Source: Candidatus Omnitrophota bacterium (GTDB taxonomy: Bacteria > Omnitrophota > Gorgyraeia > Zapsychrales > JANLHA01). From it: a stretch of DNA of 51,573 nucleotides. Shown piece by piece: positions 1 to 51,573 of this stretch. The notes beneath the pieces were generated by a model that saw only the letters and a list, made by a program, of their open reading frames with translations, did not search any database and was not told the origin of the DNA. The first letter of the stretch is position 1. Each line of letters opens with the position of its first letter. A program made the translations under genes and the position numbers. The DNA lies in the NCBI GenBank assembly GCA_023139575.1, contig JAGLNJ010000116.1:1-51573 (forward strand), given 5' to 3'.

Positions 1-1
1 A

Positions 2-202
2 TTCCTGAATATCATCGCTTTAACAGATTTTGGTAAAGGAGCACAGGACATCCAATGGAAAAGGCTGCACGCAAAAAGGCTGAATATTTTTATCATTGGT
101 GCTATGATAGATGATAAATTGCACATTGAAACGCTACTGGGTGAAACCAATAAAATGTTTTTTGTTAGAGTTCAAGAAAATTCCTCCCTTCGGTCGTCAT
201 AA
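2..202 (+). CDS. Possible C-terminal end of an unrecognised protein, cut by the window edge
   Basis: One frame is open from base 2 to a TAA at 200-202, about 66 codons, and runs off the left edge of the window. The peptide is mixed in composition, with a short hydrophobic stretch (NIFIIGAM) near the middle. I do not recognise the family and see no motif. Being upstream and co-oriented with moxR it could be the 3' end of a gene in the same operon, but moxR has its own leader with a hairpin. The only support is an open frame of moderate length, so this may be chance. Confidence 0.3.
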   Translation, partial: FLNIIALTDFGKGAQDIQWKRLHAKRLNIFIIGAMIDDKLHIETLLGETNKMFFVRVQENSSLRSS

Positions 203-233
203 CTTCTTGCGTTCTTAGGAAAGGAGTTTTCAG

Positions 234-265
234 CAGTTTGGAAAATTTTATATTTTCCTAAACTG
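234..265 (+). promoter_or_regulatory. Hairpin in the leader just upstream of moxR
   Basis: CAGTTTGGAAAAT (234-246) pairs with ATTTTCC-T-AAACTG (252-265): 13 base pairs with one bulged T and a 5-base loop. It ends 26 bases before the moxR start codon and is not followed by a run of T, so it is a poor intrinsic terminator. It may end or protect a transcript, or sit in the moxR leader. Only the pairing is observed; the function is inferred. Confidence 0.35.
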
Positions 266-291
266 TAAAATATTTACTTGAGGAAGGATTC

Positions 292-1287
292 ATGGACCAA
301 CAGGGCGTAGAACATTTAGAAAAACTTATTAAACAAGAACATGAATTTTTCAACCAATTCTTTACAGAAATGGAAAAAGTCATCGTCGGACAACGGGAAT
401 TGGTTGAAAAAATATTATTAGGGCTACTCGCTAATGGGCATATTCTTATTGAAGGCCTGCCGGGCCTGGCAAAGACTCTGGCCGTAAAAACCTTTGCGTC
501 AATCGTTCAACTGGAGTTCAGCCGTATTCAATTCACACCTGATATGCTGCCTACTGATTTGATCGGTGCCCCTGTCTACACCCCGAAAAGCCAATCCTTT
601 GAAATAAAAAAAGGGCCGATCTTCTCACAAATTCTTCTTGCCGATGAAATCAACCGCGCCCCGGCAAAAGTTCAAAGCGCTCTGCTAGAGGTGATGCAGG
701 AAAAACAGGTAACCATCGGCGATCAATCTCTAAGCCTGAAAGAGCCCTTTCTTGTTTTGGCTACGCAAAATGATATTGAGCAGGACGGAACATATCCCCT
801 GCCGGAATCGCAACTGGACAGGTTTATGCTCAAGGTCAGAATTTCATACCCCAATCGCGAGGAGGAAGCTGAGATTGTTGAACGAATGTCTTTTACGCAA
901 ACAAACACACCGGTCGAACCTGTGTTTTCTTCCGGGCATATTCTCAAACTTCGTTCTTATGTTGATCAAGTTTATGTCGATCAAAAAATACGGGATTATA
1001 TTTTAGATATCGTCGCGGCAACACGCGAACCACAGCGTTTTGGTTTGCCGGATCTGGAAAATTTTATCCAATATGGCGTTTCGCCGCGCGCAACACTGCA
1101 TTTAACCCTGGCAGCCAAGACATTCGCTTTGATTCAAGGCCGGGGATATGTTCGCCCCCAGGATGTCAACGCCATGGGAATTGATGTTTTGGGACATCGA
1201 ATAATTGAGAGTTTTCATGCCCGATCCCAAAATGTTACCGCGGATGATCTGGTTCAAAGAATCCTGGATAAAATTTCCATGCCCTGA
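292..1287 (+). CDS. MoxR-family AAA+ ATPase
   Basis: Cytoplasmic MoxR-type AAA+ ATPase of 331 residues, the usual size. Members act as chaperones that mature or activate partner proteins, often with VWA-domain partners. Walker A is GLPGLAKT (55-62), Walker B LLADEI (115-120), sensor 1 LATQN (156-160) and the arginine-finger segment ESQLDRF (172-178). The ATG follows AGGAAGG with about 7 bases spacing, which fixes the start. No DUF58 or VWA partner gene follows, as it commonly does in this family; the next gene is a membrane EEP protein. The upstream end of the operon is outside the window, so a partner could lie there. Confidence 0.93.
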   Translation: MDQQGVEHLEKLIKQEHEFFNQFFTEMEKVIVGQRELVEKILLGLLANGHILIEGLPGLAKTLAVKTFASIVQLEFSRIQFTPDMLPTDLIGAPVYTPKSQSFEIKKGPIFSQILLADEINRAPAKVQSALLEVMQEKQVTIGDQSLSLKEPFLVLATQNDIEQDGTYPLPESQLDRFMLKVRISYPNREEEAEIVERMSFTQTNTPVEPVFSSGHILKLRSYVDQVYVDQKIRDYILDIVAATREPQRFGLPDLENFIQYGVSPRATLHLTLAAKTFALIQGRGYVRPQDVNAMGIDVLGHRIIESFHARSQNVTADDLVQRILDKISMP

Positions 1288-1299
1288 TTGTTTCATATT

Positions 1300-2298
1300 A
1301 TGAATCCTCATCTCTTTATCACAGCATTCACTTTTTTTATATTAATAAAAACCTTTTGGTCTGAAAAGCCTCCTTACATCTTGTTTTCTCTATCGGCATT
1401 ACTCACTCTTTTTGGTTTTCTCAGTAAATACGGCTGGTGCTTTGATATTGCGTCTCATTTTAGAGTACAATATCTTGTTATTCAATTACTCAGCGGGATT
1501 TTTTGCGTTTTTTTAAAAAGATGGAAATTATTTGCCCTGGCATTATTATGTGCTGTTATCAACTTTTCCATAATTCTTCCTCTCTATCTTCCCGGAGCTG
1601 ATTTAGAAAATACAACAGTGCAAAAAACACGAAACATTAAATTACTTCTTATGAACGTCAACTCACAAAATAAAGATTACAAAAAGACTATTGAATATAT
1701 CGAATCCATACAGCCTGACATACTCGCCTTAGAAGAAATTAACACTGCCTGGATTGAGGCCCTATCCGGCGTTCTATCAAAGTACCCGTACTATCAACAT
1801 ATACCTCGTTCAGACAATTTCGGCATCGGTTTGTACTCAAAATTACCCCTTGAAAAAATTAATGTAAAACACTACAGCTCTGTCACAGTACCGAGCATAG
1901 TGGCAAATTTCAACATGGCGGGAATTCCATTTACGCTGCTTTTAACGCACCCCGTTCCACCCTCCAGCAACAGATATTACCAGTGGCGTAACGAGCAACT
2001 TAAAAATATCGTTAAGGAACGAGGGGAATTTGAAGAAAATTTAATAGTATTGGGCGACCTTAACAGCACTTCCTGGTCTTATTACTTTCAAGATTTCTTA
2101 CAGGGGTTAAACCTGAGAGACTCACGTAAAGGTTTTGGCCTGCAAAACACATGGCCTTCACACTTGTTTATACTGTCAATCGCTATCGACCACTGCCTTA
2201 TCAGCAACCGCTTTTCTGTCCTGGAAAGAAAAATCGGCCCCGACATCGGATCCGATCACTACCCTCTCTATGTTGAACTAAGACTTGCCGGGAGTTAA
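1300..2298 (+). CDS. Membrane-anchored endonuclease/exonuclease/phosphatase (EEP) family protein
   Basis: About 332 residues. The first 105 are hydrophobic, with three or four membrane segments. The rest is an EEP (DNase I-like) hydrolase domain: metal-binding N in LLMNVNS, catalytic E in LALEEIN, a histidine in THPVPP, the GDLNST motif and the terminal SDHYPL. EEP enzymes cleave phosphodiesters in nucleic acids, phosphoinositides or similar molecules; the substrate cannot be read from the sequence. The active domain should face outward after the membrane region. A TTG at 1288 directly abuts the moxR stop, but the ATG at 1300 is preferred; neither has a strong ribosome-binding site. Tight linkage to moxR suggests cotranscription. 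Confidence 0.85.
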   Translation: MNPHLFITAFTFFILIKTFWSEKPPYILFSLSALLTLFGFLSKYGWCFDIASHFRVQYLVIQLLSGIFCVFLKRWKLFALALLCAVINFSIILPLYLPGADLENTTVQKTRNIKLLLMNVNSQNKDYKKTIEYIESIQPDILALEEINTAWIEALSGVLSKYPYYQHIPRSDNFGIGLYSKLPLEKINVKHYSSVTVPSIVANFNMAGIPFTLLLTHPVPPSSNRYYQWRNEQLKNIVKERGEFEENLIVLGDLNSTSWSYYFQDFLQGLNLRDSRKGFGLQNTWPSHLFILSIAIDHCLISNRFSVLERKIGPDIGSDHYPLYVELRLAGS

Positions 2299-2307
2299 CC
2301 ACCTAAT

Positions 2308-2669
2308 ATGAACAGCACGCCAGCCAAAAAGTCATTAAAATATCTTGGCAGTAAAGAAAAAGCGAAGATCTATCAAAGATCAGGGAAAGCCGGTTTGAGG
2401 ACACATTAAAGATCGCAAGAATTCTTTTTATGAATAATCATGATCTCATACATAAAGCGGTGGGTTGGATGCTGCGGGAGGTCGGCAAAAAAGATTTATC
2501 GGAGGAAGAAATTTTCCTCAAAAAACACTGCCAGAAAATGCCGCGCACGATGCTGCGCTATGCCATCGAGAAATTTCCCGAGACAAAACGGCAGGCATAT
2601 CTGAAGGGAAAGATTCAACAGTTAAAAAGTCGAAAAAAACCTCGACTATTCAAACAGATAATATTTTAG
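2308..2669 (+). pseudogene. Remnant of an AlkD-type DNA alkylation repair glycosylase, internally deleted
   Basis: Two pieces of one gene lie in two frames. From the ATG at 2308, about 25 codons include KYLGSKEKAKIYQR, which resembles the AlkD N-terminus, before the frame runs to TAA at 2407-2409. In another frame, open from 2355 and recognisable from 2394, FEDTLKIARILF leads into HDLIHKAVGWMLREVGK and MPRTMLRYAIEKFPE, the strongly conserved AlkD C-terminus, ending at TAA 2667-2669. AlkD proteins have about 220-240 residues of HEAT-like repeats and excise alkylated bases. Roughly 150 central residues are missing and the join is out of frame. The 80-residue ORF from ATG 2430 is the C-terminal piece, not a new gene. 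Confidence 0.8.
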
Positions 2670-2734
2670 ATTTTATGCGAATAAACTTTGGAAAACTAGA
2701 ATTTTTTATTTCTTGGGACGAATAATGTTTAGGC

Positions 2735-3655
2735 CTATAATTCATCAATACTTTTCTTATAAACCGCTGCGGAAGCATGAAGGGCGGCTCGTTCTTCATC
2801 GGAGAGTTCCAGCTCAATGATTTCTTCAATCCCGCCTTGTCCCACCTTAACCGGAACACCGACGCATACATCTTCCAGGCCATACTCTCCTCGAAGGCAA
2901 ACGGAAGCGGACAGGAAGCTCTTCTTGTCTTTCAAAACAGCCTCTACCATATGCACCGAACTGGCAGCCGGGGAATAATAAGCGCTGCCCGTTTTAAGAA
3001 GCGAAACAATCTCCCCTCCGGCCTTGCGTGTCCGTTCAATGATCTTCTCGAGCTTGTCTTTTTCAATCAGCTCGGAAACAGCAACCCCATTGACGGTCGT
3101 ATAGCGCGGCAAAGGCACCATACTATCCCCATGCCCGCCCAAGACCATGGCCCGCACATCCTGCATGGAAACTCCAATAGCATCGGCGATAAAACAGGCA
3201 AAACGCGAGCCGTCCAAGACACCAGCCTGGCCGAATACCCTCTCTCGCTTGAATCCCGATTTCTTTAAGGCATGATAGGTCATCACATCAACAGGATTGG
3301 TGACCATAATGATAAAAGACCCCGGCGCATATTTAGAAATATTCTCAACAACACTTTTAATAATGGCGGCGTTCTTCTTCAATAAATCCAGACGCGTCAT
3401 CCCCGGTACGCGGGCCAAACCGCTTGTGATCACAACAACATCCGCCCCTTCAATATCCGCGAAAGAATTCGTGCCCACAACCTGCGTGCTGTAGCCCAAC
3501 ACCGGGCCGGCCTCCATAAGGTCTAGGGCCTTGCCCTGCGGCATACCCTCTACAATATCAACCAGAACAACATCGCCCATTTCTTTTTGCGCTAAGTACA
3601 ACGCCGCTGTGGCGCCGACGTTTCCCGCGCCGATAACCGCTACCTTGTTATTCAT
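2735..3655 (-). CDS. mdh: Malate dehydrogenase (LDH-like type)
   Basis: NAD-dependent malate/oxaloacetate interconversion in the TCA cycle or its reductive branch. 306 residues, the normal length. GAGNVG (9-14) binds NAD, and D33 ends strand 2 as in NAD-preferring enzymes. R82 in ARVPGMTR sits at the specificity position that is Gln in lactate dehydrogenases, favouring malate. VTNPVD (118-123), R151 and the proton-relay H175 in GGHGDS are present. AAGGAG lies 9 bases before the ATG. It stands alone, downstream of the MauE/DsbA pair on the same strand with a 16-base gap, so cotranscription is possible. Confidence 0.95.
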   Translation of the reverse strand: MNNKVAVIGAGNVGATAALYLAQKEMGDVVLVDIVEGMPQGKALDLMEAGPVLGYSTQVVGTNSFADIEGADVVVITSGLARVPGMTRLDLLKKNAAIIKSVVENISKYAPGSFIIMVTNPVDVMTYHALKKSGFKRERVFGQAGVLDGSRFACFIADAIGVSMQDVRAMVLGGHGDSMVPLPRYTTVNGVAVSELIEKDKLEKIIERTRKAGGEIVSLLKTGSAYYSPAASSVHMVEAVLKDKKSFLSASVCLRGEYGLEDVCVGVPVKVGQGGIEEIIELELSDEERAALHASAAVYKKSIDEL

Positions 3656-3671
3656 TTCGCTTTGCTCCTTT

Positions 3672-4130
3672 TTAATTAATAGTGACTATTTTGTAGTCAA
3701 GACTGAAAAATGAGGTTTTTTTGAGATGTCTTAGCAGAATGACCGTCATACAAAAAATGGAGATATCCATCACCAGGATCATCCAAAGGGGTACCCCGAT
3801 TAGATCGCCAAAACAGCCGCAATCCTCAATGGGGAGTTTGCGGATGATCGCTTGTGATACAGCGATAATAAAAGTGCCGGTGCAGGCCAACACGGCGAAT
3901 AATGATATCTTCGTCCATAAACCGGCAATGAGATAAACGCCTGTCAAGAATTCAAGCAAAGGAAAAATGCTGGCCGCGATATATTCCAATGAGCCATGAG
4001 GAAGCATGTCATAGCCCTGAATGACATAGAGAAAATTCTGCCGGGGCTGTATGATCTTCTCAAACCCGGAAACAAGAAATATGGCGCCGATAATAAACCG
4101 GGATAAAAAGAAAACGTTAATTTTTTTCAT
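3672..4130 (-). CDS. DoxX/MauE-type membrane protein
   Basis: 152-residue inner-membrane protein with four predicted helices, matching the DoxX/MauE family. It opens with RFIIGAIFLVSGFEKI, typical of the family, and carries the DCGCFG motif (C104, C106) of MauE proteins. MauE-like proteins are thought to supply reducing or oxidising equivalents to a periplasmic thioredoxin-fold partner. Its start overlaps the end of the upstream DsbA-like gene by 14 bases, so the two are translationally coupled and probably act as a pair, in the manner of DsbB/VKOR with DsbA. That pairing is inferred from context. Confidence 0.85.
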   Translation of the reverse strand: MKKINVFFLSRFIIGAIFLVSGFEKIIQPRQNFLYVIQGYDMLPHGSLEYIAASIFPLLEFLTGVYLIAGLWTKISLFAVLACTGTFIIAVSQAIIRKLPIEDCGCFGDLIGVPLWMILVMDISIFCMTVILLRHLKKTSFFSLDYKIVTIN

Positions 4131-4773
4131 CTTTTGGGGCTTTCGTCGGGATTCCTAAAATCTTTTCTAATTCCTTTTTAATATTACCTGAGCCCACAAC
4201 CATTTCACCATTAAGAAAATAGGTCGGGGTAGCCCGCACGCCCAACTTCTTGCCGGCATCCTTTTCTTGAAGGACGGTTAATTCGGCTTCAGAGGATTCC
4301 ACGCATACTTTAAATTTCTCCATGTCCAACTGCATTTGCTCAGCCTGGCCCAACATTTTTGCCACTGGGCTAATGCTACGGCTAATCACCCTTGCATTTT
4401 CAAATAAATAATCATGGTAGGCCCAAAATTTCTCCTGCTTGGCAGAGCATTCGGCATAAGTCGCCATTTTAACGGCATACGGGTGCAGGCTGGGCAGCGG
4501 GTAATGGCGGTAGGTCAAAAAGATTTGGTCGGAATAAAGATTCATAAACTCATGCAGGACATTAGCCCCTACAGAGCAGGCCGAACATTGGAAGTCAGTA
4601 TACTCAACAATCTTTATCCCGGCATCGGGATTGCCTTTGGACTTCTTATTCTCTAAAATAAGCTTATGCCCTTTGCCGTAAAAACCCGTTATCCAACGAC
4701 CGCCAAAAATGGCCATAACGGAAAGGGCTAAAACAATAATTGTGGCGATTTGTCTGGTCATCTTAATTTTCAT
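4117..4773 (-). CDS. DsbA-family thiol:disulfide oxidoreductase, membrane-anchored
   Basis: 218 residues: an uncleaved membrane anchor (about 8-25), then a DsbA/thioredoxin fold facing the periplasm. The redox motif is C63-S-A-C66 in TDFQCSAC, and the cis-proline loop is VRATPTYFLNG near the C-terminus. It should form or isomerise disulfides, or deliver electrons, with the overlapping MauE-like gene as membrane partner. Start is the first ATG (MKIKMTRQ); an internal ATG four codons on is possible. A promoter probably lies in the A+T-rich gap shared with the divergent FMN-binding gene. Confidence 0.88.
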   Translation of the reverse strand: MKIKMTRQIATIIVLALSVMAIFGGRWITGFYGKGHKLILENKKSKGNPDAGIKIVEYTDFQCSACSVGANVLHEFMNLYSDQIFLTYRHYPLPSLHPYAVKMATYAECSAKQEKFWAYHDYLFENARVISRSISPVAKMLGQAEQMQLDMEKFKVCVESSEAELTVLQEKDAGKKLGVRATPTYFLNGEMVVGSGNIKKELEKILGIPTKAPKDEKN

Positions 4774-4892
4774 CTAAAAGCCTTTTTTCAGATAGAGTAA
4801 TATCTTTTTATAGTATAAAAAAATGTTTTCTCTGTCCATCTTTTAATATAATATAAGTACCAAAGCATCCTGAAAATACCCGGCACCTAAAA
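4774..4892. promoter_or_regulatory. Divergent intergenic region between the DsbA-like and FMN-binding genes
   Basis: 119 A+T-rich bases separate two divergent redox genes. Rightward, TATAAT-like sequence occurs in TTTAATATAATATAAG (about 4843-4858), about 35 bases before the FMN-binding ATG at 4893. Leftward, several TA-rich stretches could serve as -10 elements. No clear -35 box or operator palindrome is visible. The arrangement would allow coordinated control of the thiol-redox pair and the FMN/AmrS operon. Confidence 0.35.
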
Positions 4893-5735
4893 ATGAGAAA
4901 ATATCGTAATATAATCAAAATCTTATCCCTATCACTGCTGATCTTCTCGCTTACACTATTCATCAATTCAAATACAGACCAGAACTATCCAGCAGAAATG
5001 AGCGGACTTTGCCTTGATGTCCTGCCACAGGCCGGGCATTGCAGCAAAGTTAACACTCCCTTTGTTCATTACAAAGGATGGGAAACGGACATGCAGACCG
5101 GTAAAGACTCTTTATCCGGCATCGCCTTTTTTACCACAGAACTCGCCCCGGATATTAAAGGTTACGGCGGTCCCATAAAAATATTAGCAGGCCTAGACAC
5201 CAAAGGACGGCTGACAAAAATCAAGATCATCGAGCATGCTGAAACAGGTTCATTCATTAAAAAGATGGATAATTTCATCACTCAGTTTGAAGGCAAGAGG
5301 TTTAATGACCCTTTTCAATTGGGAAAAGATATCGACGGCATAACAAAGGCGACTGTATCCAGCGAGGCAATAACAAAGGCTTTGTATTTAAGCCTGCGGA
5401 AAGCCGTACCTTTGCTTGAAAAAAGACACGACAGATCAAAAAAAACCTTCACGCATCGAAAAATATGGATTGTTCCTATTATTATTTTGTTTTTCTTATT
5501 CATCTGGTCTTTTGATTTAAGTAAAAAAATAACTTTTATTTTCTTTATCGTCGGCATCCTTCTATTTGGGGTTTTGGTTACGTCTTTTAATGATTCTCCT
5601 CCCGTATCATTAAAAGAAACTACCCCTGCCCAGTCGTCTTCAAAATCATCAAAAGATGCCGCCGCGCTCAAGAAGATGCTGAACGAAAAGGGCATTAAGC
5701 CACACCCTGCAAAGTACTGGAAGGAAATACATTGA
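4893..5735 (+). CDS. FMN-binding domain membrane protein (NosR/RnfG-like)
   Basis: 280 residues: N-terminal signal/anchor (about 7-25), periplasmic FMN-binding domain (about 75-170), then two membrane helices (about 190-206 and 213-231) and a charged Ser/Lys-rich tail. The flavin motif is DGITKATVSS (148-157); T154 is where RnfG/NqrC/NosR-type proteins bind FMN covalently. TKAT replaces the classic SGAT, closer to the SRAT form of NosR-like proteins. Such proteins pass electrons across or at the membrane, often with NapH/NosR polyferredoxins like that at 46101-47603. The stop TGA overlaps the TTG start of amrS, implying coupled translation. Confidence 0.82.
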   Translation: MRKYRNIIKILSLSLLIFSLTLFINSNTDQNYPAEMSGLCLDVLPQAGHCSKVNTPFVHYKGWETDMQTGKDSLSGIAFFTTELAPDIKGYGGPIKILAGLDTKGRLTKIKIIEHAETGSFIKKMDNFITQFEGKRFNDPFQLGKDIDGITKATVSSEAITKALYLSLRKAVPLLEKRHDRSKKTFTHRKIWIVPIIILFFLFIWSFDLSKKITFIFFIVGILLFGVLVTSFNDSPPVSLKETTPAQSSSKSSKDAAALKKMLNEKGIKPHPAKYWKEIH

Positions 5736-6709
5736 AAACGATAGAATGCACATTATGCCCCCGCCATTGCCGCCTGAAAGAAGGTGAACGGGGCAATTGC
5801 CGGGTACGCGTTCATCTCGACGGCAAGTTGCAAACCCTGGTTTATGGCAATCCCTGCTCCGTCCATGTCGATCCGATCGAGAAGAAGCCGGTCTTCCATG
5901 TCCTGCCCGGTTCCGCCGCTTTTTCAGTAGCAACAGCGGGATGCAACCTGCATTGTAAATATTGTCAGAACTGGCAAATCTCCCAACGAGCCCCGGAGGA
6001 AACAACTAATATTGATCTCCCGCCACAGGCCCTTGTGGCCAATGCCTTAAAATACAATTGTCGCAGTATCGCTTACACTTATACCGATCCCGTTATTTTT
6101 TATGAATATGTCTTAGACTCAGCCAAAATCGCTCACAGTCAAAACTTACTCAACATTATGGTCTCCGCCGGATACATTGAACAGGATCCCCTACTTGAAC
6201 TCTGCCCTCACATCGACGCCGCTAACATCGATTTAAAAGGCATTACAGATGATTACTATAGAAGAATGAGCGACGCCACCTTAAAACCAGTATTGGATTG
6301 CATTCAAACCATGAAAAAACAAGGCGTGTGGGTAGAGCTGACAAACCTGATCGTTCCCACGTGGAATGATGGCGAAAAAGATATCCGCGCGCTGTGCCGC
6401 TGGATCGTTGATCACCTCGGGCCGGACGTGCCTTTACATTTTTCCCGCTTCTGGCCGCAGCATCAACTGAAGAACCTTCCTCCCACGCCAGTCGAAACCT
6501 TAAGCCTGGCCTGGGACATCGCTAAAACGGAGGGCCTGCATTATGCTTATGTGGGCAATATCCCGGGACACGACGGCAACAGCACCTTTTGCCCCCATGA
6601 CAACAAACTATTGATCAAGCGTATCGGCTATCGAATTTTGGAGAATCACATTGAAGATGGGAAATGCAAATATTGCTCCCACAAAGTGCCTGGCATCTGG
6701 AAAATATAA
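5732..6709 (+). CDS. amrS: AmmeMemoRadiSam system radical SAM enzyme
   Basis: Radical SAM protein of 325 residues, normal for the family. The cluster motif is C71NLHC75KYC78. The N-terminus has the extra Cys segment CTLCPRHC...GNC (C6, C9, C13, C23) typical of AmrS. These enzymes co-occur with AMMECR1 and Memo domain proteins; their substrate is unknown. AMMECR1 and Memo genes are not in the window. Start is TTG at 5732, overlapping the upstream TGA as TTGA, with AAGGAAA about 5 bases before it. The neighbours (FMN-binding protein, mini Tat-signal protein) suggest a redox-maturation role, which is inference. Confidence 0.92.
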   Translation: MKTIECTLCPRHCRLKEGERGNCRVRVHLDGKLQTLVYGNPCSVHVDPIEKKPVFHVLPGSAAFSVATAGCNLHCKYCQNWQISQRAPEETTNIDLPPQALVANALKYNCRSIAYTYTDPVIFYEYVLDSAKIAHSQNLLNIMVSAGYIEQDPLLELCPHIDAANIDLKGITDDYYRRMSDATLKPVLDCIQTMKKQGVWVELTNLIVPTWNDGEKDIRALCRWIVDHLGPDVPLHFSRFWPQHQLKNLPPTPVETLSLAWDIAKTEGLHYAYVGNIPGHDGNSTFCPHDNKLLIKRIGYRILENHIEDGKCKYCSHKVPGIWKI

Positions 6710-6742
6710 TTGAACTAAACTATGTCTTGGAGGAACCAACCT

Positions 6743-6913
6743 ATGCTAAAAAATAAAATGAACAGAAAAGAATTCTTAGGCCGTGTGGCTCTGTTTGTCT
6801 CCGGAATCGCCTTGCTCCCTTTTCAGAAACTTTTCTCCCATCCAAAAGGAATAAAAAGAAGCCATATTAAAGAAGCCAAATACTTCCGTTCCGGCGATCA
6901 CCTGGCGGGGTAA
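6743..6913 (+). CDS. Small Tat-signal-like protein following amrS
   Basis: 56 residues. NRKEFLGR followed by a hydrophobic stretch (VALFVSGIALLP) resembles a twin-arginine signal in which the second Arg is Lys; the mature part is only about 25 residues and ends KEAKYFRSGDHLAG. The ATG at 6743 is chosen because GGAGGAA lies 8 bases upstream; the upstream ATG at 6722 would include that site in the coding region. It begins 33 bases after amrS, so the same operon is likely. I do not know its function. Its odd size suggests an exported peptide modified by, or serving, the AmrS/polyferredoxin system. Confidence 0.7.
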   Translation: MLKNKMNRKEFLGRVALFVSGIALLPFQKLFSHPKGIKRSHIKEAKYFRSGDHLAG

Positions 6914-6960
6914 GACCAGGATTTTCCTGACTCCAAGGGTTATCGAACAGCCCTCAAGTC

Positions 6961-7413
6961 TTAAGGACACGCTCCCAATGAGGAAAACACCACCGTCCCG
7001 CATAAAGATGTCCCGGTATTCGTATCATATAACAATTCAATTTTGCTGCTGCCGTCACCGCCATCGACGGCATTTCTCGTAGCTACAACGGTGAATGAAT
7101 ATGTCGGGGGAACCCATCCACCATTAGTCGTAACACCAAAAGCATAAGCGAAGCGCCTTGCGGGATTGTCATCAGGATTTTCAACATCCAAGTCCGCCAT
7201 GATAACACAGCCGGCATCAAGCCCCGAATTCATGATCACACAGCGATTAACTGAATCACGAACAATCTTTAAGTTAGTAACCGCCTCCACATTCTTGGAA
7301 AACTCCACCATACTGAAGAACCGGGGCAAAGCCAATGAAGCCAGCACAGCAACAATAATAATAACAATGATAAGTTCTAAAAGCGTGAAACTTTTGAGGT
7401 TTTTCTTTAACAT
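6961..7413 (-). CDS. Type IV pilin / type II secretion pseudopilin-like protein
   Basis: 150 residues. The leader MLKKNLKS precedes FTLLELIIVIIIVAVLASLA, the class III prepilin signal recognised by PilD, with Ser instead of Gly before the cleaved Phe. The helix continues to about residue 40, followed by a small beta domain containing two possible disulfide Cys pairs (CVIMNSGLDAGC; C near the end). It would be processed and assembled into a pilus or pseudopilus. No other pilus gene is nearby, so it is an orphan minor pilin. The weak site GAAAAAGAT precedes the ATG. It converges with the mini Tat gene. Confidence 0.88.
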   Translation of the reverse strand: MLKKNLKSFTLLELIIVIIIVAVLASLALPRFFSMVEFSKNVEAVTNLKIVRDSVNRCVIMNSGLDAGCVIMADLDVENPDDNPARRFAYAFGVTTNGGWVPPTYSFTVVATRNAVDGGDGSSKIELLYDTNTGTSLCGTVVFSSLGACP

Positions 7414-7437
7414 ATCTTTTTCAAAAATTTTTCGTTA

Positions 7438-9084
7438 TTATTCTACCGTAAATATTTTTTCCACAAGCTGTTTCCCTTCATGGAGGATTTCGATCTTCCA
7501 TTTACCCGGAACGACTTCCCAGGGACACTCAAAAACCCATCCCGCATGTGACATTTTATTCAACAAAACGGTTCGTTCTCGCTCATCGATGGTTGTCGTT
7601 TCCCCCGTTTGAGGATTAGTGAGCGGAGGATGTGTAAAGCGTGTAACCACTTGCGCAAAGCCTTCCTCGGGGGCACCTTTTACCTTGAAAGCAAAACCAA
7701 ATTCTACATTTAATCGGGCGGGAACCATTTCTGTCTCTACGTCAAAAACCATTGTGTTCGACAATAAACACACCGGCGCATCTGATTGACTCTTTAGTTT
7801 CTTCATTCTTTCTTTTATGTCATGAACAAACCCATAACGAACGATCTGAACTGACTCAACAGTTGGATTCATAAAGTCGCCGGTATAATTCCCCTCCTCA
7901 TCAAAGTATTTGATGTTTACCATCTTCCCGTCTTTTACATGAATCTCTTTACTGATCTGTCCGTTTTCATAGTATTCCCGGGACTGAACACCATTTTTCA
8001 CTAATATATCTGACTCGCGATATAATTTTCCATTTTCATGATAAGTTTTTATTTTTTCTATCTCCCCTTCTATAAACATTGCTTCGCTATTAAGGACGCC
8101 GTCTTCATTGTAAACCTGAGTGACGCCATCAAGAAACCCCTCGACAAAGTTGCTCTTTACTCTATTTTTAACAGGGAATTCAACAACAAATTCTTTGATC
8201 CTGGAAAAAAGCCCCCCCTGCTCATCCAACAATTTCCCCTCCTTGAAAACAAATTCATGAGAGAGAGCGCCATTCTCACCATATAATCTCTGCACCCCAT
8301 CCTTATTGCCGTCCTTATAATATTCATCTACAACTAACATGCCGTTTTCATTGTATACTCTAAAAAAACCATGCCGCTCTCCATCTTTTCTTTTCTGCAT
8401 TTCTCGGGTTACTTTTCCGTTGGAATCATAATAGATTTTCGTCAGGACATTCATCCCCTTTAAAGAATGATATTCCGGCGGGCGGGGCACTTTTTGCAGC
8501 CATTTACAATAGCGCGAATCACACTGCTTTTTCTCCAGAAATTTTTTGGCAATTTCATATTGATTGTTATGTACATAAGACCATATCAAACCCGTCACAG
8601 GATCAACATCATTCGTCCACGGCTCCTCTTTCCCGGGCCTCATGGCAAAGGCCTTCTTGAAGTAGTCAATGGCCTGATCATAATCACTATATTTGTCGTG
8701 ATAAAGATCGCCTAGATTATTCAATGTAATGTATTTGTTTACCGGATTCTTCATCCCATGCTGCAGCGCAAGTTTATAATACTCTTCCGCCTCCTGATAT
8801 TCTCGCTTATCCATATATACCACAGCCAGCATCAAGTATACCTTTCCATCTATCCCCTTATGTGTGACCGCTTCATGCAGCAATTCTAGCGCTTCATCAG
8901 TTTTACCCTGTTCCCGCAGGACTTTTGATTGCGAGTACAAATCAAACCATTCTTTATTGGCATTCGATACAGACATATACTCAACAAATTTGTTATATCG
9001 TGGCCAGGACACTTTGACGAACACAATCGCAACTACGATAAGCGCAATGATTTCGAAAATGACCCCCAAGCGACTCTTTGTCAT
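7438..9084 (-). CDS. TPR + YwqK/MORN-repeat + DUF3859-like protein
   Basis: 548 residues with an unusual domain chain. An N-terminal membrane anchor (about 9-27) is followed by three or four TPRs (about 45-190; ELLHEAVTHKGIDGKVYLML is one), then about eight YwqK/MORN-type repeats (about 205-405) with the recurring pattern YYENGxxxxExxxKDGK. The C-terminus (about 430-548) matches DUF3859: MVPARLNVEFGF, THPPLTNPQTG, PGKWKIEILHEGKQL. YwqK repeats form beta-solenoid surfaces seen in some antitoxin or immunity-like proteins; the role here is unknown. The ATG overlaps the flavin reductase stop by one base (TAATG) behind GGAGGGA, a coupled start. Confidence 0.82.
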   Translation of the reverse strand: MTKSRLGVIFEIIALIVVAIVFVKVSWPRYNKFVEYMSVSNANKEWFDLYSQSKVLREQGKTDEALELLHEAVTHKGIDGKVYLMLAVVYMDKREYQEAEEYYKLALQHGMKNPVNKYITLNNLGDLYHDKYSDYDQAIDYFKKAFAMRPGKEEPWTNDVDPVTGLIWSYVHNNQYEIAKKFLEKKQCDSRYCKWLQKVPRPPEYHSLKGMNVLTKIYYDSNGKVTREMQKRKDGERHGFFRVYNENGMLVVDEYYKDGNKDGVQRLYGENGALSHEFVFKEGKLLDEQGGLFSRIKEFVVEFPVKNRVKSNFVEGFLDGVTQVYNEDGVLNSEAMFIEGEIEKIKTYHENGKLYRESDILVKNGVQSREYYENGQISKEIHVKDGKMVNIKYFDEEGNYTGDFMNPTVESVQIVRYGFVHDIKERMKKLKSQSDAPVCLLSNTMVFDVETEMVPARLNVEFGFAFKVKGAPEEGFAQVVTRFTHPPLTNPQTGETTTIDERERTVLLNKMSHAGWVFECPWEVVPGKWKIEILHEGKQLVEKIFTVE

Positions 9085-9668
9085 TATCCCTCCTTCTTTT
9101 CCATGATTCCCCTGCCGTCCTTAAAAGCCGTGCCCAGGCGTGAGCCGATGAGATGATATTCCCGCGCATCGGGACTGAAGACAAACGGCTGAACTTTTGC
9201 CACATCGGGGCGCCCCGAATCGTCCAGAACCTCATCATCTACTTTGACATCAACAATCTCCCCTACAAAATGCGTGTGCAAACCAAGTTCATGGTGATGC
9301 ACAACTTTACATTCCAAAATCATCGGAAATTCTCCCACATACGGAGCGTCTATATGTTCCCCCATTTCCGGGGTGAGACCCGTCGCCTTGAATTTATCCG
9401 TGTCACGCCCCGATGCGAGGCCAAAAAAGTCTGCTTCCTTATAGTATTTCACCGATGGAACACTCAGCGTGTAAACTTTTCCCCGCATGATGTTGTCATA
9501 AGTATACGTCGCCTGACGCAATGAAACAGTTACACACGGCGGTCGCGAACAGCATATACCGGCCTAGGATGCGGTCATCACATTGGGTTTACCTTCAGCA
9601 TCATAAGTCCCGACACACCATACCGGTGCGGGATAAATCAGCGTTCTTGCTCCTAATGATTTTTTCAT
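9084..9668 (-). pseudogene. Flavin reductase family protein interrupted by an in-frame amber codon
   Basis: Reading from ATG 9668, preceded by GGAAAG, the frame codes [20 protein letters not shown] and continues to NVMTAS, where TAG (9566-9564) replaces residue 35. Beyond it, still in frame, AGICCSRPPCVTVSLRQATY continues a complete FMN-binding split-barrel protein to 9084 (194 codons in all). Homologues normally have Trp (TASWAGI) here, so one TGG-to-TAG change explains it. TAG is an ordinary stop elsewhere in the window (9984, 33192, 41377), so recoding is unlikely. Such proteins bind FMN and reduce it or act as ferric/flavin reductases. A shorter product could only start internally at 9521 and would lack part of the flavin site. 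Confidence 0.82.
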
Positions 9669-9716
9669 AATGCGCTTTCCTTTCTTAAAGCAGGGAATAT
9701 GTTCTCCGCTTAGGCA

Positions 9717-9953
9717 TTATTCCCTTTGAATTTTTATTCTTTCCTTTTCATATTCTATTTCATCTCCCGCGACGATCTTACGGCGCTTACGCGTCTCTAC
9801 CTCACCATTTACCCGTACCAGTCCTTGAGAAATAACCATCTTGGCCTCACCGCCGCTTTCGACCATATTCTCAAATTTAAGAATCTTATAAAGCTCCGTA
9901 GGCTCCTGATTGATAAAAACAATACGAAATCCCTGGTGATTATCTTCGCTCAT
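9717..9953 (-). CDS. S4-domain RNA-binding protein (YbcJ-like)
   Basis: 78-residue cytoplasmic protein consisting almost entirely of one S4 domain: ELYKILKFENMVESGGEAKM, then VRVNGEVETRKRRKI and AGDEIEYE. This is the short YbcJ/YaaA-type S4 protein, which binds structured RNA, possibly rRNA. Start is the ATG at 9953. It stands between the broken flavin reductase and the large membrane methyltransferase-like gene, on the same strand. Confidence 0.85.
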   Translation of the reverse strand: MSEDNHQGFRIVFINQEPTELYKILKFENMVESGGEAKMVISQGLVRVNGEVETRKRRKIVAGDEIEYEKERIKIQRE

Positions 9954-9983
9954 AATTTATGTCTAATCTTCTGATTATCTTTC

Positions 9984-12275
9984 CTAAAGCAGCAACAAAA
10001 CCGCGAAATTAATCGCCGCGCAGAAATATACTACCGCATTTATGCCGAGAAGAGGAACCAGAACGGCTCCCGTCACCAACGCGCCAATTGTCGCTCCGGA
10101 AACATCCATCGCATAAAGAAAACCGGCATTTTTGCTCGCAGACCCGCCCTTATTAATATCAGCTTCAAAGGCCTCCCCCCGGATACAAACAGCCAGGGGA
10201 TACTGCAGCCCGCCGATAAAACCGGCGATAATCGGTAAAGACGCAAAGACGCTGGCAAAGAAGGCGCTGGAAAATATCTCCGATCCGACATGTTGAAAAT
10301 AAACAAAAAACACCGGCAGTAATAACGGATACAAACAGATACTCCATTGCGTCCATTTATATATTTTAACTAATTTCTTTTTCTTTTCAATAGAGGGTAG
10401 AGGCAAAATACTCCTTATTAATTTCCGGGCAAACAGCGTCCCCAAGGCCAAGCCCGACATGAATGAGGCCATGATGAAACCGATTTTATAATACGCATAA
10501 CCATAGAGAGCTTGAAAGGACAGAATAATCACAATTTGAAATATGACTTCGGAAAATCCGGTTGTCATAATTGATAAGGTTATAGGCGAGAACGGCCTCC
10601 TTTTCCTTAAAAGCCATCCACCAACAAGCACCACCAAGGGCACAACCAGTAAATGTTTGAATCGCAACCAGCTGATTTTATGAAACACATCTTTAAATCC
10701 CTGATTGAAATGCGTCGACCATAAAACAATATCAAAGAGATAAGCGACAGGTTTCGCGTCGGTATTTATACGCCCCGGAGTTTGCAATACATCATTAATA
10801 TAATCCATTCTGTCGGGGCTCATGCGATAAGAAAAATAATATTCCCTGACATAACGTGTTTCCACCCCCCACCTTTCCAGGCTCCGGGTAAAAATATCGA
10901 TATTAATGTTCAACCCTTCCGGGTCTCTGGAGGCCAGAAAGATATGCGTATCCCCCGGTATAGACCGAACGTCAGGAAACACTTGCTTTAAAGTTGAATT
11001 GATCGAACGCAGAAATTCTTTTGTTTCTTTATTTAAATAATTCTCCGACGACGAAACGCTCAAAGCCATTATCCCTTGCGGCTTGAGGACACGAAAAGTT
11101 TCTTTGAAATATTCCAAAGTATAATAACGGTTGATCAAAGCCGTAATGGGATCACCCAAATTGACTATAACGACATCAAAAAGGGGAGCGTCTCTTCTTT
11201 TAATAAACTGACGGGCATCTGTGATGATGGTTTCAACACGTGGATCGTTTAAAGGGGCGACCACATCAGACGGCATATATTTTTGAGCCAAATCAATGAC
11301 TTTCCCGTCAAGTTCGATATAAGTCACTTTGATATCAGGATATTTAAGAATTTCCTTAATACTGCCATCTAGACCGCTGCCAATCAGCAAGACATGACGC
11401 GGGCGGGGATGTGCGTGTGCCAACATGGCATAATGCACGCCTTCTTCGCTGCTCAAATCATCCTTGGTAGCAAAAGACAATAAGCCGTTTTCATAAAGTT
11501 GATAGGTGTCTTTGAGTTTCGTGATCGTGATATTGCCGTATATCGATTCCGCTGAACTAACAACCTCCAGCCCCTCCCAACGTTTGTCCCGTGACCACTC
11601 ATCAGCCCATCGCAAAAATCCTGAGGCATAACATAAGAATACAATGATCAACTCTCCCAAAATAATGAAGGTGCGCGCTTTTCTTTTGACGAACAGCAGA
11701 ATTAAAACTAAAAAGACTAATGCGCATAGAAAAAACACAATAGAAAAAGCGCTAAAAAGTTTTATTAGAAATGCAGAAAAAATTAACCCGCCAATACCGC
11801 CGCCTATTGCCTCCCAAAGATAAACAGACCCTGCCCCCATGACAACAGCTTCCTGTTCTCGGCCTTCTTCCTTATATCGGCAGATAAGGGTAAACAAACC
11901 GCCAATAACCATTGTTAACGGCGCCAGCAGTAAAAAGGACAGCGCCGTCATGGGGATGATGCCCATAATCTCCCCTGTTTGAATATGCATAAAATTGTTC
12001 ACGAGACGAGAACTAATGACGGTGGCGGGCAGGAAAATAATAAAAAGAAAAAAAAGAATGGCGATAATATTCCTGGGGCACCGGACGTTTTGGATAAATG
12101 AGCTGGCGCAAAAATTTCCCATCGCTACCCAAAAGAGCCACGCCGCCAAAATCACCGCGTAAACCAACTCATTACCATAGAATACACTGACCAATTCCCT
12201 CATCAGGACAACTTGGCTCAGCACAGAAGAAAAACCTAAAAGAAAGGCCATGAGTTTTGATTTATTTTTCCGCAT
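9984..12275 (-). CDS. Membrane-fused spermidine synthase-like protein
   Basis: 763 residues: about seven N-terminal membrane helices (1-220), a soluble spermidine synthase/SAM-methyltransferase-like domain (about 285-480), and at least six C-terminal helices (about 530-763). The central domain has HVLLIGSGLDGSIKEIL, the acidic VTYIELDGKVI, DARQFI and DVVIVNLGDP followed by RYYTLEYFKETFRVLKPQG, the SpeE pattern. In SpeE the corresponding G[G]G[D/E]G loop has GGGDG; here it is GSGLDG. Such fused proteins are widespread but their substrate is not established. It stops with TAG at 9986-9984, which matters for interpreting the amber codon in the flavin reductase. Confidence 0.85.
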   Translation of the reverse strand: MRKNKSKLMAFLLGFSSVLSQVVLMRELVSVFYGNELVYAVILAAWLFWVAMGNFCASSFIQNVRCPRNIIAILFFLFIIFLPATVISSRLVNNFMHIQTGEIMGIIPMTALSFLLLAPLTMVIGGLFTLICRYKEEGREQEAVVMGAGSVYLWEAIGGGIGGLIFSAFLIKLFSAFSIVFFLCALVFLVLILLFVKRKARTFIILGELIIVFLCYASGFLRWADEWSRDKRWEGLEVVSSAESIYGNITITKLKDTYQLYENGLLSFATKDDLSSEEGVHYAMLAHAHPRPRHVLLIGSGLDGSIKEILKYPDIKVTYIELDGKVIDLAQKYMPSDVVAPLNDPRVETIITDARQFIKRRDAPLFDVVIVNLGDPITALINRYYTLEYFKETFRVLKPQGIMALSVSSSENYLNKETKEFLRSINSTLKQVFPDVRSIPGDTHIFLASRDPEGLNINIDIFTRSLERWGVETRYVREYYFSYRMSPDRMDYINDVLQTPGRINTDAKPVAYLFDIVLWSTHFNQGFKDVFHKISWLRFKHLLVVPLVVLVGGWLLRKRRPFSPITLSIMTTGFSEVIFQIVIILSFQALYGYAYYKIGFIMASFMSGLALGTLFARKLIRSILPLPSIEKKKKLVKIYKWTQWSICLYPLLLPVFFVYFQHVGSEIFSSAFFASVFASLPIIAGFIGGLQYPLAVCIRGEAFEADINKGGSASKNAGFLYAMDVSGATIGALVTGAVLVPLLGINAVVYFCAAINFAVLLLL

Positions 12276-12289
12276 GAATTCTATTTCAC

Positions 12290-12381
12290 CGTCATCCTCC
12301 GGCTTCCTCCCGAGGCGGATCTGCCTCTGGCCCGATGACCGGGGGATACAAACATTCGATTGCCCGATCTATTCGGGCAAT
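12290..12381. repeat. Dispersed palindromic repeat, copy 1
   Basis: A 61-base core (12290-12350) with nested hairpins: outer arms ATCCTCCGG and CCGGGGGAT, inner arms GAGGC and GCCTC around GGATCT. It is followed by a second hairpin ATTGCCC...GGGCAAT (12359-12381). The same layout recurs at 26483-26571. Between copies, outer stem position 4 is C-G here and A-T there, a compensatory change that keeps the pairing. It fills the gap between the spermidine synthase-like and SDR genes. Confidence 0.75.
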
Positions 12382-12390
12382 GACAGGGTA

Positions 12391-13425
12391 TCAGTCTATC
12401 GTTCCCTGCTTAATCACATCATTTTCCTTCACCCATGCCGGGTCTCCGGGATATTTCCATTCGGCGGGCGGCAGCCCTTCGTCCAAATCTCTTTTTTCCG
12501 CATCAGAAAGCGGCTCAACATAAATCGCTTTCCGTATGGCTTCACGACACGTCAACATCCGCTGCGGCAAAATAGAACGGATTTTTTGTTCCTGACACAC
12601 CACGCGGGTTGCTAACCCCTCGACAAGGGGGCGCGCGAGATATGACGAAACAGGTGTGACAATATGAATCCAATACGAACTCAATTTCGGTGTTAAAAAA
12701 GGCGTCGGGAGAATAACACGTTTCATCAATCGCGCTTCCTGGGCAAAGATTTCCATCAGTCTTTGATAAGAAAGAATATCCTGCCCCCCGATATCAAAAA
12801 AGCCGTTCTCTGTCTGCGGCTCGTTGACACATTCTGTTAAATAATGCAGGACATTACTTATTGCAATGGGCTGAGATTCGGTTGTCACCCAGCGGGGTGT
12901 TACCATAATCGGAAGGCGCCGGACCAAGTAGCGCAGTATTTCAAAAGAAGCGCTGCCCGATCCGATGATCATGGCGGCGCGAAAAATGGTAGCAGGCACT
13001 TTCCCTGAAGCTAATATTTTTCCGACTTCAATTCGCGAACATAAATGTTCACTCAGATGCCCCTTTTCATTACCCAATCCGCCGAGATAAACAATACGCT
13101 TCAAGCCCTTTTCATCTGCGGCCTCAACAGTCAACCGCGCCGCCTGACGGTCGGCCTGCGCAAAGTCCTTATGCTGCTGATTCATGGAATGTACTAGATA
13201 GTAAACCCCCCAACAGCCTTCACAAGCCTTAAGCAAGGCCTCCTTATCACCCACATCTACAGCAAATAGCTCAACCTGCTCATTCTCCGCCCAATGGCGT
13301 TTGCGCAGAGTTTTTACCGATCGGCTTGCCGCACGCACCTTGTAACCTTTATGCACTAAGCGTGTCACCAGACGGGATCCCACATACCCGGAAGCCCCCA
13401 AAACAAGCAGTTTTTTCTCTGCCAT
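12391..13425 (-). CDS. NAD(P)-binding SDR family protein (atypical, YbjT-like)
   Basis: 344 residues. GASGYVGSRL near the N-terminus is the atypical-SDR GxxGxxG nucleotide motif; D57 region (AVDVGDKEAL), VYYLVHSM and VYLGGLG follow the NmrA/YbjT pattern rather than the classic YxxxK catalytic pair. These proteins are NAD(P)-binding oxidoreductases or redox sensors. It is shorter than E. coli YbjT, lacking the C-terminal DUF2867 domain. The protein is cytoplasmic and its substrate is unknown. It is divergent from the TIGR04073 gene. Confidence 0.85.
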   Translation of the reverse strand: MAEKKLLVLGASGYVGSRLVTRLVHKGYKVRAASRSVKTLRKRHWAENEQVELFAVDVGDKEALLKACEGCWGVYYLVHSMNQQHKDFAQADRQAARLTVEAADEKGLKRIVYLGGLGNEKGHLSEHLCSRIEVGKILASGKVPATIFRAAMIIGSGSASFEILRYLVRRLPIMVTPRWVTTESQPIAISNVLHYLTECVNEPQTENGFFDIGGQDILSYQRLMEIFAQEARLMKRVILPTPFLTPKLSSYWIHIVTPVSSYLARPLVEGLATRVVCQEQKIRSILPQRMLTCREAIRKAIYVEPLSDAEKRDLDEGLPPAEWKYPGDPAWVKENDVIKQGTID

Positions 13426-13533
13426 AACCTATAATCCTTTCGCGTAAGGATTGTTTTTCTTCTGTGACCAAATTATAATGATGATTGAAATTATTATAAC
13501 AACCCGTAAATCTATTACCAAGGAGATTTCCTT

Positions 13534-13908
13534 ATGATATATAAACACATTTTAACCGGATCTATTATATTTTTTTTGCTTACCCCTGCCTCTTCTTTTG
13601 CCGAGAACTCTCCCCCAAGAAAATTCAACCGCGGGGTTATTAACATTGTTACGGCTCCCGTTGAAATCCCCAAGCAGACCAAGGCCTATTGGCATGAAGG
13701 AGGGAAAATCACTGCCCACATAAGCTTTTGGTTGTTTTCCGGAATGGTCAAAGGAGTGGTCAACACTATCACGCGTGCTGCTTCCGGGATATGGGATGCG
13801 ACCACGTTTCCTTTGGAAAAACCCGGGAATTATGAATCACTCATCAAGCCGGATTCTGTTTTTGAAGGAGATAACATCACTTTGAGCGTATATGTCTTCC
13901 AAACTTAA
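13534..13908 (+). CDS. Exosortase system-associated protein, TIGR04073 family
   Basis: 124 residues with a signal peptide (about 1-23, ending ASSFAEN). The mature part has the family pattern: RKFNRGVINIVTAPVEIPK, a Gly-rich hydrophobic stretch (GMVKGVVNTITRAASGIWDA) and TFPLEKPGNYESLIKP. The family occurs in species with exosortase/PEP-CTERM systems, but no exosortase is in the window. AAGGAGATTTCCTT gives an ideal ribosome-binding site. The last dozen residues (after SVFEGD) do not resemble the family and overlap, on the other strand, a remnant of a dehydrogenase gene, so the natural C-terminus may have been replaced. Confidence 0.85.
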   Translation: MIYKHILTGSIIFFLLTPASSFAENSPPRKFNRGVINIVTAPVEIPKQTKAYWHEGGKITAHISFWLFSGMVKGVVNTITRAASGIWDATTFPLEKPGNYESLIKPDSVFEGDNITLSVYVFQT

Positions 13909-13959
13909 ACAGGTGACCCCTAATTTCCCGTTTTCCGCACTGAAAACCGCTAAGCGCAT
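13837..13959 (-). pseudogene. Remnant of a D-2-hydroxyacid dehydrogenase, internally deleted
   Basis: A 40-codon frame begins at ATG 13959 behind a perfect AAGGAGGTG. It reads MRLAVFSA, like the N-terminus of D-lactate dehydrogenases, then ENGK, then LGVTCLSLEDIYAQSDVIS, which resembles the segment normally about 190-200 residues into these enzymes (GVxYVSLEELYxQSDIISLH). The remaining codons run antisense into the TIGR04073 gene before TGA at 13839-13837. The simplest reading is a dehydrogenase gene that lost its middle and its 3' third. Homology is judged by eye from two short segments, so confidence is moderate. Confidence 0.55.
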
Positions 13960-13988
13960 ATCGATAACACCTCCTTCTTTCCCGCCAA

Positions 13989-14573
13989 TTAGATTTGATA
14001 GGCAATAATTTCCCAGTCAACGGTAATGTGATTACCGACCAAAATGCCCCCTTTATCAAGGAACCGATTCCATATAATATTATAGTCTTTGCGATGGAAT
14101 ACCCATTCCCCCTTAACACGCACAAAGGATCGCCCTTGTTCATCCCGCATCGGCCCTTCAAACGTGAATAACGAATCCAGACGCTGAATAACTCCATGCA
14201 AATCTAAATGCCCTACAGACTGAAATTGGCCATCATCATCGGGTTGGACATCAAAACTCTCATAAATGATTTCCGGGTATCTTTCGGCATTTAGGAGTTG
14301 CGGCGACTTCACAATATTGTCCAAATTCGGCGCCTTTGATTTGATGCTTGCGGTCTTAATGATCAACTTAACGCCTTTAATCAGTTCGGTATTCGGGTCA
14401 ACGTATACTGTCCCACCGAAATCTTCAAAAATAGCACGATATTTACCTACCACAGTATAGTGAATGGAACCGTCTATGCGTGATTGGCTAAAATTAATTT
14501 TGTAAGTTTCCAAAGCAAAAGCGGTATGTGAAAGAAATAATGTCAATAATAATGCTATGAATATTTTCTTCAT
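13989..14573 (-). CDS. YceI family periplasmic protein
   Basis: 194 residues. A signal peptide (about 1-20, ending TAFAL) precedes a YceI lipocalin-like barrel: YKINFSQSRIDGSIHYTVVG, FGGTVYVDP, LLNAERYPEIIYES and VKGEWVFHRKDYN. YceI proteins bind isoprenoid-type lipids such as polyisoprenoids in the periplasm. Length is normal. The dehydrogenase remnant starts 30 bases downstream on the same strand, so the two may once have formed an operon. Confidence 0.88.
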   Translation of the reverse strand: MKKIFIALLLTLFLSHTAFALETYKINFSQSRIDGSIHYTVVGKYRAIFEDFGGTVYVDPNTELIKGVKLIIKTASIKSKAPNLDNIVKSPQLLNAERYPEIIYESFDVQPDDDGQFQSVGHLDLHGVIQRLDSLFTFEGPMRDEQGRSFVRVKGEWVFHRKDYNIIWNRFLDKGGILVGNHITVDWEIIAYQI

Positions 14574-14632
14574 TTTACTTTCGCTTTCATTTATAGATAT
14601 CCTTAGGCGACATTCCTTAATCGTTTAAAAAT

Positions 14633-14650
14633 TCTGCTACTTACAGCAGA
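14633..14650 (-). terminator. Weak terminator-like hairpin downstream of the YwqK membrane protein
   Basis: On the minus strand TCTGCT pairs with AGCAGA around a 6-base loop and is followed by ATTTTT. It lies about 100 bases after the stop of the gene at 14751-15557. The stem is only six base pairs, so it is a weak candidate. Confidence 0.3.
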
Positions 14651-14750
14651 TATCAATCACTTGAACCCGCCAGTCAAGGAAACAGGAGCCCAAATAACTA
14701 TATTAATTATAATCAGTTTTAAAGAAGGTGTTCTGGGCGTGGGAACAATA

Positions 14751-15557
14751 TCACATAAAATCCTGATCAAACTTTAACTCGCCGCTTTCGCTATATGTTT
14801 TGCGATTAACCCGTTTTCCTTGTATATAGGTGTCTTCATACTGAATATTGCCGTTCTTAAAATAAGCGATATCTTTTCCGTGCTGGACATTGTCTTTATA
14901 GTTGATTTCAAAGAATATTGACCCATCCTCATCATAAGCCATATACGGGCCGTTCAACTCACCGTTTACAAAATTTTTTTCCTGATGGAGACGGCCATCT
15001 TCATAATAAGTCCGGAAAAAACCATCCAGTTTGCCATCTTTATAGCTTCGCTCCAGTTTGAGCTGACCATTTTTATATAATTCCCGATAAACTCCTGTCA
15101 CGATATCGGCTTCCACTTGATCGCCAACAACACTGACGCCGGGATCTTTCATATCAGGCGTATTATTTCTTCCAGATGTCAAATCATTATCTATTTCCAA
15201 TTTTTGCTGACCCTGCTCAGCAACGGCACCGCTGACAAAGGTTTCAAAATCAACTTTTTTGTCTTGTTTATAATAATCCTTAGCAACCAATTTACTGCGG
15301 TAAAAAGTTGTTTGAATCTTATAACGCACATATTCCCAACCAACCCAATAGACAATGACCACAAGTATCAGACTACAAGATAAAAAGACATAAAACAGTG
15401 CCCAGAAAAACCATTTAGCTGCTGTTGAAACATATAGCGTTATCCCCAGCGTCATAACAGACTTATTGAGGAACTTCAAGGCCAGGATTAAAATGGCGCC
15501 CCATTTTATTCCTGATAAAAAAACCTCTAGCAGTCTGCTGAATTTTGCGCTTTTCAT
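14751..15557 (-). CDS. Membrane protein with YwqK/MORN-type repeats
   Basis: 268 residues. Two membrane helices lie at about 14-50 and 50-75, a polar linker follows (about 80-150), and five YwqK-type repeats occupy 155-268 (YKNGQLKLERSYKDGKLDGF, YYEDGRLHQEKNFVNGELNG and others). The repeats match those of the protein at 7438-9084, making a second family member within 6 kb, but the TPR and DUF3859 parts are absent. The function is not known; repeats of this type form a flat beta-sheet surface suited to protein or lipid binding. Confidence 0.78.
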   Translation of the reverse strand: MKSAKFSRLLEVFLSGIKWGAILILALKFLNKSVMTLGITLYVSTAAKWFFWALFYVFLSCSLILVVIVYWVGWEYVRYKIQTTFYRSKLVAKDYYKQDKKVDFETFVSGAVAEQGQQKLEIDNDLTSGRNNTPDMKDPGVSVVGDQVEADIVTGVYRELYKNGQLKLERSYKDGKLDGFFRTYYEDGRLHQEKNFVNGELNGPYMAYDEDGSIFFEINYKDNVQHGKDIAYFKNGNIQYEDTYIQGKRVNRKTYSESGELKFDQDFM

Positions 15558-15574
15558 AATACCTTTAAAATACG

Positions 15575-16372
15575 TTACACTTTATAAGTTTGCACGCTAT
15601 AGGCGACGTTTTCAGCCAACTTATCTTTTGCCAAGAATTCCATTGTTAACCAGCCTTGATAGCCTTCTTCTTTAATGACCCGGGCTATTTTTTCGTGCTG
15701 ATAATTCTTTCCTCCCGCCGGAGCCAATTGCGGATCATTTATATGTATATGCTGAGTCAAACCGATAAAATTATGAATCTGCTCTAAGGAATCCTCGCCA
15801 TTTAAAAACATACTTCCCGTATCGATCAGCAAACGAAGGTTGGGATGTCCTACCGCCTCAACAAACTCTGCCCCTTGGGCAATAGTGTTAACAAAATCGC
15901 AATGATAAACCGGAGATAACGGCTCAAAACATATGTAAATGTTTCTTGTTTTGGCATGCTCTGCCGCCATACAGAAAAAATCCCTGGCGATGCGTTGCGC
16001 TGTTGCCAAATCCAAATCACCCCTTTTTCTTGTTCCGGCTGCCCCGAATACGATGAGCTCTCCACCGAGATCGGCACACAGATCAACCATCCCCAACAAA
16101 TGCTGCAAACATTTTTTGCGGCATGGCGATTCTGCGAATATCTGCAAATCAGGATGTTTATAAAACAAAGATTGCAGGCCGACAACAGACACATCATGTG
16201 CGGCGATTTTCTTTTTCATAGAAACCCGTTCCTCTATGGTTGAGCCAAGAGGGTCTTCCCACAAACGGCTGGGCGCCATTTCAACACCTTGTATATGAAG
16301 CTCAGCCAATTGAGGAAGGACGTCTTCGAGGGGAGAATCTAAAAATGCGAGGTTAGATATGCTAAGTTTCAT
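15575..16372 (-). CDS. Sugar phosphate isomerase/epimerase-like TIM-barrel protein
   Basis: 265 residues of the AP endonuclease 2/xylose isomerase-like TIM-barrel family: MKLSISNLAFLDSP at strand 1, ICFEPLSP (metal-binding Glu), LLIDTGSMF, HIHINDPQ (His ligands) and WLTMEFLA (final Glu). Metal-dependent sugar or polyol epimerase or dehydratase activity is likely; the substrate cannot be told. It is the last gene of a six-gene minus-strand run beginning at 21771. Confidence 0.87.
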   Translation of the reverse strand: MKLSISNLAFLDSPLEDVLPQLAELHIQGVEMAPSRLWEDPLGSTIEERVSMKKKIAAHDVSVVGLQSLFYKHPDLQIFAESPCRKKCLQHLLGMVDLCADLGGELIVFGAAGTRKRGDLDLATAQRIARDFFCMAAEHAKTRNIYICFEPLSPVYHCDFVNTIAQGAEFVEAVGHPNLRLLIDTGSMFLNGEDSLEQIHNFIGLTQHIHINDPQLAPAGGKNYQHEKIARVIKEEGYQGWLTMEFLAKDKLAENVAYSVQTYKV

Positions 16373-16392
16373 TTGCGGTTAAATGGTTTTTG

Positions 16393-17340
16393 TTAAACGC
16401 TCTTAATGATATCTTTGACATTCTCTCGGCGCATCACTCGCGCCCGCGCTTCTAATTGATAAAAATAATCAACCGCCCAATATAACGAATAAGAAATAGA
16501 CGCTATCGCGAGTGCCGCGCAACCACTTGCACCGTAGAAACGCCTAAAAGAAAAGCCCCTTGATCCGTGAATAACAAACTCAGTCAATATTAATATAATG
16601 CCTATACCCGCCGTAAACAATCCCCATCTATAAAACTTATACTTATCTGAGGGTTGCAGGACAATAGCGAATATGATAACAATGAGATCCTGTATGCCGC
16701 GAATAACCCGCGTGAAAAAATTGTACTTTGATATCCCGTGCTCGCGTTTGTGATGCGTGATGGGTATTTCCGTGACCTTAAATCCTTTTTGATGGGCTAA
16801 GACGGCAACAAAACGAAACAGGTCCCCGTATACATTTATTTCTTTCATCATACTCATGCGAAAACACTTCAAGCCGGAAAAATAATCGTCAAAATTTAAC
16901 CTGATCAGCAGCCGGACAATGATGTTAAAAATTTTGGAAGTAAAAACCTTGAACGCGCTGTCATGTCGATCCGTTCGCTCCCCGGAAACAACATCATACC
17001 CTTCTTCCATCTTTTCGATCAGTTTCGGAATATCTTCGGGAAGATGCTGCAAGTCACTGTCAATAATCACCGCATAATCTCCTGTTGCCACATCGAAACC
17101 CCTCTCCAAGGCGGCAGCCTTGCCCCCTCTTTCCCGAAGATTAATCACCGTGACATGCGCATAATCATTATGCATGGCCATCAGGATTTTCTCACTATCA
17201 TCCGTTGAGCCGTCATTGACAAAAATAATCTCATGTTCTTGCGTCAACTGGCTCGCCGTCTGATGCAGACGCGCAGTCAACGCAGGCAAATTTTCCGCCT
17301 CATTGTGCAAAGGGATAATAATGGATAGTTTATAACTCAT
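16393..17340 (-). CDS. Family 2 glycosyltransferase, DPM1/ArnC-like, membrane-bound
   Basis: 315 residues. The catalytic GT-A domain starts LSIIIPLHNEAENLP, with FVNDGSTDDS and the DSDLQH (DxD-type) metal site, and ends before two membrane helices (about 225-290). This matches polyprenyl-phosphate hexose transferases such as DPM1 or ArnC, which load a sugar on undecaprenyl phosphate at the inner membrane. Its ATG overlaps the stop of the upstream radical SAM gene by four bases (ATGA). Confidence 0.92.
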   Translation of the reverse strand: MSYKLSIIIPLHNEAENLPALTARLHQTASQLTQEHEIIFVNDGSTDDSEKILMAMHNDYAHVTVINLRERGGKAAALERGFDVATGDYAVIIDSDLQHLPEDIPKLIEKMEEGYDVVSGERTDRHDSAFKVFTSKIFNIIVRLLIRLNFDDYFSGLKCFRMSMMKEINVYGDLFRFVAVLAHQKGFKVTEIPITHHKREHGISKYNFFTRVIRGIQDLIVIIFAIVLQPSDKYKFYRWGLFTAGIGIILILTEFVIHGSRGFSFRRFYGASGCAALAIASISYSLYWAVDYFYQLEARARVMRRENVKDIIKSV

Positions 17341-18692
17341 ACGAATATTTTTTTAATGAGACCCCATGCCCTTTTAAAACTGAACAGCTTAAAAACCTTT
17401 ACCGGTGATAATAAATAATATGACAGATAACACCCCGTTTGAAAACGGATTAATTCTTTTCTGCTGAATTGGTCAAATTCCAAGGCAACCCCCGCCTGCT
17501 TGCAATATTCACTCCAATCATGCGTGCGCAAGCTGTAGCCGCCTTTATTCTTCTCTGCCATATCATAAATAGCCGTCGCCGGGAAAGGGGTTAATATGGC
17601 AAAATTGGTCCGGGAAGAATAATGACGCATCTTTAAGGCGAATTTCCTGGTCTTTTTTAAAGATTCTGTTGTCTCTCCGGGTAAGCCCAAAATAAAATTC
17701 ATTTCCACACTCTTGATCCCGATTTTTTTAAATATTTTCAAAACCTTTTCTGCCTGTTGGGGGCTTGTTCCTTTACCGCATTGTTTTAAGATTTCCGGCT
17801 CGGCCGACTCAATCCCCAAGCTCACGTCCACGCAACCGGAATCTTTCATGGCCCGTATCAATTCTTCATCAACGGTATTCACCCTGGTACTGGCTATCCA
17901 TTCAATTTTAAGATTCCGTCGGATGATCTCCTGAAACACTTCCATCGCATGGGATTTCTTTAACGGAAACGTCCCGCACTTTAAAGAAAACCGCTTTAAT
18001 CCATAGGTGACGATATTGTGTTCTATTTCATCAACAATTCTTTGCGGATTTTTGTAGCGCACATTCACGCCTAAAGCCCGGAAACAAAAAACGCAGGTAT
18101 AGGGACAACCACGAAGCGGCTCAACAGGAATAATGTGATACTTATTTAAATCATAAAGATGCCAGGCCGGGAAAGGTTGCGCTTCAAGATCTTCAAACTC
18201 ACCTCGCGGAGGATTAAGATGAACACCCCCTTGATCATCACGATAAACAATGCCTTGCACCTCATTTAAAGGTGTTCCCTTGACAACCTCTTTAAATGTC
18301 GTCTCTCCTTCCCCCACCACACCGATATCAAACATAAGAAATTGTTTAAGAGTTTCTTCGGGCAAAGCGGTGACATGATGACCGCCCACCAAGGTTGCAA
18401 TACCCGGGTTCTCCTTTTTTACCGCTTCAGCAATCCGGGCGGCATCATGGGTCTCTTCGGTATAAGCCGGCATACCCAAAAACTGCGGGCAAAAAGAAAT
18501 GATCTTGTTAACAATTTCTGCTAAACCTGATCGGTCAGCCTGCGGGTCGCAAATCAAAACATCATGGCCTTCTTTGCGCAAAACGGCGGCCAGAAGAGCC
18601 ATGCCGACGCGCAAATGCGGTTCCGTATTCTGCACATTATCTTTTCGGGCAGAAACAAAAGAGCTATTCAATAAAACGATTTTTTTACTCAT
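17337..18692 (-). CDS. B12-binding-domain radical SAM protein
   Basis: 451 residues. The N-terminal half is a cobalamin-binding-like Rossmann domain (ICDPQADRS, LVGGHHVTALPEE, VVGEGETTF), without a clear DxHxxG His ligand. The radical SAM core has C-P-Y-T-C-V-F-C (CxxxCxxC) followed by ITRRNLKIEW-type strands and GLPGETTESLKKT. Proteins of this class carry out methylations or rearrangements in lipid, glycan and natural-product pathways. It overlaps both neighbours by four bases, so it sits inside an operon with a GT2 and a flippase-like protein. Confidence 0.9.
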   Translation of the reverse strand: MSKKIVLLNSSFVSARKDNVQNTEPHLRVGMALLAAVLRKEGHDVLICDPQADRSGLAEIVNKIISFCPQFLGMPAYTEETHDAARIAEAVKKENPGIATLVGGHHVTALPEETLKQFLMFDIGVVGEGETTFKEVVKGTPLNEVQGIVYRDDQGGVHLNPPRGEFEDLEAQPFPAWHLYDLNKYHIIPVEPLRGCPYTCVFCFRALGVNVRYKNPQRIVDEIEHNIVTYGLKRFSLKCGTFPLKKSHAMEVFQEIIRRNLKIEWIASTRVNTVDEELIRAMKDSGCVDVSLGIESAEPEILKQCGKGTSPQQAEKVLKIFKKIGIKSVEMNFILGLPGETTESLKKTRKFALKMRHYSSRTNFAILTPFPATAIYDMAEKNKGGYSLRTHDWSEYCKQAGVALEFDQFSRKELIRFQTGCYLSYYLLSPVKVFKLFSFKRAWGLIKKIFV

Positions 18693-19672
18693 TTTAAATC
18701 AGCATCCGTTTTTTTTATTAACATCTCTTTATGCGCCGCTGACAGAAGAAAGTAGGGGACGGCTCCCATCAGACTGGGCAGCAGCAAGAAGAAAAATAAG
18801 TACAATATCGAGAAACCGACAATCGTTTCATCCTTGATCTCCAGAAATGAAAAGAAGAATATCAGAACCGCGTCACGTGTCCCTAGCCCGGCTATGGAAA
18901 TAGGTAAAAAGGTCAGGATCATCGCGGCTGACATGCTCACCGCCAAATACCAAAAGGGTATTTCCATGCGCAAAGAATTTGCCATTAACCTGAGCGCGAA
19001 AAAAAAAATCCCATAAGCCAGGACATTTAATAGAACAGGAACAACGACCCTGTTTGTCCTGAGCATACGCAACCCATTGATCGCCTCATCAAAATGAGAC
19101 GTCCAGCTTATTTCGTTCGACAAACCATCTGCCGGCTTTAAAAAGGGCTTAACCTGATCAATGATTTTGTGACGAAAACTATACATCACCCAGCAAAGCC
19201 CAATAACAAAAACACTGATAAGCGCCATTTCCCGAAACCAGATTTTAAACAAAACAGGGATGCCTATCAAAGCCATACATGCCACCAACGCCAGATCAAA
19301 AAAACGATCAACAAAAACATTAGCAAAGATCTGGCCCGCCACCCTTTCCGGCGCATGATATTTTTTAATAAAATATACCCGGCTCAAATCTCCTACTCGA
19401 GCCGGTGTAAAGGCCCCCATAAATGTGCCGATAAAATATATGCGTAAAGTCGATAAGATGGAACAGCTTATGCCATTAAGGCGCAATAAGGCATTCCAGC
19501 GGAGAGATTTCATCATTTGGACGAGACAGGACAGCAGACCGACAGAGAACAATAAACCGATTTGCGCCTCCTTTAATTCACCCCAAATACGGCTGATATC
19601 GATCCGATATAAAATAAAAATGAAGCCGGCAACCCCTATGAATTGATAAAGTCTTTTTGGTTTCATATGCAA
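18689..19672 (-). CDS. Lysylphosphatidylglycerol synthase-type integral membrane protein (UPF0104, flippase-like)
   Basis: 327 residues, about eight membrane helices. It has the UPF0104 pattern: LLRLNGISCS, FIGTFMGAFTPARVGDLSRVYFIKK, VFVDRFFDLALVAC and LPISIAGLGTRDAVLIFFF. Members include MprF-type membrane domains and glycolipid flippase candidates. In this operon a role in moving or making a glycolipid is reasonable but inferred. The start overlaps the neighbouring gene by ATGA. Confidence 0.88.
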   Translation of the reverse strand: MHMKPKRLYQFIGVAGFIFILYRIDISRIWGELKEAQIGLLFSVGLLSCLVQMMKSLRWNALLRLNGISCSILSTLRIYFIGTFMGAFTPARVGDLSRVYFIKKYHAPERVAGQIFANVFVDRFFDLALVACMALIGIPVLFKIWFREMALISVFVIGLCWVMYSFRHKIIDQVKPFLKPADGLSNEISWTSHFDEAINGLRMLRTNRVVVPVLLNVLAYGIFFFALRLMANSLRMEIPFWYLAVSMSAAMILTFLPISIAGLGTRDAVLIFFFSFLEIKDETIVGFSILYLFFFLLLPSLMGAVPYFLLSAAHKEMLIKKTDADLK

Positions 19673-19682
19673 AGCGGAAAAA

Positions 19683-20630
19683 TTATGAACATCTTAAGGC
19701 GTCCAAGACCTCGGTAACGGCAACCGAGCCTTCAAGATTGTCTTGACGATTTCTGAGACCCTCAAAGAAATCCTCAAGGGCCAGGCGCAGGTTGTGACTT
19801 TCATCTATTTGAAAAGACTTCTCTTCCCGGATAAGATCCGGATCTAAAACGTTTTTATCCTGTCGATATACGCTGAGTTTAACGGAATCGGGAACCATGC
19901 AGTCATAAATGATCGTACCCTGCTCGCCGTAGATAAAAACTTTTTTCTCACTCTCGGGACAATGCAGGCTTAAATCAATGAATCCCTTAACACGGGCATC
20001 TTTTGTTTGAAAGGTAATAATCCCGGATGTGATCACGTCATTAGTAACCATGGTTGTTTGTGCAGAAAATTGCATGGTATTCAGCGGAAGAAAGAGGTTG
20101 ATAATGGACAACGCATGCGATCCGATAAGGGCATACACATCATAATCCGTGAAGCGTCCTAATTGGCGGATGAAAACATCAATACTCTTTAAGTCCCCGA
20201 TGACCCCTTCGTTTATCATTTTCTGGACCATCTTCAATGCCTTGGAAAAAGTAAATGTATATTCGGTCATCAAAACCTTTTTCTTCTCCTTTGCCAGGGA
20301 CTGCAGTTCATGGGCTTCCTGCCTGGTCATGGTAATGGGCTTTTCCACCAAAACATTCTTATTATTCATAAGCGCCTGCTTGGTCAAGGCGTAATGCGTA
20401 ATAATAGGTGTAGCGATAACAACCTGGCCGACATCCTCGTCCCGCCAAACGCGTTCGATATCAGGAACAAATTCTGCGCCGTATTCCTTTCCAATGTTTT
20501 CCTGTGTAAGATTTTTTAACGAACGGAAATGCACGTATTTGAGGTGAAACTGCTCGCTTTTTTTGAGATAGGAGTATAGTTTCTTTCCCCAATAGCCATA
20601 TCCCAATAAAGCAATATTTTTTTTATTCAT
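19683..20630 (-). CDS. Gfo/Idh/MocA family oxidoreductase
   Basis: 315 residues from ATG 20630 (MNKKNIALLGYGYWG), chosen because it begins one base after the stop of the upstream gene and AGGGA lies about 9 bases before it; a longer frame reaching back to 20723 overlaps that gene and has no homologous content. N-terminal Rossmann motif GYGYWG; VEKPITMTR is the family EKP motif. These NAD(P)-dependent enzymes oxidise or reduce sugars, here probably a nucleotide or glycan sugar given the operon. Confidence 0.9.
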   Translation of the reverse strand: MNKKNIALLGYGYWGKKLYSYLKKSEQFHLKYVHFRSLKNLTQENIGKEYGAEFVPDIERVWRDEDVGQVVIATPIITHYALTKQALMNNKNVLVEKPITMTRQEAHELQSLAKEKKKVLMTEYTFTFSKALKMVQKMINEGVIGDLKSIDVFIRQLGRFTDYDVYALIGSHALSIINLFLPLNTMQFSAQTTMVTNDVITSGIITFQTKDARVKGFIDLSLHCPESEKKVFIYGEQGTIIYDCMVPDSVKLSVYRQDKNVLDPDLIREEKSFQIDESHNLRLALEDFFEGLRNRQDNLEGSVAVTEVLDALRCS

Positions 20631-20631
20631 A

Positions 20632-21771
20632 TTATGCATCCCTGATCGATTGAATGGCGTTAAACTCGCGGTTGATTTCAAAGGCCATACGGTTGCATCG
20701 CGCCCCGTGGCTGAAGCATTCAAAACAGCGAAAATCCGGATCCTGCCCCTTAAGAATCATTTTTTCCAATTCTTTGACGGTTTCGGGAATCGGCCCGATA
20801 ATACCGTAACTAAATGTCGGCGATCCGATGCTTGAACAACGATAAACGTTACCGTCCGCAGCTAAAGTGATCTGATAATAGGTATAAATGCATTGAGAAT
20901 AATTCATCTGGTCAACATCCTGATTAGAAGGCGGAAAATAAAAGATGAACGGTCTTTGCTGTGTATCAAGTGAGATATATTTCTGAAGGCGCCGCTCATA
21001 ATCAATATTTTGCGGTACCTCAACGGTTTCTTTATAGTTATGGACTTTATCAAACGACTTACCGTATTGGTCATAGGGAATGGAGAAACGCAGCGAATCC
21101 ACTTCAAGCTCTCGGGTGATTTCGACTATCCGGGCAATCTCTTCATCCGAAGAATTGAAGCGGTTCATCAAATAGCATACCCGCACAGCCGGATTATCGG
21201 GATTCTGATCTCGAAACTTCACCATCATCCGAATGCCTTCAATAATGTCGTCAAAATAATTTTTATCGAGATTTTTGGTTTTCATGTGGCTTTCCGGCGT
21301 TCCCGCATCAAGGCTCACCGACACATAATCCTTATGCTCCATCATCCGAAAAACTGTGGTCAGAAAGCCGCTCTCCGATTCCATCGCCTTCAGACGAGAT
21401 CCATTGGTATGAATACCGAAGAAAACTTTATGTTTTTTAGTAACTTTGAGAAAGTCTAAAAGGTGAGGATTTAAAAGCGGCTCAGTGTAGGCGCCGCCAT
21501 AAATATAATATTCACATTTATCCGGGCCGATCTCATCAATAAGCTTTAAGGCCCGCGGTTCATCCATCCCCAAGGCCTGATTAAGGAGCCCTCCCTGACA
21601 GTAATAGCATTTGAAATCACAGGCCCGCTCCTTATCACCCGGAAGGTGGATTTCTAACTGGCGCGGGTAAACCAATTCTCCGGAAAAGACCTTTTTAAGA
21701 CTCCCCCCCAGAAAATTTTTGAGGATTTCCAAATAATTATAATTTTTAAGGCGATTTTTTGATTCTTGCAT
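20632..21771 (-). CDS. Radical SAM/SPASM-type protein
   Basis: 379 residues. The radical SAM motif is C-D-F-K-C-Y-Y-C in GDKERACDFKCYYCQGG. The C-terminus has further Cys residues (QCIYTYYQITLAADGNVYRC, CFECFSHGARC) arranged like a SPASM or twitch auxiliary cluster. Such enzymes modify peptides, sugars or cofactors; the Gfo/Idh gene following directly points to a sugar-type substrate. This is the first gene of the operon down to 15575. Upstream is a 240-base A+T-rich gap shared with the divergent aldolase gene. Confidence 0.87.
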   Translation of the reverse strand: MQESKNRLKNYNYLEILKNFLGGSLKKVFSGELVYPRQLEIHLPGDKERACDFKCYYCQGGLLNQALGMDEPRALKLIDEIGPDKCEYYIYGGAYTEPLLNPHLLDFLKVTKKHKVFFGIHTNGSRLKAMESESGFLTTVFRMMEHKDYVSVSLDAGTPESHMKTKNLDKNYFDDIIEGIRMMVKFRDQNPDNPAVRVCYLMNRFNSSDEEIARIVEITRELEVDSLRFSIPYDQYGKSFDKVHNYKETVEVPQNIDYERRLQKYISLDTQQRPFIFYFPPSNQDVDQMNYSQCIYTYYQITLAADGNVYRCSSIGSPTFSYGIIGPIPETVKELEKMILKGQDPDFRCFECFSHGARCNRMAFEINREFNAIQSIRDA

Positions 21772-21888
21772 TTCTTTTATATATAAATCTAATTTTATTG
21801 ATATATTACCCCCAAAATATTTTTAAAACAAGCAATATAGTCAAAAAAAATTATTAATCTCTTTATACGCCAAACCGCAAGATAAAAC

Positions 21889-21916
21889 TGGACTTTGGGA
21901 TTAATTTATATATAAT
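21889..21916 (+). promoter_or_regulatory. Sigma-70-type promoter candidate for the aldolase gene
   Basis: TGGACT (21889-21894) and TATAAT (21911-21916) are separated by 16 bases, matching the -35/-10 pattern with a perfect -10 and 4 of 6 bases at -35. It lies about 95 bases before the aldolase ATG in the A+T-rich divergent gap, giving a leader of about 85-90 bases. Confidence 0.5.
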
Positions 21917-22011
21917 CTTAAGCTTAGACAGAATGATACACATCAAATCCAGATTTTTATCTTTAGGTATAAATTAACGCCAAACAACCATTATTAACAA
22001 AGGAATGAAAC

Positions 22012-23019
22012 ATGACTTCTTACAAGGAATTAGGGTTTGTTAATACCCGCGAAATGTTTAAGAAAGCCATGGCAGGCAAATATGCTGTTCCTGCCTATAA
22101 TTTCAACAATATGGAGCAGATTCAAGCCATCATTACTGCCTGCCTTGAATCGCAATCTCCTGTTATTTTGCAAGTCTCAAGCGGCGCCCGCAAATATGCC
22201 GACCAGACACTTCTCAAATACATGGGGCAAGGCGCTATTGAAATGATGCGCACCCATGCCAAAGAAAAAGGCCTGAAAGAAATACCGATCGCCCTTCATT
22301 TGGACCATGGCGACACTTTTGAATTATGTAAATCATGCGTGGAATCCGGTTTTTCTTCAGTTATGATCGATGGTTCGCATCATCCTTATGACAAGAATGT
22401 TGAATTAACCAAACAAGTTGTGGCATACGCTCACCAGCATGATGTCACCGTTGAAGGCGAACTCGGCATCTTGGCCGGCATCGAAGATGATGTTGTCGCG
22501 GAAAAGTCATCATATACCAATCCGGAAGAAGTTGTCGATTTTGTTCAGAAAACCGGCGTTGATTCGCTGGCCATCTCTATCGGGACATCTCATGGGGCTA
22601 ATAAATTCAAACCTGAACAATGCACGCAGAATGAAGACGGCGTTTACATTCCACCGCCATTGCGTTTTGATATTCTCGAAGAAATTGAAAAACAAATCCC
22701 CGGCTTCACGATCGTTCTGCACGGTTCTTCTTCCGTTCCGGTTGAGGCGGTAAAGATCATCAATGATAACGGCGGGGCTTTAAAGGATTCAGTCGGGATC
22801 CCTGAAGAACAGATCCGTACTGCTGCTCAATCAGCTGTGTGTAAAGTGAACATCGACTCTGACGGCCGTCTCTGGATGACCGCCGCCGTCCGAAAGCATT
22901 TTAACGATAAACCGGCTGATTTCGATCCAAGAAAATATCTTGGGCCGGCACGTGTTGCGCTCATCGAGATGTATAAGCATAAAAACGAAAGTGTCCTCGG
23001 CTCAGCAGGCCAGGCATAA
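22012..23019 (+). CDS. fba: Class II fructose-bisphosphate aldolase
   Basis: 335 residues. Catalyses cleavage of fructose-1,6-bisphosphate, or its formation in gluconeogenesis, using zinc. HLDHG (96-100) supplies the catalytic Asp and a zinc His, VEGELG (147-152) the Glu region, GTSHG and VLHGSSS the other zinc and phosphate-binding loops. Length and end match class II enzymes of the FbaA/CfxB type. AAAGGAAT precedes the ATG, and a strong terminator follows. It is a single-gene unit with its own promoter, and codon choice appears more biased than in its neighbours, as expected for a highly expressed gene. Confidence 0.94.
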   Translation: MTSYKELGFVNTREMFKKAMAGKYAVPAYNFNNMEQIQAIITACLESQSPVILQVSSGARKYADQTLLKYMGQGAIEMMRTHAKEKGLKEIPIALHLDHGDTFELCKSCVESGFSSVMIDGSHHPYDKNVELTKQVVAYAHQHDVTVEGELGILAGIEDDVVAEKSSYTNPEEVVDFVQKTGVDSLAISIGTSHGANKFKPEQCTQNEDGVYIPPPLRFDILEEIEKQIPGFTIVLHGSSSVPVEAVKIINDNGGALKDSVGIPEEQIRTAAQSAVCKVNIDSDGRLWMTAAVRKHFNDKPADFDPRKYLGPARVALIEMYKHKNESVLGSAGQA

Positions 23020-23037
23020 AGTATTGAATATCTAATA

Positions 23038-23075
23038 ATGGGGCACCCCGCCGGCAGTGAGGTGCCCCATTTTTT
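23038..23075 (+). terminator. Intrinsic terminator of the aldolase gene
   Basis: ATGGGGCACC (23038-23047) pairs with GGTGCCCCAT (23061-23070), ten base pairs around a 13-base loop, followed by TTTTT. It starts 18 bases after the aldolase stop. There is no T run on the other strand, so it acts rightward. Confidence 0.88.
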
Positions 23076-23081
23076 ATCTCT

Positions 23082-24017
23082 TTAAAAAAGCAGTAATTCT
23101 ATCTCATCAATGTTGAAACTCTCCCCTTCACCGCTGCGCTGTAAAATCATATATTTTCGCGTAACCAACGCTGCCTTCTCAACACTTCCCATGGCTGAAA
23201 GGCTGTCCGCTAAAAGCCGATACGCATCAATCGCATGAGGATTAAGAGCAATCAATTCCTGGGCGTTTTTTAAAGACTCAACATAATTCTGCAAATGATA
23301 CAACGCCACCCCCTTTTGCCATGTGAAAACACCGTCGGCATTAAGCCCCATACTGATAGCGGCCAAGGAATTATACCTCATAATTTTATATTTCTTTTCA
23401 TGTAAACAGCATTGATTAAGCAAGACAAAAGTATCGCGATAAGCATCCCTTAATCTTTCTGACAATTCCCTGGTCAGATCTTCTCCTTTACGGTGTTGAA
23501 TAAAAGGAAATATGATCGGCGATGACGTTATAAAATGAAAAACCTCCTCTTTTGACGGGGCTAAAGCCTGCAGGAGAAACCTCATCGCGTCCTGATACTT
23601 TCCTTCCTTAAAAGAAATAGCCCCCAAATTATAGCTCAGCGTAAAATACTCCGGGGCTATTTCAACGGCCCGTTGGTAATACTCATACGACTTCTCCTTC
23701 TCTCCAAGATAATAATTACAAAATCCCAGCATACTGTAGGCACCATACCTATCGGCCCCGGGGGGAGAATATTTCATTATGTGCTCATAATACTGTTTGG
23801 CATCGGCAAAGATCTTCTGATCTGCTTCGGCATAACCGCCTTGATATGATGCAAAAGCAGTTAAATCCGGCATCAACCGGCTTGTGGCGAACGCCTTGGC
23901 TGATGTCCAGGCATCATTGCTTTTAAAAACACAAATTGCCGAAATAGTTAAAAGCAGATAAACGAATCCTAAGCGGAATCCCAGGGCTTGAGGATATTTT
24001 TTCAACCGATTAAACAC
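23082..24017 (-). CDS. TPR-repeat membrane-anchored protein
   Basis: 311 residues. One N-terminal membrane helix (about 14-33), then at least five TPRs from about 75 (AKQYYEHIMKYSPPGADRYG; AYSMLGFCNYYLGEKEKSYE; YFTLSYNLGAISFKEGKYQD) to the C-terminus. It should act as a periplasmic scaffold. Its start overlaps the end of the YfhO gene by eight bases, so it probably works with that protein in surface glycan or glycolipid assembly, though the partner is inferred only from position. Confidence 0.82.
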   Translation of the reverse strand: MFNRLKKYPQALGFRLGFVYLLLTISAICVFKSNDAWTSAKAFATSRLMPDLTAFASYQGGYAEADQKIFADAKQYYEHIMKYSPPGADRYGAYSMLGFCNYYLGEKEKSYEYYQRAVEIAPEYFTLSYNLGAISFKEGKYQDAMRFLLQALAPSKEEVFHFITSSPIIFPFIQHRKGEDLTRELSERLRDAYRDTFVLLNQCCLHEKKYKIMRYNSLAAISMGLNADGVFTWQKGVALYHLQNYVESLKNAQELIALNPHAIDAYRLLADSLSAMGSVEKAALVTRKYMILQRSGEGESFNIDEIELLLF

Positions 24018-26181
24018 GCCTTCTTTCTTCTTTCCATGACATAATGATCAAGCTGATAAATACAGCAGAAAACACCACCAAACAAAAAATGTGAAACACA
24101 TAGTCGCTGAATTTTCCAAATCGGAAAAAAAGAATATTCTCCCCCGGAGGAACCCACACCCCTTTAAAGGCCGTGTCAGCAGGATACAGCGCAGTTTTGC
24201 TGCCATTAATAAACGCCTGCCACTTGCTATGATAGGCATCATGATAGACAAGAAATTTCTCTTTTGGAAAATCCGTCTTAATTTTCAAGCTGTTGGCATC
24301 AAAGGCAAGAACTTGCAATTCCGGGGAATTCTCCTCAAAAAACTGCGGATATCTTCTGCCTGTGCCCCCCCTTAAAGCATCTTCTTTAAGGCTGTCTTTC
24401 GGCACATAGGCGATGTTCTTCACATGTGATACTTTTTTCTCAAGATCAATAAAATTTTCTTCCTGGACGTATTGGGCAGCATCGTAAGCGACAAACTTAT
24501 GGCTGAAATAACTGCGAAAGAGATAATGATTAATATTCATATTCAGCAGATTAACACCCCTCATCGCATAATATATCGACCGGGGCTGCCACTGTGGAAT
24601 AGGTCGATCTTCCGCCGCACCGATATCAATGAGTTCTTGATAGGGAATGGCCTCACCCCAATCATTATTTGTGAATAAAAATTCTTGTGAAAAGTTGTCG
24701 TATCGATTGGGTGTTTGAGGCGCATTGACATTCTTACTGAAATAATGATAAACCTGCAAGGGCTGGATCAAAATAATAAAAAACAGGAGAAGAAACAGCC
24801 ATCCCCTTTTATTTTTAAATATTCCCAAATAGTATAAATGAAAAACCGCCAAACTCCCCCCTATCGACAGAAAAGAACTGGCAATCGGCCGCTCAAAGAT
24901 AATCATCAGTACCACTGAAACAATATGCACCATCCAAATAACGATCAGCGCCCAGGCCTTATGCCTGTTCGGGGCTGTTAGCAGGCTGAAAATCCTTCCT
25001 AATATATCAACCATTAACAGGATCAGGAGTGGCAGCACGGCAAACCATAAAAAGAAATGGAAATTCCGGAAGTATTTAAAGTAAAAGACATGCTGATACA
25101 AAATTTTATACAAGGGAGTGAATTTCGGAGCGCTCAGCAGAAAGAAAAAAATCAGAGAACAAACAAAAAATAAAATCCGTTTATTAACCTTGATAATTGC
25201 TCCCGAAATTAATAAAAGATACCCGAATAACGGAATATAAAAAACGGCAAATTTGAACCGACTCAACTCGTTGAGAAAAGCGTACGAAAAAAAGATTTCT
25301 TCCAAAATTGACCAGATGCCAATGGTGGCAACATGCACACCTAACACATTAGAGGTCGTCTTAAGGGACTGGCGTCCGGGCAGGCTCATCTCCCCTTGCG
25401 AGGCTCTTATAAAAAATAATATGCCTGGTAATACGGCTATCATGATGGCTCCCAGACACAACAACACCAGCAGTTTATTCTCTTTAACAAACCCGACCCA
25501 TCTACGCCAGATAACAGGAATGGTCGATGCGTAAACTAAAAAAAAGACAGCCGCAAGCAGGATTACGCATGTCAGGAAATAAAACGGAATATATGTGGTC
25601 AATAGCAGCATGATAGTAAATGTCATGCCAACTAAAAGACTCTTCTGCGGCTGGCGGCAGAATCGAAATATAAGACAAAAGAACCAGATCATCGGGACAA
25701 AAACTAAAACAATATATGAATCAAATATCCTCGTACCCATTGACGAAAATAGTAACAAGAGAAAAGCCGTAAAGGCAAGAAGCCGGTCTCGAAAAATATC
25801 CCGGGCCAGCATATAAAAGCCTGTTGTTCCCAGAAAGAAGTAGAAAGAATGAAACAGAAGATATGCCGTCTTGAAGGGGAAATTAAATATTTTATGGAAT
25901 ATGAGAATCAGCGCTAAGAAAGGATTGAAACAGCCGATGCGCATCAGGAAAAAATCATTATTCGACCCGAAGTTCCACTGCGGATCCCATAAAGGAATAA
26001 CACCTTTTGCCAAGTTATCTAAATAAAATTTGGTGTGTTCGTAATAAGAAATGGCATCTGAAGTGATGTCTAACTTGCAGAAAAGAAAATCGCGGAAAAG
26101 AAAAAGCCAAACAGCAAATGAAACGGCAAATAATAAAAAAACCCCTTTGCCGCCCCACTCTTTATTTCGTTTGGCGTTCAT
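24010..26181 (-). CDS. YfhO-family multi-spanning membrane protein
   Basis: 723 residues with about 12-14 membrane helices and a soluble segment (about 480-670). The C-terminal signature is clear: LVYHDAYHSKWQAFINGSK, LYPADTAFKGVWVPPGENILFFRF. YfhO proteins belong to the GT-C superfamily and in Bacillus take part in glycosylating lipoteichoic acid. The early acidic LFRDFLFCKLDIT and HTKFYLDN loop follow the GT-C pattern. A second YfhO protein lies at 26701 on the opposite strand. The sugar and acceptor are unknown. Confidence 0.85.
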   Translation of the reverse strand: MNAKRNKEWGGKGVFLLFAVSFAVWLFLFRDFLFCKLDITSDAISYYEHTKFYLDNLAKGVIPLWDPQWNFGSNNDFFLMRIGCFNPFLALILIFHKIFNFPFKTAYLLFHSFYFFLGTTGFYMLARDIFRDRLLAFTAFLLLLFSSMGTRIFDSYIVLVFVPMIWFFCLIFRFCRQPQKSLLVGMTFTIMLLLTTYIPFYFLTCVILLAAVFFLVYASTIPVIWRRWVGFVKENKLLVLLCLGAIMIAVLPGILFFIRASQGEMSLPGRQSLKTTSNVLGVHVATIGIWSILEEIFFSYAFLNELSRFKFAVFYIPLFGYLLLISGAIIKVNKRILFFVCSLIFFFLLSAPKFTPLYKILYQHVFYFKYFRNFHFFLWFAVLPLLILLMVDILGRIFSLLTAPNRHKAWALIVIWMVHIVSVVLMIIFERPIASSFLSIGGSLAVFHLYYLGIFKNKRGWLFLLLFFIILIQPLQVYHYFSKNVNAPQTPNRYDNFSQEFLFTNNDWGEAIPYQELIDIGAAEDRPIPQWQPRSIYYAMRGVNLLNMNINHYLFRSYFSHKFVAYDAAQYVQEENFIDLEKKVSHVKNIAYVPKDSLKEDALRGGTGRRYPQFFEENSPELQVLAFDANSLKIKTDFPKEKFLVYHDAYHSKWQAFINGSKTALYPADTAFKGVWVPPGENILFFRFGKFSDYVFHIFCLVVFSAVFISLIIMSWKEERRRV

Positions 26182-26204
26182 GAAGAAAAAATAATCCTTC
26201 CTTT

Positions 26205-26426
26205 TTAAATAATGCCGCGATAACGATCCATCCCATCATTAACGGCCTTGAGAAAAGCGGGAAACTTACGCGAGGGGATCACCATTTCCGTCACCTTTTC
26301 CCGGGTCACATCTTCAAAAATCATGGTCATCCCTTTCCGTCCGTCTTCATCCACAAAATGCTTTATATATACACTATAATGAGTTCCCAGATAATCCCAC
26401 TCAATTAAATCATTAACTTTCGGCAT
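26205..26426 (-). CDS. Small conserved-looking hypothetical protein
   Basis: 73 residues, cytoplasmic, no membrane segment: NDLIEWDYLGTHYSVYIKHF, then EDGRKGMTMIFEDVTREKV, then VIPSRKFPAFLKAVNDGMD. The alternating beta pattern followed by one C-terminal helix faintly recalls PC4/Whirly-type single-strand DNA-binding folds, but I cannot confirm that. The ATG has AAAGGAG about 5 bases upstream, so translation is likely. It starts the minus-strand unit leading into the YfhO and TPR genes. Confidence 0.6.
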   Translation of the reverse strand: MPKVNDLIEWDYLGTHYSVYIKHFVDEDGRKGMTMIFEDVTREKVTEMVIPSRKFPAFLKAVNDGMDRYRGII

Positions 26427-26482
26427 AAAACTCCTTTCGGACAGAAAAAAATATTTTCCTTAAATATTCATTTATCTCTCAT

Positions 26483-26571
26483 CGTCATCACCCGGTTTTC
26501 GCCTGAGGCGAATCTGCCTTTGGCGCGATAACCGGGTGATCCATTCCAGATCCTCCGGCCGCGCCGGAGGA
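26483..26571. repeat. Dispersed palindromic repeat, copy 2
   Basis: 61-base core (26483-26543) matching the copy at 12290: outer arms ATCACCCGG and CCGGGTGAT, inner GAGGC/GCCTT around GAATCT, followed by a second hairpin TCCTCCGGC-CGC-GCCGGAGGA (26551-26571). The second hairpin differs in sequence from that in copy 1 but sits in the same place. It lies in the gap between two divergent genes. Confidence 0.75.
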
Positions 26572-26700
26572 TGGCTGACAATTCTTCCTAATCAAAAACC
26601 CCGCCCCTAAAAGCCAATTCCATTCATAAATCGCTTGCGCCGTGTTCATTCTTCATCTAAAATTGATACATTAATTTACTCGAGCGATTGTTATTCTCTC

Positions 26701-29046
26701 ATGAAAAATTTTTTCCAACAAGAAAAATTTATTATAATCGGCATCCTTCTGGCCGTCATCTTCATCGCCTTTTATGATGTAGTATTCTTAAACAAAACCT
26801 TTAAGGTCACTACAGCGAATCCGCAGGCCCTCATAACGGGAGTATACGGCCAGGAGGCCAACCGGCCGGATTTCTTCCCTGTTCACAGCACCACCACGCC
26901 ATTTATGGAAGAGCCTGTCTTTGAATTCATCAGAAACTGGCTGCAACAAGGATCGTTTCCCCTCTGGAATCCCCATCAGGGATGCGGCTATCCTTTGATC
27001 AGTATGATGCACCTGGGTTTTTTCTGGCCGGTTAACTGGATCATGTTTCTCCTCCCGAGCCTTATCGCCTGGGACATCGTTATTCTGGTGCGTTTCTTGC
27101 TGGCCGGTATTTTCACTTATTGGTTCATGCGTTATTTAAGATTCACCGAGATTCCGTCATTAACAGCTGCCATCGTTTTTATGCTAAGCGGGCCAATGGT
27201 ACTTTTGCAATATTCTTTTGCCAATGTCGACATATTAACACCTTTGCTTTTGATCACCCTGGAACGCCTCCTGCGCAAACCCAATATGCAGAGTGCCTGT
27301 TTCACCTCTTTAGCCGTTGCAGCCACTGTAATCGCAGGGCATCCGGAGCATATTGTTCTCGTCAACACTTTCGGCCTTTTGTATTTTGTATTTCGAATTC
27401 TCACAGGCAGGAATTTCTCATCCCGTTTAAAATCATGCGGCCTGCTCTGCCTGTCTTTTATCCTGGGTGTCGGCTTATCCTCTATTGCGCTGCTTCCCTT
27501 TTTAAGAGACTGGAAAGACATTTTCTGGCATACGCACCCGGACAGCATGGGCGCCCACGTCGGCGGAACGGAATACCTCCGCGAATTTCTTTTAACTGTT
27601 ATCACCCCCCATTTTTTTCAGAAGCATCCGGTTACACTTGATTTCGTCCGCCATACTTTCTGGGGACATTTCGGGGTTATTCCTTTAGGCCTGGTCTTTA
27701 TCGGCTTGTTCTCAAAGCAACGCAGGGGTTTAAACTGGTTCTTTGCCTTCCTCTTCTTCGCTATCATGGCAAAGACCTACATCAACCTCCCCTTTATCAA
27801 TTGGATCGGATATCTCCCCATCCTTAAGCATATCCGCTTTTCTCTGCATACCGGACATCTCTTTGCTTTTGCAGGCGCCATTGCTGCCGGCATGGGAATG
27901 CGGCGAGTTATAAACTTGAAAAGAAAGTCCGTGCTATTAGGCTTACTTTTTGCCCTGCTCGCACTTTTCTGGATGGGTGAAGGCCTTTTCTTCTACCGTG
28001 ATGCCCCTCATATTTCGCAGTCGATCAAGGCCTGTTGGTTGACTGCCGGGATTCTGACGGTTTTCCTGATTTTCCTGTTTCTTAAAGAAAATCGAATGAT
28101 CAAATTAAAATACTTTGCTCCGATATTTATTCTCGTGATATTTCTCGAGATCTTTCTATATATACCACGGGCCAACATCAAACGTTTTGATTCTTTTCCC
28201 GAAGTCCCCTATATTGAAAACATCAAACGCCCCCCCCAAAGACAAAGGTCTTACGGTGTTTTTTGGACCCTTTATCCGAACACCGCGACAGGCTATCTCA
28301 TTGATGACTTAGGCATCAACCAGGGATTGTTGACCAAAAGATTCGTGCAGTTTGTCAATCGCCTTCTTGTTAAAGATTATTTTAATAAAAATTTTCAGCG
28401 ATCTGCCTTTATGGTGATCCCGGCCACTTTTTACCCTGATATCCGCCCTTTTATGGATCTTTTAAACGTGCGTTTTACGATCGCCCCTGACAAAATTGAG
28501 GAACTCTTTCCGGTCACACGCAACCCCGACTTCTTAAAGCCTATCTACAAAAATGAAGTATCTATTTACAATCATCCCAAAACTCTCCCGAGGGTTTTTA
28601 TTGTGCATAAGGCCATATTTGAACCAAATGCCGACAGGGCCCTCATAAAGACCCAATTATTAAAAAACAATCTGGCCGATGTTGCTGTTATTGAAGGACA
28701 ACTCCCTGAAGACGACGTGAACTTACTAAGGCTAGCTCCGACTAAAGACAAGTCTTTCGCCCAAATTCACAGCTATAAGCCAAATGAAGTTATCATCGCC
28801 GCATATTTGGAAAATCCGGGATTTCTGATCCTTGGCGACACCTTTCATCCTGACTGGCGGGCACTTGTTAACGGCAGGGATACTAAAGTTTATCCTGCTG
28901 ATTATTTACTGCGGGGGGTTTATCTTTCTCCAGGACGAAATGTTGTTGTATTCCGCTTTAAACCGGTTGCTTATTATTTCGGCGCTTTCTTAAGTCTATT
29001 CAGCCTGAGTATTCTAGGGATTCTCTTTTTTTACCGACGCCTTTAA
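26701..29046 (+). CDS. YfhO-family multi-spanning membrane protein
   Basis: 781 residues from ATG 26701 (MKNFFQQEKFIIIG). A longer frame from TTG 26635 adds 22 polar residues with no ribosome-binding site. About 12 membrane helices, then a soluble region, then the family signature DTFHPDWRALVNGRD, VYPADYLLRGVYLSPGRNVVVFRF and a final helix. It parallels the protein at 24010-26181 but is not a close copy. The likely role is GT-C-type sugar transfer to a lipid or polymer at the outer face of the membrane. Confidence 0.85.
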   Translation: MKNFFQQEKFIIIGILLAVIFIAFYDVVFLNKTFKVTTANPQALITGVYGQEANRPDFFPVHSTTTPFMEEPVFEFIRNWLQQGSFPLWNPHQGCGYPLISMMHLGFFWPVNWIMFLLPSLIAWDIVILVRFLLAGIFTYWFMRYLRFTEIPSLTAAIVFMLSGPMVLLQYSFANVDILTPLLLITLERLLRKPNMQSACFTSLAVAATVIAGHPEHIVLVNTFGLLYFVFRILTGRNFSSRLKSCGLLCLSFILGVGLSSIALLPFLRDWKDIFWHTHPDSMGAHVGGTEYLREFLLTVITPHFFQKHPVTLDFVRHTFWGHFGVIPLGLVFIGLFSKQRRGLNWFFAFLFFAIMAKTYINLPFINWIGYLPILKHIRFSLHTGHLFAFAGAIAAGMGMRRVINLKRKSVLLGLLFALLALFWMGEGLFFYRDAPHISQSIKACWLTAGILTVFLIFLFLKENRMIKLKYFAPIFILVIFLEIFLYIPRANIKRFDSFPEVPYIENIKRPPQRQRSYGVFWTLYPNTATGYLIDDLGINQGLLTKRFVQFVNRLLVKDYFNKNFQRSAFMVIPATFYPDIRPFMDLLNVRFTIAPDKIEELFPVTRNPDFLKPIYKNEVSIYNHPKTLPRVFIVHKAIFEPNADRALIKTQLLKNNLADVAVIEGQLPEDDVNLLRLAPTKDKSFAQIHSYKPNEVIIAAYLENPGFLILGDTFHPDWRALVNGRDTKVYPADYLLRGVYLSPGRNVVVFRFKPVAYYFGAFLSLFSLSILGILFFYRRL

Positions 29047-29251
29047 CCGGGATGCCATTTCCGGCTTAAGAAAAATTTTTTGCAGAAAACAGCAGGGCAC
29101 TATTATCCTTTCTTTTGTTAATACATTTTTTTATAAGTATTTGTTAGTATATCAGAATCTCTTTATAAGCCTCTTGAAAAATTACCCTTGTCAAAACCCC
29201 CATATAATCTTAAAATCATCAGTATCTTAAAATCTAATTGGAGGATTTGTT

Positions 29252-30883
29252 ATGAACACACCGACGTGGCTACAAGGTTGGCATCTAGATGCAGCGATTA
29301 TCCTTTTTGAATTGCTGTTTATCACAATCGCCTGCACGATTATCAATGTTATTATAGGGCTTCTTTTTGACCGTGTTCATTTATTTGATTTCCTCAAGAG
29401 ACACAAAAAAGAGTCCTCCCTCATCAAAAAACGTCTGCAGAAATTCTTCTCCCTTTTAACTTTTTGTTCCGGGGCCTTTATTTGTTTCTACAACGGATAC
29501 CTTATCTACAAGAGAACCGACCTTCTTGCCCACACCAAAGGTTTACTTAGGCAGATATCCCCGGAATTCTGGCGGGGGCTTGGCGCCGGTTTCTTTAAAG
29601 TTATCATCATCGTCTATGCTGCTAAAATTCTTATTCAGCTACTTGAGAAGGGGTTGTTTCATCTTATGCGTAAGGCCAAAACATGGGAGCAAATCAAGGC
29701 GAATGATGAAAGCATTGAGGATGTTTTTCAAACGTTTAATCAAATACAGAAATCAGGGGTTTGGCTAGGCATTATTATCTTTTCCTTATTCGTTTTACAT
29801 GCCCCCGAGGCCGGCATAAACACACTTGTTGTCATCCTGAAAATCTATTTGATCATTTCCATCGGCCTGCTTTTTGTCAAAGCCTCGACAGCCATTATCG
29901 AGAGCGTAGACGCCTTAAGCAAAAAATATTCCCATAAAAACGATCTCTTGGTCATGATTTATGAAAGGCTGCGCAACCTCATTCCTTTATTAAGGCGTTG
30001 CCTGGAATACATCATTTATATCATTGTTGCCACACTTGTTTCTTTGCAGATTAATTTCATCGCCAAATATGCAGAATGGGGACCGCGTGTTATCCAGACA
30101 ATCAGCATCTTCTTTTTATGCCGGGTAATTGTTGAAGTCACGAACCTGATTGTCGACAAATACCTGTTGCCGACCGAAGGCATTTCCGACACAGAATTAC
30201 AGCGGCGAAAAACCCTCAACCCTTTGATCAAGAGTTTGCTTAAATATATCGCCTTCTTTGTCTCATTTGTGCTCATCCTCGCAGCGCTCAATCTAAACCC
30301 GACGCCTATCCTGGCCGGTGCCGGGATACTGGGCGTTGTGGTCGGTTTGGGTGCCCAGCCTTTAATTAATGACCTCGTCTCCGGATTTTTTATCATCTTT
30401 GAACATCTTTTTTTGGTCGATGATTATATCGAGACCGGATCCGCCCGCGGCACGGTTGAAGCCATTGATATCCGCACCACCCGCATCCGCGACCCTGACG
30501 GCCAACAGCACATTTTGCGGAATGGCCAATTGGGAGACATTACGAATTATTCAAAAAAATATACTTACGCAGTTGTTATCGTAGGGGTCGCTTACGATTC
30601 CGACCTGGATAAGGTGTATCAAATCCTTTCTGATATCGGAGAGACGCTCAAAAAACAAAATAAAGACGTCCTTGATCCAACGCAAGTGAGCGGGCTGGAC
30701 AATTTCGGGGAATCGGAACTGACTATACGTACTATCACGAAAGTCAAACCCGGAAAACACCTTCAGGTGGCAAGGGATTTACGTAAAATGATTAAGGAAG
30801 CCTTTGATCGTGAGGATATCGAGATTCCCTTTGCGCGACGGGTATTGATATTTAAGAATGAGAGTGACAAACAATTTTCCTGA
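29252..30883 (+). CDS. MscS-type mechanosensitive ion channel
   Basis: 543 residues. Six or more N-terminal helices form an extended membrane region (to about 330). The conserved pore helix and beta domain follow: PILAGAGILGVVVGLGAQPL (Gly/Ala-packed TM3), NDLVSGFFIIFEHLFLVDDY, then GTVEAIDIRTTRIRDPDGQ and IRNGQLGDITNYS-like sequence. Such channels release solutes on hypo-osmotic shock. AATTGGAGGA gives a strong ribosome-binding site 7 bases before the ATG. It stands alone, with a 205-base A+T-rich gap upstream. Confidence 0.92.
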   Translation: MNTPTWLQGWHLDAAIILFELLFITIACTIINVIIGLLFDRVHLFDFLKRHKKESSLIKKRLQKFFSLLTFCSGAFICFYNGYLIYKRTDLLAHTKGLLRQISPEFWRGLGAGFFKVIIIVYAAKILIQLLEKGLFHLMRKAKTWEQIKANDESIEDVFQTFNQIQKSGVWLGIIIFSLFVLHAPEAGINTLVVILKIYLIISIGLLFVKASTAIIESVDALSKKYSHKNDLLVMIYERLRNLIPLLRRCLEYIIYIIVATLVSLQINFIAKYAEWGPRVIQTISIFFLCRVIVEVTNLIVDKYLLPTEGISDTELQRRKTLNPLIKSLLKYIAFFVSFVLILAALNLNPTPILAGAGILGVVVGLGAQPLINDLVSGFFIIFEHLFLVDDYIETGSARGTVEAIDIRTTRIRDPDGQQHILRNGQLGDITNYSKKYTYAVVIVGVAYDSDLDKVYQILSDIGETLKKQNKDVLDPTQVSGLDNFGESELTIRTITKVKPGKHLQVARDLRKMIKEAFDREDIEIPFARRVLIFKNESDKQFS

Positions 30884-30904
30884 ACTAACAGGGACAATCA
30901 CGCA

Positions 30905-30975
30905 GGAAACAGACGATTAGTTCATCTGCCCTTCTCTCACACAACCGTACGTGCCGTTCGGCATACGGCGGTTCG
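30905..30975 (-). mobile_element. 3' end of a group II intron (domain V and VI-like), maturase missing
   Basis: On the minus strand, GAACCGCCGTATGCCG (from 30974) leads to AA, then CGGCA-CG-TACGG: stems CCGTA/TACGG and TGCCG/CGGCA separated by a two-base CG bulge, the layout of group II domain V. TTGTGTGAGAGAAGGG follows, then the hairpin CAGATGA-ACTAA-TCGTCTG (30928-30910), in the place of domain VI. One base in the lower stem looks degenerate. No reverse transcriptase/maturase lies on either side, so only the 3' end of the intron remains. I recognise this by sequence similarity to maturase-linked intron ends; no covariance model was run. Confidence 0.65.
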
Positions 30976-31013
30976 ATAAAATTTGGGTCAGGCCATCAAT
31001 TTTAACCGATCGG

Positions 31014-32090
31014 TTAACGAGAAAGACTAGTTATCTTTTTAGCCAGATTACCCATCAAATCAAATCCTATTTCATGCCCGGGGAACGAATGAGCCTCTAA
31101 GGCATAGATCTTTTTGTAATCTTTTGAAAAAATAATATCGATTCCAGCATAATTCAATTTGAGTTCACGAGCAATTTTCCGGGCCAAAGATTTAACCTTG
31201 TTTAATTTAGCAGCAGATATATATTGGGAGAACTTCTTTTTTTGCTCGATCTTTCCTCCTTGGGACCAATTAGTCACAAGAGTAATCGCCGGTGTAGATC
31301 TGACATAGTAATAGCACACCTCGCCATAAATACAATACACTCGAAAATCAGACCTTCTTCCCTTATGTATGGGAGGATCTATGGCTTCCTCAAAGATAAA
31401 TCCCCGAGATAGCAGAACCTTTAGAAATTTATCTTTATCGCTGTCCTTAACATCATGAAATCGCCAATGATAATCATAGGGATGACTGATGATCTCGCCC
31501 TTTTGGAATAGAAAATTTGTAATTAGCAAGTCATTACTAAGGTATGTGATACCTTTACCCATAGCGCCAAATCTCGGTTTTATATATAATGACAATCCTT
31601 GATTAATGAGCCGATGAAGATCTTTTAAATTATTCACACAGAAACTTTTCGGAGTGGGAATTTTGTGTTTTCGGAAAAACTTTTTAGTTTGTTCTTTATC
31701 CCTATCCAATATGGATATATTCGGAGGGTTTACATATTCAATTTTTCTCTTCTTGTATTTTTTCTCTATCGCATTCCCCACTCTTTCGAAATATTTTTTA
31801 AACTCCCGACCAAATGATTTGTCCCCATAGACTTTGGAATCTTTTTTGTACACCTCTATATTTGCATCCCAATATTTATAAGGAAAAAATAAAAGCACGT
31901 TTAAAACAGGGTTGGATATCTCGGGGAGATTGCCGTTTAATAAATCTTTATAACTAATAATATGCGCCTCTAACCCTTTGCCCCTTGAATCCTCAATGAT
32001 TTTGACAAATGCATTGAAAGAGGGGTCAAGCGCGCAGCCTCTGCTTCTTTTATCTCCTACAATTAAAAGGGGGTTTTTTGTTCTTCTCAT
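31014..32090 (-). CDS. RimK-like ATP-grasp ligase
   Basis: 358 residues from ATG 32090, seven bases after the upstream stop. Central ATP-grasp: SLYIKPRFGAMGKGI is the ATP-binding lysine and Gly-rich loop, FIFEEAI the adenine-side Glu, FRVYCIYGEV, then NYAGIDIIF and YALEAHSFPGHE. The last is the metal-binding segment, where the usual Asn (EVNSxPG) is His. ATP-grasp enzymes join a carboxylate to an amine or thiol by an acyl phosphate. The substrate is unknown; pairing with the dehydrogenase just upstream suggests the two act on the same small molecule. Distinctly A+T-rich codons. Confidence 0.82.
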   Translation of the reverse strand: MRRTKNPLLIVGDKRSRGCALDPSFNAFVKIIEDSRGKGLEAHIISYKDLLNGNLPEISNPVLNVLLFFPYKYWDANIEVYKKDSKVYGDKSFGREFKKYFERVGNAIEKKYKKRKIEYVNPPNISILDRDKEQTKKFFRKHKIPTPKSFCVNNLKDLHRLINQGLSLYIKPRFGAMGKGITYLSNDLLITNFLFQKGEIISHPYDYHWRFHDVKDSDKDKFLKVLLSRGFIFEEAIDPPIHKGRRSDFRVYCIYGEVCYYYVRSTPAITLVTNWSQGGKIEQKKKFSQYISAAKLNKVKSLARKIARELKLNYAGIDIIFSKDYKKIYALEAHSFPGHEIGFDLMGNLAKKITSLSR

Positions 32091-32097
32091 AATAAAT

Positions 32098-33057
32098 TCA
32101 ATATTTATCCGGATCGATAACAGCATTCTTGATAGACTTCGGGAGCTTCCCGAAGGATGTGGATGCGATTTTTAACAAAACAGGTAATACTTGTTTTGAA
32201 TATCGCTGAGAGCTGGAAACAGGGGCCAACCTGGGGTAACCATATATACTAACACATTTTATACCGTCAATCTTGTAAACCGGTTTATTCAGCAATGAAG
32301 GACGACAAGGCTCAATAGGATTGGGATAGTCTACAGAAAGATCCAGAATTACCGCATCTCTATTAAGAAGAGAAAACATGTCCTTTGTAATAAGATACTC
32401 TCTTTTATCCCTTCTTCCTTTAGGCCACTGAATGCCGTTAACCACGATATCTTTATCTTTAATAAATTGTTTTATATGCGGATATTCTTGCTTCCTCAAG
32501 ATTTTGACCTTAGCCCCGAGACCAAAGGCCACCTTCAAAGCACCGGAGGCAACAGAGCCATAGCCTAATACTAATACGTTGCAATCACAAGGACTTTTTT
32601 CGGCAAGATGAAAGGCATAAATCATACCCTGCTCGCCGGATATATCTGAGCACTGAATAAGGCGTTCACCTTGTCTGTTCCTAATTATCTCCATCGCAAT
32701 AGCTTTAACATTCCTTTTTTTTAAGGCCTTTATATATTTCGGGTTTTGTTCAGCATGAAGCATGCTGAACAATAAATTGTTCTTTAGCAATCTAAATTCC
32801 TGCGGCAAAGGGGGTTTTAATTTTACAACAATAGATTTGTTGAAAATATTTCTTCGCTCGATAATTACTTTTGCTCCGGCCTGTTTGTATTCAGAATCAT
32901 TAATGTATATGCCCTTCCCTAAACCTTTCTCAACAAAAACTTGATTTCCCGCTTCAATTAATTTGTTAACCTCTTTCGGCAAAAGAATCGCTCTGCGCTC
33001 TAAAATTCCGGCGCCTATTTCTTTGGCTATTCCTATATTCATTCCTTTATATGCCAT
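32098..33057 (-). CDS. Alanine dehydrogenase / N5-(carboxyethyl)ornithine synthase-like enzyme
   Basis: 319 residues from ATG 33057 (MAYKG; AGGA about 12 bases before). An earlier ATG at 33099 adds 14 residues. It has the AlaDH/PNT N-domain and a Rossmann domain (VLGYGSVASGA). Residues matching the AlaDH active site are visible: Arg in LERRAILLP, Lys in VVKLKPPLP, His in FSMLHAEQN, Asp in DLSVDYPNPIEPCRP. The C-terminal part (DIVVNGIQW, SIYGYPRLAPVSSSQ) is closer to CEO synthase, an opine-forming enzyme, than to AlaDH. Reductive amination or opine formation from a keto acid is therefore likely, substrate unknown. It precedes an ATP-grasp gene by seven bases. Confidence 0.75.
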   Translation of the reverse strand: MAYKGMNIGIAKEIGAGILERRAILLPKEVNKLIEAGNQVFVEKGLGKGIYINDSEYKQAGAKVIIERRNIFNKSIVVKLKPPLPQEFRLLKNNLLFSMLHAEQNPKYIKALKKRNVKAIAMEIIRNRQGERLIQCSDISGEQGMIYAFHLAEKSPCDCNVLVLGYGSVASGALKVAFGLGAKVKILRKQEYPHIKQFIKDKDIVVNGIQWPKGRRDKREYLITKDMFSLLNRDAVILDLSVDYPNPIEPCRPSLLNKPVYKIDGIKCVSIYGYPRLAPVSSSQRYSKQVLPVLLKIASTSFGKLPKSIKNAVIDPDKY

Positions 33058-33103
33058 TTTTCTTATTTTCCTATCACTTGAATTTTCTCTTTTTATCATT
33101 TCA

Positions 33104-33181
33104 TTAAATCAAAACTATTCTACTATCATTATCCAGATCCACAATGAAATTTCTAAAATTTCTTTCATCTTTTTGACTCAT
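33104..33181 (-). CDS. 25-codon ORF with strong ribosome-binding site in the DUF134 operon
   Basis: ATG 33181 is preceded by AGGAGACAGG, which overlaps the stop codon of the ArsG-like gene. The frame begins MSQKDERNFRNF, continues with an acidic DLDNDSR and ends VLI at TAA 33106-33104, just before the dehydrogenase. It could be a real small peptide, possibly a substrate for the ATP-grasp enzyme, or a leader that couples translation to the next gene. The ribosome-binding site is better than that of the dehydrogenase itself. No homologue is known to me. Confidence 0.45.
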   Translation of the reverse strand: MSQKDERNFRNFIVDLDNDSRIVLI

Positions 33182-33191
33182 AACCTGTCTC

Positions 33192-33872
33192 CTAAACAAT
33201 TAAAGCTGATATAATATATGCCCAAATATAATAAAGACCAACTAAGATAAAAATAACCCCTGTTATTTTCTTAGTATATCTTTCAAACGCGCTCATTTTC
33301 TTAAACCAAAAAGATGCTTTTGTCACTCCGAGAGCAATTCCTAACGCAAGAATGATAACCGGGAGTCCTGTTCCTAACCCATACAAGAACGGCAAAACAA
33401 TCCCCAGCCTGCTATTCAAAGCCAAGGGAATTAAGCTTCCAAAAAAAAGTGCGGCCGATACAGGACAAAAAGAAAGAGAAAAAATAACCCCTAACGCAAA
33501 TGCCCCGCCGATACCGTAATCCACCAATGACTGTTGTTTTTCCTGAGAAATAGATAAACCCGCGATGTTAATCCTGATAATATCTAAAAGAAACAACCCC
33601 ACAATAATAAGTAAAGGCCCTAAAATTTTATTCATGTATTCTTGAAAAAAGCTTGCGATACTCGGAACGCTCACAAGTGACATAATAATAGCTACACCTA
33701 AAATGGCATATGTAAGCATACGTCCCAAAGTATAGGCCATTCCGAAAGCAAAAACCGTCTTGGGATGATTGATACGCTTTGATAAAAAGGACACTGCGGC
33801 AATGTTCGTCGCAAGCGGACACGGACTGATTGAAGTAAGAATACCCAACCACAATGCCGACAATAGAATCAT
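33192..33872 (-). CDS. CcdA/DsbD-like membrane protein, ArsG-type
   Basis: 226 residues, six membrane helices. It has the CcdA/DsbD beta-domain pattern with SISPCPLATN near the N-terminus and FSLSFCPVSAALFFG later, supplying the pair of membrane cysteines that relay electrons. Members next to ArsF-like thiol proteins are annotated as ArsG-type permeases linked to organoarsenical or thiol-redox functions. The start is two bases after the ArsF-like stop, so they are co-translated. The gene ends with TAG. Confidence 0.85.
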   Translation of the reverse strand: MILLSALWLGILTSISPCPLATNIAAVSFLSKRINHPKTVFAFGMAYTLGRMLTYAILGVAIIMSLVSVPSIASFFQEYMNKILGPLLIIVGLFLLDIIRINIAGLSISQEKQQSLVDYGIGGAFALGVIFSLSFCPVSAALFFGSLIPLALNSRLGIVLPFLYGLGTGLPVIILALGIALGVTKASFWFKKMSAFERYTKKITGVIFILVGLYYIWAYIISALIV

Positions 33873-33874
33873 TG

Positions 33875-34303
33875 CTATTTCTCCTCTTGGGCAAGCATAT
33901 CCAGATATTTTTGTGTTTCACTTCTTACATACTCACCAAATTTGTCTTTATTCCTAACAAGTTGCCAAACATCCTCTAAATTATTAAATGTCATCTCTCG
34001 GCCGCCTTGAATCAATGACAAAACAACCGATTGTGTGAAAAAACCGTAGTCCTTCACAAAATGCTTATTTTCTTTCATGTCATAATTGACGGTTTTTATT
34101 TCTATCTTACCTCCATCAACCTCCGGCTTAAAATTCTCCAATATTGATTCTTTTGTTTGCCGTTCGATTGTCACGCAGGTAGGACAACGGAAGTTTCCGT
34201 GAAAGTAATAAACAATAACCTTATCTGACAACTGTTCCTGACCATATGCGTTAAAAGATAAACACACAAATAAAACTAAGAAAAAAGAAAATGCTTTCTT
34301 CAT
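33875..34303 (-). CDS. ArsF-like periplasmic thiol protein
   Basis: 142 residues with a signal peptide (about 1-21, ending NAYGQE). YYFHGNFRCPTCVTIE carries a CxxC pair in a thioredoxin-like setting and matches the family named nitrophenyl compound nitroreductase subunit ArsF. It should be a periplasmic electron acceptor or donor working with the CcdA/ArsG-like membrane protein encoded directly downstream. Part of the DUF134 operon. Confidence 0.82.
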   Translation of the reverse strand: MKKAFSFFLVLFVCLSFNAYGQEQLSDKVIVYYFHGNFRCPTCVTIERQTKESILENFKPEVDGGKIEIKTVNYDMKENKHFVKDYGFFTQSVVLSLIQGGREMTFNNLEDVWQLVRNKDKFGEYVRSETQKYLDMLAQEEK

Positions 34304-34318
34304 TAGAGCTTCCTTATA

Positions 34319-34552
34319 TTAACTGATAAATTTTTTTATTTCGTCAACTGTGCTGACCTTTCCTGCCGCCTTAACCTTTCCATCTACAACCAAAGCAGGT
34401 GTTGTCATAACCCCATAGTCCGTTATTTTGTCCATATCTTCGACCTTTACAACCACAGCCTCTATCCCAGCTTCTTTAACGGCAAATTGAGCGTTATCGT
34501 AAAGCACTTTACACTTTGGGCATCCCATACCCAAGACTTCTATTTTCATCAT
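34319..34552 (-). CDS. Small thioredoxin/glutaredoxin-like protein (redox-active disulfide protein 2 type)
   Basis: 77 residues, cytoplasmic. GMGCPKCKVL provides a CxxC (C-P-K-C) near the N-terminus, and MTTPALVVDGKV is the cis-Pro loop. This is the MTH895/TM0996-type mini-thioredoxin that commonly accompanies the permease encoded just upstream and is thought to bind or reduce metals or thiols. Spacing is 10 bases from the permease and 15 from the ArsF-like gene. Confidence 0.9.
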   Translation of the reverse strand: MMKIEVLGMGCPKCKVLYDNAQFAVKEAGIEAVVVKVEDMDKITDYGVMTTPALVVDGKVKAAGKVSTVDEIKKFIS

Positions 34553-34562
34553 TCAACTCCTT

Positions 34563-35735
34563 TTAAGTAACAATGTTTCCAAATATTATTCCGCTTAATG
34601 TCGCCATAACAACCACAAGGCTGACATAAATCGCTGTTTTCTTTGTTCCAATTACCCCTCGAATAACAAGCATGTTAGGCAGACTCAACGCAGGGCCAGC
34701 TAACAAAAGCGCAAGAGCGGGGCCTTTACCCATACCTGCTCCGATAAGACCCTGTAAAATGGGCACTTCGGTGAGCGTAGCAAAATACATAAATGCTCCA
34801 ACTATCGCCGCAAAGAAATTAGCCGTCAGGGAATTGCCGCCGACAGCTTTTGCTATAATCCATGACGGAATAATCCCCTCTTTATCCGGTCTCCCCAAAA
34901 GAAATCCAGCCACCAAAACACCAATAAGAAGAAGCGGCATAATCTGTTTCGCAAAAGTCCATGATGCAGACACCCATTCGCCGAGTTCATCTTTCTTAAA
35001 CCATTTAATAAGCGTAATGCCTGTCATTATCAAAAACCCACCGGCTAAATACCACTTCGCCGCAAATATTGACACCCATAAACCTGCGTCACCCGCTTGA
35101 GGTCTTGCCCAATTAGCGAACACTAAAAATCCAACCATTGCAGCAAAATAAATTCCATTTTTAGCTAATGTCCTTGCCTCCTTAACCTCTCCCGCGAATA
35201 ATTCACCCTCTGCGTTCCTGGCTCTCTCCTCTTTAATAAAAATAAAGTGCATCATAAGACCTATGATAACGCTAAATAAAACTGCCCCGACAGCTCTCGC
35301 AATTCCAAGCTTCCATCCAAGTATCCTCGCAGTCATAATAACAGCTAATACATTTATCGCCGGGCCGGAATAAAGAAAAGCCGTAGCAGGCCCCAAGCCG
35401 GCGCCTCTTTTGTAAATACCTGAGAATAAGGGTAAAACTGTACAGGAACAAACCGCCAATATTGTTCCTGAAACAGATGCCACGGTATAGGCAAGAAATT
35501 TATTTGTCTTCGCGCCAAAAAACTTAATGACAGCCGCCTGACTGACAAACACCGAAATAGCACCGGCAATAAAAAACGCGGGGACAAGGCAAAGCAAAAC
35601 ATGCTCTTTCGCATACCCCCTTACCAATGCCAGAGATTCAAAAACAGGGTTCCTGAAAGGCAACAGTTCAACCGGCAGATAAAGACATCCCAAGAAAGCT
35701 ACAATCATTAACATCAACTTTCCTCGTTCTTTCAT
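34563..35735 (-). CDS. Permease (ArsP/DUF318-type) of the DUF134 operon
   Basis: 390 residues, ten or more membrane helices. CSCTVLPLFSGIYKRGAGLG and AFLYSGPAINVLAV are the family hallmark, repeated in the second half as ATLTEVPILQGLIGAGMGKG and LLAGPALSLPNML. Family members export organoarsenicals or other metal(loid) compounds; the Cys pair in CSC is a plausible metal-binding site. Overlap with the DUF134 gene is four bases (ATGA), so it is controlled with it. Confidence 0.88.
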   Translation of the reverse strand: MKERGKLMLMIVAFLGCLYLPVELLPFRNPVFESLALVRGYAKEHVLLCLVPAFFIAGAISVFVSQAAVIKFFGAKTNKFLAYTVASVSGTILAVCSCTVLPLFSGIYKRGAGLGPATAFLYSGPAINVLAVIMTARILGWKLGIARAVGAVLFSVIIGLMMHFIFIKEERARNAEGELFAGEVKEARTLAKNGIYFAAMVGFLVFANWARPQAGDAGLWVSIFAAKWYLAGGFLIMTGITLIKWFKKDELGEWVSASWTFAKQIMPLLLIGVLVAGFLLGRPDKEGIIPSWIIAKAVGGNSLTANFFAAIVGAFMYFATLTEVPILQGLIGAGMGKGPALALLLAGPALSLPNMLVIRGVIGTKKTAIYVSLVVVMATLSGIIFGNIVT

Positions 35736-36034
35736 TTCTTTCCGCCAACAATCTTACAACATCCACCCTCAATCTTGACTGCCTTGATATTAACAAATGC
35801 GTCCGCTATCTTTTCATGAGCCGATGCTAATATTCTTGAAATTGTGGAACGATGAACTTTCATTCTTCTGGCAACTTCTGCCTGTGTTAATTTTTCTAAA
35901 TCAGCTAAACGAATTGCTTCAAATTCATCAATGGCAAGATTCACGCCCTCTAATTTACTCTGAGGCTTGCATTGCGGACGGAAACACCTCTCCCCCGGCT
36001 CACACTTAACCCATCTTGTTTTCTTTGGTCTCAT
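35732..36034 (-). CDS. DUF134 (UPF0251) family DNA-binding protein
   Basis: 100 residues. The Cys-containing N-terminus (WVKCEPGERCFRPQCKP) is followed by LAIDEFEAIRLADLEKLTQAEVARRM, a sigma-like helix-turn-helix (about 50-72) and a tail with GGCCK. DUF134 proteins are predicted regulators with cysteines that could sense metal or redox state. It opens an operon whose promoter carries a 16-bp palindrome over the start site, which makes autoregulation likely. A GAGGAG site precedes the ATG. Confidence 0.88.
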   Translation of the reverse strand: MRPKKTRWVKCEPGERCFRPQCKPQSKLEGVNLAIDEFEAIRLADLEKLTQAEVARRMKVHRSTISRILASAHEKIADAFVNIKAVKIEGGCCKIVGGKK

Positions 36035-36051
36035 TCTAATCTCCTCTTGTT

Positions 36052-36093
36052 ATGCACATATGTGCATTATAAAGGCAAAAAAATATTTGTCAA
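36052..36093 (-). promoter_or_regulatory. Sigma-70 promoter with palindromic operator for the DUF134 operon
   Basis: On the minus strand, TTGACA (36093-36088), a 16-base spacer and TATAAT (36071-36066) are exact consensus hexamers. The perfect 16-bp palindrome ATGCACATATGTGCAT (36067-36052) overlaps the -10 end and covers the expected start site, a typical repressor position. The DUF134 ATG lies 18 bases further down. That the DUF134 protein binds it is inferred. Confidence 0.82.
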
Positions 36094-36261
36094 TCCAAAA
36101 AAGACTCCATAAAACTTACTGGAAACCGCTTAGGGGATAGTAAGAATCCATAAACTGTATTGTAAACTGAAATTATCCGAAACAACATTACCTTTTTCTA
36201 ATTCTTATTTTTTAAATCAGACTTTTTATTCTTGAATAAGCTTCTTTTGGCACAGACTGAC

Positions 36262-37626
36262 TCACTCATTTACATGAAACTCATCATCAGCTATATTGAG
36301 GTCTAATTCTAATTCTTCAATATTCCAATCCATTGTCATATTAGCATATTCTCTCACGTGACCTATTGTTTTTCCTCGAGTGGGCAAATATTTACCTGAA
36401 TATTTCTTTACGCCAACCACAAGCTCATCTTTTGCTAATTCATATTCATTCCCTGACCCAAGTATTCCTATCCAATAATCTCTTAGTGCCACAACCAACT
36501 CAAGATTTAAGTCAATTATTATCTCAACCTTTGGTCGAGGGGGATATGGGCCACCATTTGGGTCTTTCAAAGAACCTGAAATTAAATAAAGATTTGGCTC
36601 AACATCAAAAGTATAAAGCTCATCTAAATAATTGGGCACATTTGCTAATTTATTAACTTTCAAATTATAATCTTGTTGCACCTGGTATAAATTATCCAAT
36701 CCAATGCGATGAAGAATAGGTATTGTATTTATATCTAGGTTACTTTGGTTTAATATTCTCTCTTGATTAGGGTCAAGGACAAAATAATCTCCATCCTTTA
36801 CAATAGTAACTGCGTCATTTTGAATTGCTTTGAAAAAGCCGGGTTTACGGTAAAATATCTCCTCAAGCGTTTGGTTCCCGCCGTTGGTTAGCTTAAAATG
36901 GACAGATTCTAAAGAATCCAACTTTCTTTGAATAACCTTAATAACCTCATTTACAGTTTTATCACTTTCAACTATCTGATAAAGAGCTGCTCTCGCCTTC
37001 AAATTAAACTCTGACAAACGATTTTCAGCCTTACTCTTGAAAGAAATCTTTATATCATTGCTAATTCCATCATCATATAAGTAAAAATCCTTTCCGTCGC
37101 CACCTGTTTCCATCATTTTTGCACCTATCTTCGCCATGTCGTAGTGTCCAATGGTTTTTCTTAAAAATTCCATATACTCTTTATCATTTACGAGCTCAGG
37201 CGATTCATTAAGAAATATTTCTGTGTGATAAATAATTCTTAAACACAATTCGTCTGTAAAATGATGCTTTTGACCGAGAGAGTTGTATGCTCGAACTAAA
37301 TTCTCATGAAGTTCCTTTGGTGCTTTGTCGCCAGTCGATTCAATGGCATTAAAAATGTTGATATAGTTTCCAATCGCAGTTTGATATTCTTGCAAATTAT
37401 GATAGGTTTCAGCCATAGCAAAAACAAAGGCCATTTGACCAGGATTTTTATTATATCCTTGCTCGAGAATTGCTAATGCCTCATTATATTTGCCCTGATA
37501 AATTAATTGATACGCAGTATCCAAATATTCGTTTATAGATTCTGCTCCTGCCGTATTGGCAGGAATTATAAGTAGGCTAAAAAACAAGCTTAAACTTATG
37601 CTTATTGTAATTACTGAATTTCTCAT
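36262..37626 (-). CDS. Periplasmic TPR protein with LolA-like C-terminal domain
   Basis: 454 residues. A signal peptide (about 1-28, ending AGAES) is followed by TPRs (about 33-115: EYLDTAYQLIYQGKYNEALA). From about 225 the sequence resembles outer-membrane lipoprotein-sorting (LolA/DUF4292-like) proteins: ESVHFKLTNGG, GDYFVLDPNQERILNQS, PRPKVEIIIDLNLELVVAL, and a closing ELDLNIADDEFHV. It may carry lipid or lipoprotein, or be a lipoprotein-linked assembly factor. The gene is alone and divergent from the SNF2 helicase, across a 204-base gap with a large hairpin. A+T-rich. Confidence 0.65.
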   Translation of the reverse strand: MRNSVITISISLSLFFSLLIIPANTAGAESINEYLDTAYQLIYQGKYNEALAILEQGYNKNPGQMAFVFAMAETYHNLQEYQTAIGNYINIFNAIESTGDKAPKELHENLVRAYNSLGQKHHFTDELCLRIIYHTEIFLNESPELVNDKEYMEFLRKTIGHYDMAKIGAKMMETGGDGKDFYLYDDGISNDIKISFKSKAENRLSEFNLKARAALYQIVESDKTVNEVIKVIQRKLDSLESVHFKLTNGGNQTLEEIFYRKPGFFKAIQNDAVTIVKDGDYFVLDPNQERILNQSNLDINTIPILHRIGLDNLYQVQQDYNLKVNKLANVPNYLDELYTFDVEPNLYLISGSLKDPNGGPYPPRPKVEIIIDLNLELVVALRDYWIGILGSGNEYELAKDELVVGVKKYSGKYLPTRGKTIGHVREYANMTMDWNIEELELDLNIADDEFHVNE

Positions 37627-37694
37627 AATTTACCTTTCATCAGATTATAAACTTGAGACTAATTATACTTTGCGATACAATGATAGTCAATGCC

Positions 37695-37781
37695 AAGTCT
37701 TTTCCAATACAAGATGCGCCTGTAGAGACCCAAAGAAAAAATTGAGTCTCTACAGGCTCTTTATTGGATTAGAAAAGACTT
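37695..37781. repeat. Large nested hairpin between divergent genes
   Basis: Outer arms AAGTCTTTTCCAATA (37695-37709) and TATTGG-ATTAG-AAAAGACTT (37762-37781) pair for 15 bp with a 5-base bulge. Inner arms GCCTGTAGAGAC (37718-37729) and GTCTCTACAGGC (37746-37757) pair for 12 bp around a 16-base loop. Length is 87 bases, with no terminator T run. It may be a small non-autonomous element, a structured RNA, or a recombination site. Confidence 0.7.
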
Positions 37782-37830
37782 CAAGGTGTCATTCTATTAA
37801 CATCATATATAAGGTTATTAAGTTATATTC

Positions 37831-40488
37831 ATGAATAAAGAACTCATCGCTGTTATTCTGCCCGACGGGACAATCCAACTTGAATGGATTGACGCCCAGG
37901 ATAAAATTAATAAAAGCACACAAATATTAGAGAAAGAAATTCTCAAACAATTTCAAGAAGGCTTGCCCTCTTGTCTGCTTTTTCTTGGATTCTGTGATAA
38001 AACTGTCGGGCTATCTCCCTCTCTTGGATTCTTAAGAGACTTTTCCCGTCTATTTGCACTAAAATTGAGCCACACCCCTAATCTTGAACTCATCCGTGAC
38101 AAAGCCGTTATCACCATTGAAGAGCGCGAAATCACAGAAACCTTAAGCAAATCCCCTTTCATGACAGGAGCAGAATATCTAAATGAAAACATTCTTAACA
38201 CACTATGGAAACAGTTAAATACTCAATTTCAACAAAAAATAAAAAAGCACAGAGGATCTGTTGCAGACTTTATCAGAAACTACAGCCCTGATGTCCATCT
38301 TGTTGGTCGTGTTTATTTTCATCTCGTTGAGAATAAAAAAAATGAAGAACTTCCTTTTGCCTTTCTTTCAACATACTCAACAGGTTTTAACAATCAAGGA
38401 AAATCAAAACATTTACCGCTCAAGCATGCCTTGAAAGAATATGGCCATGACAAACAAAGGCTTATCGATCTTCTGGCTACTGTTCATTTAGCCGCTAAGG
38501 AAAGCAAACTTATTACCCGAATTCTGAATTCCGGAGAAATCTTTCATCCCCTGGCCTGGTCGTCAAAGGAAGCATTCAGATTCTTAAAGGAGATAGCGCA
38601 TTATGAAAATTGCGGGATTTTATGCCGGATTCCTGACTGGTGGAAAGCCAATTCAAATTCCTTAAAAATTAACATCTCCATCGGCGACTCTTCTCCCGCT
38701 CATTTGGGAATGGACGCTCTTTTAAATTTTAACGCGCAGATGCTCCTGGGCGATGATGTGATTAGTGCAGAGGAAGTCCAAAAGATCCTCGTGGAATCCG
38801 AAGGGCTCGCTTACATTAAAGGAAAATGGGTTGAAGTTGATCCTGAAAAACTGAACCGGGTTCTTGAGGCCTTTGAAAACGCGAAAAATGCGGAAGAACA
38901 AGGTCTAACACTCAAAGAAGCAATGCGTATCCAAATGGGGACAACTGTTATCTTTAACGGGTCATCAAACGATCTTCTGGAAATCTCAAACGGTCAATGG
39001 CTTAACTCAGTGATTCAAAAATTGCGGCAGCCCGAGATGATCAAATCGATTCATCCAGACAAGGACTTTAAAGCAATCTTAAGAGATTACCAACAAAGTG
39101 GATTAAACTGGCTTCATTTCTTACATTCCCTTCAATTCGGCGCATGCTTAGCTGATGATATGGGATTAGGCAAGACTATTCAAGTCCTTGCCTTTTTAAT
39201 GCTACTAAAAAAGAAAAAGAAGACCTGTTCAAATCTTTTAATTGTTCCCGCTTCCATATTAGCGAACTGGCAGAGTGAAATTCACCGGTTTGCTCCGTCT
39301 TTAAACTTTCTCATTGCGCATCCTGGTGTGAATCCAAAGAGTAAGGAAATTCTGAAAAAGGAACAATTCAGTCAAGAATACGATCTTGTCATCACAACTT
39401 ACGGCCTAACTCAAAAATATGAATCATTAAAATCAAAGCAATGGTATTACATTATCTTAGACGAAGCTCAAGCCATCAAGAACCCGGGAACAAAACAGAC
39501 AAAGGCTGTCAAACAATTAAAGTCACATAACAGAATTATTCTTACTGGAACCCCTATTGAAAATAAACTTTCTGATTTATGGTCCCTCTATGACTTCATC
39601 AATCCAGGGTTATTGGGAAGCCCTAAGGAATTCACAGACTACACCAAAGGATTAAAAGATGATCCTAATCAATATAGTCGATTAAAGAATGTCATTAGCC
39701 CCTATCTCTTAAGACGACTTAAAACTGACAAATCCATTATTTCGGATTTGCCGGATAAAATAGAAATGAAATCCTACGCGGAGCTTAGGAAAAAACAGGT
39801 CGTCTTATATAAACAGCTGATTGATCATATGAGTGAAACCTTAGAAGAATTAAACGGCATTCAGCGCAAAGGCATGATATTATCATCACTGATGAAATTT
39901 AAACAGATTTGTAATCATCCCGGGCAGTATCTCGATAATAACGATTATAACGAACAGGATAGCGGAAAGTTCAGACGGTTAAAAGAAATCTGCGAAACCA
40001 TATTTGATAAAAGAGAAAAAGTCCTCATCTTTACTCAATTCAAAGAGATTACCTCCCCTCTTCATGATTTTCTTAAAACCGTATTTCAGCGGGAAGGATT
40101 GATTTTACACGGCAGTGTCCCGGTGGCTCAAAGAAAAAATATTGTTGAACGATTTCAAAGCAAAGAATATATTCCTTTTTTCATTCTATCGATCAAGGCC
40201 GGTGGTGTTGGACTAAATCTGACAGAGGCGAATCATGTGATTCACTTTGACAGATGGTGGAATCCCGCTGTTGAAAATCAGGCCACAGACCGGGCGTTTC
40301 GCATCGGACAGAATAAAAAAGTGATTGTCCATAAATTTATCACCAAGGGAACCGTTGAGGAGAAAATTGACAATATGCTTGAGGAGAAATCAACTCTTTC
40401 CAAAAGTATAATTCAAAGCTCGAAAGAAAACTGGATTACGGAAATGAACAATAACGCAATCCTGGATTTATTCAAACTCAATTTATAA
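37831..40488 (+). CDS. SNF2-family DEAD/DEAH-box helicase
   Basis: 885 residues. An N-terminal SNF2-associated region (to about 400) is followed by the ATPase: DDMGLGKT (442-449, Walker A), DEAQ (544-547, motif II), LTGTPIENKLSDLW (motif III), and the C-lobe GGVGLNLTEANHVIHFDRWWNP, then TDRAFRIGQ (motif VI). SNF2 proteins use ATP to translocate on double-stranded DNA and remodel protein-DNA complexes. The downstream SWIM-finger gene starts 10 bases after the stop, a pairing found in many bacteria, which suggests one complex. A role in DNA repair or defence is possible but not shown. Confidence 0.92.
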   Translation: MNKELIAVILPDGTIQLEWIDAQDKINKSTQILEKEILKQFQEGLPSCLLFLGFCDKTVGLSPSLGFLRDFSRLFALKLSHTPNLELIRDKAVITIEEREITETLSKSPFMTGAEYLNENILNTLWKQLNTQFQQKIKKHRGSVADFIRNYSPDVHLVGRVYFHLVENKKNEELPFAFLSTYSTGFNNQGKSKHLPLKHALKEYGHDKQRLIDLLATVHLAAKESKLITRILNSGEIFHPLAWSSKEAFRFLKEIAHYENCGILCRIPDWWKANSNSLKINISIGDSSPAHLGMDALLNFNAQMLLGDDVISAEEVQKILVESEGLAYIKGKWVEVDPEKLNRVLEAFENAKNAEEQGLTLKEAMRIQMGTTVIFNGSSNDLLEISNGQWLNSVIQKLRQPEMIKSIHPDKDFKAILRDYQQSGLNWLHFLHSLQFGACLADDMGLGKTIQVLAFLMLLKKKKKTCSNLLIVPASILANWQSEIHRFAPSLNFLIAHPGVNPKSKEILKKEQFSQEYDLVITTYGLTQKYESLKSKQWYYIILDEAQAIKNPGTKQTKAVKQLKSHNRIILTGTPIENKLSDLWSLYDFINPGLLGSPKEFTDYTKGLKDDPNQYSRLKNVISPYLLRRLKTDKSIISDLPDKIEMKSYAELRKKQVVLYKQLIDHMSETLEELNGIQRKGMILSSLMKFKQICNHPGQYLDNNDYNEQDSGKFRRLKEICETIFDKREKVLIFTQFKEITSPLHDFLKTVFQREGLILHGSVPVAQRKNIVERFQSKEYIPFFILSIKAGGVGLNLTEANHVIHFDRWWNPAVENQATDRAFRIGQNKKVIVHKFITKGTVEEKIDNMLEEKSTLSKSIIQSSKENWITEMNNNAILDLFKLNL

Positions 40489-40497
40489 GGAAAAGCC

Positions 40498-41379
40498 ATG
40501 TCATATTGGAGCTATTATCCCCCTTATGTCTCTGTCGCGAAAAAACGAGCCAAAGCAGATAAAAAACTTAAAAGCCTGCAAAAGAAAAATCCGAATATTC
40601 GGCCAGTCGTTATTGAAGGCCGTACCATCGCCAGGACATGGTGGGGGAAGGCCTGGAACACAAATCTAGAAAGCTATGCTGACTATACCAACCGTATCGG
40701 ACGTGGACGCAGCTATGTGCGGAATGGTTCCGTACTGGATTTGCAAATACAATCTGGGCTTATCAAAGCTCTGGTACAGGGAGCATTGTCCAGGCCGTAT
40801 AAAGTTCAAATTAAAATAAAAAGTCTGAAAAAAGACATATGGAGAAAAATTAAAACAGAATGTCAGGGAAGTTTTGATTCTCTCCAAGAGCTTCTTCAAG
40901 GCAGCTTTCCAAAATCTTTATCTGACACATTTACTAATCAAAAATCAGGTTTATTTCCCTCTCCTAAAGAAATCTCCTTCGACTGTAGCTGTCCCGACTG
41001 GGCTAACATGTGTAAACATGTCGCGGCTGCACTATACGGCATAGGCGCCCGATTAGACTCAGAACCTGATTTGTTTTTTACTTTAAGAAATGTCAAGATG
41101 GAAGACCTGATAACAGAAGCCGTTAAAGATCAAACAACATCCCTTATCAGCAAAGCCGAGAGGACAAGTTCCAAGGTTATCGATGATTCTAACCTATCAG
41201 AAATCTTTGGGATCGACATTGACGAAACACCGACTCAACCCAAGCCAACACCAAGAAAATTAACAAAAAAACGATCACAAAAATCAGCAAAAAACATAAA
41301 GAAAGCACCGTTTCGAAAGACGAAAAAATTTCAACAAAAAAAGAAGACTACCGCCAGAAAATTGTACCACAAAAAATAG
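40498..41379 (+). CDS. SWIM zinc-finger protein
   Basis: 293 residues. The SWIM motif is C163-S-C165-PDWANM-C172-K-H174 (CxC...CxH) in FDCSCPDWANMCKHVAAALYG. The N-terminal domain has GRTIARTWWGKAWNTNLESY, typical of bacterial SWIM proteins next to SNF2 helicases. The C-terminus (about 245-293) is very Lys/Arg-rich and low-complexity, probably a nucleic-acid-binding tail. SWIM fingers bind DNA or proteins. AAGGAAAAGCC precedes the ATG. The gene ends in TAG (41377-41379). Confidence 0.9.
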   Translation: MSYWSYYPPYVSVAKKRAKADKKLKSLQKKNPNIRPVVIEGRTIARTWWGKAWNTNLESYADYTNRIGRGRSYVRNGSVLDLQIQSGLIKALVQGALSRPYKVQIKIKSLKKDIWRKIKTECQGSFDSLQELLQGSFPKSLSDTFTNQKSGLFPSPKEISFDCSCPDWANMCKHVAAALYGIGARLDSEPDLFFTLRNVKMEDLITEAVKDQTTSLISKAERTSSKVIDDSNLSEIFGIDIDETPTQPKPTPRKLTKKRSQKSAKNIKKAPFRKTKKFQQKKKTTARKLYHKK

Positions 41380-41409
41380 CCAGTCACTCTTTAATGCTGC
41401 CACTGGCTA
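41377..41409 (+). terminator. Hairpin at the end of the SNF2-SWIM operon
   Basis: TAGCCAGT (41377-41384) pairs with ACTGGCTA (41402-41409), eight base pairs around a 17-base loop. It includes the stop codon of the SWIM gene. No T run follows, so it may protect the transcript end or act with a factor rather than as a classic terminator. Confidence 0.4.
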
Positions 41410-41461
41410 CTCAGAATTCTTGTTACAGCACTGCCTTCCAAGAATTACTTCTTAATGATAT

Positions 41462-41938
41462 TTATCCATTTAAAATCTTTTTAACTATCGCAATAAGAGC
41501 TTCTTGAGTAAAAGGTTTCGGCAATGAATATCTCACGCCGTATTTATTAACAACTTCAGAGGAAAAATTCTCTGCCGAAGGCTCACCAATAATTTCTTTT
41601 TTCCGATCTTTTTGCAACTGATCTACCATCGTATCATGACGGTCCGTTTCCTGAAAATAAACCTCAGTACCCAACCCGCTCATAATGACCACCTCAACAT
41701 CCTTAGCGCTGCCAACATTTTCAGTAATGTATTGTAAAACTTTATCACCTTTGATCTTTGGCATGACAAAATCAAGAAAGACCACGTCCGGCATCACCTT
41801 AACAGCCATCTCCTGACCTTTTAACCCATCATGCGCCACAAAAACTTCATATTTATCGTTGAGAGATAAGGCCTCGCTCATCAAAAATGTCAGGTCCTGC
41901 TCATCATCAATGATCAAAATTTTTTTCTTTTCCGTCAT
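41462..41938 (-). CDS. Response regulator receiver domain with an insertion
   Basis: 158 residues, a single receiver with no output domain. D11 and D12 form the acidic pocket, D56 in VFLDFVMP is the phosphorylation site, S87 in IMSGLG and K141 in LPKPF are the switch residues. About 40 residues (91-133, HDTMVDQLQKDRKKEIIGEP) are inserted between the switch Ser and the Lys, longer than usual. It is probably the partner of the histidine kinase upstream (22 bases away). Confidence 0.88.
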   Translation of the reverse strand: MTEKKKILIIDDEQDLTFLMSEALSLNDKYEVFVAHDGLKGQEMAVKVMPDVVFLDFVMPKIKGDKVLQYITENVGSAKDVEVVIMSGLGTEVYFQETDRHDTMVDQLQKDRKKEIIGEPSAENFSSEVVNKYGVRYSLPKPFTQEALIAIVKKILNG

Positions 41939-41959
41939 AAATAATTTCTTTTTAATGTA

Positions 41960-43891
41960 TTATATTTCTGAAAGAGGAATCTTAATAGTAAATATTGTCC
42001 CGACGCCCACTTCGCTTTTAACCGAAATTGTCCCTTTATGCCGCTCAACGATCATATAAGCAGTACTCAATCCCAAACCCGTTCCCTTCCCTTGCTCCTT
42101 TGTTGTGAAAAAGGGCTCAAAGATCCTGGAGAGTCTTGCCTCCGGGATACCCTCACCCGTATCGACAATTTCTACTATGGCCTGTTTCGGTTTCTGCGAA
42201 TCAGTTGAAATGCTGGATCTAATGGTAATCCTTCCTCGAGTCATAGCATCCAAGGCATTGGTCAACAAGTTAAAAAATACTTGTTGCAACAATATCTTAT
42301 CGGCATTCACCTCAGTTGACGCCTCGCAAGAACTCTCTTTTATTAAGGCAACATTCTTTATCTTGGCATTATTCTCTACTAAAGCAAGCGTTGACTCAAC
42401 AACTTCTTTCAAATTAACGGGGTTCAGCTCAATATCTGAAAAACGCGAGAAATTGAGAAGCTCCACAACAACCTTATTAGCGCGTTCAGCTGCATCTTTA
42501 ATCATTTTGACATGCTTGAGGCATTTTTCATCCTGTTCCACCATCCGTGCCTCCAGGGAGTCGCTACTTAATATAATAATCGCTAAAGGATTCTTGATTT
42601 CATGGGCCACCCCTGCCGACAACTGACCGACAGCCGCCATTTTCTCTGTTTGGATAATCTGGCTCTGGGCTATCTTCAACTCTTCATTAGCCTTCTTGAG
42701 CTGACTTTGAGTATTTTTCATGTCGTATAACATATTCTTCAAGGCCCGCTCATTATGTTGCAGATCCTGATTCGCCAACTTAAGTTCTTCCTCGAATTTC
42801 ACTTTTTCAATATTCTCGGACTCTAATTTCTGATTAGCCATCTTCAGTTCTAAAGCAGAGTTTGCCTTCAATTCAAATTCCATTTTTTTCTTCCGGAAAT
42901 GATAAGAAAAAAACATCCCTGCTAATGCAAATAAAACAATAAATTCAACCCAAAGAAAAATATGCCGTGAATGGGCAAGAACAGGTTCGGCAATCTGGGC
43001 ATAATTGCCGAAAATCCCAATCACCCATTCATTGTCCCCGATCTTCATCGGCATGAAGGCAATCATAAACTTCTCCTTAATTAATCTCCTCGCCTTCTGC
43101 TTGGGCTTTTCGAAAACCCCTACCCCTTCTTGACCATCAAGCATGCGGTTAACAACATCCTTGAGCTGGTGCCAATCAAAATCAGGATATTTATTTTGTG
43201 AATATTCAAAAATATTCTGATTAACCATCAATGGATCCGGTGAAAACAATGTTCTTCCCTGCTTATTCATAGCATAAACATCGTGCACAACTTCTTTACC
43301 GGCCATTTTAAAGTATCTTTTTAATTGATCCAATCTGATCACGCTGAGGATATATCCCACAGGTTCACTGCCATCAAATACAGGATGCGAAATCGATATG
43401 GATAAGCCCCCTTTAGGGTCATCATACGGCTCACTGATAAACAATCCATCTTCCTGCATAAGCTGCCGCACATCGTCTTGCTGGGAAATATCAACCCCGA
43501 TCATATTTTTATTTTCGGGCAACAAGGCCAAGACTTTACCCGAAGCGTTCAAAACGAACAATTTATCAACCATATGCCTAGCCTGAGAAAACACATGAGA
43601 GGCGGGACCATATTCCCCTTCGGCAATATGGGCGCTAATAGTTCCAGTCTTAATTCTTTCAATAACCGCAGGTGTTTTTGAAAAAAAGATCAGTTCTTCT
43701 TCAAAATCGGCTAGAAAATCATGCAGGTAATCAGCAGAAAATCTTAAGGAAACCGCCAGTGTTCTCTGTGCTTGAGAGACAACCGTATTTTCAAACTGCA
43801 CAACATGAAACCTGGCGAAAAATACAAGCCCAAGCACAAAAAGACAGGCTGGTATAAAAAGCAGTTTCTTTCTGAAATTTTTCTGATTCAT
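41960..43891 (-). CDS. dCache-type sensor histidine kinase
   Basis: 643 residues from ATG 43891, with AAGGAT 8 bases before; an upstream in-frame ATG (43921) adds 10 residues. TM1 (about 5-25) and TM2 (about 310-330) flank a periplasmic double-Cache sensor domain. A long coiled coil precedes HisKA, where H430 in HEIKNPLA is the phosphorylation site. N box NLLTNALDAM, G1 DTGEGIPE, G2 GKGTGLGL. It should respond to a small external ligand and phosphorylate the response regulator encoded next. Confidence 0.92.
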   Translation of the reverse strand: MNQKNFRKKLLFIPACLFVLGLVFFARFHVVQFENTVVSQAQRTLAVSLRFSADYLHDFLADFEEELIFFSKTPAVIERIKTGTISAHIAEGEYGPASHVFSQARHMVDKLFVLNASGKVLALLPENKNMIGVDISQQDDVRQLMQEDGLFISEPYDDPKGGLSISISHPVFDGSEPVGYILSVIRLDQLKRYFKMAGKEVVHDVYAMNKQGRTLFSPDPLMVNQNIFEYSQNKYPDFDWHQLKDVVNRMLDGQEGVGVFEKPKQKARRLIKEKFMIAFMPMKIGDNEWVIGIFGNYAQIAEPVLAHSRHIFLWVEFIVLFALAGMFFSYHFRKKKMEFELKANSALELKMANQKLESENIEKVKFEEELKLANQDLQHNERALKNMLYDMKNTQSQLKKANEELKIAQSQIIQTEKMAAVGQLSAGVAHEIKNPLAIIILSSDSLEARMVEQDEKCLKHVKMIKDAAERANKVVVELLNFSRFSDIELNPVNLKEVVESTLALVENNAKIKNVALIKESSCEASTEVNADKILLQQVFFNLLTNALDAMTRGRITIRSSISTDSQKPKQAIVEIVDTGEGIPEARLSRIFEPFFTTKEQGKGTGLGLSTAYMIVERHKGTISVKSEVGVGTIFTIKIPLSEI

Positions 43892-43904
43892 CGTTTTCAT
43901 CCTT

Positions 43905-44000
43905 TTAATAACCCATTCCAAAACAACCGATGAAAAAATTCACCAACAAAGCAATCCATATAATCAGCCCAAAAATAAAAGGCTTGCTTAGATGGGGCAT
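43905..44000 (-). CDS. Small 31-residue membrane peptide ORF
   Basis: ATG 44000 follows AGGGAAATC. The frame reads MPHLSKPFIFGLIIWIALL and ends in IGCFGMGY, a single membrane helix, stopping at TAA 43905. The stop lies 13 bases before the kinase ATG. A longer version from a TTG that abuts the PAS-gene stop (59 codons) is open but lacks a ribosome-binding site at the right spacing. It could be a small regulator of the kinase. No homologue is known to me and it may be chance. Confidence 0.35.
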   Translation of the reverse strand: MPHLSKPFIFGLIIWIALLVNFFIGCFGMGY

Positions 44001-44084
44001 GATTTCCCTGAATTGAACGGACCGGACGGCCCCAAACTGGTCATGGCCAACGTCAGCGCTATCCCCGGGAACATTCCTTTCCAA

Positions 44085-45701
44085 TCATTCGCCTTTGTCA
44101 AATCCCTCCCCTTCAATAAAGGACAAGTCATAAGGTCGCGGTAATTTTAAACGCGCAGATAAATCGTTTACTTCTTTTTTTAACTCAATCATGCGTTCTT
44201 CCCGATCTATAGTCGCCTCGTAATATTTTTTTAATTCTTCCAAATTCTCATGAAGAAACTTTTCACTATGTTTTCTATCTGTAATATCCGTAAATATCCC
44301 CAGCAACCCTATTACTTCCTCATTAGTATTCCTTAACGGCACCTTGCTGGATAATGTCGTTGCTTCTTCCCCGCCATTCACCACCATCTGCTCCTCGACA
44401 TTAATAAGCGGTTCGCCTTTATCAATTATTTCCTTTTCAGTTTTTAAAATGGCCTCTCTCTTCTCTGTCCCCCAATTTAAATCTTCATCCCTTTTCCCAA
44501 TAATGCATTCGGGGGATTCAAGATTAACCATTTGAGCAAACTTCGTGTTGCATCCCATATAAACCAGATCCCTGTCTTTCCAAAAAATATAGTGCGGAAT
44601 GCGCGTTAACACATTACTCAATATATCCTTCTGTGTCTTTAACGTATCCTCAATCTCTTTTCGTTTTGTTATGTCCTGCATGGTTCCCAGCATCCTAAGG
44701 CTATTTGGCCTCTCATCATCAATAAAAATGCCGCTATCGTCTATAAAACAATACGTTTGATCTTTTCGTTGGAAACGATAATCCACATGGTAATAACCTG
44801 TTCGGGCACGGGCTTCCTTCAGCAAAAAGACGGCGTGTTTTCGGTCCTCAGGATGAATCATTTTTTCCCAAGCCTGGATATCTACGCTCTGGAACTCCGT
44901 GCTTGAGCACCCCGTGATCTGTTCTATCGCCCCAGCCCAATGGATCTTTCCTGATTGCACGTCATAATCATAGACAAGCTGACCTGTCTGCTCGGTAATA
45001 ACGCGATACCGCTCTTCACTTTTCCGCAGCAATCCGTCGGCCTTTTTTTCTTCACTGACATCTGTATAAACAGCCACCAGCCTTCCCGAGGGCAATTTAT
45101 AAACATGATTTTCATACCAGGCCTCAATCTCTTGATCTTTATAAGAAGCCGTTGGTAAATACTCAGAGACACCCGTTAAATAGACCCGCCGAAAAACATC
45201 ATAAAGCCCCATATCCTTAACGCCGGGAAAAACTTCTATTATATTTTTATCTAAAATATCCGCCTTAGATTTTACTCCGGAAATACGCATACCCTCCGCA
45301 TTTATATCCTTAATGTAATATTCCTCGCCGTTCTTCCTTGCCTCATAAACAACAACCCCGGAAAAAATATTTTCAAAAAGGGCGCGGAACGAATCCTCAT
45401 TCTCCAACAAGGCTTTTTCCGACTTCAATCTATATGTGATTTCATGTAATAATTTTATCTGCGAACCGCGCAATCTTTGGTTTAAAATTAAAACCCAAAT
45501 AAAAATAACCGCAAGCCCCATTAGTAGATATTTATATTCCCGTATTACATCGTCTAAAAAGATTGTGTCATTAACCTCACCCTCTGCTATTTCAGCTTGT
45601 ATGGAATACTCTTGCGGGGATGTTTGTTCAGCAAAAACGACGGGAACCTGAAACAGCAATAAAAAAAAGATGAAGTATTTAAAATTCAAACTATATCGCA
45701 T
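44085..45701 (-). CDS. Triple-PAS sensor protein without a kinase domain
   Basis: 538 residues: signal sequence (about 1-24), a short periplasmic segment, TM helix (about 57-72), then three PAS/PAC domains (about 100-215, 225-350, 360-485; TMQDITKRKEIED and IFTDITDRKHSEK mark the PAC ends), and a coiled coil ending ATIDREERMIELKKEVNDL. That last motif usually precedes a HisKA domain, but the protein stops about 20 residues later, so it has no output domain. It may signal through the dCache kinase downstream. Promoter region not clear. Confidence 0.85.
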   Translation of the reverse strand: MRYSLNFKYFIFFLLLFQVPVVFAEQTSPQEYSIQAEIAEGEVNDTIFLDDVIREYKYLLMGLAVIFIWVLILNQRLRGSQIKLLHEITYRLKSEKALLENEDSFRALFENIFSGVVVYEARKNGEEYYIKDINAEGMRISGVKSKADILDKNIIEVFPGVKDMGLYDVFRRVYLTGVSEYLPTASYKDQEIEAWYENHVYKLPSGRLVAVYTDVSEEKKADGLLRKSEERYRVITEQTGQLVYDYDVQSGKIHWAGAIEQITGCSSTEFQSVDIQAWEKMIHPEDRKHAVFLLKEARARTGYYHVDYRFQRKDQTYCFIDDSGIFIDDERPNSLRMLGTMQDITKRKEIEDTLKTQKDILSNVLTRIPHYIFWKDRDLVYMGCNTKFAQMVNLESPECIIGKRDEDLNWGTEKREAILKTEKEIIDKGEPLINVEEQMVVNGGEEATTLSSKVPLRNTNEEVIGLLGIFTDITDRKHSEKFLHENLEELKKYYEATIDREERMIELKKEVNDLSARLKLPRPYDLSFIEGEGFDKGE

Positions 45702-46100
45702 TCGTTAAACAATTAAAATATTATTTGTCTGTAAAAAATCTTGAGAATATTATCCCTAATTATTGTATATCAGTTATTTGCGAAAGAAAGAAAGGAATAA
45801 TATTTCTAATACTATAACTTATTTATATGCCTCGTTAATAGAATCTGTGGGTGCATAGATAGCCAAATGCGTCTTAACTAGCTGATAATAAAAGGCTTAT
45901 TAATAGATAAAGCCTTGTGTTTTTTGAGTTCACTTTCAATAATAGCAGTAGAGGCTGTGGGATCTGTGGGAAACCTTTGAGAATTACAGTTTTCCATAGA
46001 TTCCATAGCCTCTAATAACCAATCTTTACCCATAGATTTTGTTAAAGAGCCATTTATATATGTCGTTAATATTAGACGGGCAAACGAATCCTGCTTGCTA
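45702..46100. other. 399-base gap with no confident gene
   Basis: The stretch between the PAS gene and the polyferredoxin stop is A+T-rich. It holds the 26-bp hairpin at 45949-46014 and several copies of a TCTGTGGG or CTATGGAA-like word. One minus-strand frame of 83 codons (45878-46129) crosses the hairpin and overlaps the polyferredoxin gene; I do not accept it as a gene. Nothing else is visible. Confidence 0.6.
45949..46014 (+). ncRNA. Long hairpin that pairs through G-U only on the + strand
   Basis: Bases 45949-45974 pair with 45989-46014 for 26 bp around a 14-base loop (CTTTGAGAATTACA). Twenty-two are Watson-Crick; the other four are all G on the left and T on the right, that is G-U wobbles in + strand RNA but C-A mismatches in minus strand RNA. 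This asymmetry suggests a + strand transcript. No promoter or T run is evident. Confidence 0.45.
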
Positions 46101-47603
46101 TCATTTGGCAGGCAACACACGAATCGCACGCTTCGGCCTTACAGGGCACTTATTCTGACAAATGCCGCAACCGACACACTTCGACTCATCAACATAAGGT
46201 TTGTGGATCACTTTTCCTTCATGGATAGAAGTCTGCGTCTTAATAGCTTTATCCGCCACAGGGCAGTGCTCTTCGCAGACAATGCATTCTTTATTGTATG
46301 CCCATGCTAAACAGATTGAGCGATCGATTTTAGCCGTTCCCAACTTCGTTCTTCGTTTCTTTTCTTCATCGAGCCTGGCAATCGCACCTGTCGGGCAAAC
46401 ATTCCCGCATAGTGTACAATTATATTCGCAATAACCGACCTCGGGAACAAGCTGCGGCGTCCATACCCCCTGCCACCCGCTCTCCAGCATGACGGGCTGC
46501 AATCCATTGGTAACGCACACCTTCATGCAATTCCCACAGCGAACACAAGCATCAAGAAAAACTTCTTCCTTGAGAGCTCCCGGCGGACGGATCACAGGTC
46601 TTTGCGCGGGTAATTGCTTCTGTTTAAACCCAAACAAAGACAGGCCGCCTAAAAGAAATAGAAACTCAGATCTTGTTATGCCCTTTTCCGATTCAACGAC
46701 ATCCGGAGCCATTTGTTTGGAACCCGTCCGCCATGAAAACTTTGTTGCCCTCGTCGGACAACTATAAACACAATCCATGCAAAGAATACATTCCCCTTTA
46801 ACATAATCCTCATCTTCTTTTATCGCTCCCATACGGCAGTCATCCCGGCAATGGCCGCAACCTTTGCATTCAACAATTTGCCTTTCTAAAAATGCAAATT
46901 TACTAATCAATCCATACAAGGCTCCTAAAGGACACAACATCCTACACCAAAGACGGCTCATAAAAGCTGTGGCAAGAATAATCAAAAGGAACACAATAAA
47001 GGTCGTCAATGAATTGCTAAAAAAATGGACATCCACACCCAACAGCGATCCCCGCAAATCCCGGTAAAAATCATAAACCGGGCCATAAAGGTCAAAGCGT
47101 TGAATGAGCACCATAAAGGTTTTTTCTAAAGCCCAAGTTGTTCCGGGAATTATATTTAAAGAAATTACCCGGGCCAACATGACAATGGGATCCAGCACCC
47201 ATGCCACCTGGAATCCAAAAACGGCAAAGACAAAAATAACGCCCAGGAAATAAAATTTCACACTGCTAAGTTTCTTATTTTGTTTATCACTTTGAAGCAT
47301 TTTCTGATTTCTATGAAGTATTTTTCCCCCTGCATCAATAAGCGTTCCCAAGGGACATATCCAACCGCAAAAAAACCGGCCAAAGATAGCCGACAACAAC
47401 ACCATCACCGAGGAAAAAATAAAACCTGGCATCAAAACCCTACGGCTTAGAGCCGTAAAGAAAAAGATCAGCGGATCCAGCTTAAAAATAAATTGTGGGG
47501 AAATGGCCCCTTTTAAGGGATAGGTCGTGGACCAAAGAATATAGATAAATAAACCAAGGAAAACTAATTGGAAGAATTTTCTGAGGATAATGAGCTTGCG
47601 CAT
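46101..47603 (-). CDS. NapH/NosR-type membrane polyferredoxin
   Basis: 500 residues. An N-terminal membrane part (about five helices) has FCGWICPLG and CRMLCPLG, the paired motifs of NapH/NosR proteins. The C-terminal part carries ferredoxin clusters: CKGCGHCRDDC, CILCMDCVYSC, CVRCGNCMKVC, CTLCGNVC, CIVCEEHC and CVGCGICQNKC. A Tat-like sequence ITRSEFLFLLGG lies between, as in NapG, so this is a NapH-NapG-like fusion. It moves electrons from the membrane pool to an exported partner. It follows DUF362, tatC and tatA on the same strand; the FMN-binding protein at 4893 is a natural partner. Confidence 0.88.
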   Translation of the reverse strand: MRKLIILRKFFQLVFLGLFIYILWSTTYPLKGAISPQFIFKLDPLIFFFTALSRRVLMPGFIFSSVMVLLSAIFGRFFCGWICPLGTLIDAGGKILHRNQKMLQSDKQNKKLSSVKFYFLGVIFVFAVFGFQVAWVLDPIVMLARVISLNIIPGTTWALEKTFMVLIQRFDLYGPVYDFYRDLRGSLLGVDVHFFSNSLTTFIVFLLIILATAFMSRLWCRMLCPLGALYGLISKFAFLERQIVECKGCGHCRDDCRMGAIKEDEDYVKGECILCMDCVYSCPTRATKFSWRTGSKQMAPDVVESEKGITRSEFLFLLGGLSLFGFKQKQLPAQRPVIRPPGALKEEVFLDACVRCGNCMKVCVTNGLQPVMLESGWQGVWTPQLVPEVGYCEYNCTLCGNVCPTGAIARLDEEKKRRTKLGTAKIDRSICLAWAYNKECIVCEEHCPVADKAIKTQTSIHEGKVIHKPYVDESKCVGCGICQNKCPVRPKRAIRVLPAK

Positions 47604-47613
47604 AATAAAAAAT

Positions 47614-48594
47614 CTACAGGGCTACCGTTAATATATCCGCTTTCGCTGGATCAGTGATCCCATAGCCTCGATTAACGGCTTCTTTTATATTAGGAATAGT
47701 TTGCGGATCTCTTTTGACCAATTGTGCCGCGTAATAATCAGCCAAAGTGGCATCTTGAGAAGCAATAACCGTATCCAAATTGATTACATCTTCCAGATTA
47801 CCGCCGCTGGGCCCGTTCTTTGTCAACACGCGTGTGGCATCAATAACGGTAAGTTCCGGCTTAATATAATCGGTCAAATCCACTAACTTGCGTCCAATAT
47901 CCATATGTATCAACCCGCGCGTCCCGCTGCAAACACCCATCAGGTTCTTCATCGACAACGTCAACCCGGCCAAGCTGTGATCCTTGAGCACAGGAACATT
48001 GATAAAAGTATCACAGACAACAGCGTCCCGAATAATAGGCCAGTTTTCCATCGGACTTTTGTAAGGGAATTGCGCCTTGACGACATTCCAGTGATCCGCA
48101 AAAAAAACTTTCGCCCCTTTCTCTTTAGCTGCTTTTTCGATGCCGCTGTTCACATATACACGCCGAGCATCATTGCAGGGGACATCAAAAACATTAACAC
48201 GCTTGGCACCTGCCTTATAACAGAGTTCAACCAAAGCCGCCACCACTTGTGGATCAGTATTAGCTGCTTGTGCGGGGTTTCGGTCCCAAGCCATGTTGGG
48301 CTTCACGACGACAACATCACCCTTGTTGACAAAACGGCTCATGCCGCCTAATGCCGCAATGGCCTTCACAGTATTTTGATAAGGATCCTTGCCCGAGACA
48401 GAAATCAAATCATGATCCACCTTGATATCTTTTTTTTGCCGGGGCGGAAATTTCTTGCTTTTAGCAAAAGCGAATTTCAAAAATTTATTCTCCGCAATAA
48501 AAACCAAAATTGCTCCAAGACAAATCCGCAAAAATCCTCCTCGAGTAATATGCCGTCTTAAAAAGGACTCCAGATTGTATAATAGCTTTTCCAT
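47614..48594 (-). CDS. DUF362 family exported protein
   Basis: 326 residues. The N-terminus has a Tat-like signal with a weak motif, HITRGGFLRI, then a hydrophobic run ending FAFAKS. The DUF362 domain follows (VVVKPNMAWDR, VNVFDVPCNDARR, INVPVLKDHSLAGLTLSMKNLMGV, VIDATRVL). DUF362 proteins often accompany 4Fe-4S proteins and the AmmeMemoRadiSam enzyme, but their activity is unknown. The gap to the polyferredoxin start is 10 bases and to tatC 19. Confidence 0.88.
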   Translation of the reverse strand: MEKLLYNLESFLRRHITRGGFLRICLGAILVFIAENKFLKFAFAKSKKFPPRQKKDIKVDHDLISVSGKDPYQNTVKAIAALGGMSRFVNKGDVVVVKPNMAWDRNPAQAANTDPQVVAALVELCYKAGAKRVNVFDVPCNDARRVYVNSGIEKAAKEKGAKVFFADHWNVVKAQFPYKSPMENWPIIRDAVVCDTFINVPVLKDHSLAGLTLSMKNLMGVCSGTRGLIHMDIGRKLVDLTDYIKPELTVIDATRVLTKNGPSGGNLEDVINLDTVIASQDATLADYYAAQLVKRDPQTIPNIKEAVNRGYGITDPAKADILTVAL

Positions 48595-48613
48595 AATTCA
48601 AGCTCCTTTGTAC

Positions 48614-49363
48614 TTACTTAAGATTCCGATCTCTTTTTTTCTCAATAAAGGCCGCCAAGATGATCCCCACTTCATAAAGGAGAAACATCGGCACGGCAAA
48701 AACCATCATGTTAACTAGATCCTGTGTCGGGGTAATGACTGCGGCGATAATAAGAATGATCAATAAGGCATACTTTCTTTGTTTTTTGAGCATAGCCGTC
48801 TTAATCATCCCCACTTCGGTTAACAAGCCAATGATAATAGGGATCTCAAAAATCACGCCGCCGATCAGCATGAAGGCCCCAAAAAAAGAAATATATTTGG
48901 CAATAGTAATATTGGGTGTCGCGACACCCTGACCGAAAAAAAGCAAAAACTTTAGTGCTGCGGGTAAGGCTATAAAATAGGAAAAATTAAGTCCCGCAAT
49001 GAAACCCAACATAGCCAAAGACATCCAAAAATAGGTGTTAGCCTTCCCTTTAGATGAAACGGCCGGTTCTATAAACTTCCAGGATTGATATAAAATAATC
49101 GGAAAGCAAATAAAAAACGCTGAAAGCAAGGACACTTTAATATAAGCCACAAAAACTTCCGAGGGCGTGATAAAAATAAGCTCGTCAACCATACCGTTGA
49201 TCGGCCGTTTAGCCAGAGACATAATCTTGTGCCCCTGTGAGAACATCACAATACCTGCAATAAGGAGGAATCCCAAGCATACCAGAAGACGTCGACGCAA
49301 TTCTTCCAAATGGCCGATAAAATCTAATTTCTGAGACTCCGGAGGGTATAAATCATTCATCAT
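48614..49363 (-). CDS. tatC: Twin-arginine translocase subunit TatC
   Basis: 249 residues, six membrane helices. LDFIGHLEELRRRLLV is the diagnostic N-terminal motif, and FSYFIALPAALKFLLFFG and IPIIIGLLTEVGMI match later conserved parts. TatC recognises twin-arginine signals and builds the export channel with TatA. It overlaps the end of tatA by 11 bases. Its position with DUF362 and polyferredoxin genes, both of which carry Tat-like signals, fits a dedicated export unit. Confidence 0.95.
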   Translation of the reverse strand: MMNDLYPPESQKLDFIGHLEELRRRLLVCLGFLLIAGIVMFSQGHKIMSLAKRPINGMVDELIFITPSEVFVAYIKVSLLSAFFICFPIILYQSWKFIEPAVSSKGKANTYFWMSLAMLGFIAGLNFSYFIALPAALKFLLFFGQGVATPNITIAKYISFFGAFMLIGGVIFEIPIIIGLLTEVGMIKTAMLKKQRKYALLIILIIAAVITPTQDLVNMMVFAVPMFLLYEVGIILAAFIEKKRDRNLK

Positions 49364-49544
49364 TCTTCATGTCTTTTCCGGATTTGCCATCAAAGTCATC
49401 CGTGAAAGCCTGCATGCCCTTTTTAAACTCACGCAAGGCCTTCCCCAGGGCCCGGCCGACTTCAGGAAGCCTTCCCGCCCCAAAAAAAAGCAAAGCCACC
49501 ACCATGATAAACAAAAGCTCTTGCCAACCAATTGCCGACATCAA
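49353..49544 (-). CDS. tatA: Twin-arginine translocase subunit TatA
   Basis: 63 residues: one membrane helix (LLFIMVVALLFFGAGRLPEV), the FGAGRLPE hinge, then an amphipathic helix (GRALGKALREFKKGMQAF) and acidic tail. This is the TatA/E type; TatB would be longer. MMSA start; a second ATG one codon on is equally possible. First gene of the tatA-tatC-DUF362-polyferredoxin operon. Confidence 0.92.
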   Translation of the reverse strand: MMSAIGWQELLFIMVVALLFFGAGRLPEVGRALGKALREFKKGMQAFTDDFDGKSGKDMKNDE

Positions 49545-49631
49545 ACACTCCTTCCACGCTAATATTCTTTTAAAACATCATTAATTCGAACCGCATTATA
49601 CCCTTTTAAATTTATAAAAACCAAAACAAAA

Positions 49632-50795
49632 TCAATCCTTTATCAACTTTTCTGATGTGCCAATAGGGGTAGGGTATCTGAAAACAACTATATAACTTGA
49701 CGCAATGAAGGTAAGTATCGTAACCAACTGAATGAACTGTGAAGCATCGCTGCTGATGTGGCCCAGCTCAAAGGCCAGAAGAGCCACCAGCAAGGAAAAC
49801 TCACTCAACTGCCCCAGTCGTATTCCGGTCTCTTTGGCAAAATCAGGGGTTTCCCCGGCTAAAACGAAAAATTTCTTAAACAGCCAGGGCTTAAGCACAA
49901 TAAAGATACTGCCCAGAATCAGTGCGGGCAGCAATATCGTCTTCATAACCAGCAAATCGAGTTTCGCGCCCAAAGTGAAGAAAAATAAGACCAGAAAAAA
50001 ATCGCGTAGTGGTTTTAACTTTTCAGAAATAAACAATGAGATTGGATGACGCGCCAAAACCACCCCCGCAAAAAAGGCCCCGGTTTCATAAAAAAGCCCC
50101 ATTTCATTGGAAATGGTCGCAATGCCAAAACACCATGCCAGACCCAACACAAACAATGTTTCATGCAGCCTCTCGACTTTCGCCATAATCTTTCTTAAAA
50201 CAAACTGCTCAAAAACGAGAAGAATCCCTATAAAGATAACAAGCTTGATAAGCAAAACCCCAAAACTTGCCGCTACCCCCTGTGGAGCCCCCAAACATCT
50301 GATCATGGCGAGTACCGTTATCGCCAAAAGATCTTGCATAATCAAGACCCCAATACAAATGGCTCCCATTTTTTGTTGATGCAATTTTGTCGTAGGGAGA
50401 AGCTTGACTGTCAATATGGTGCTGGAAAACATAAGGGCCAATCCTATACAAAGACTATCAACCATCCCAAATTGAAAAAAGCGGGCAAAAAGAAAAGCGA
50501 CCAAAAATGAAATGAGGCAGTTACCTAAGGTCGCGAAGAATGTCTTTCTGAAAAGTCTGACAAGTTTTTGAGGATGCAGACAAAGCCCTGCCAAAAAAAG
50601 CAAAAGCGTTATCCCAAGGTGAGAAATCAGCTCAATAAATTCGGCATTCTTAATCCAACCTATGCCCCACGGTCCAATGACTATGCCGCAAACAATATAA
50701 GCTATGATGATGGGTTGCTTCAAGAGGACAGCGAAAAAAGATAGAATAGCCGCTCCGACCAAAACGACACTCAAATCAAGAAAAAAACTTTCCAT
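49632..50795 (-). CDS. Cation:proton antiporter, Kef/CPA2 type
   Basis: 387 residues, about 11-12 membrane helices. SHLGITLLLFLAGLCLHP, then ALMFSSTILTVKLLPT and TGAFFAGVVLARHPISL are conserved CPA2 segments. It probably exchanges K+ or Na+ for H+ at the inner membrane. No C-terminal TrkA-N/RCK domain is present, so it lacks the regulatory part of KefB/C. It is separated from tatA by 87 bases and transcribed the same way. Confidence 0.92.
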   Translation of the reverse strand: MESFFLDLSVVLVGAAILSFFAVLLKQPIIIAYIVCGIVIGPWGIGWIKNAEFIELISHLGITLLLFLAGLCLHPQKLVRLFRKTFFATLGNCLISFLVAFLFARFFQFGMVDSLCIGLALMFSSTILTVKLLPTTKLHQQKMGAICIGVLIMQDLLAITVLAMIRCLGAPQGVAASFGVLLIKLVIFIGILLVFEQFVLRKIMAKVERLHETLFVLGLAWCFGIATISNEMGLFYETGAFFAGVVLARHPISLFISEKLKPLRDFFLVLFFFTLGAKLDLLVMKTILLPALILGSIFIVLKPWLFKKFFVLAGETPDFAKETGIRLGQLSEFSLLVALLAFELGHISSDASQFIQLVTILTFIASSYIVVFRYPTPIGTSEKLIKD

Positions 50796-50842
50796 GTTTG
50801 ATATTATAGCAAAAAAGCCAAGGTTCAGCCCTTTTTCTTACG

Positions 50843-50889
50843 AAAAAAATCGGGACACATCCCTATTTAGGAAGTGTCCCGATTTTTTT
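50843..50889. terminator. Bidirectional intrinsic terminator
   Basis: A-run plus TCGGGACAC (50843-50858) pairs with GTGTCCCGA plus T-run (50874-50889): 16 bp around a 15-base loop, with A7 on one side and T7 on the other, so it can terminate in both directions. It lies between the SlyD remnant and the antiporter. The sequence resembles small transposon-associated palindromes but I cannot establish that. Confidence 0.85.
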
Positions 50890-50904
50890 GCCATTACGAC
50901 CTGC

Positions 50905-51189
50905 TTATTTAATCTCAGCAATCTTTACGTCAAATTTCAATTCTTCGCCTGCCAGCGGATGGTTAAAATTTACCACCACAACCTCTGCCTTCACTTCTTC
51001 AATGATTCCCGGCAAGGCCTGACCATTTTGCGTTTGCATTTGCAACATCATCCCCTTTTCTGGTGTCATATCAGGGGCCAAATTTGTTTTCGGAATTTCC
51101 ACTACTGCTCTCGGATCAACAGGGCCATAACCTTCTTCCGGAGAAACGACGACCACTTTTTCATAATCACATCCGATCTTTGCGAATTG
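50905..51189 (-). pseudogene. 5'-truncated SlyD-type FKBP peptidyl-prolyl isomerase
   Basis: In-frame codons run from 51189 (AKIGCDYEKVVVVSPEEGYG) to the stop at 50905. This is the second half of a SlyD-like protein: SPEEGYGPVDPRAVVEIPK, VVVNFNHPLAGEELKFDV. The first about 60 residues, including the N-terminal FKBP strands, are absent; a TAA stands directly upstream in frame and the cold-shock terminator begins 12 bases further. A GTG at 51156 gives an 83-codon product lacking the catalytic half. Family length is about 140-160 residues. The neighbouring csp gene is intact. Confidence 0.8.
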
Positions 51190-51200
51190 TTAAGTAGGCC

Positions 51201-51234
51201 AAAAAAAAAGGCCGGTATAATATACCGGCCTTTT
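51201..51234 (-). terminator. Intrinsic terminator of the cold-shock gene
   Basis: On the minus strand, AAAAGGCCGGTATA pairs with TATACCGGCCTTTT around a very small loop and is followed by nine T. It begins 12 bases after the csp stop codon. The SlyD remnant starts immediately beyond the T run. Confidence 0.93.
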
Positions 51235-51245
51235 CAATCTTCTCG

Positions 51246-51446
51246 TTACATCTTCACTACGTCCTTGGCTTGCTCACCTTTCGGGCCTTCAACAATTTCA
51301 AACTCAACTTGCTGACCTTCCTCAATAGTTTTATAGCCTTCACCCTGGATCTCGCTATGATGAACGAATACATCTTTGCCAGATTCAGGCGTAATAAATC
51401 CATAACCCTTTTGATTACTGAACCATTTTACAATACCTTTAACCAT
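51246..51446 (-). CDS. Cold-shock protein, CspA family
   Basis: 66 residues, a single cold-shock domain. RNP1 is KGYGFITPE and RNP2 [10 protein letters not shown] at 8-9 is the conserved aromatic pair. It binds single-stranded RNA/DNA and melts RNA structure. AAAGGAGGAAG gives an almost perfect ribosome-binding site 8 bases before the ATG. The leader upstream contains two hairpins, a common feature of temperature-regulated csp genes. Confidence 0.95.
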
Positions 51447-51462
51447 TTCGCACTTCCTCCTT

Positions 51463-51555
51463 TCAACGATACTTGGGTAACCTATTTACCCAATAAAAAA
51501 ACCGCAAGGTAAGCTTCTTTTCCTTTGCGGCGTAAGACTCTTCATCCTTTTTCAT
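51463..51555 (-). promoter_or_regulatory. Structured csp leader with possible 30-codon ORF
   Basis: On the minus strand, CCGCAAAGG pairs with CCTTGCGG and is followed by TTTTTTT, a terminator-like hairpin; then TTGGGTAA pairs with TTACCCAA just before the csp ribosome-binding site. The same stretch contains a 30-codon frame from ATG 51555 (MKKDEESYAAKEK...) to TGA 51463. It could end an upstream gene, be an attenuator, or both. No ribosome-binding site is seen for the small ORF. Confidence 0.4.
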
Positions 51556-51573
51556 AAAAATTATGCACTATTT

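Follow-up and report, generated by a model that had tools for sequence, protein, structure and literature searches.

A single amber codon at an invariant tryptophan position interrupts a flavoredoxin-like gene of a Candidatus Omnitrophota genome, probably through a recent nonsense mutation

The window analyzed here (the whole 51,573-nucleotide stretch of contig JAGLNJ010000116.1) carries on its minus strand a flavin reductase frame of the flavoredoxin type, which contains a single internal stop codon, TAG at codon 35, and ends with TAA (Table 1). A Shine-Dalgarno-like AAGAAAGGA is located upstream of the ATG at 9668 and makes a plausible ribosome-binding site. At its 3' end the frame overlaps the following gene in the sequence TAATG, the A at position 9084 being shared between the terminal TAA and the ATG of the next gene. 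An earlier sequence-only reading of this DNA had described one amber codon in an otherwise complete 194-codon frame, an intact start with its ribosome-binding site, and TAATG coupling to the downstream gene; all three descriptions held when the locus was translated and its ends were inspected.

Table 1. Positions of the interrupted gene, its parts and its two flanking genes in the window.
Feature	Position	Strand	Basis
Flavoredoxin-type flavin reductase gene (PF01613), 194 codons with one in-frame TAG	9084..9668	-	Translation, Pfam, homologues, 2d5m
In-frame amber codon (TAG), codon 35; Trp in 36/36 homologues	9564..9566	-	Translation and homologue comparison
34-codon piece expected from normal translation	9567..9668	-	Translation
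159 codons past the stop plus terminal TAA; open, with Flavin_Reduct profile match	9084..9563	-	Composition, conservation, Pfam
Downstream gene, TPR/MORN/DUF3859 protein, TAATG overlap	7438..9084	-	Open reading frames and Pfam
Upstream gene, 78-aa S4-domain RNA-binding protein (S4_2, YbcJ/YaaA-like)	9717..9953	-	

The Pfam domain Flavin_Reduct (PF01613) spans the stop codon (residues 12-148, E = 2.8e-33), and the frame scored 115.6 bits against a gathering score of 27, as expected of a family member. The piece beyond the stop matched the same profile by itself (E = 6.2e-26). The nearest solved structure is that of flavoredoxin (PDB 2d5m), a PF01613 flavin reductase-like split barrel, with which residues 1-188 aligned end to end (E = 1.4e-73). 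The two sequences share the same xAGICC context near position 35, where 2d5m has Trp whereas the window copy has TAG. We concluded that the 9084-9668 segment is no chance frame but a single gene hit by a point lesion. It was filed as a disrupted member of the flavoredoxin/PF01613 family, the TAG at codon 35 breaking the reading frame that an FMN-binding PF01613 protein needs. With 160 of the 194 codons at or after a stop that replaces a Trp shared by all homologues compared, the gene has the form of an early-stop pseudogene.

To place the lesion among relatives, 36 close homologues were compared. Their sources were genomes of the organism's own family and order, those of the wider phylum, and a public genome collection; besides members of the phylum they include MAGs of Desulfobacterota, Chloroflexota and Bacteroidota. 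Position 35 is Trp in every one of them and a stop in none (0/36), in agreement with the earlier claim that homologues have Trp there. The same comparison answered the question of whether relatives share a conserved TAG at codon 35: none of the 36 does. Trp-35 is one of 27 columns that are invariant across all other sequences. The window copy keeps 25 of the 27, its two departures being the stop itself and Ala65Val. A TAG reported in one homologue (G018) sits where the match ends at the C terminus and has the appearance of an ordinary terminator, and a stop flagged in another (G203, L064) falls outside aligned residues 1-186. A literature search on Trp-35 of flavoredoxin found nothing.

The frame after the stop is in good condition. 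There were no further lesions in the 159 codons following the TAG, and the composition of this stretch is gene-like (0.245 per codon, inside the range of the genes of the window). Strongly conserved sites have been kept at 29 of 31 positions; intact homologues show 0-4 changes on the same count. Under neutral drift ∼3.2% of random substitutions in the post-stop stretch would create another stop. On this basis, and with indels ignored, an undamaged post-stop frame is expected up to ∼4.5% divergence at even odds, or up to 19% as the 95% bound, and the lack of a second stop suggests that the divergence since the lesion lies below these values. The end branch leading to the window copy amounts to 0.44 changes per column, which is long, though not exceptional among the homologues. 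Since an undamaged frame is expected at low divergence only, the stop is probably younger than most of this branch, or it is not real.

We examined whether TAG is read as a sense codon in this organism. Release factor RF1 is present in the genome (482 bits, above the curated cut-off) and TAG ends 44 of 302 long open segments in ∼407 kb, made up of the window and 20 further stretches. TAG is therefore a functional, normal terminator in this genome, and a reassigned TAG was rejected on the same two grounds. The tRNA-Trp has the normal CCA anticodon. The search for an amber suppressor tRNA that had been proposed alongside the sequence-only reading found no CUA anticodon (CTA in the gene) among the 29 tRNA genes detected with Rfam, a tRNA set that is incomplete, as is the MAG (89.6% complete). 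In a profile search PylS gave a weak match of 23 bits vs. a cut-off of 178, and a below-cut-off match was also obtained in most controls that lack PylS. Neither component of pyrrolysine decoding, PylS and a CUA tRNA, was thus found in the MAG. A recoding hairpin was likewise rejected: predicted RNA structure around the stop was weaker than the shuffle mean (z = +1.23), with no strong structure. A mechanical screen for interrupted genes in the ∼407 kb, in which a family-library search covered part of the candidates, added no further convincing case of interruption by TAG among the candidates that were inspected; these proved to be pairs of distinct neighboring genes sharing a frame, or frames that do not look coding. 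Within the sampled DNA the flavoredoxin gene stands alone as a convincing stop-interrupted case, and neither of the marks of amber suppression or a reassigned code, several TAG-interrupted genes or the loss of RF1, was seen.

The interpretation that we favor is a recent nonsense mutation in the assembled strain, present as a pseudogene or as a strain polymorphism (probability of roughly 0.68). One nonsense change in the codon for Trp-35 would recently have inactivated the gene for this flavoredoxin-like FMN-binding protein; translation would end after 34 residues, no FMN-binding split barrel would be formed, and the downstream TPR gene would presumably still be expressed via its own initiation. 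We infer that the change is genuine and no consensus error, that it arose recently, and that function is lost through it. However, the contig is a metagenome consensus, in which a base error or the base of a minor strain would look identical. The main rival, second to the nonsense mutation, is an error of the metagenome assembly, arising in the consensus, in sequencing or through the mixing of strains, with the gene intact in the living organism; we regard it as unlikely but as a serious candidate. Only one base is affected in a gene that is otherwise intact and conserved, and this is the pattern that an isolated error leaves. The genome, moreover, is a MAG of 204 contigs. Against an error of this kind, the candidates that were inspected in ∼407 kb included no other gene convincingly interrupted by a stop, which indicates that gene-breaking base errors are not common in the assembly.

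Amber read-through to a full-length protein, whether by a suppressor tRNA, by pyrrolysine or by a programmed mechanism, could account for a single stop followed by a conserved, coding-like frame without further lesions, and in these respects the window gene resembles genes of pyrrolysine or amber-suppression decoding systems. It differs from them in that its genome has RF1, no PylS above the cut-off and no detected CUA tRNA, and in that no homologue carries TAG at this position; the RNA folding and the screen for further interrupted genes give read-through no help either, and we consider it very improbable. The narrower proposal that an undetected suppressor tRNA, or read-through dependent on context, reads the amber codon efficiently and yields full-length flavoredoxin conditionally must be regarded as hardly credible. 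A shortened functional protein could also arise by re-initiation downstream of the stop, at TTG 9521 or ATG 9488; the 145-aa open frame from TTG 9521 retains most of the domain. Both internal starts were examined and no Shine-Dalgarno sequence precedes either, and the product would be without the conserved N-terminal segment with its invariant positions 2, 4, 15, 22, 35, 37, and 43, which makes re-initiation a most unlikely source of activity. The three options offered by the sequence-only reading formed a sound list, which these results support: a recent nonsense mutation and a sequencing error both stay live, while read-through is left without support.

The recent nonsense mutation resembles known bacterial pseudogenes formed by one such change, namely a point stop in a non-universal gene that is otherwise intact, and the window gene shows nothing distinctive in comparison with them. 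The event has the look of either a commonplace, recent gene loss or a wrong base in the assembly. The damage concerns one accessory redox gene of one MAG and is of little consequence by itself; it illustrates that recoding should be proposed for an in-frame stop in a MAG consensus only once reads have been checked or strains compared.

Among 53 other genomes from the family and order of the MAG, 5 carry a close homologue of the gene and 1 more a distant one. The gene is probably dispensable, because its distribution is so patchy. No second PF01613 copy was found in the assembly, the flavoredoxin gene being its sole member, and a redundant copy serving as backup was thus rejected. In the tree, the window copy stands apart from most copies of its own phylum and joins those of two MAGs, one of Desulfobacteraceae and one deltaproteobacterial, with Chloroflexota copies adjoining this group (support of 96/89 and 99/93). 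The neighbors of the window copy are not common to the homologous loci that were fetched. The grouping suggests horizontal transfer of the flavoredoxin gene, and tree and neighbor data would together fit a horizontally acquired accessory gene, the loss of which may be unremarkable.

Several nearby genes have features of their own. The downstream gene encodes an unusual mix in one protein, with TPR repeats, MORN variant repeats and a C-terminal DUF3859 domain. On the plus strand, a gene for an FMN-binding-domain protein is directly followed by one for a radical SAM protein (4893-6709). The minus-strand gene at 9984-12275 encodes a protein of 763 aa, of which residues 286-436, near the center, form a spermine/spermidine synthase domain; the protein is far longer than an ordinary spermidine synthase.
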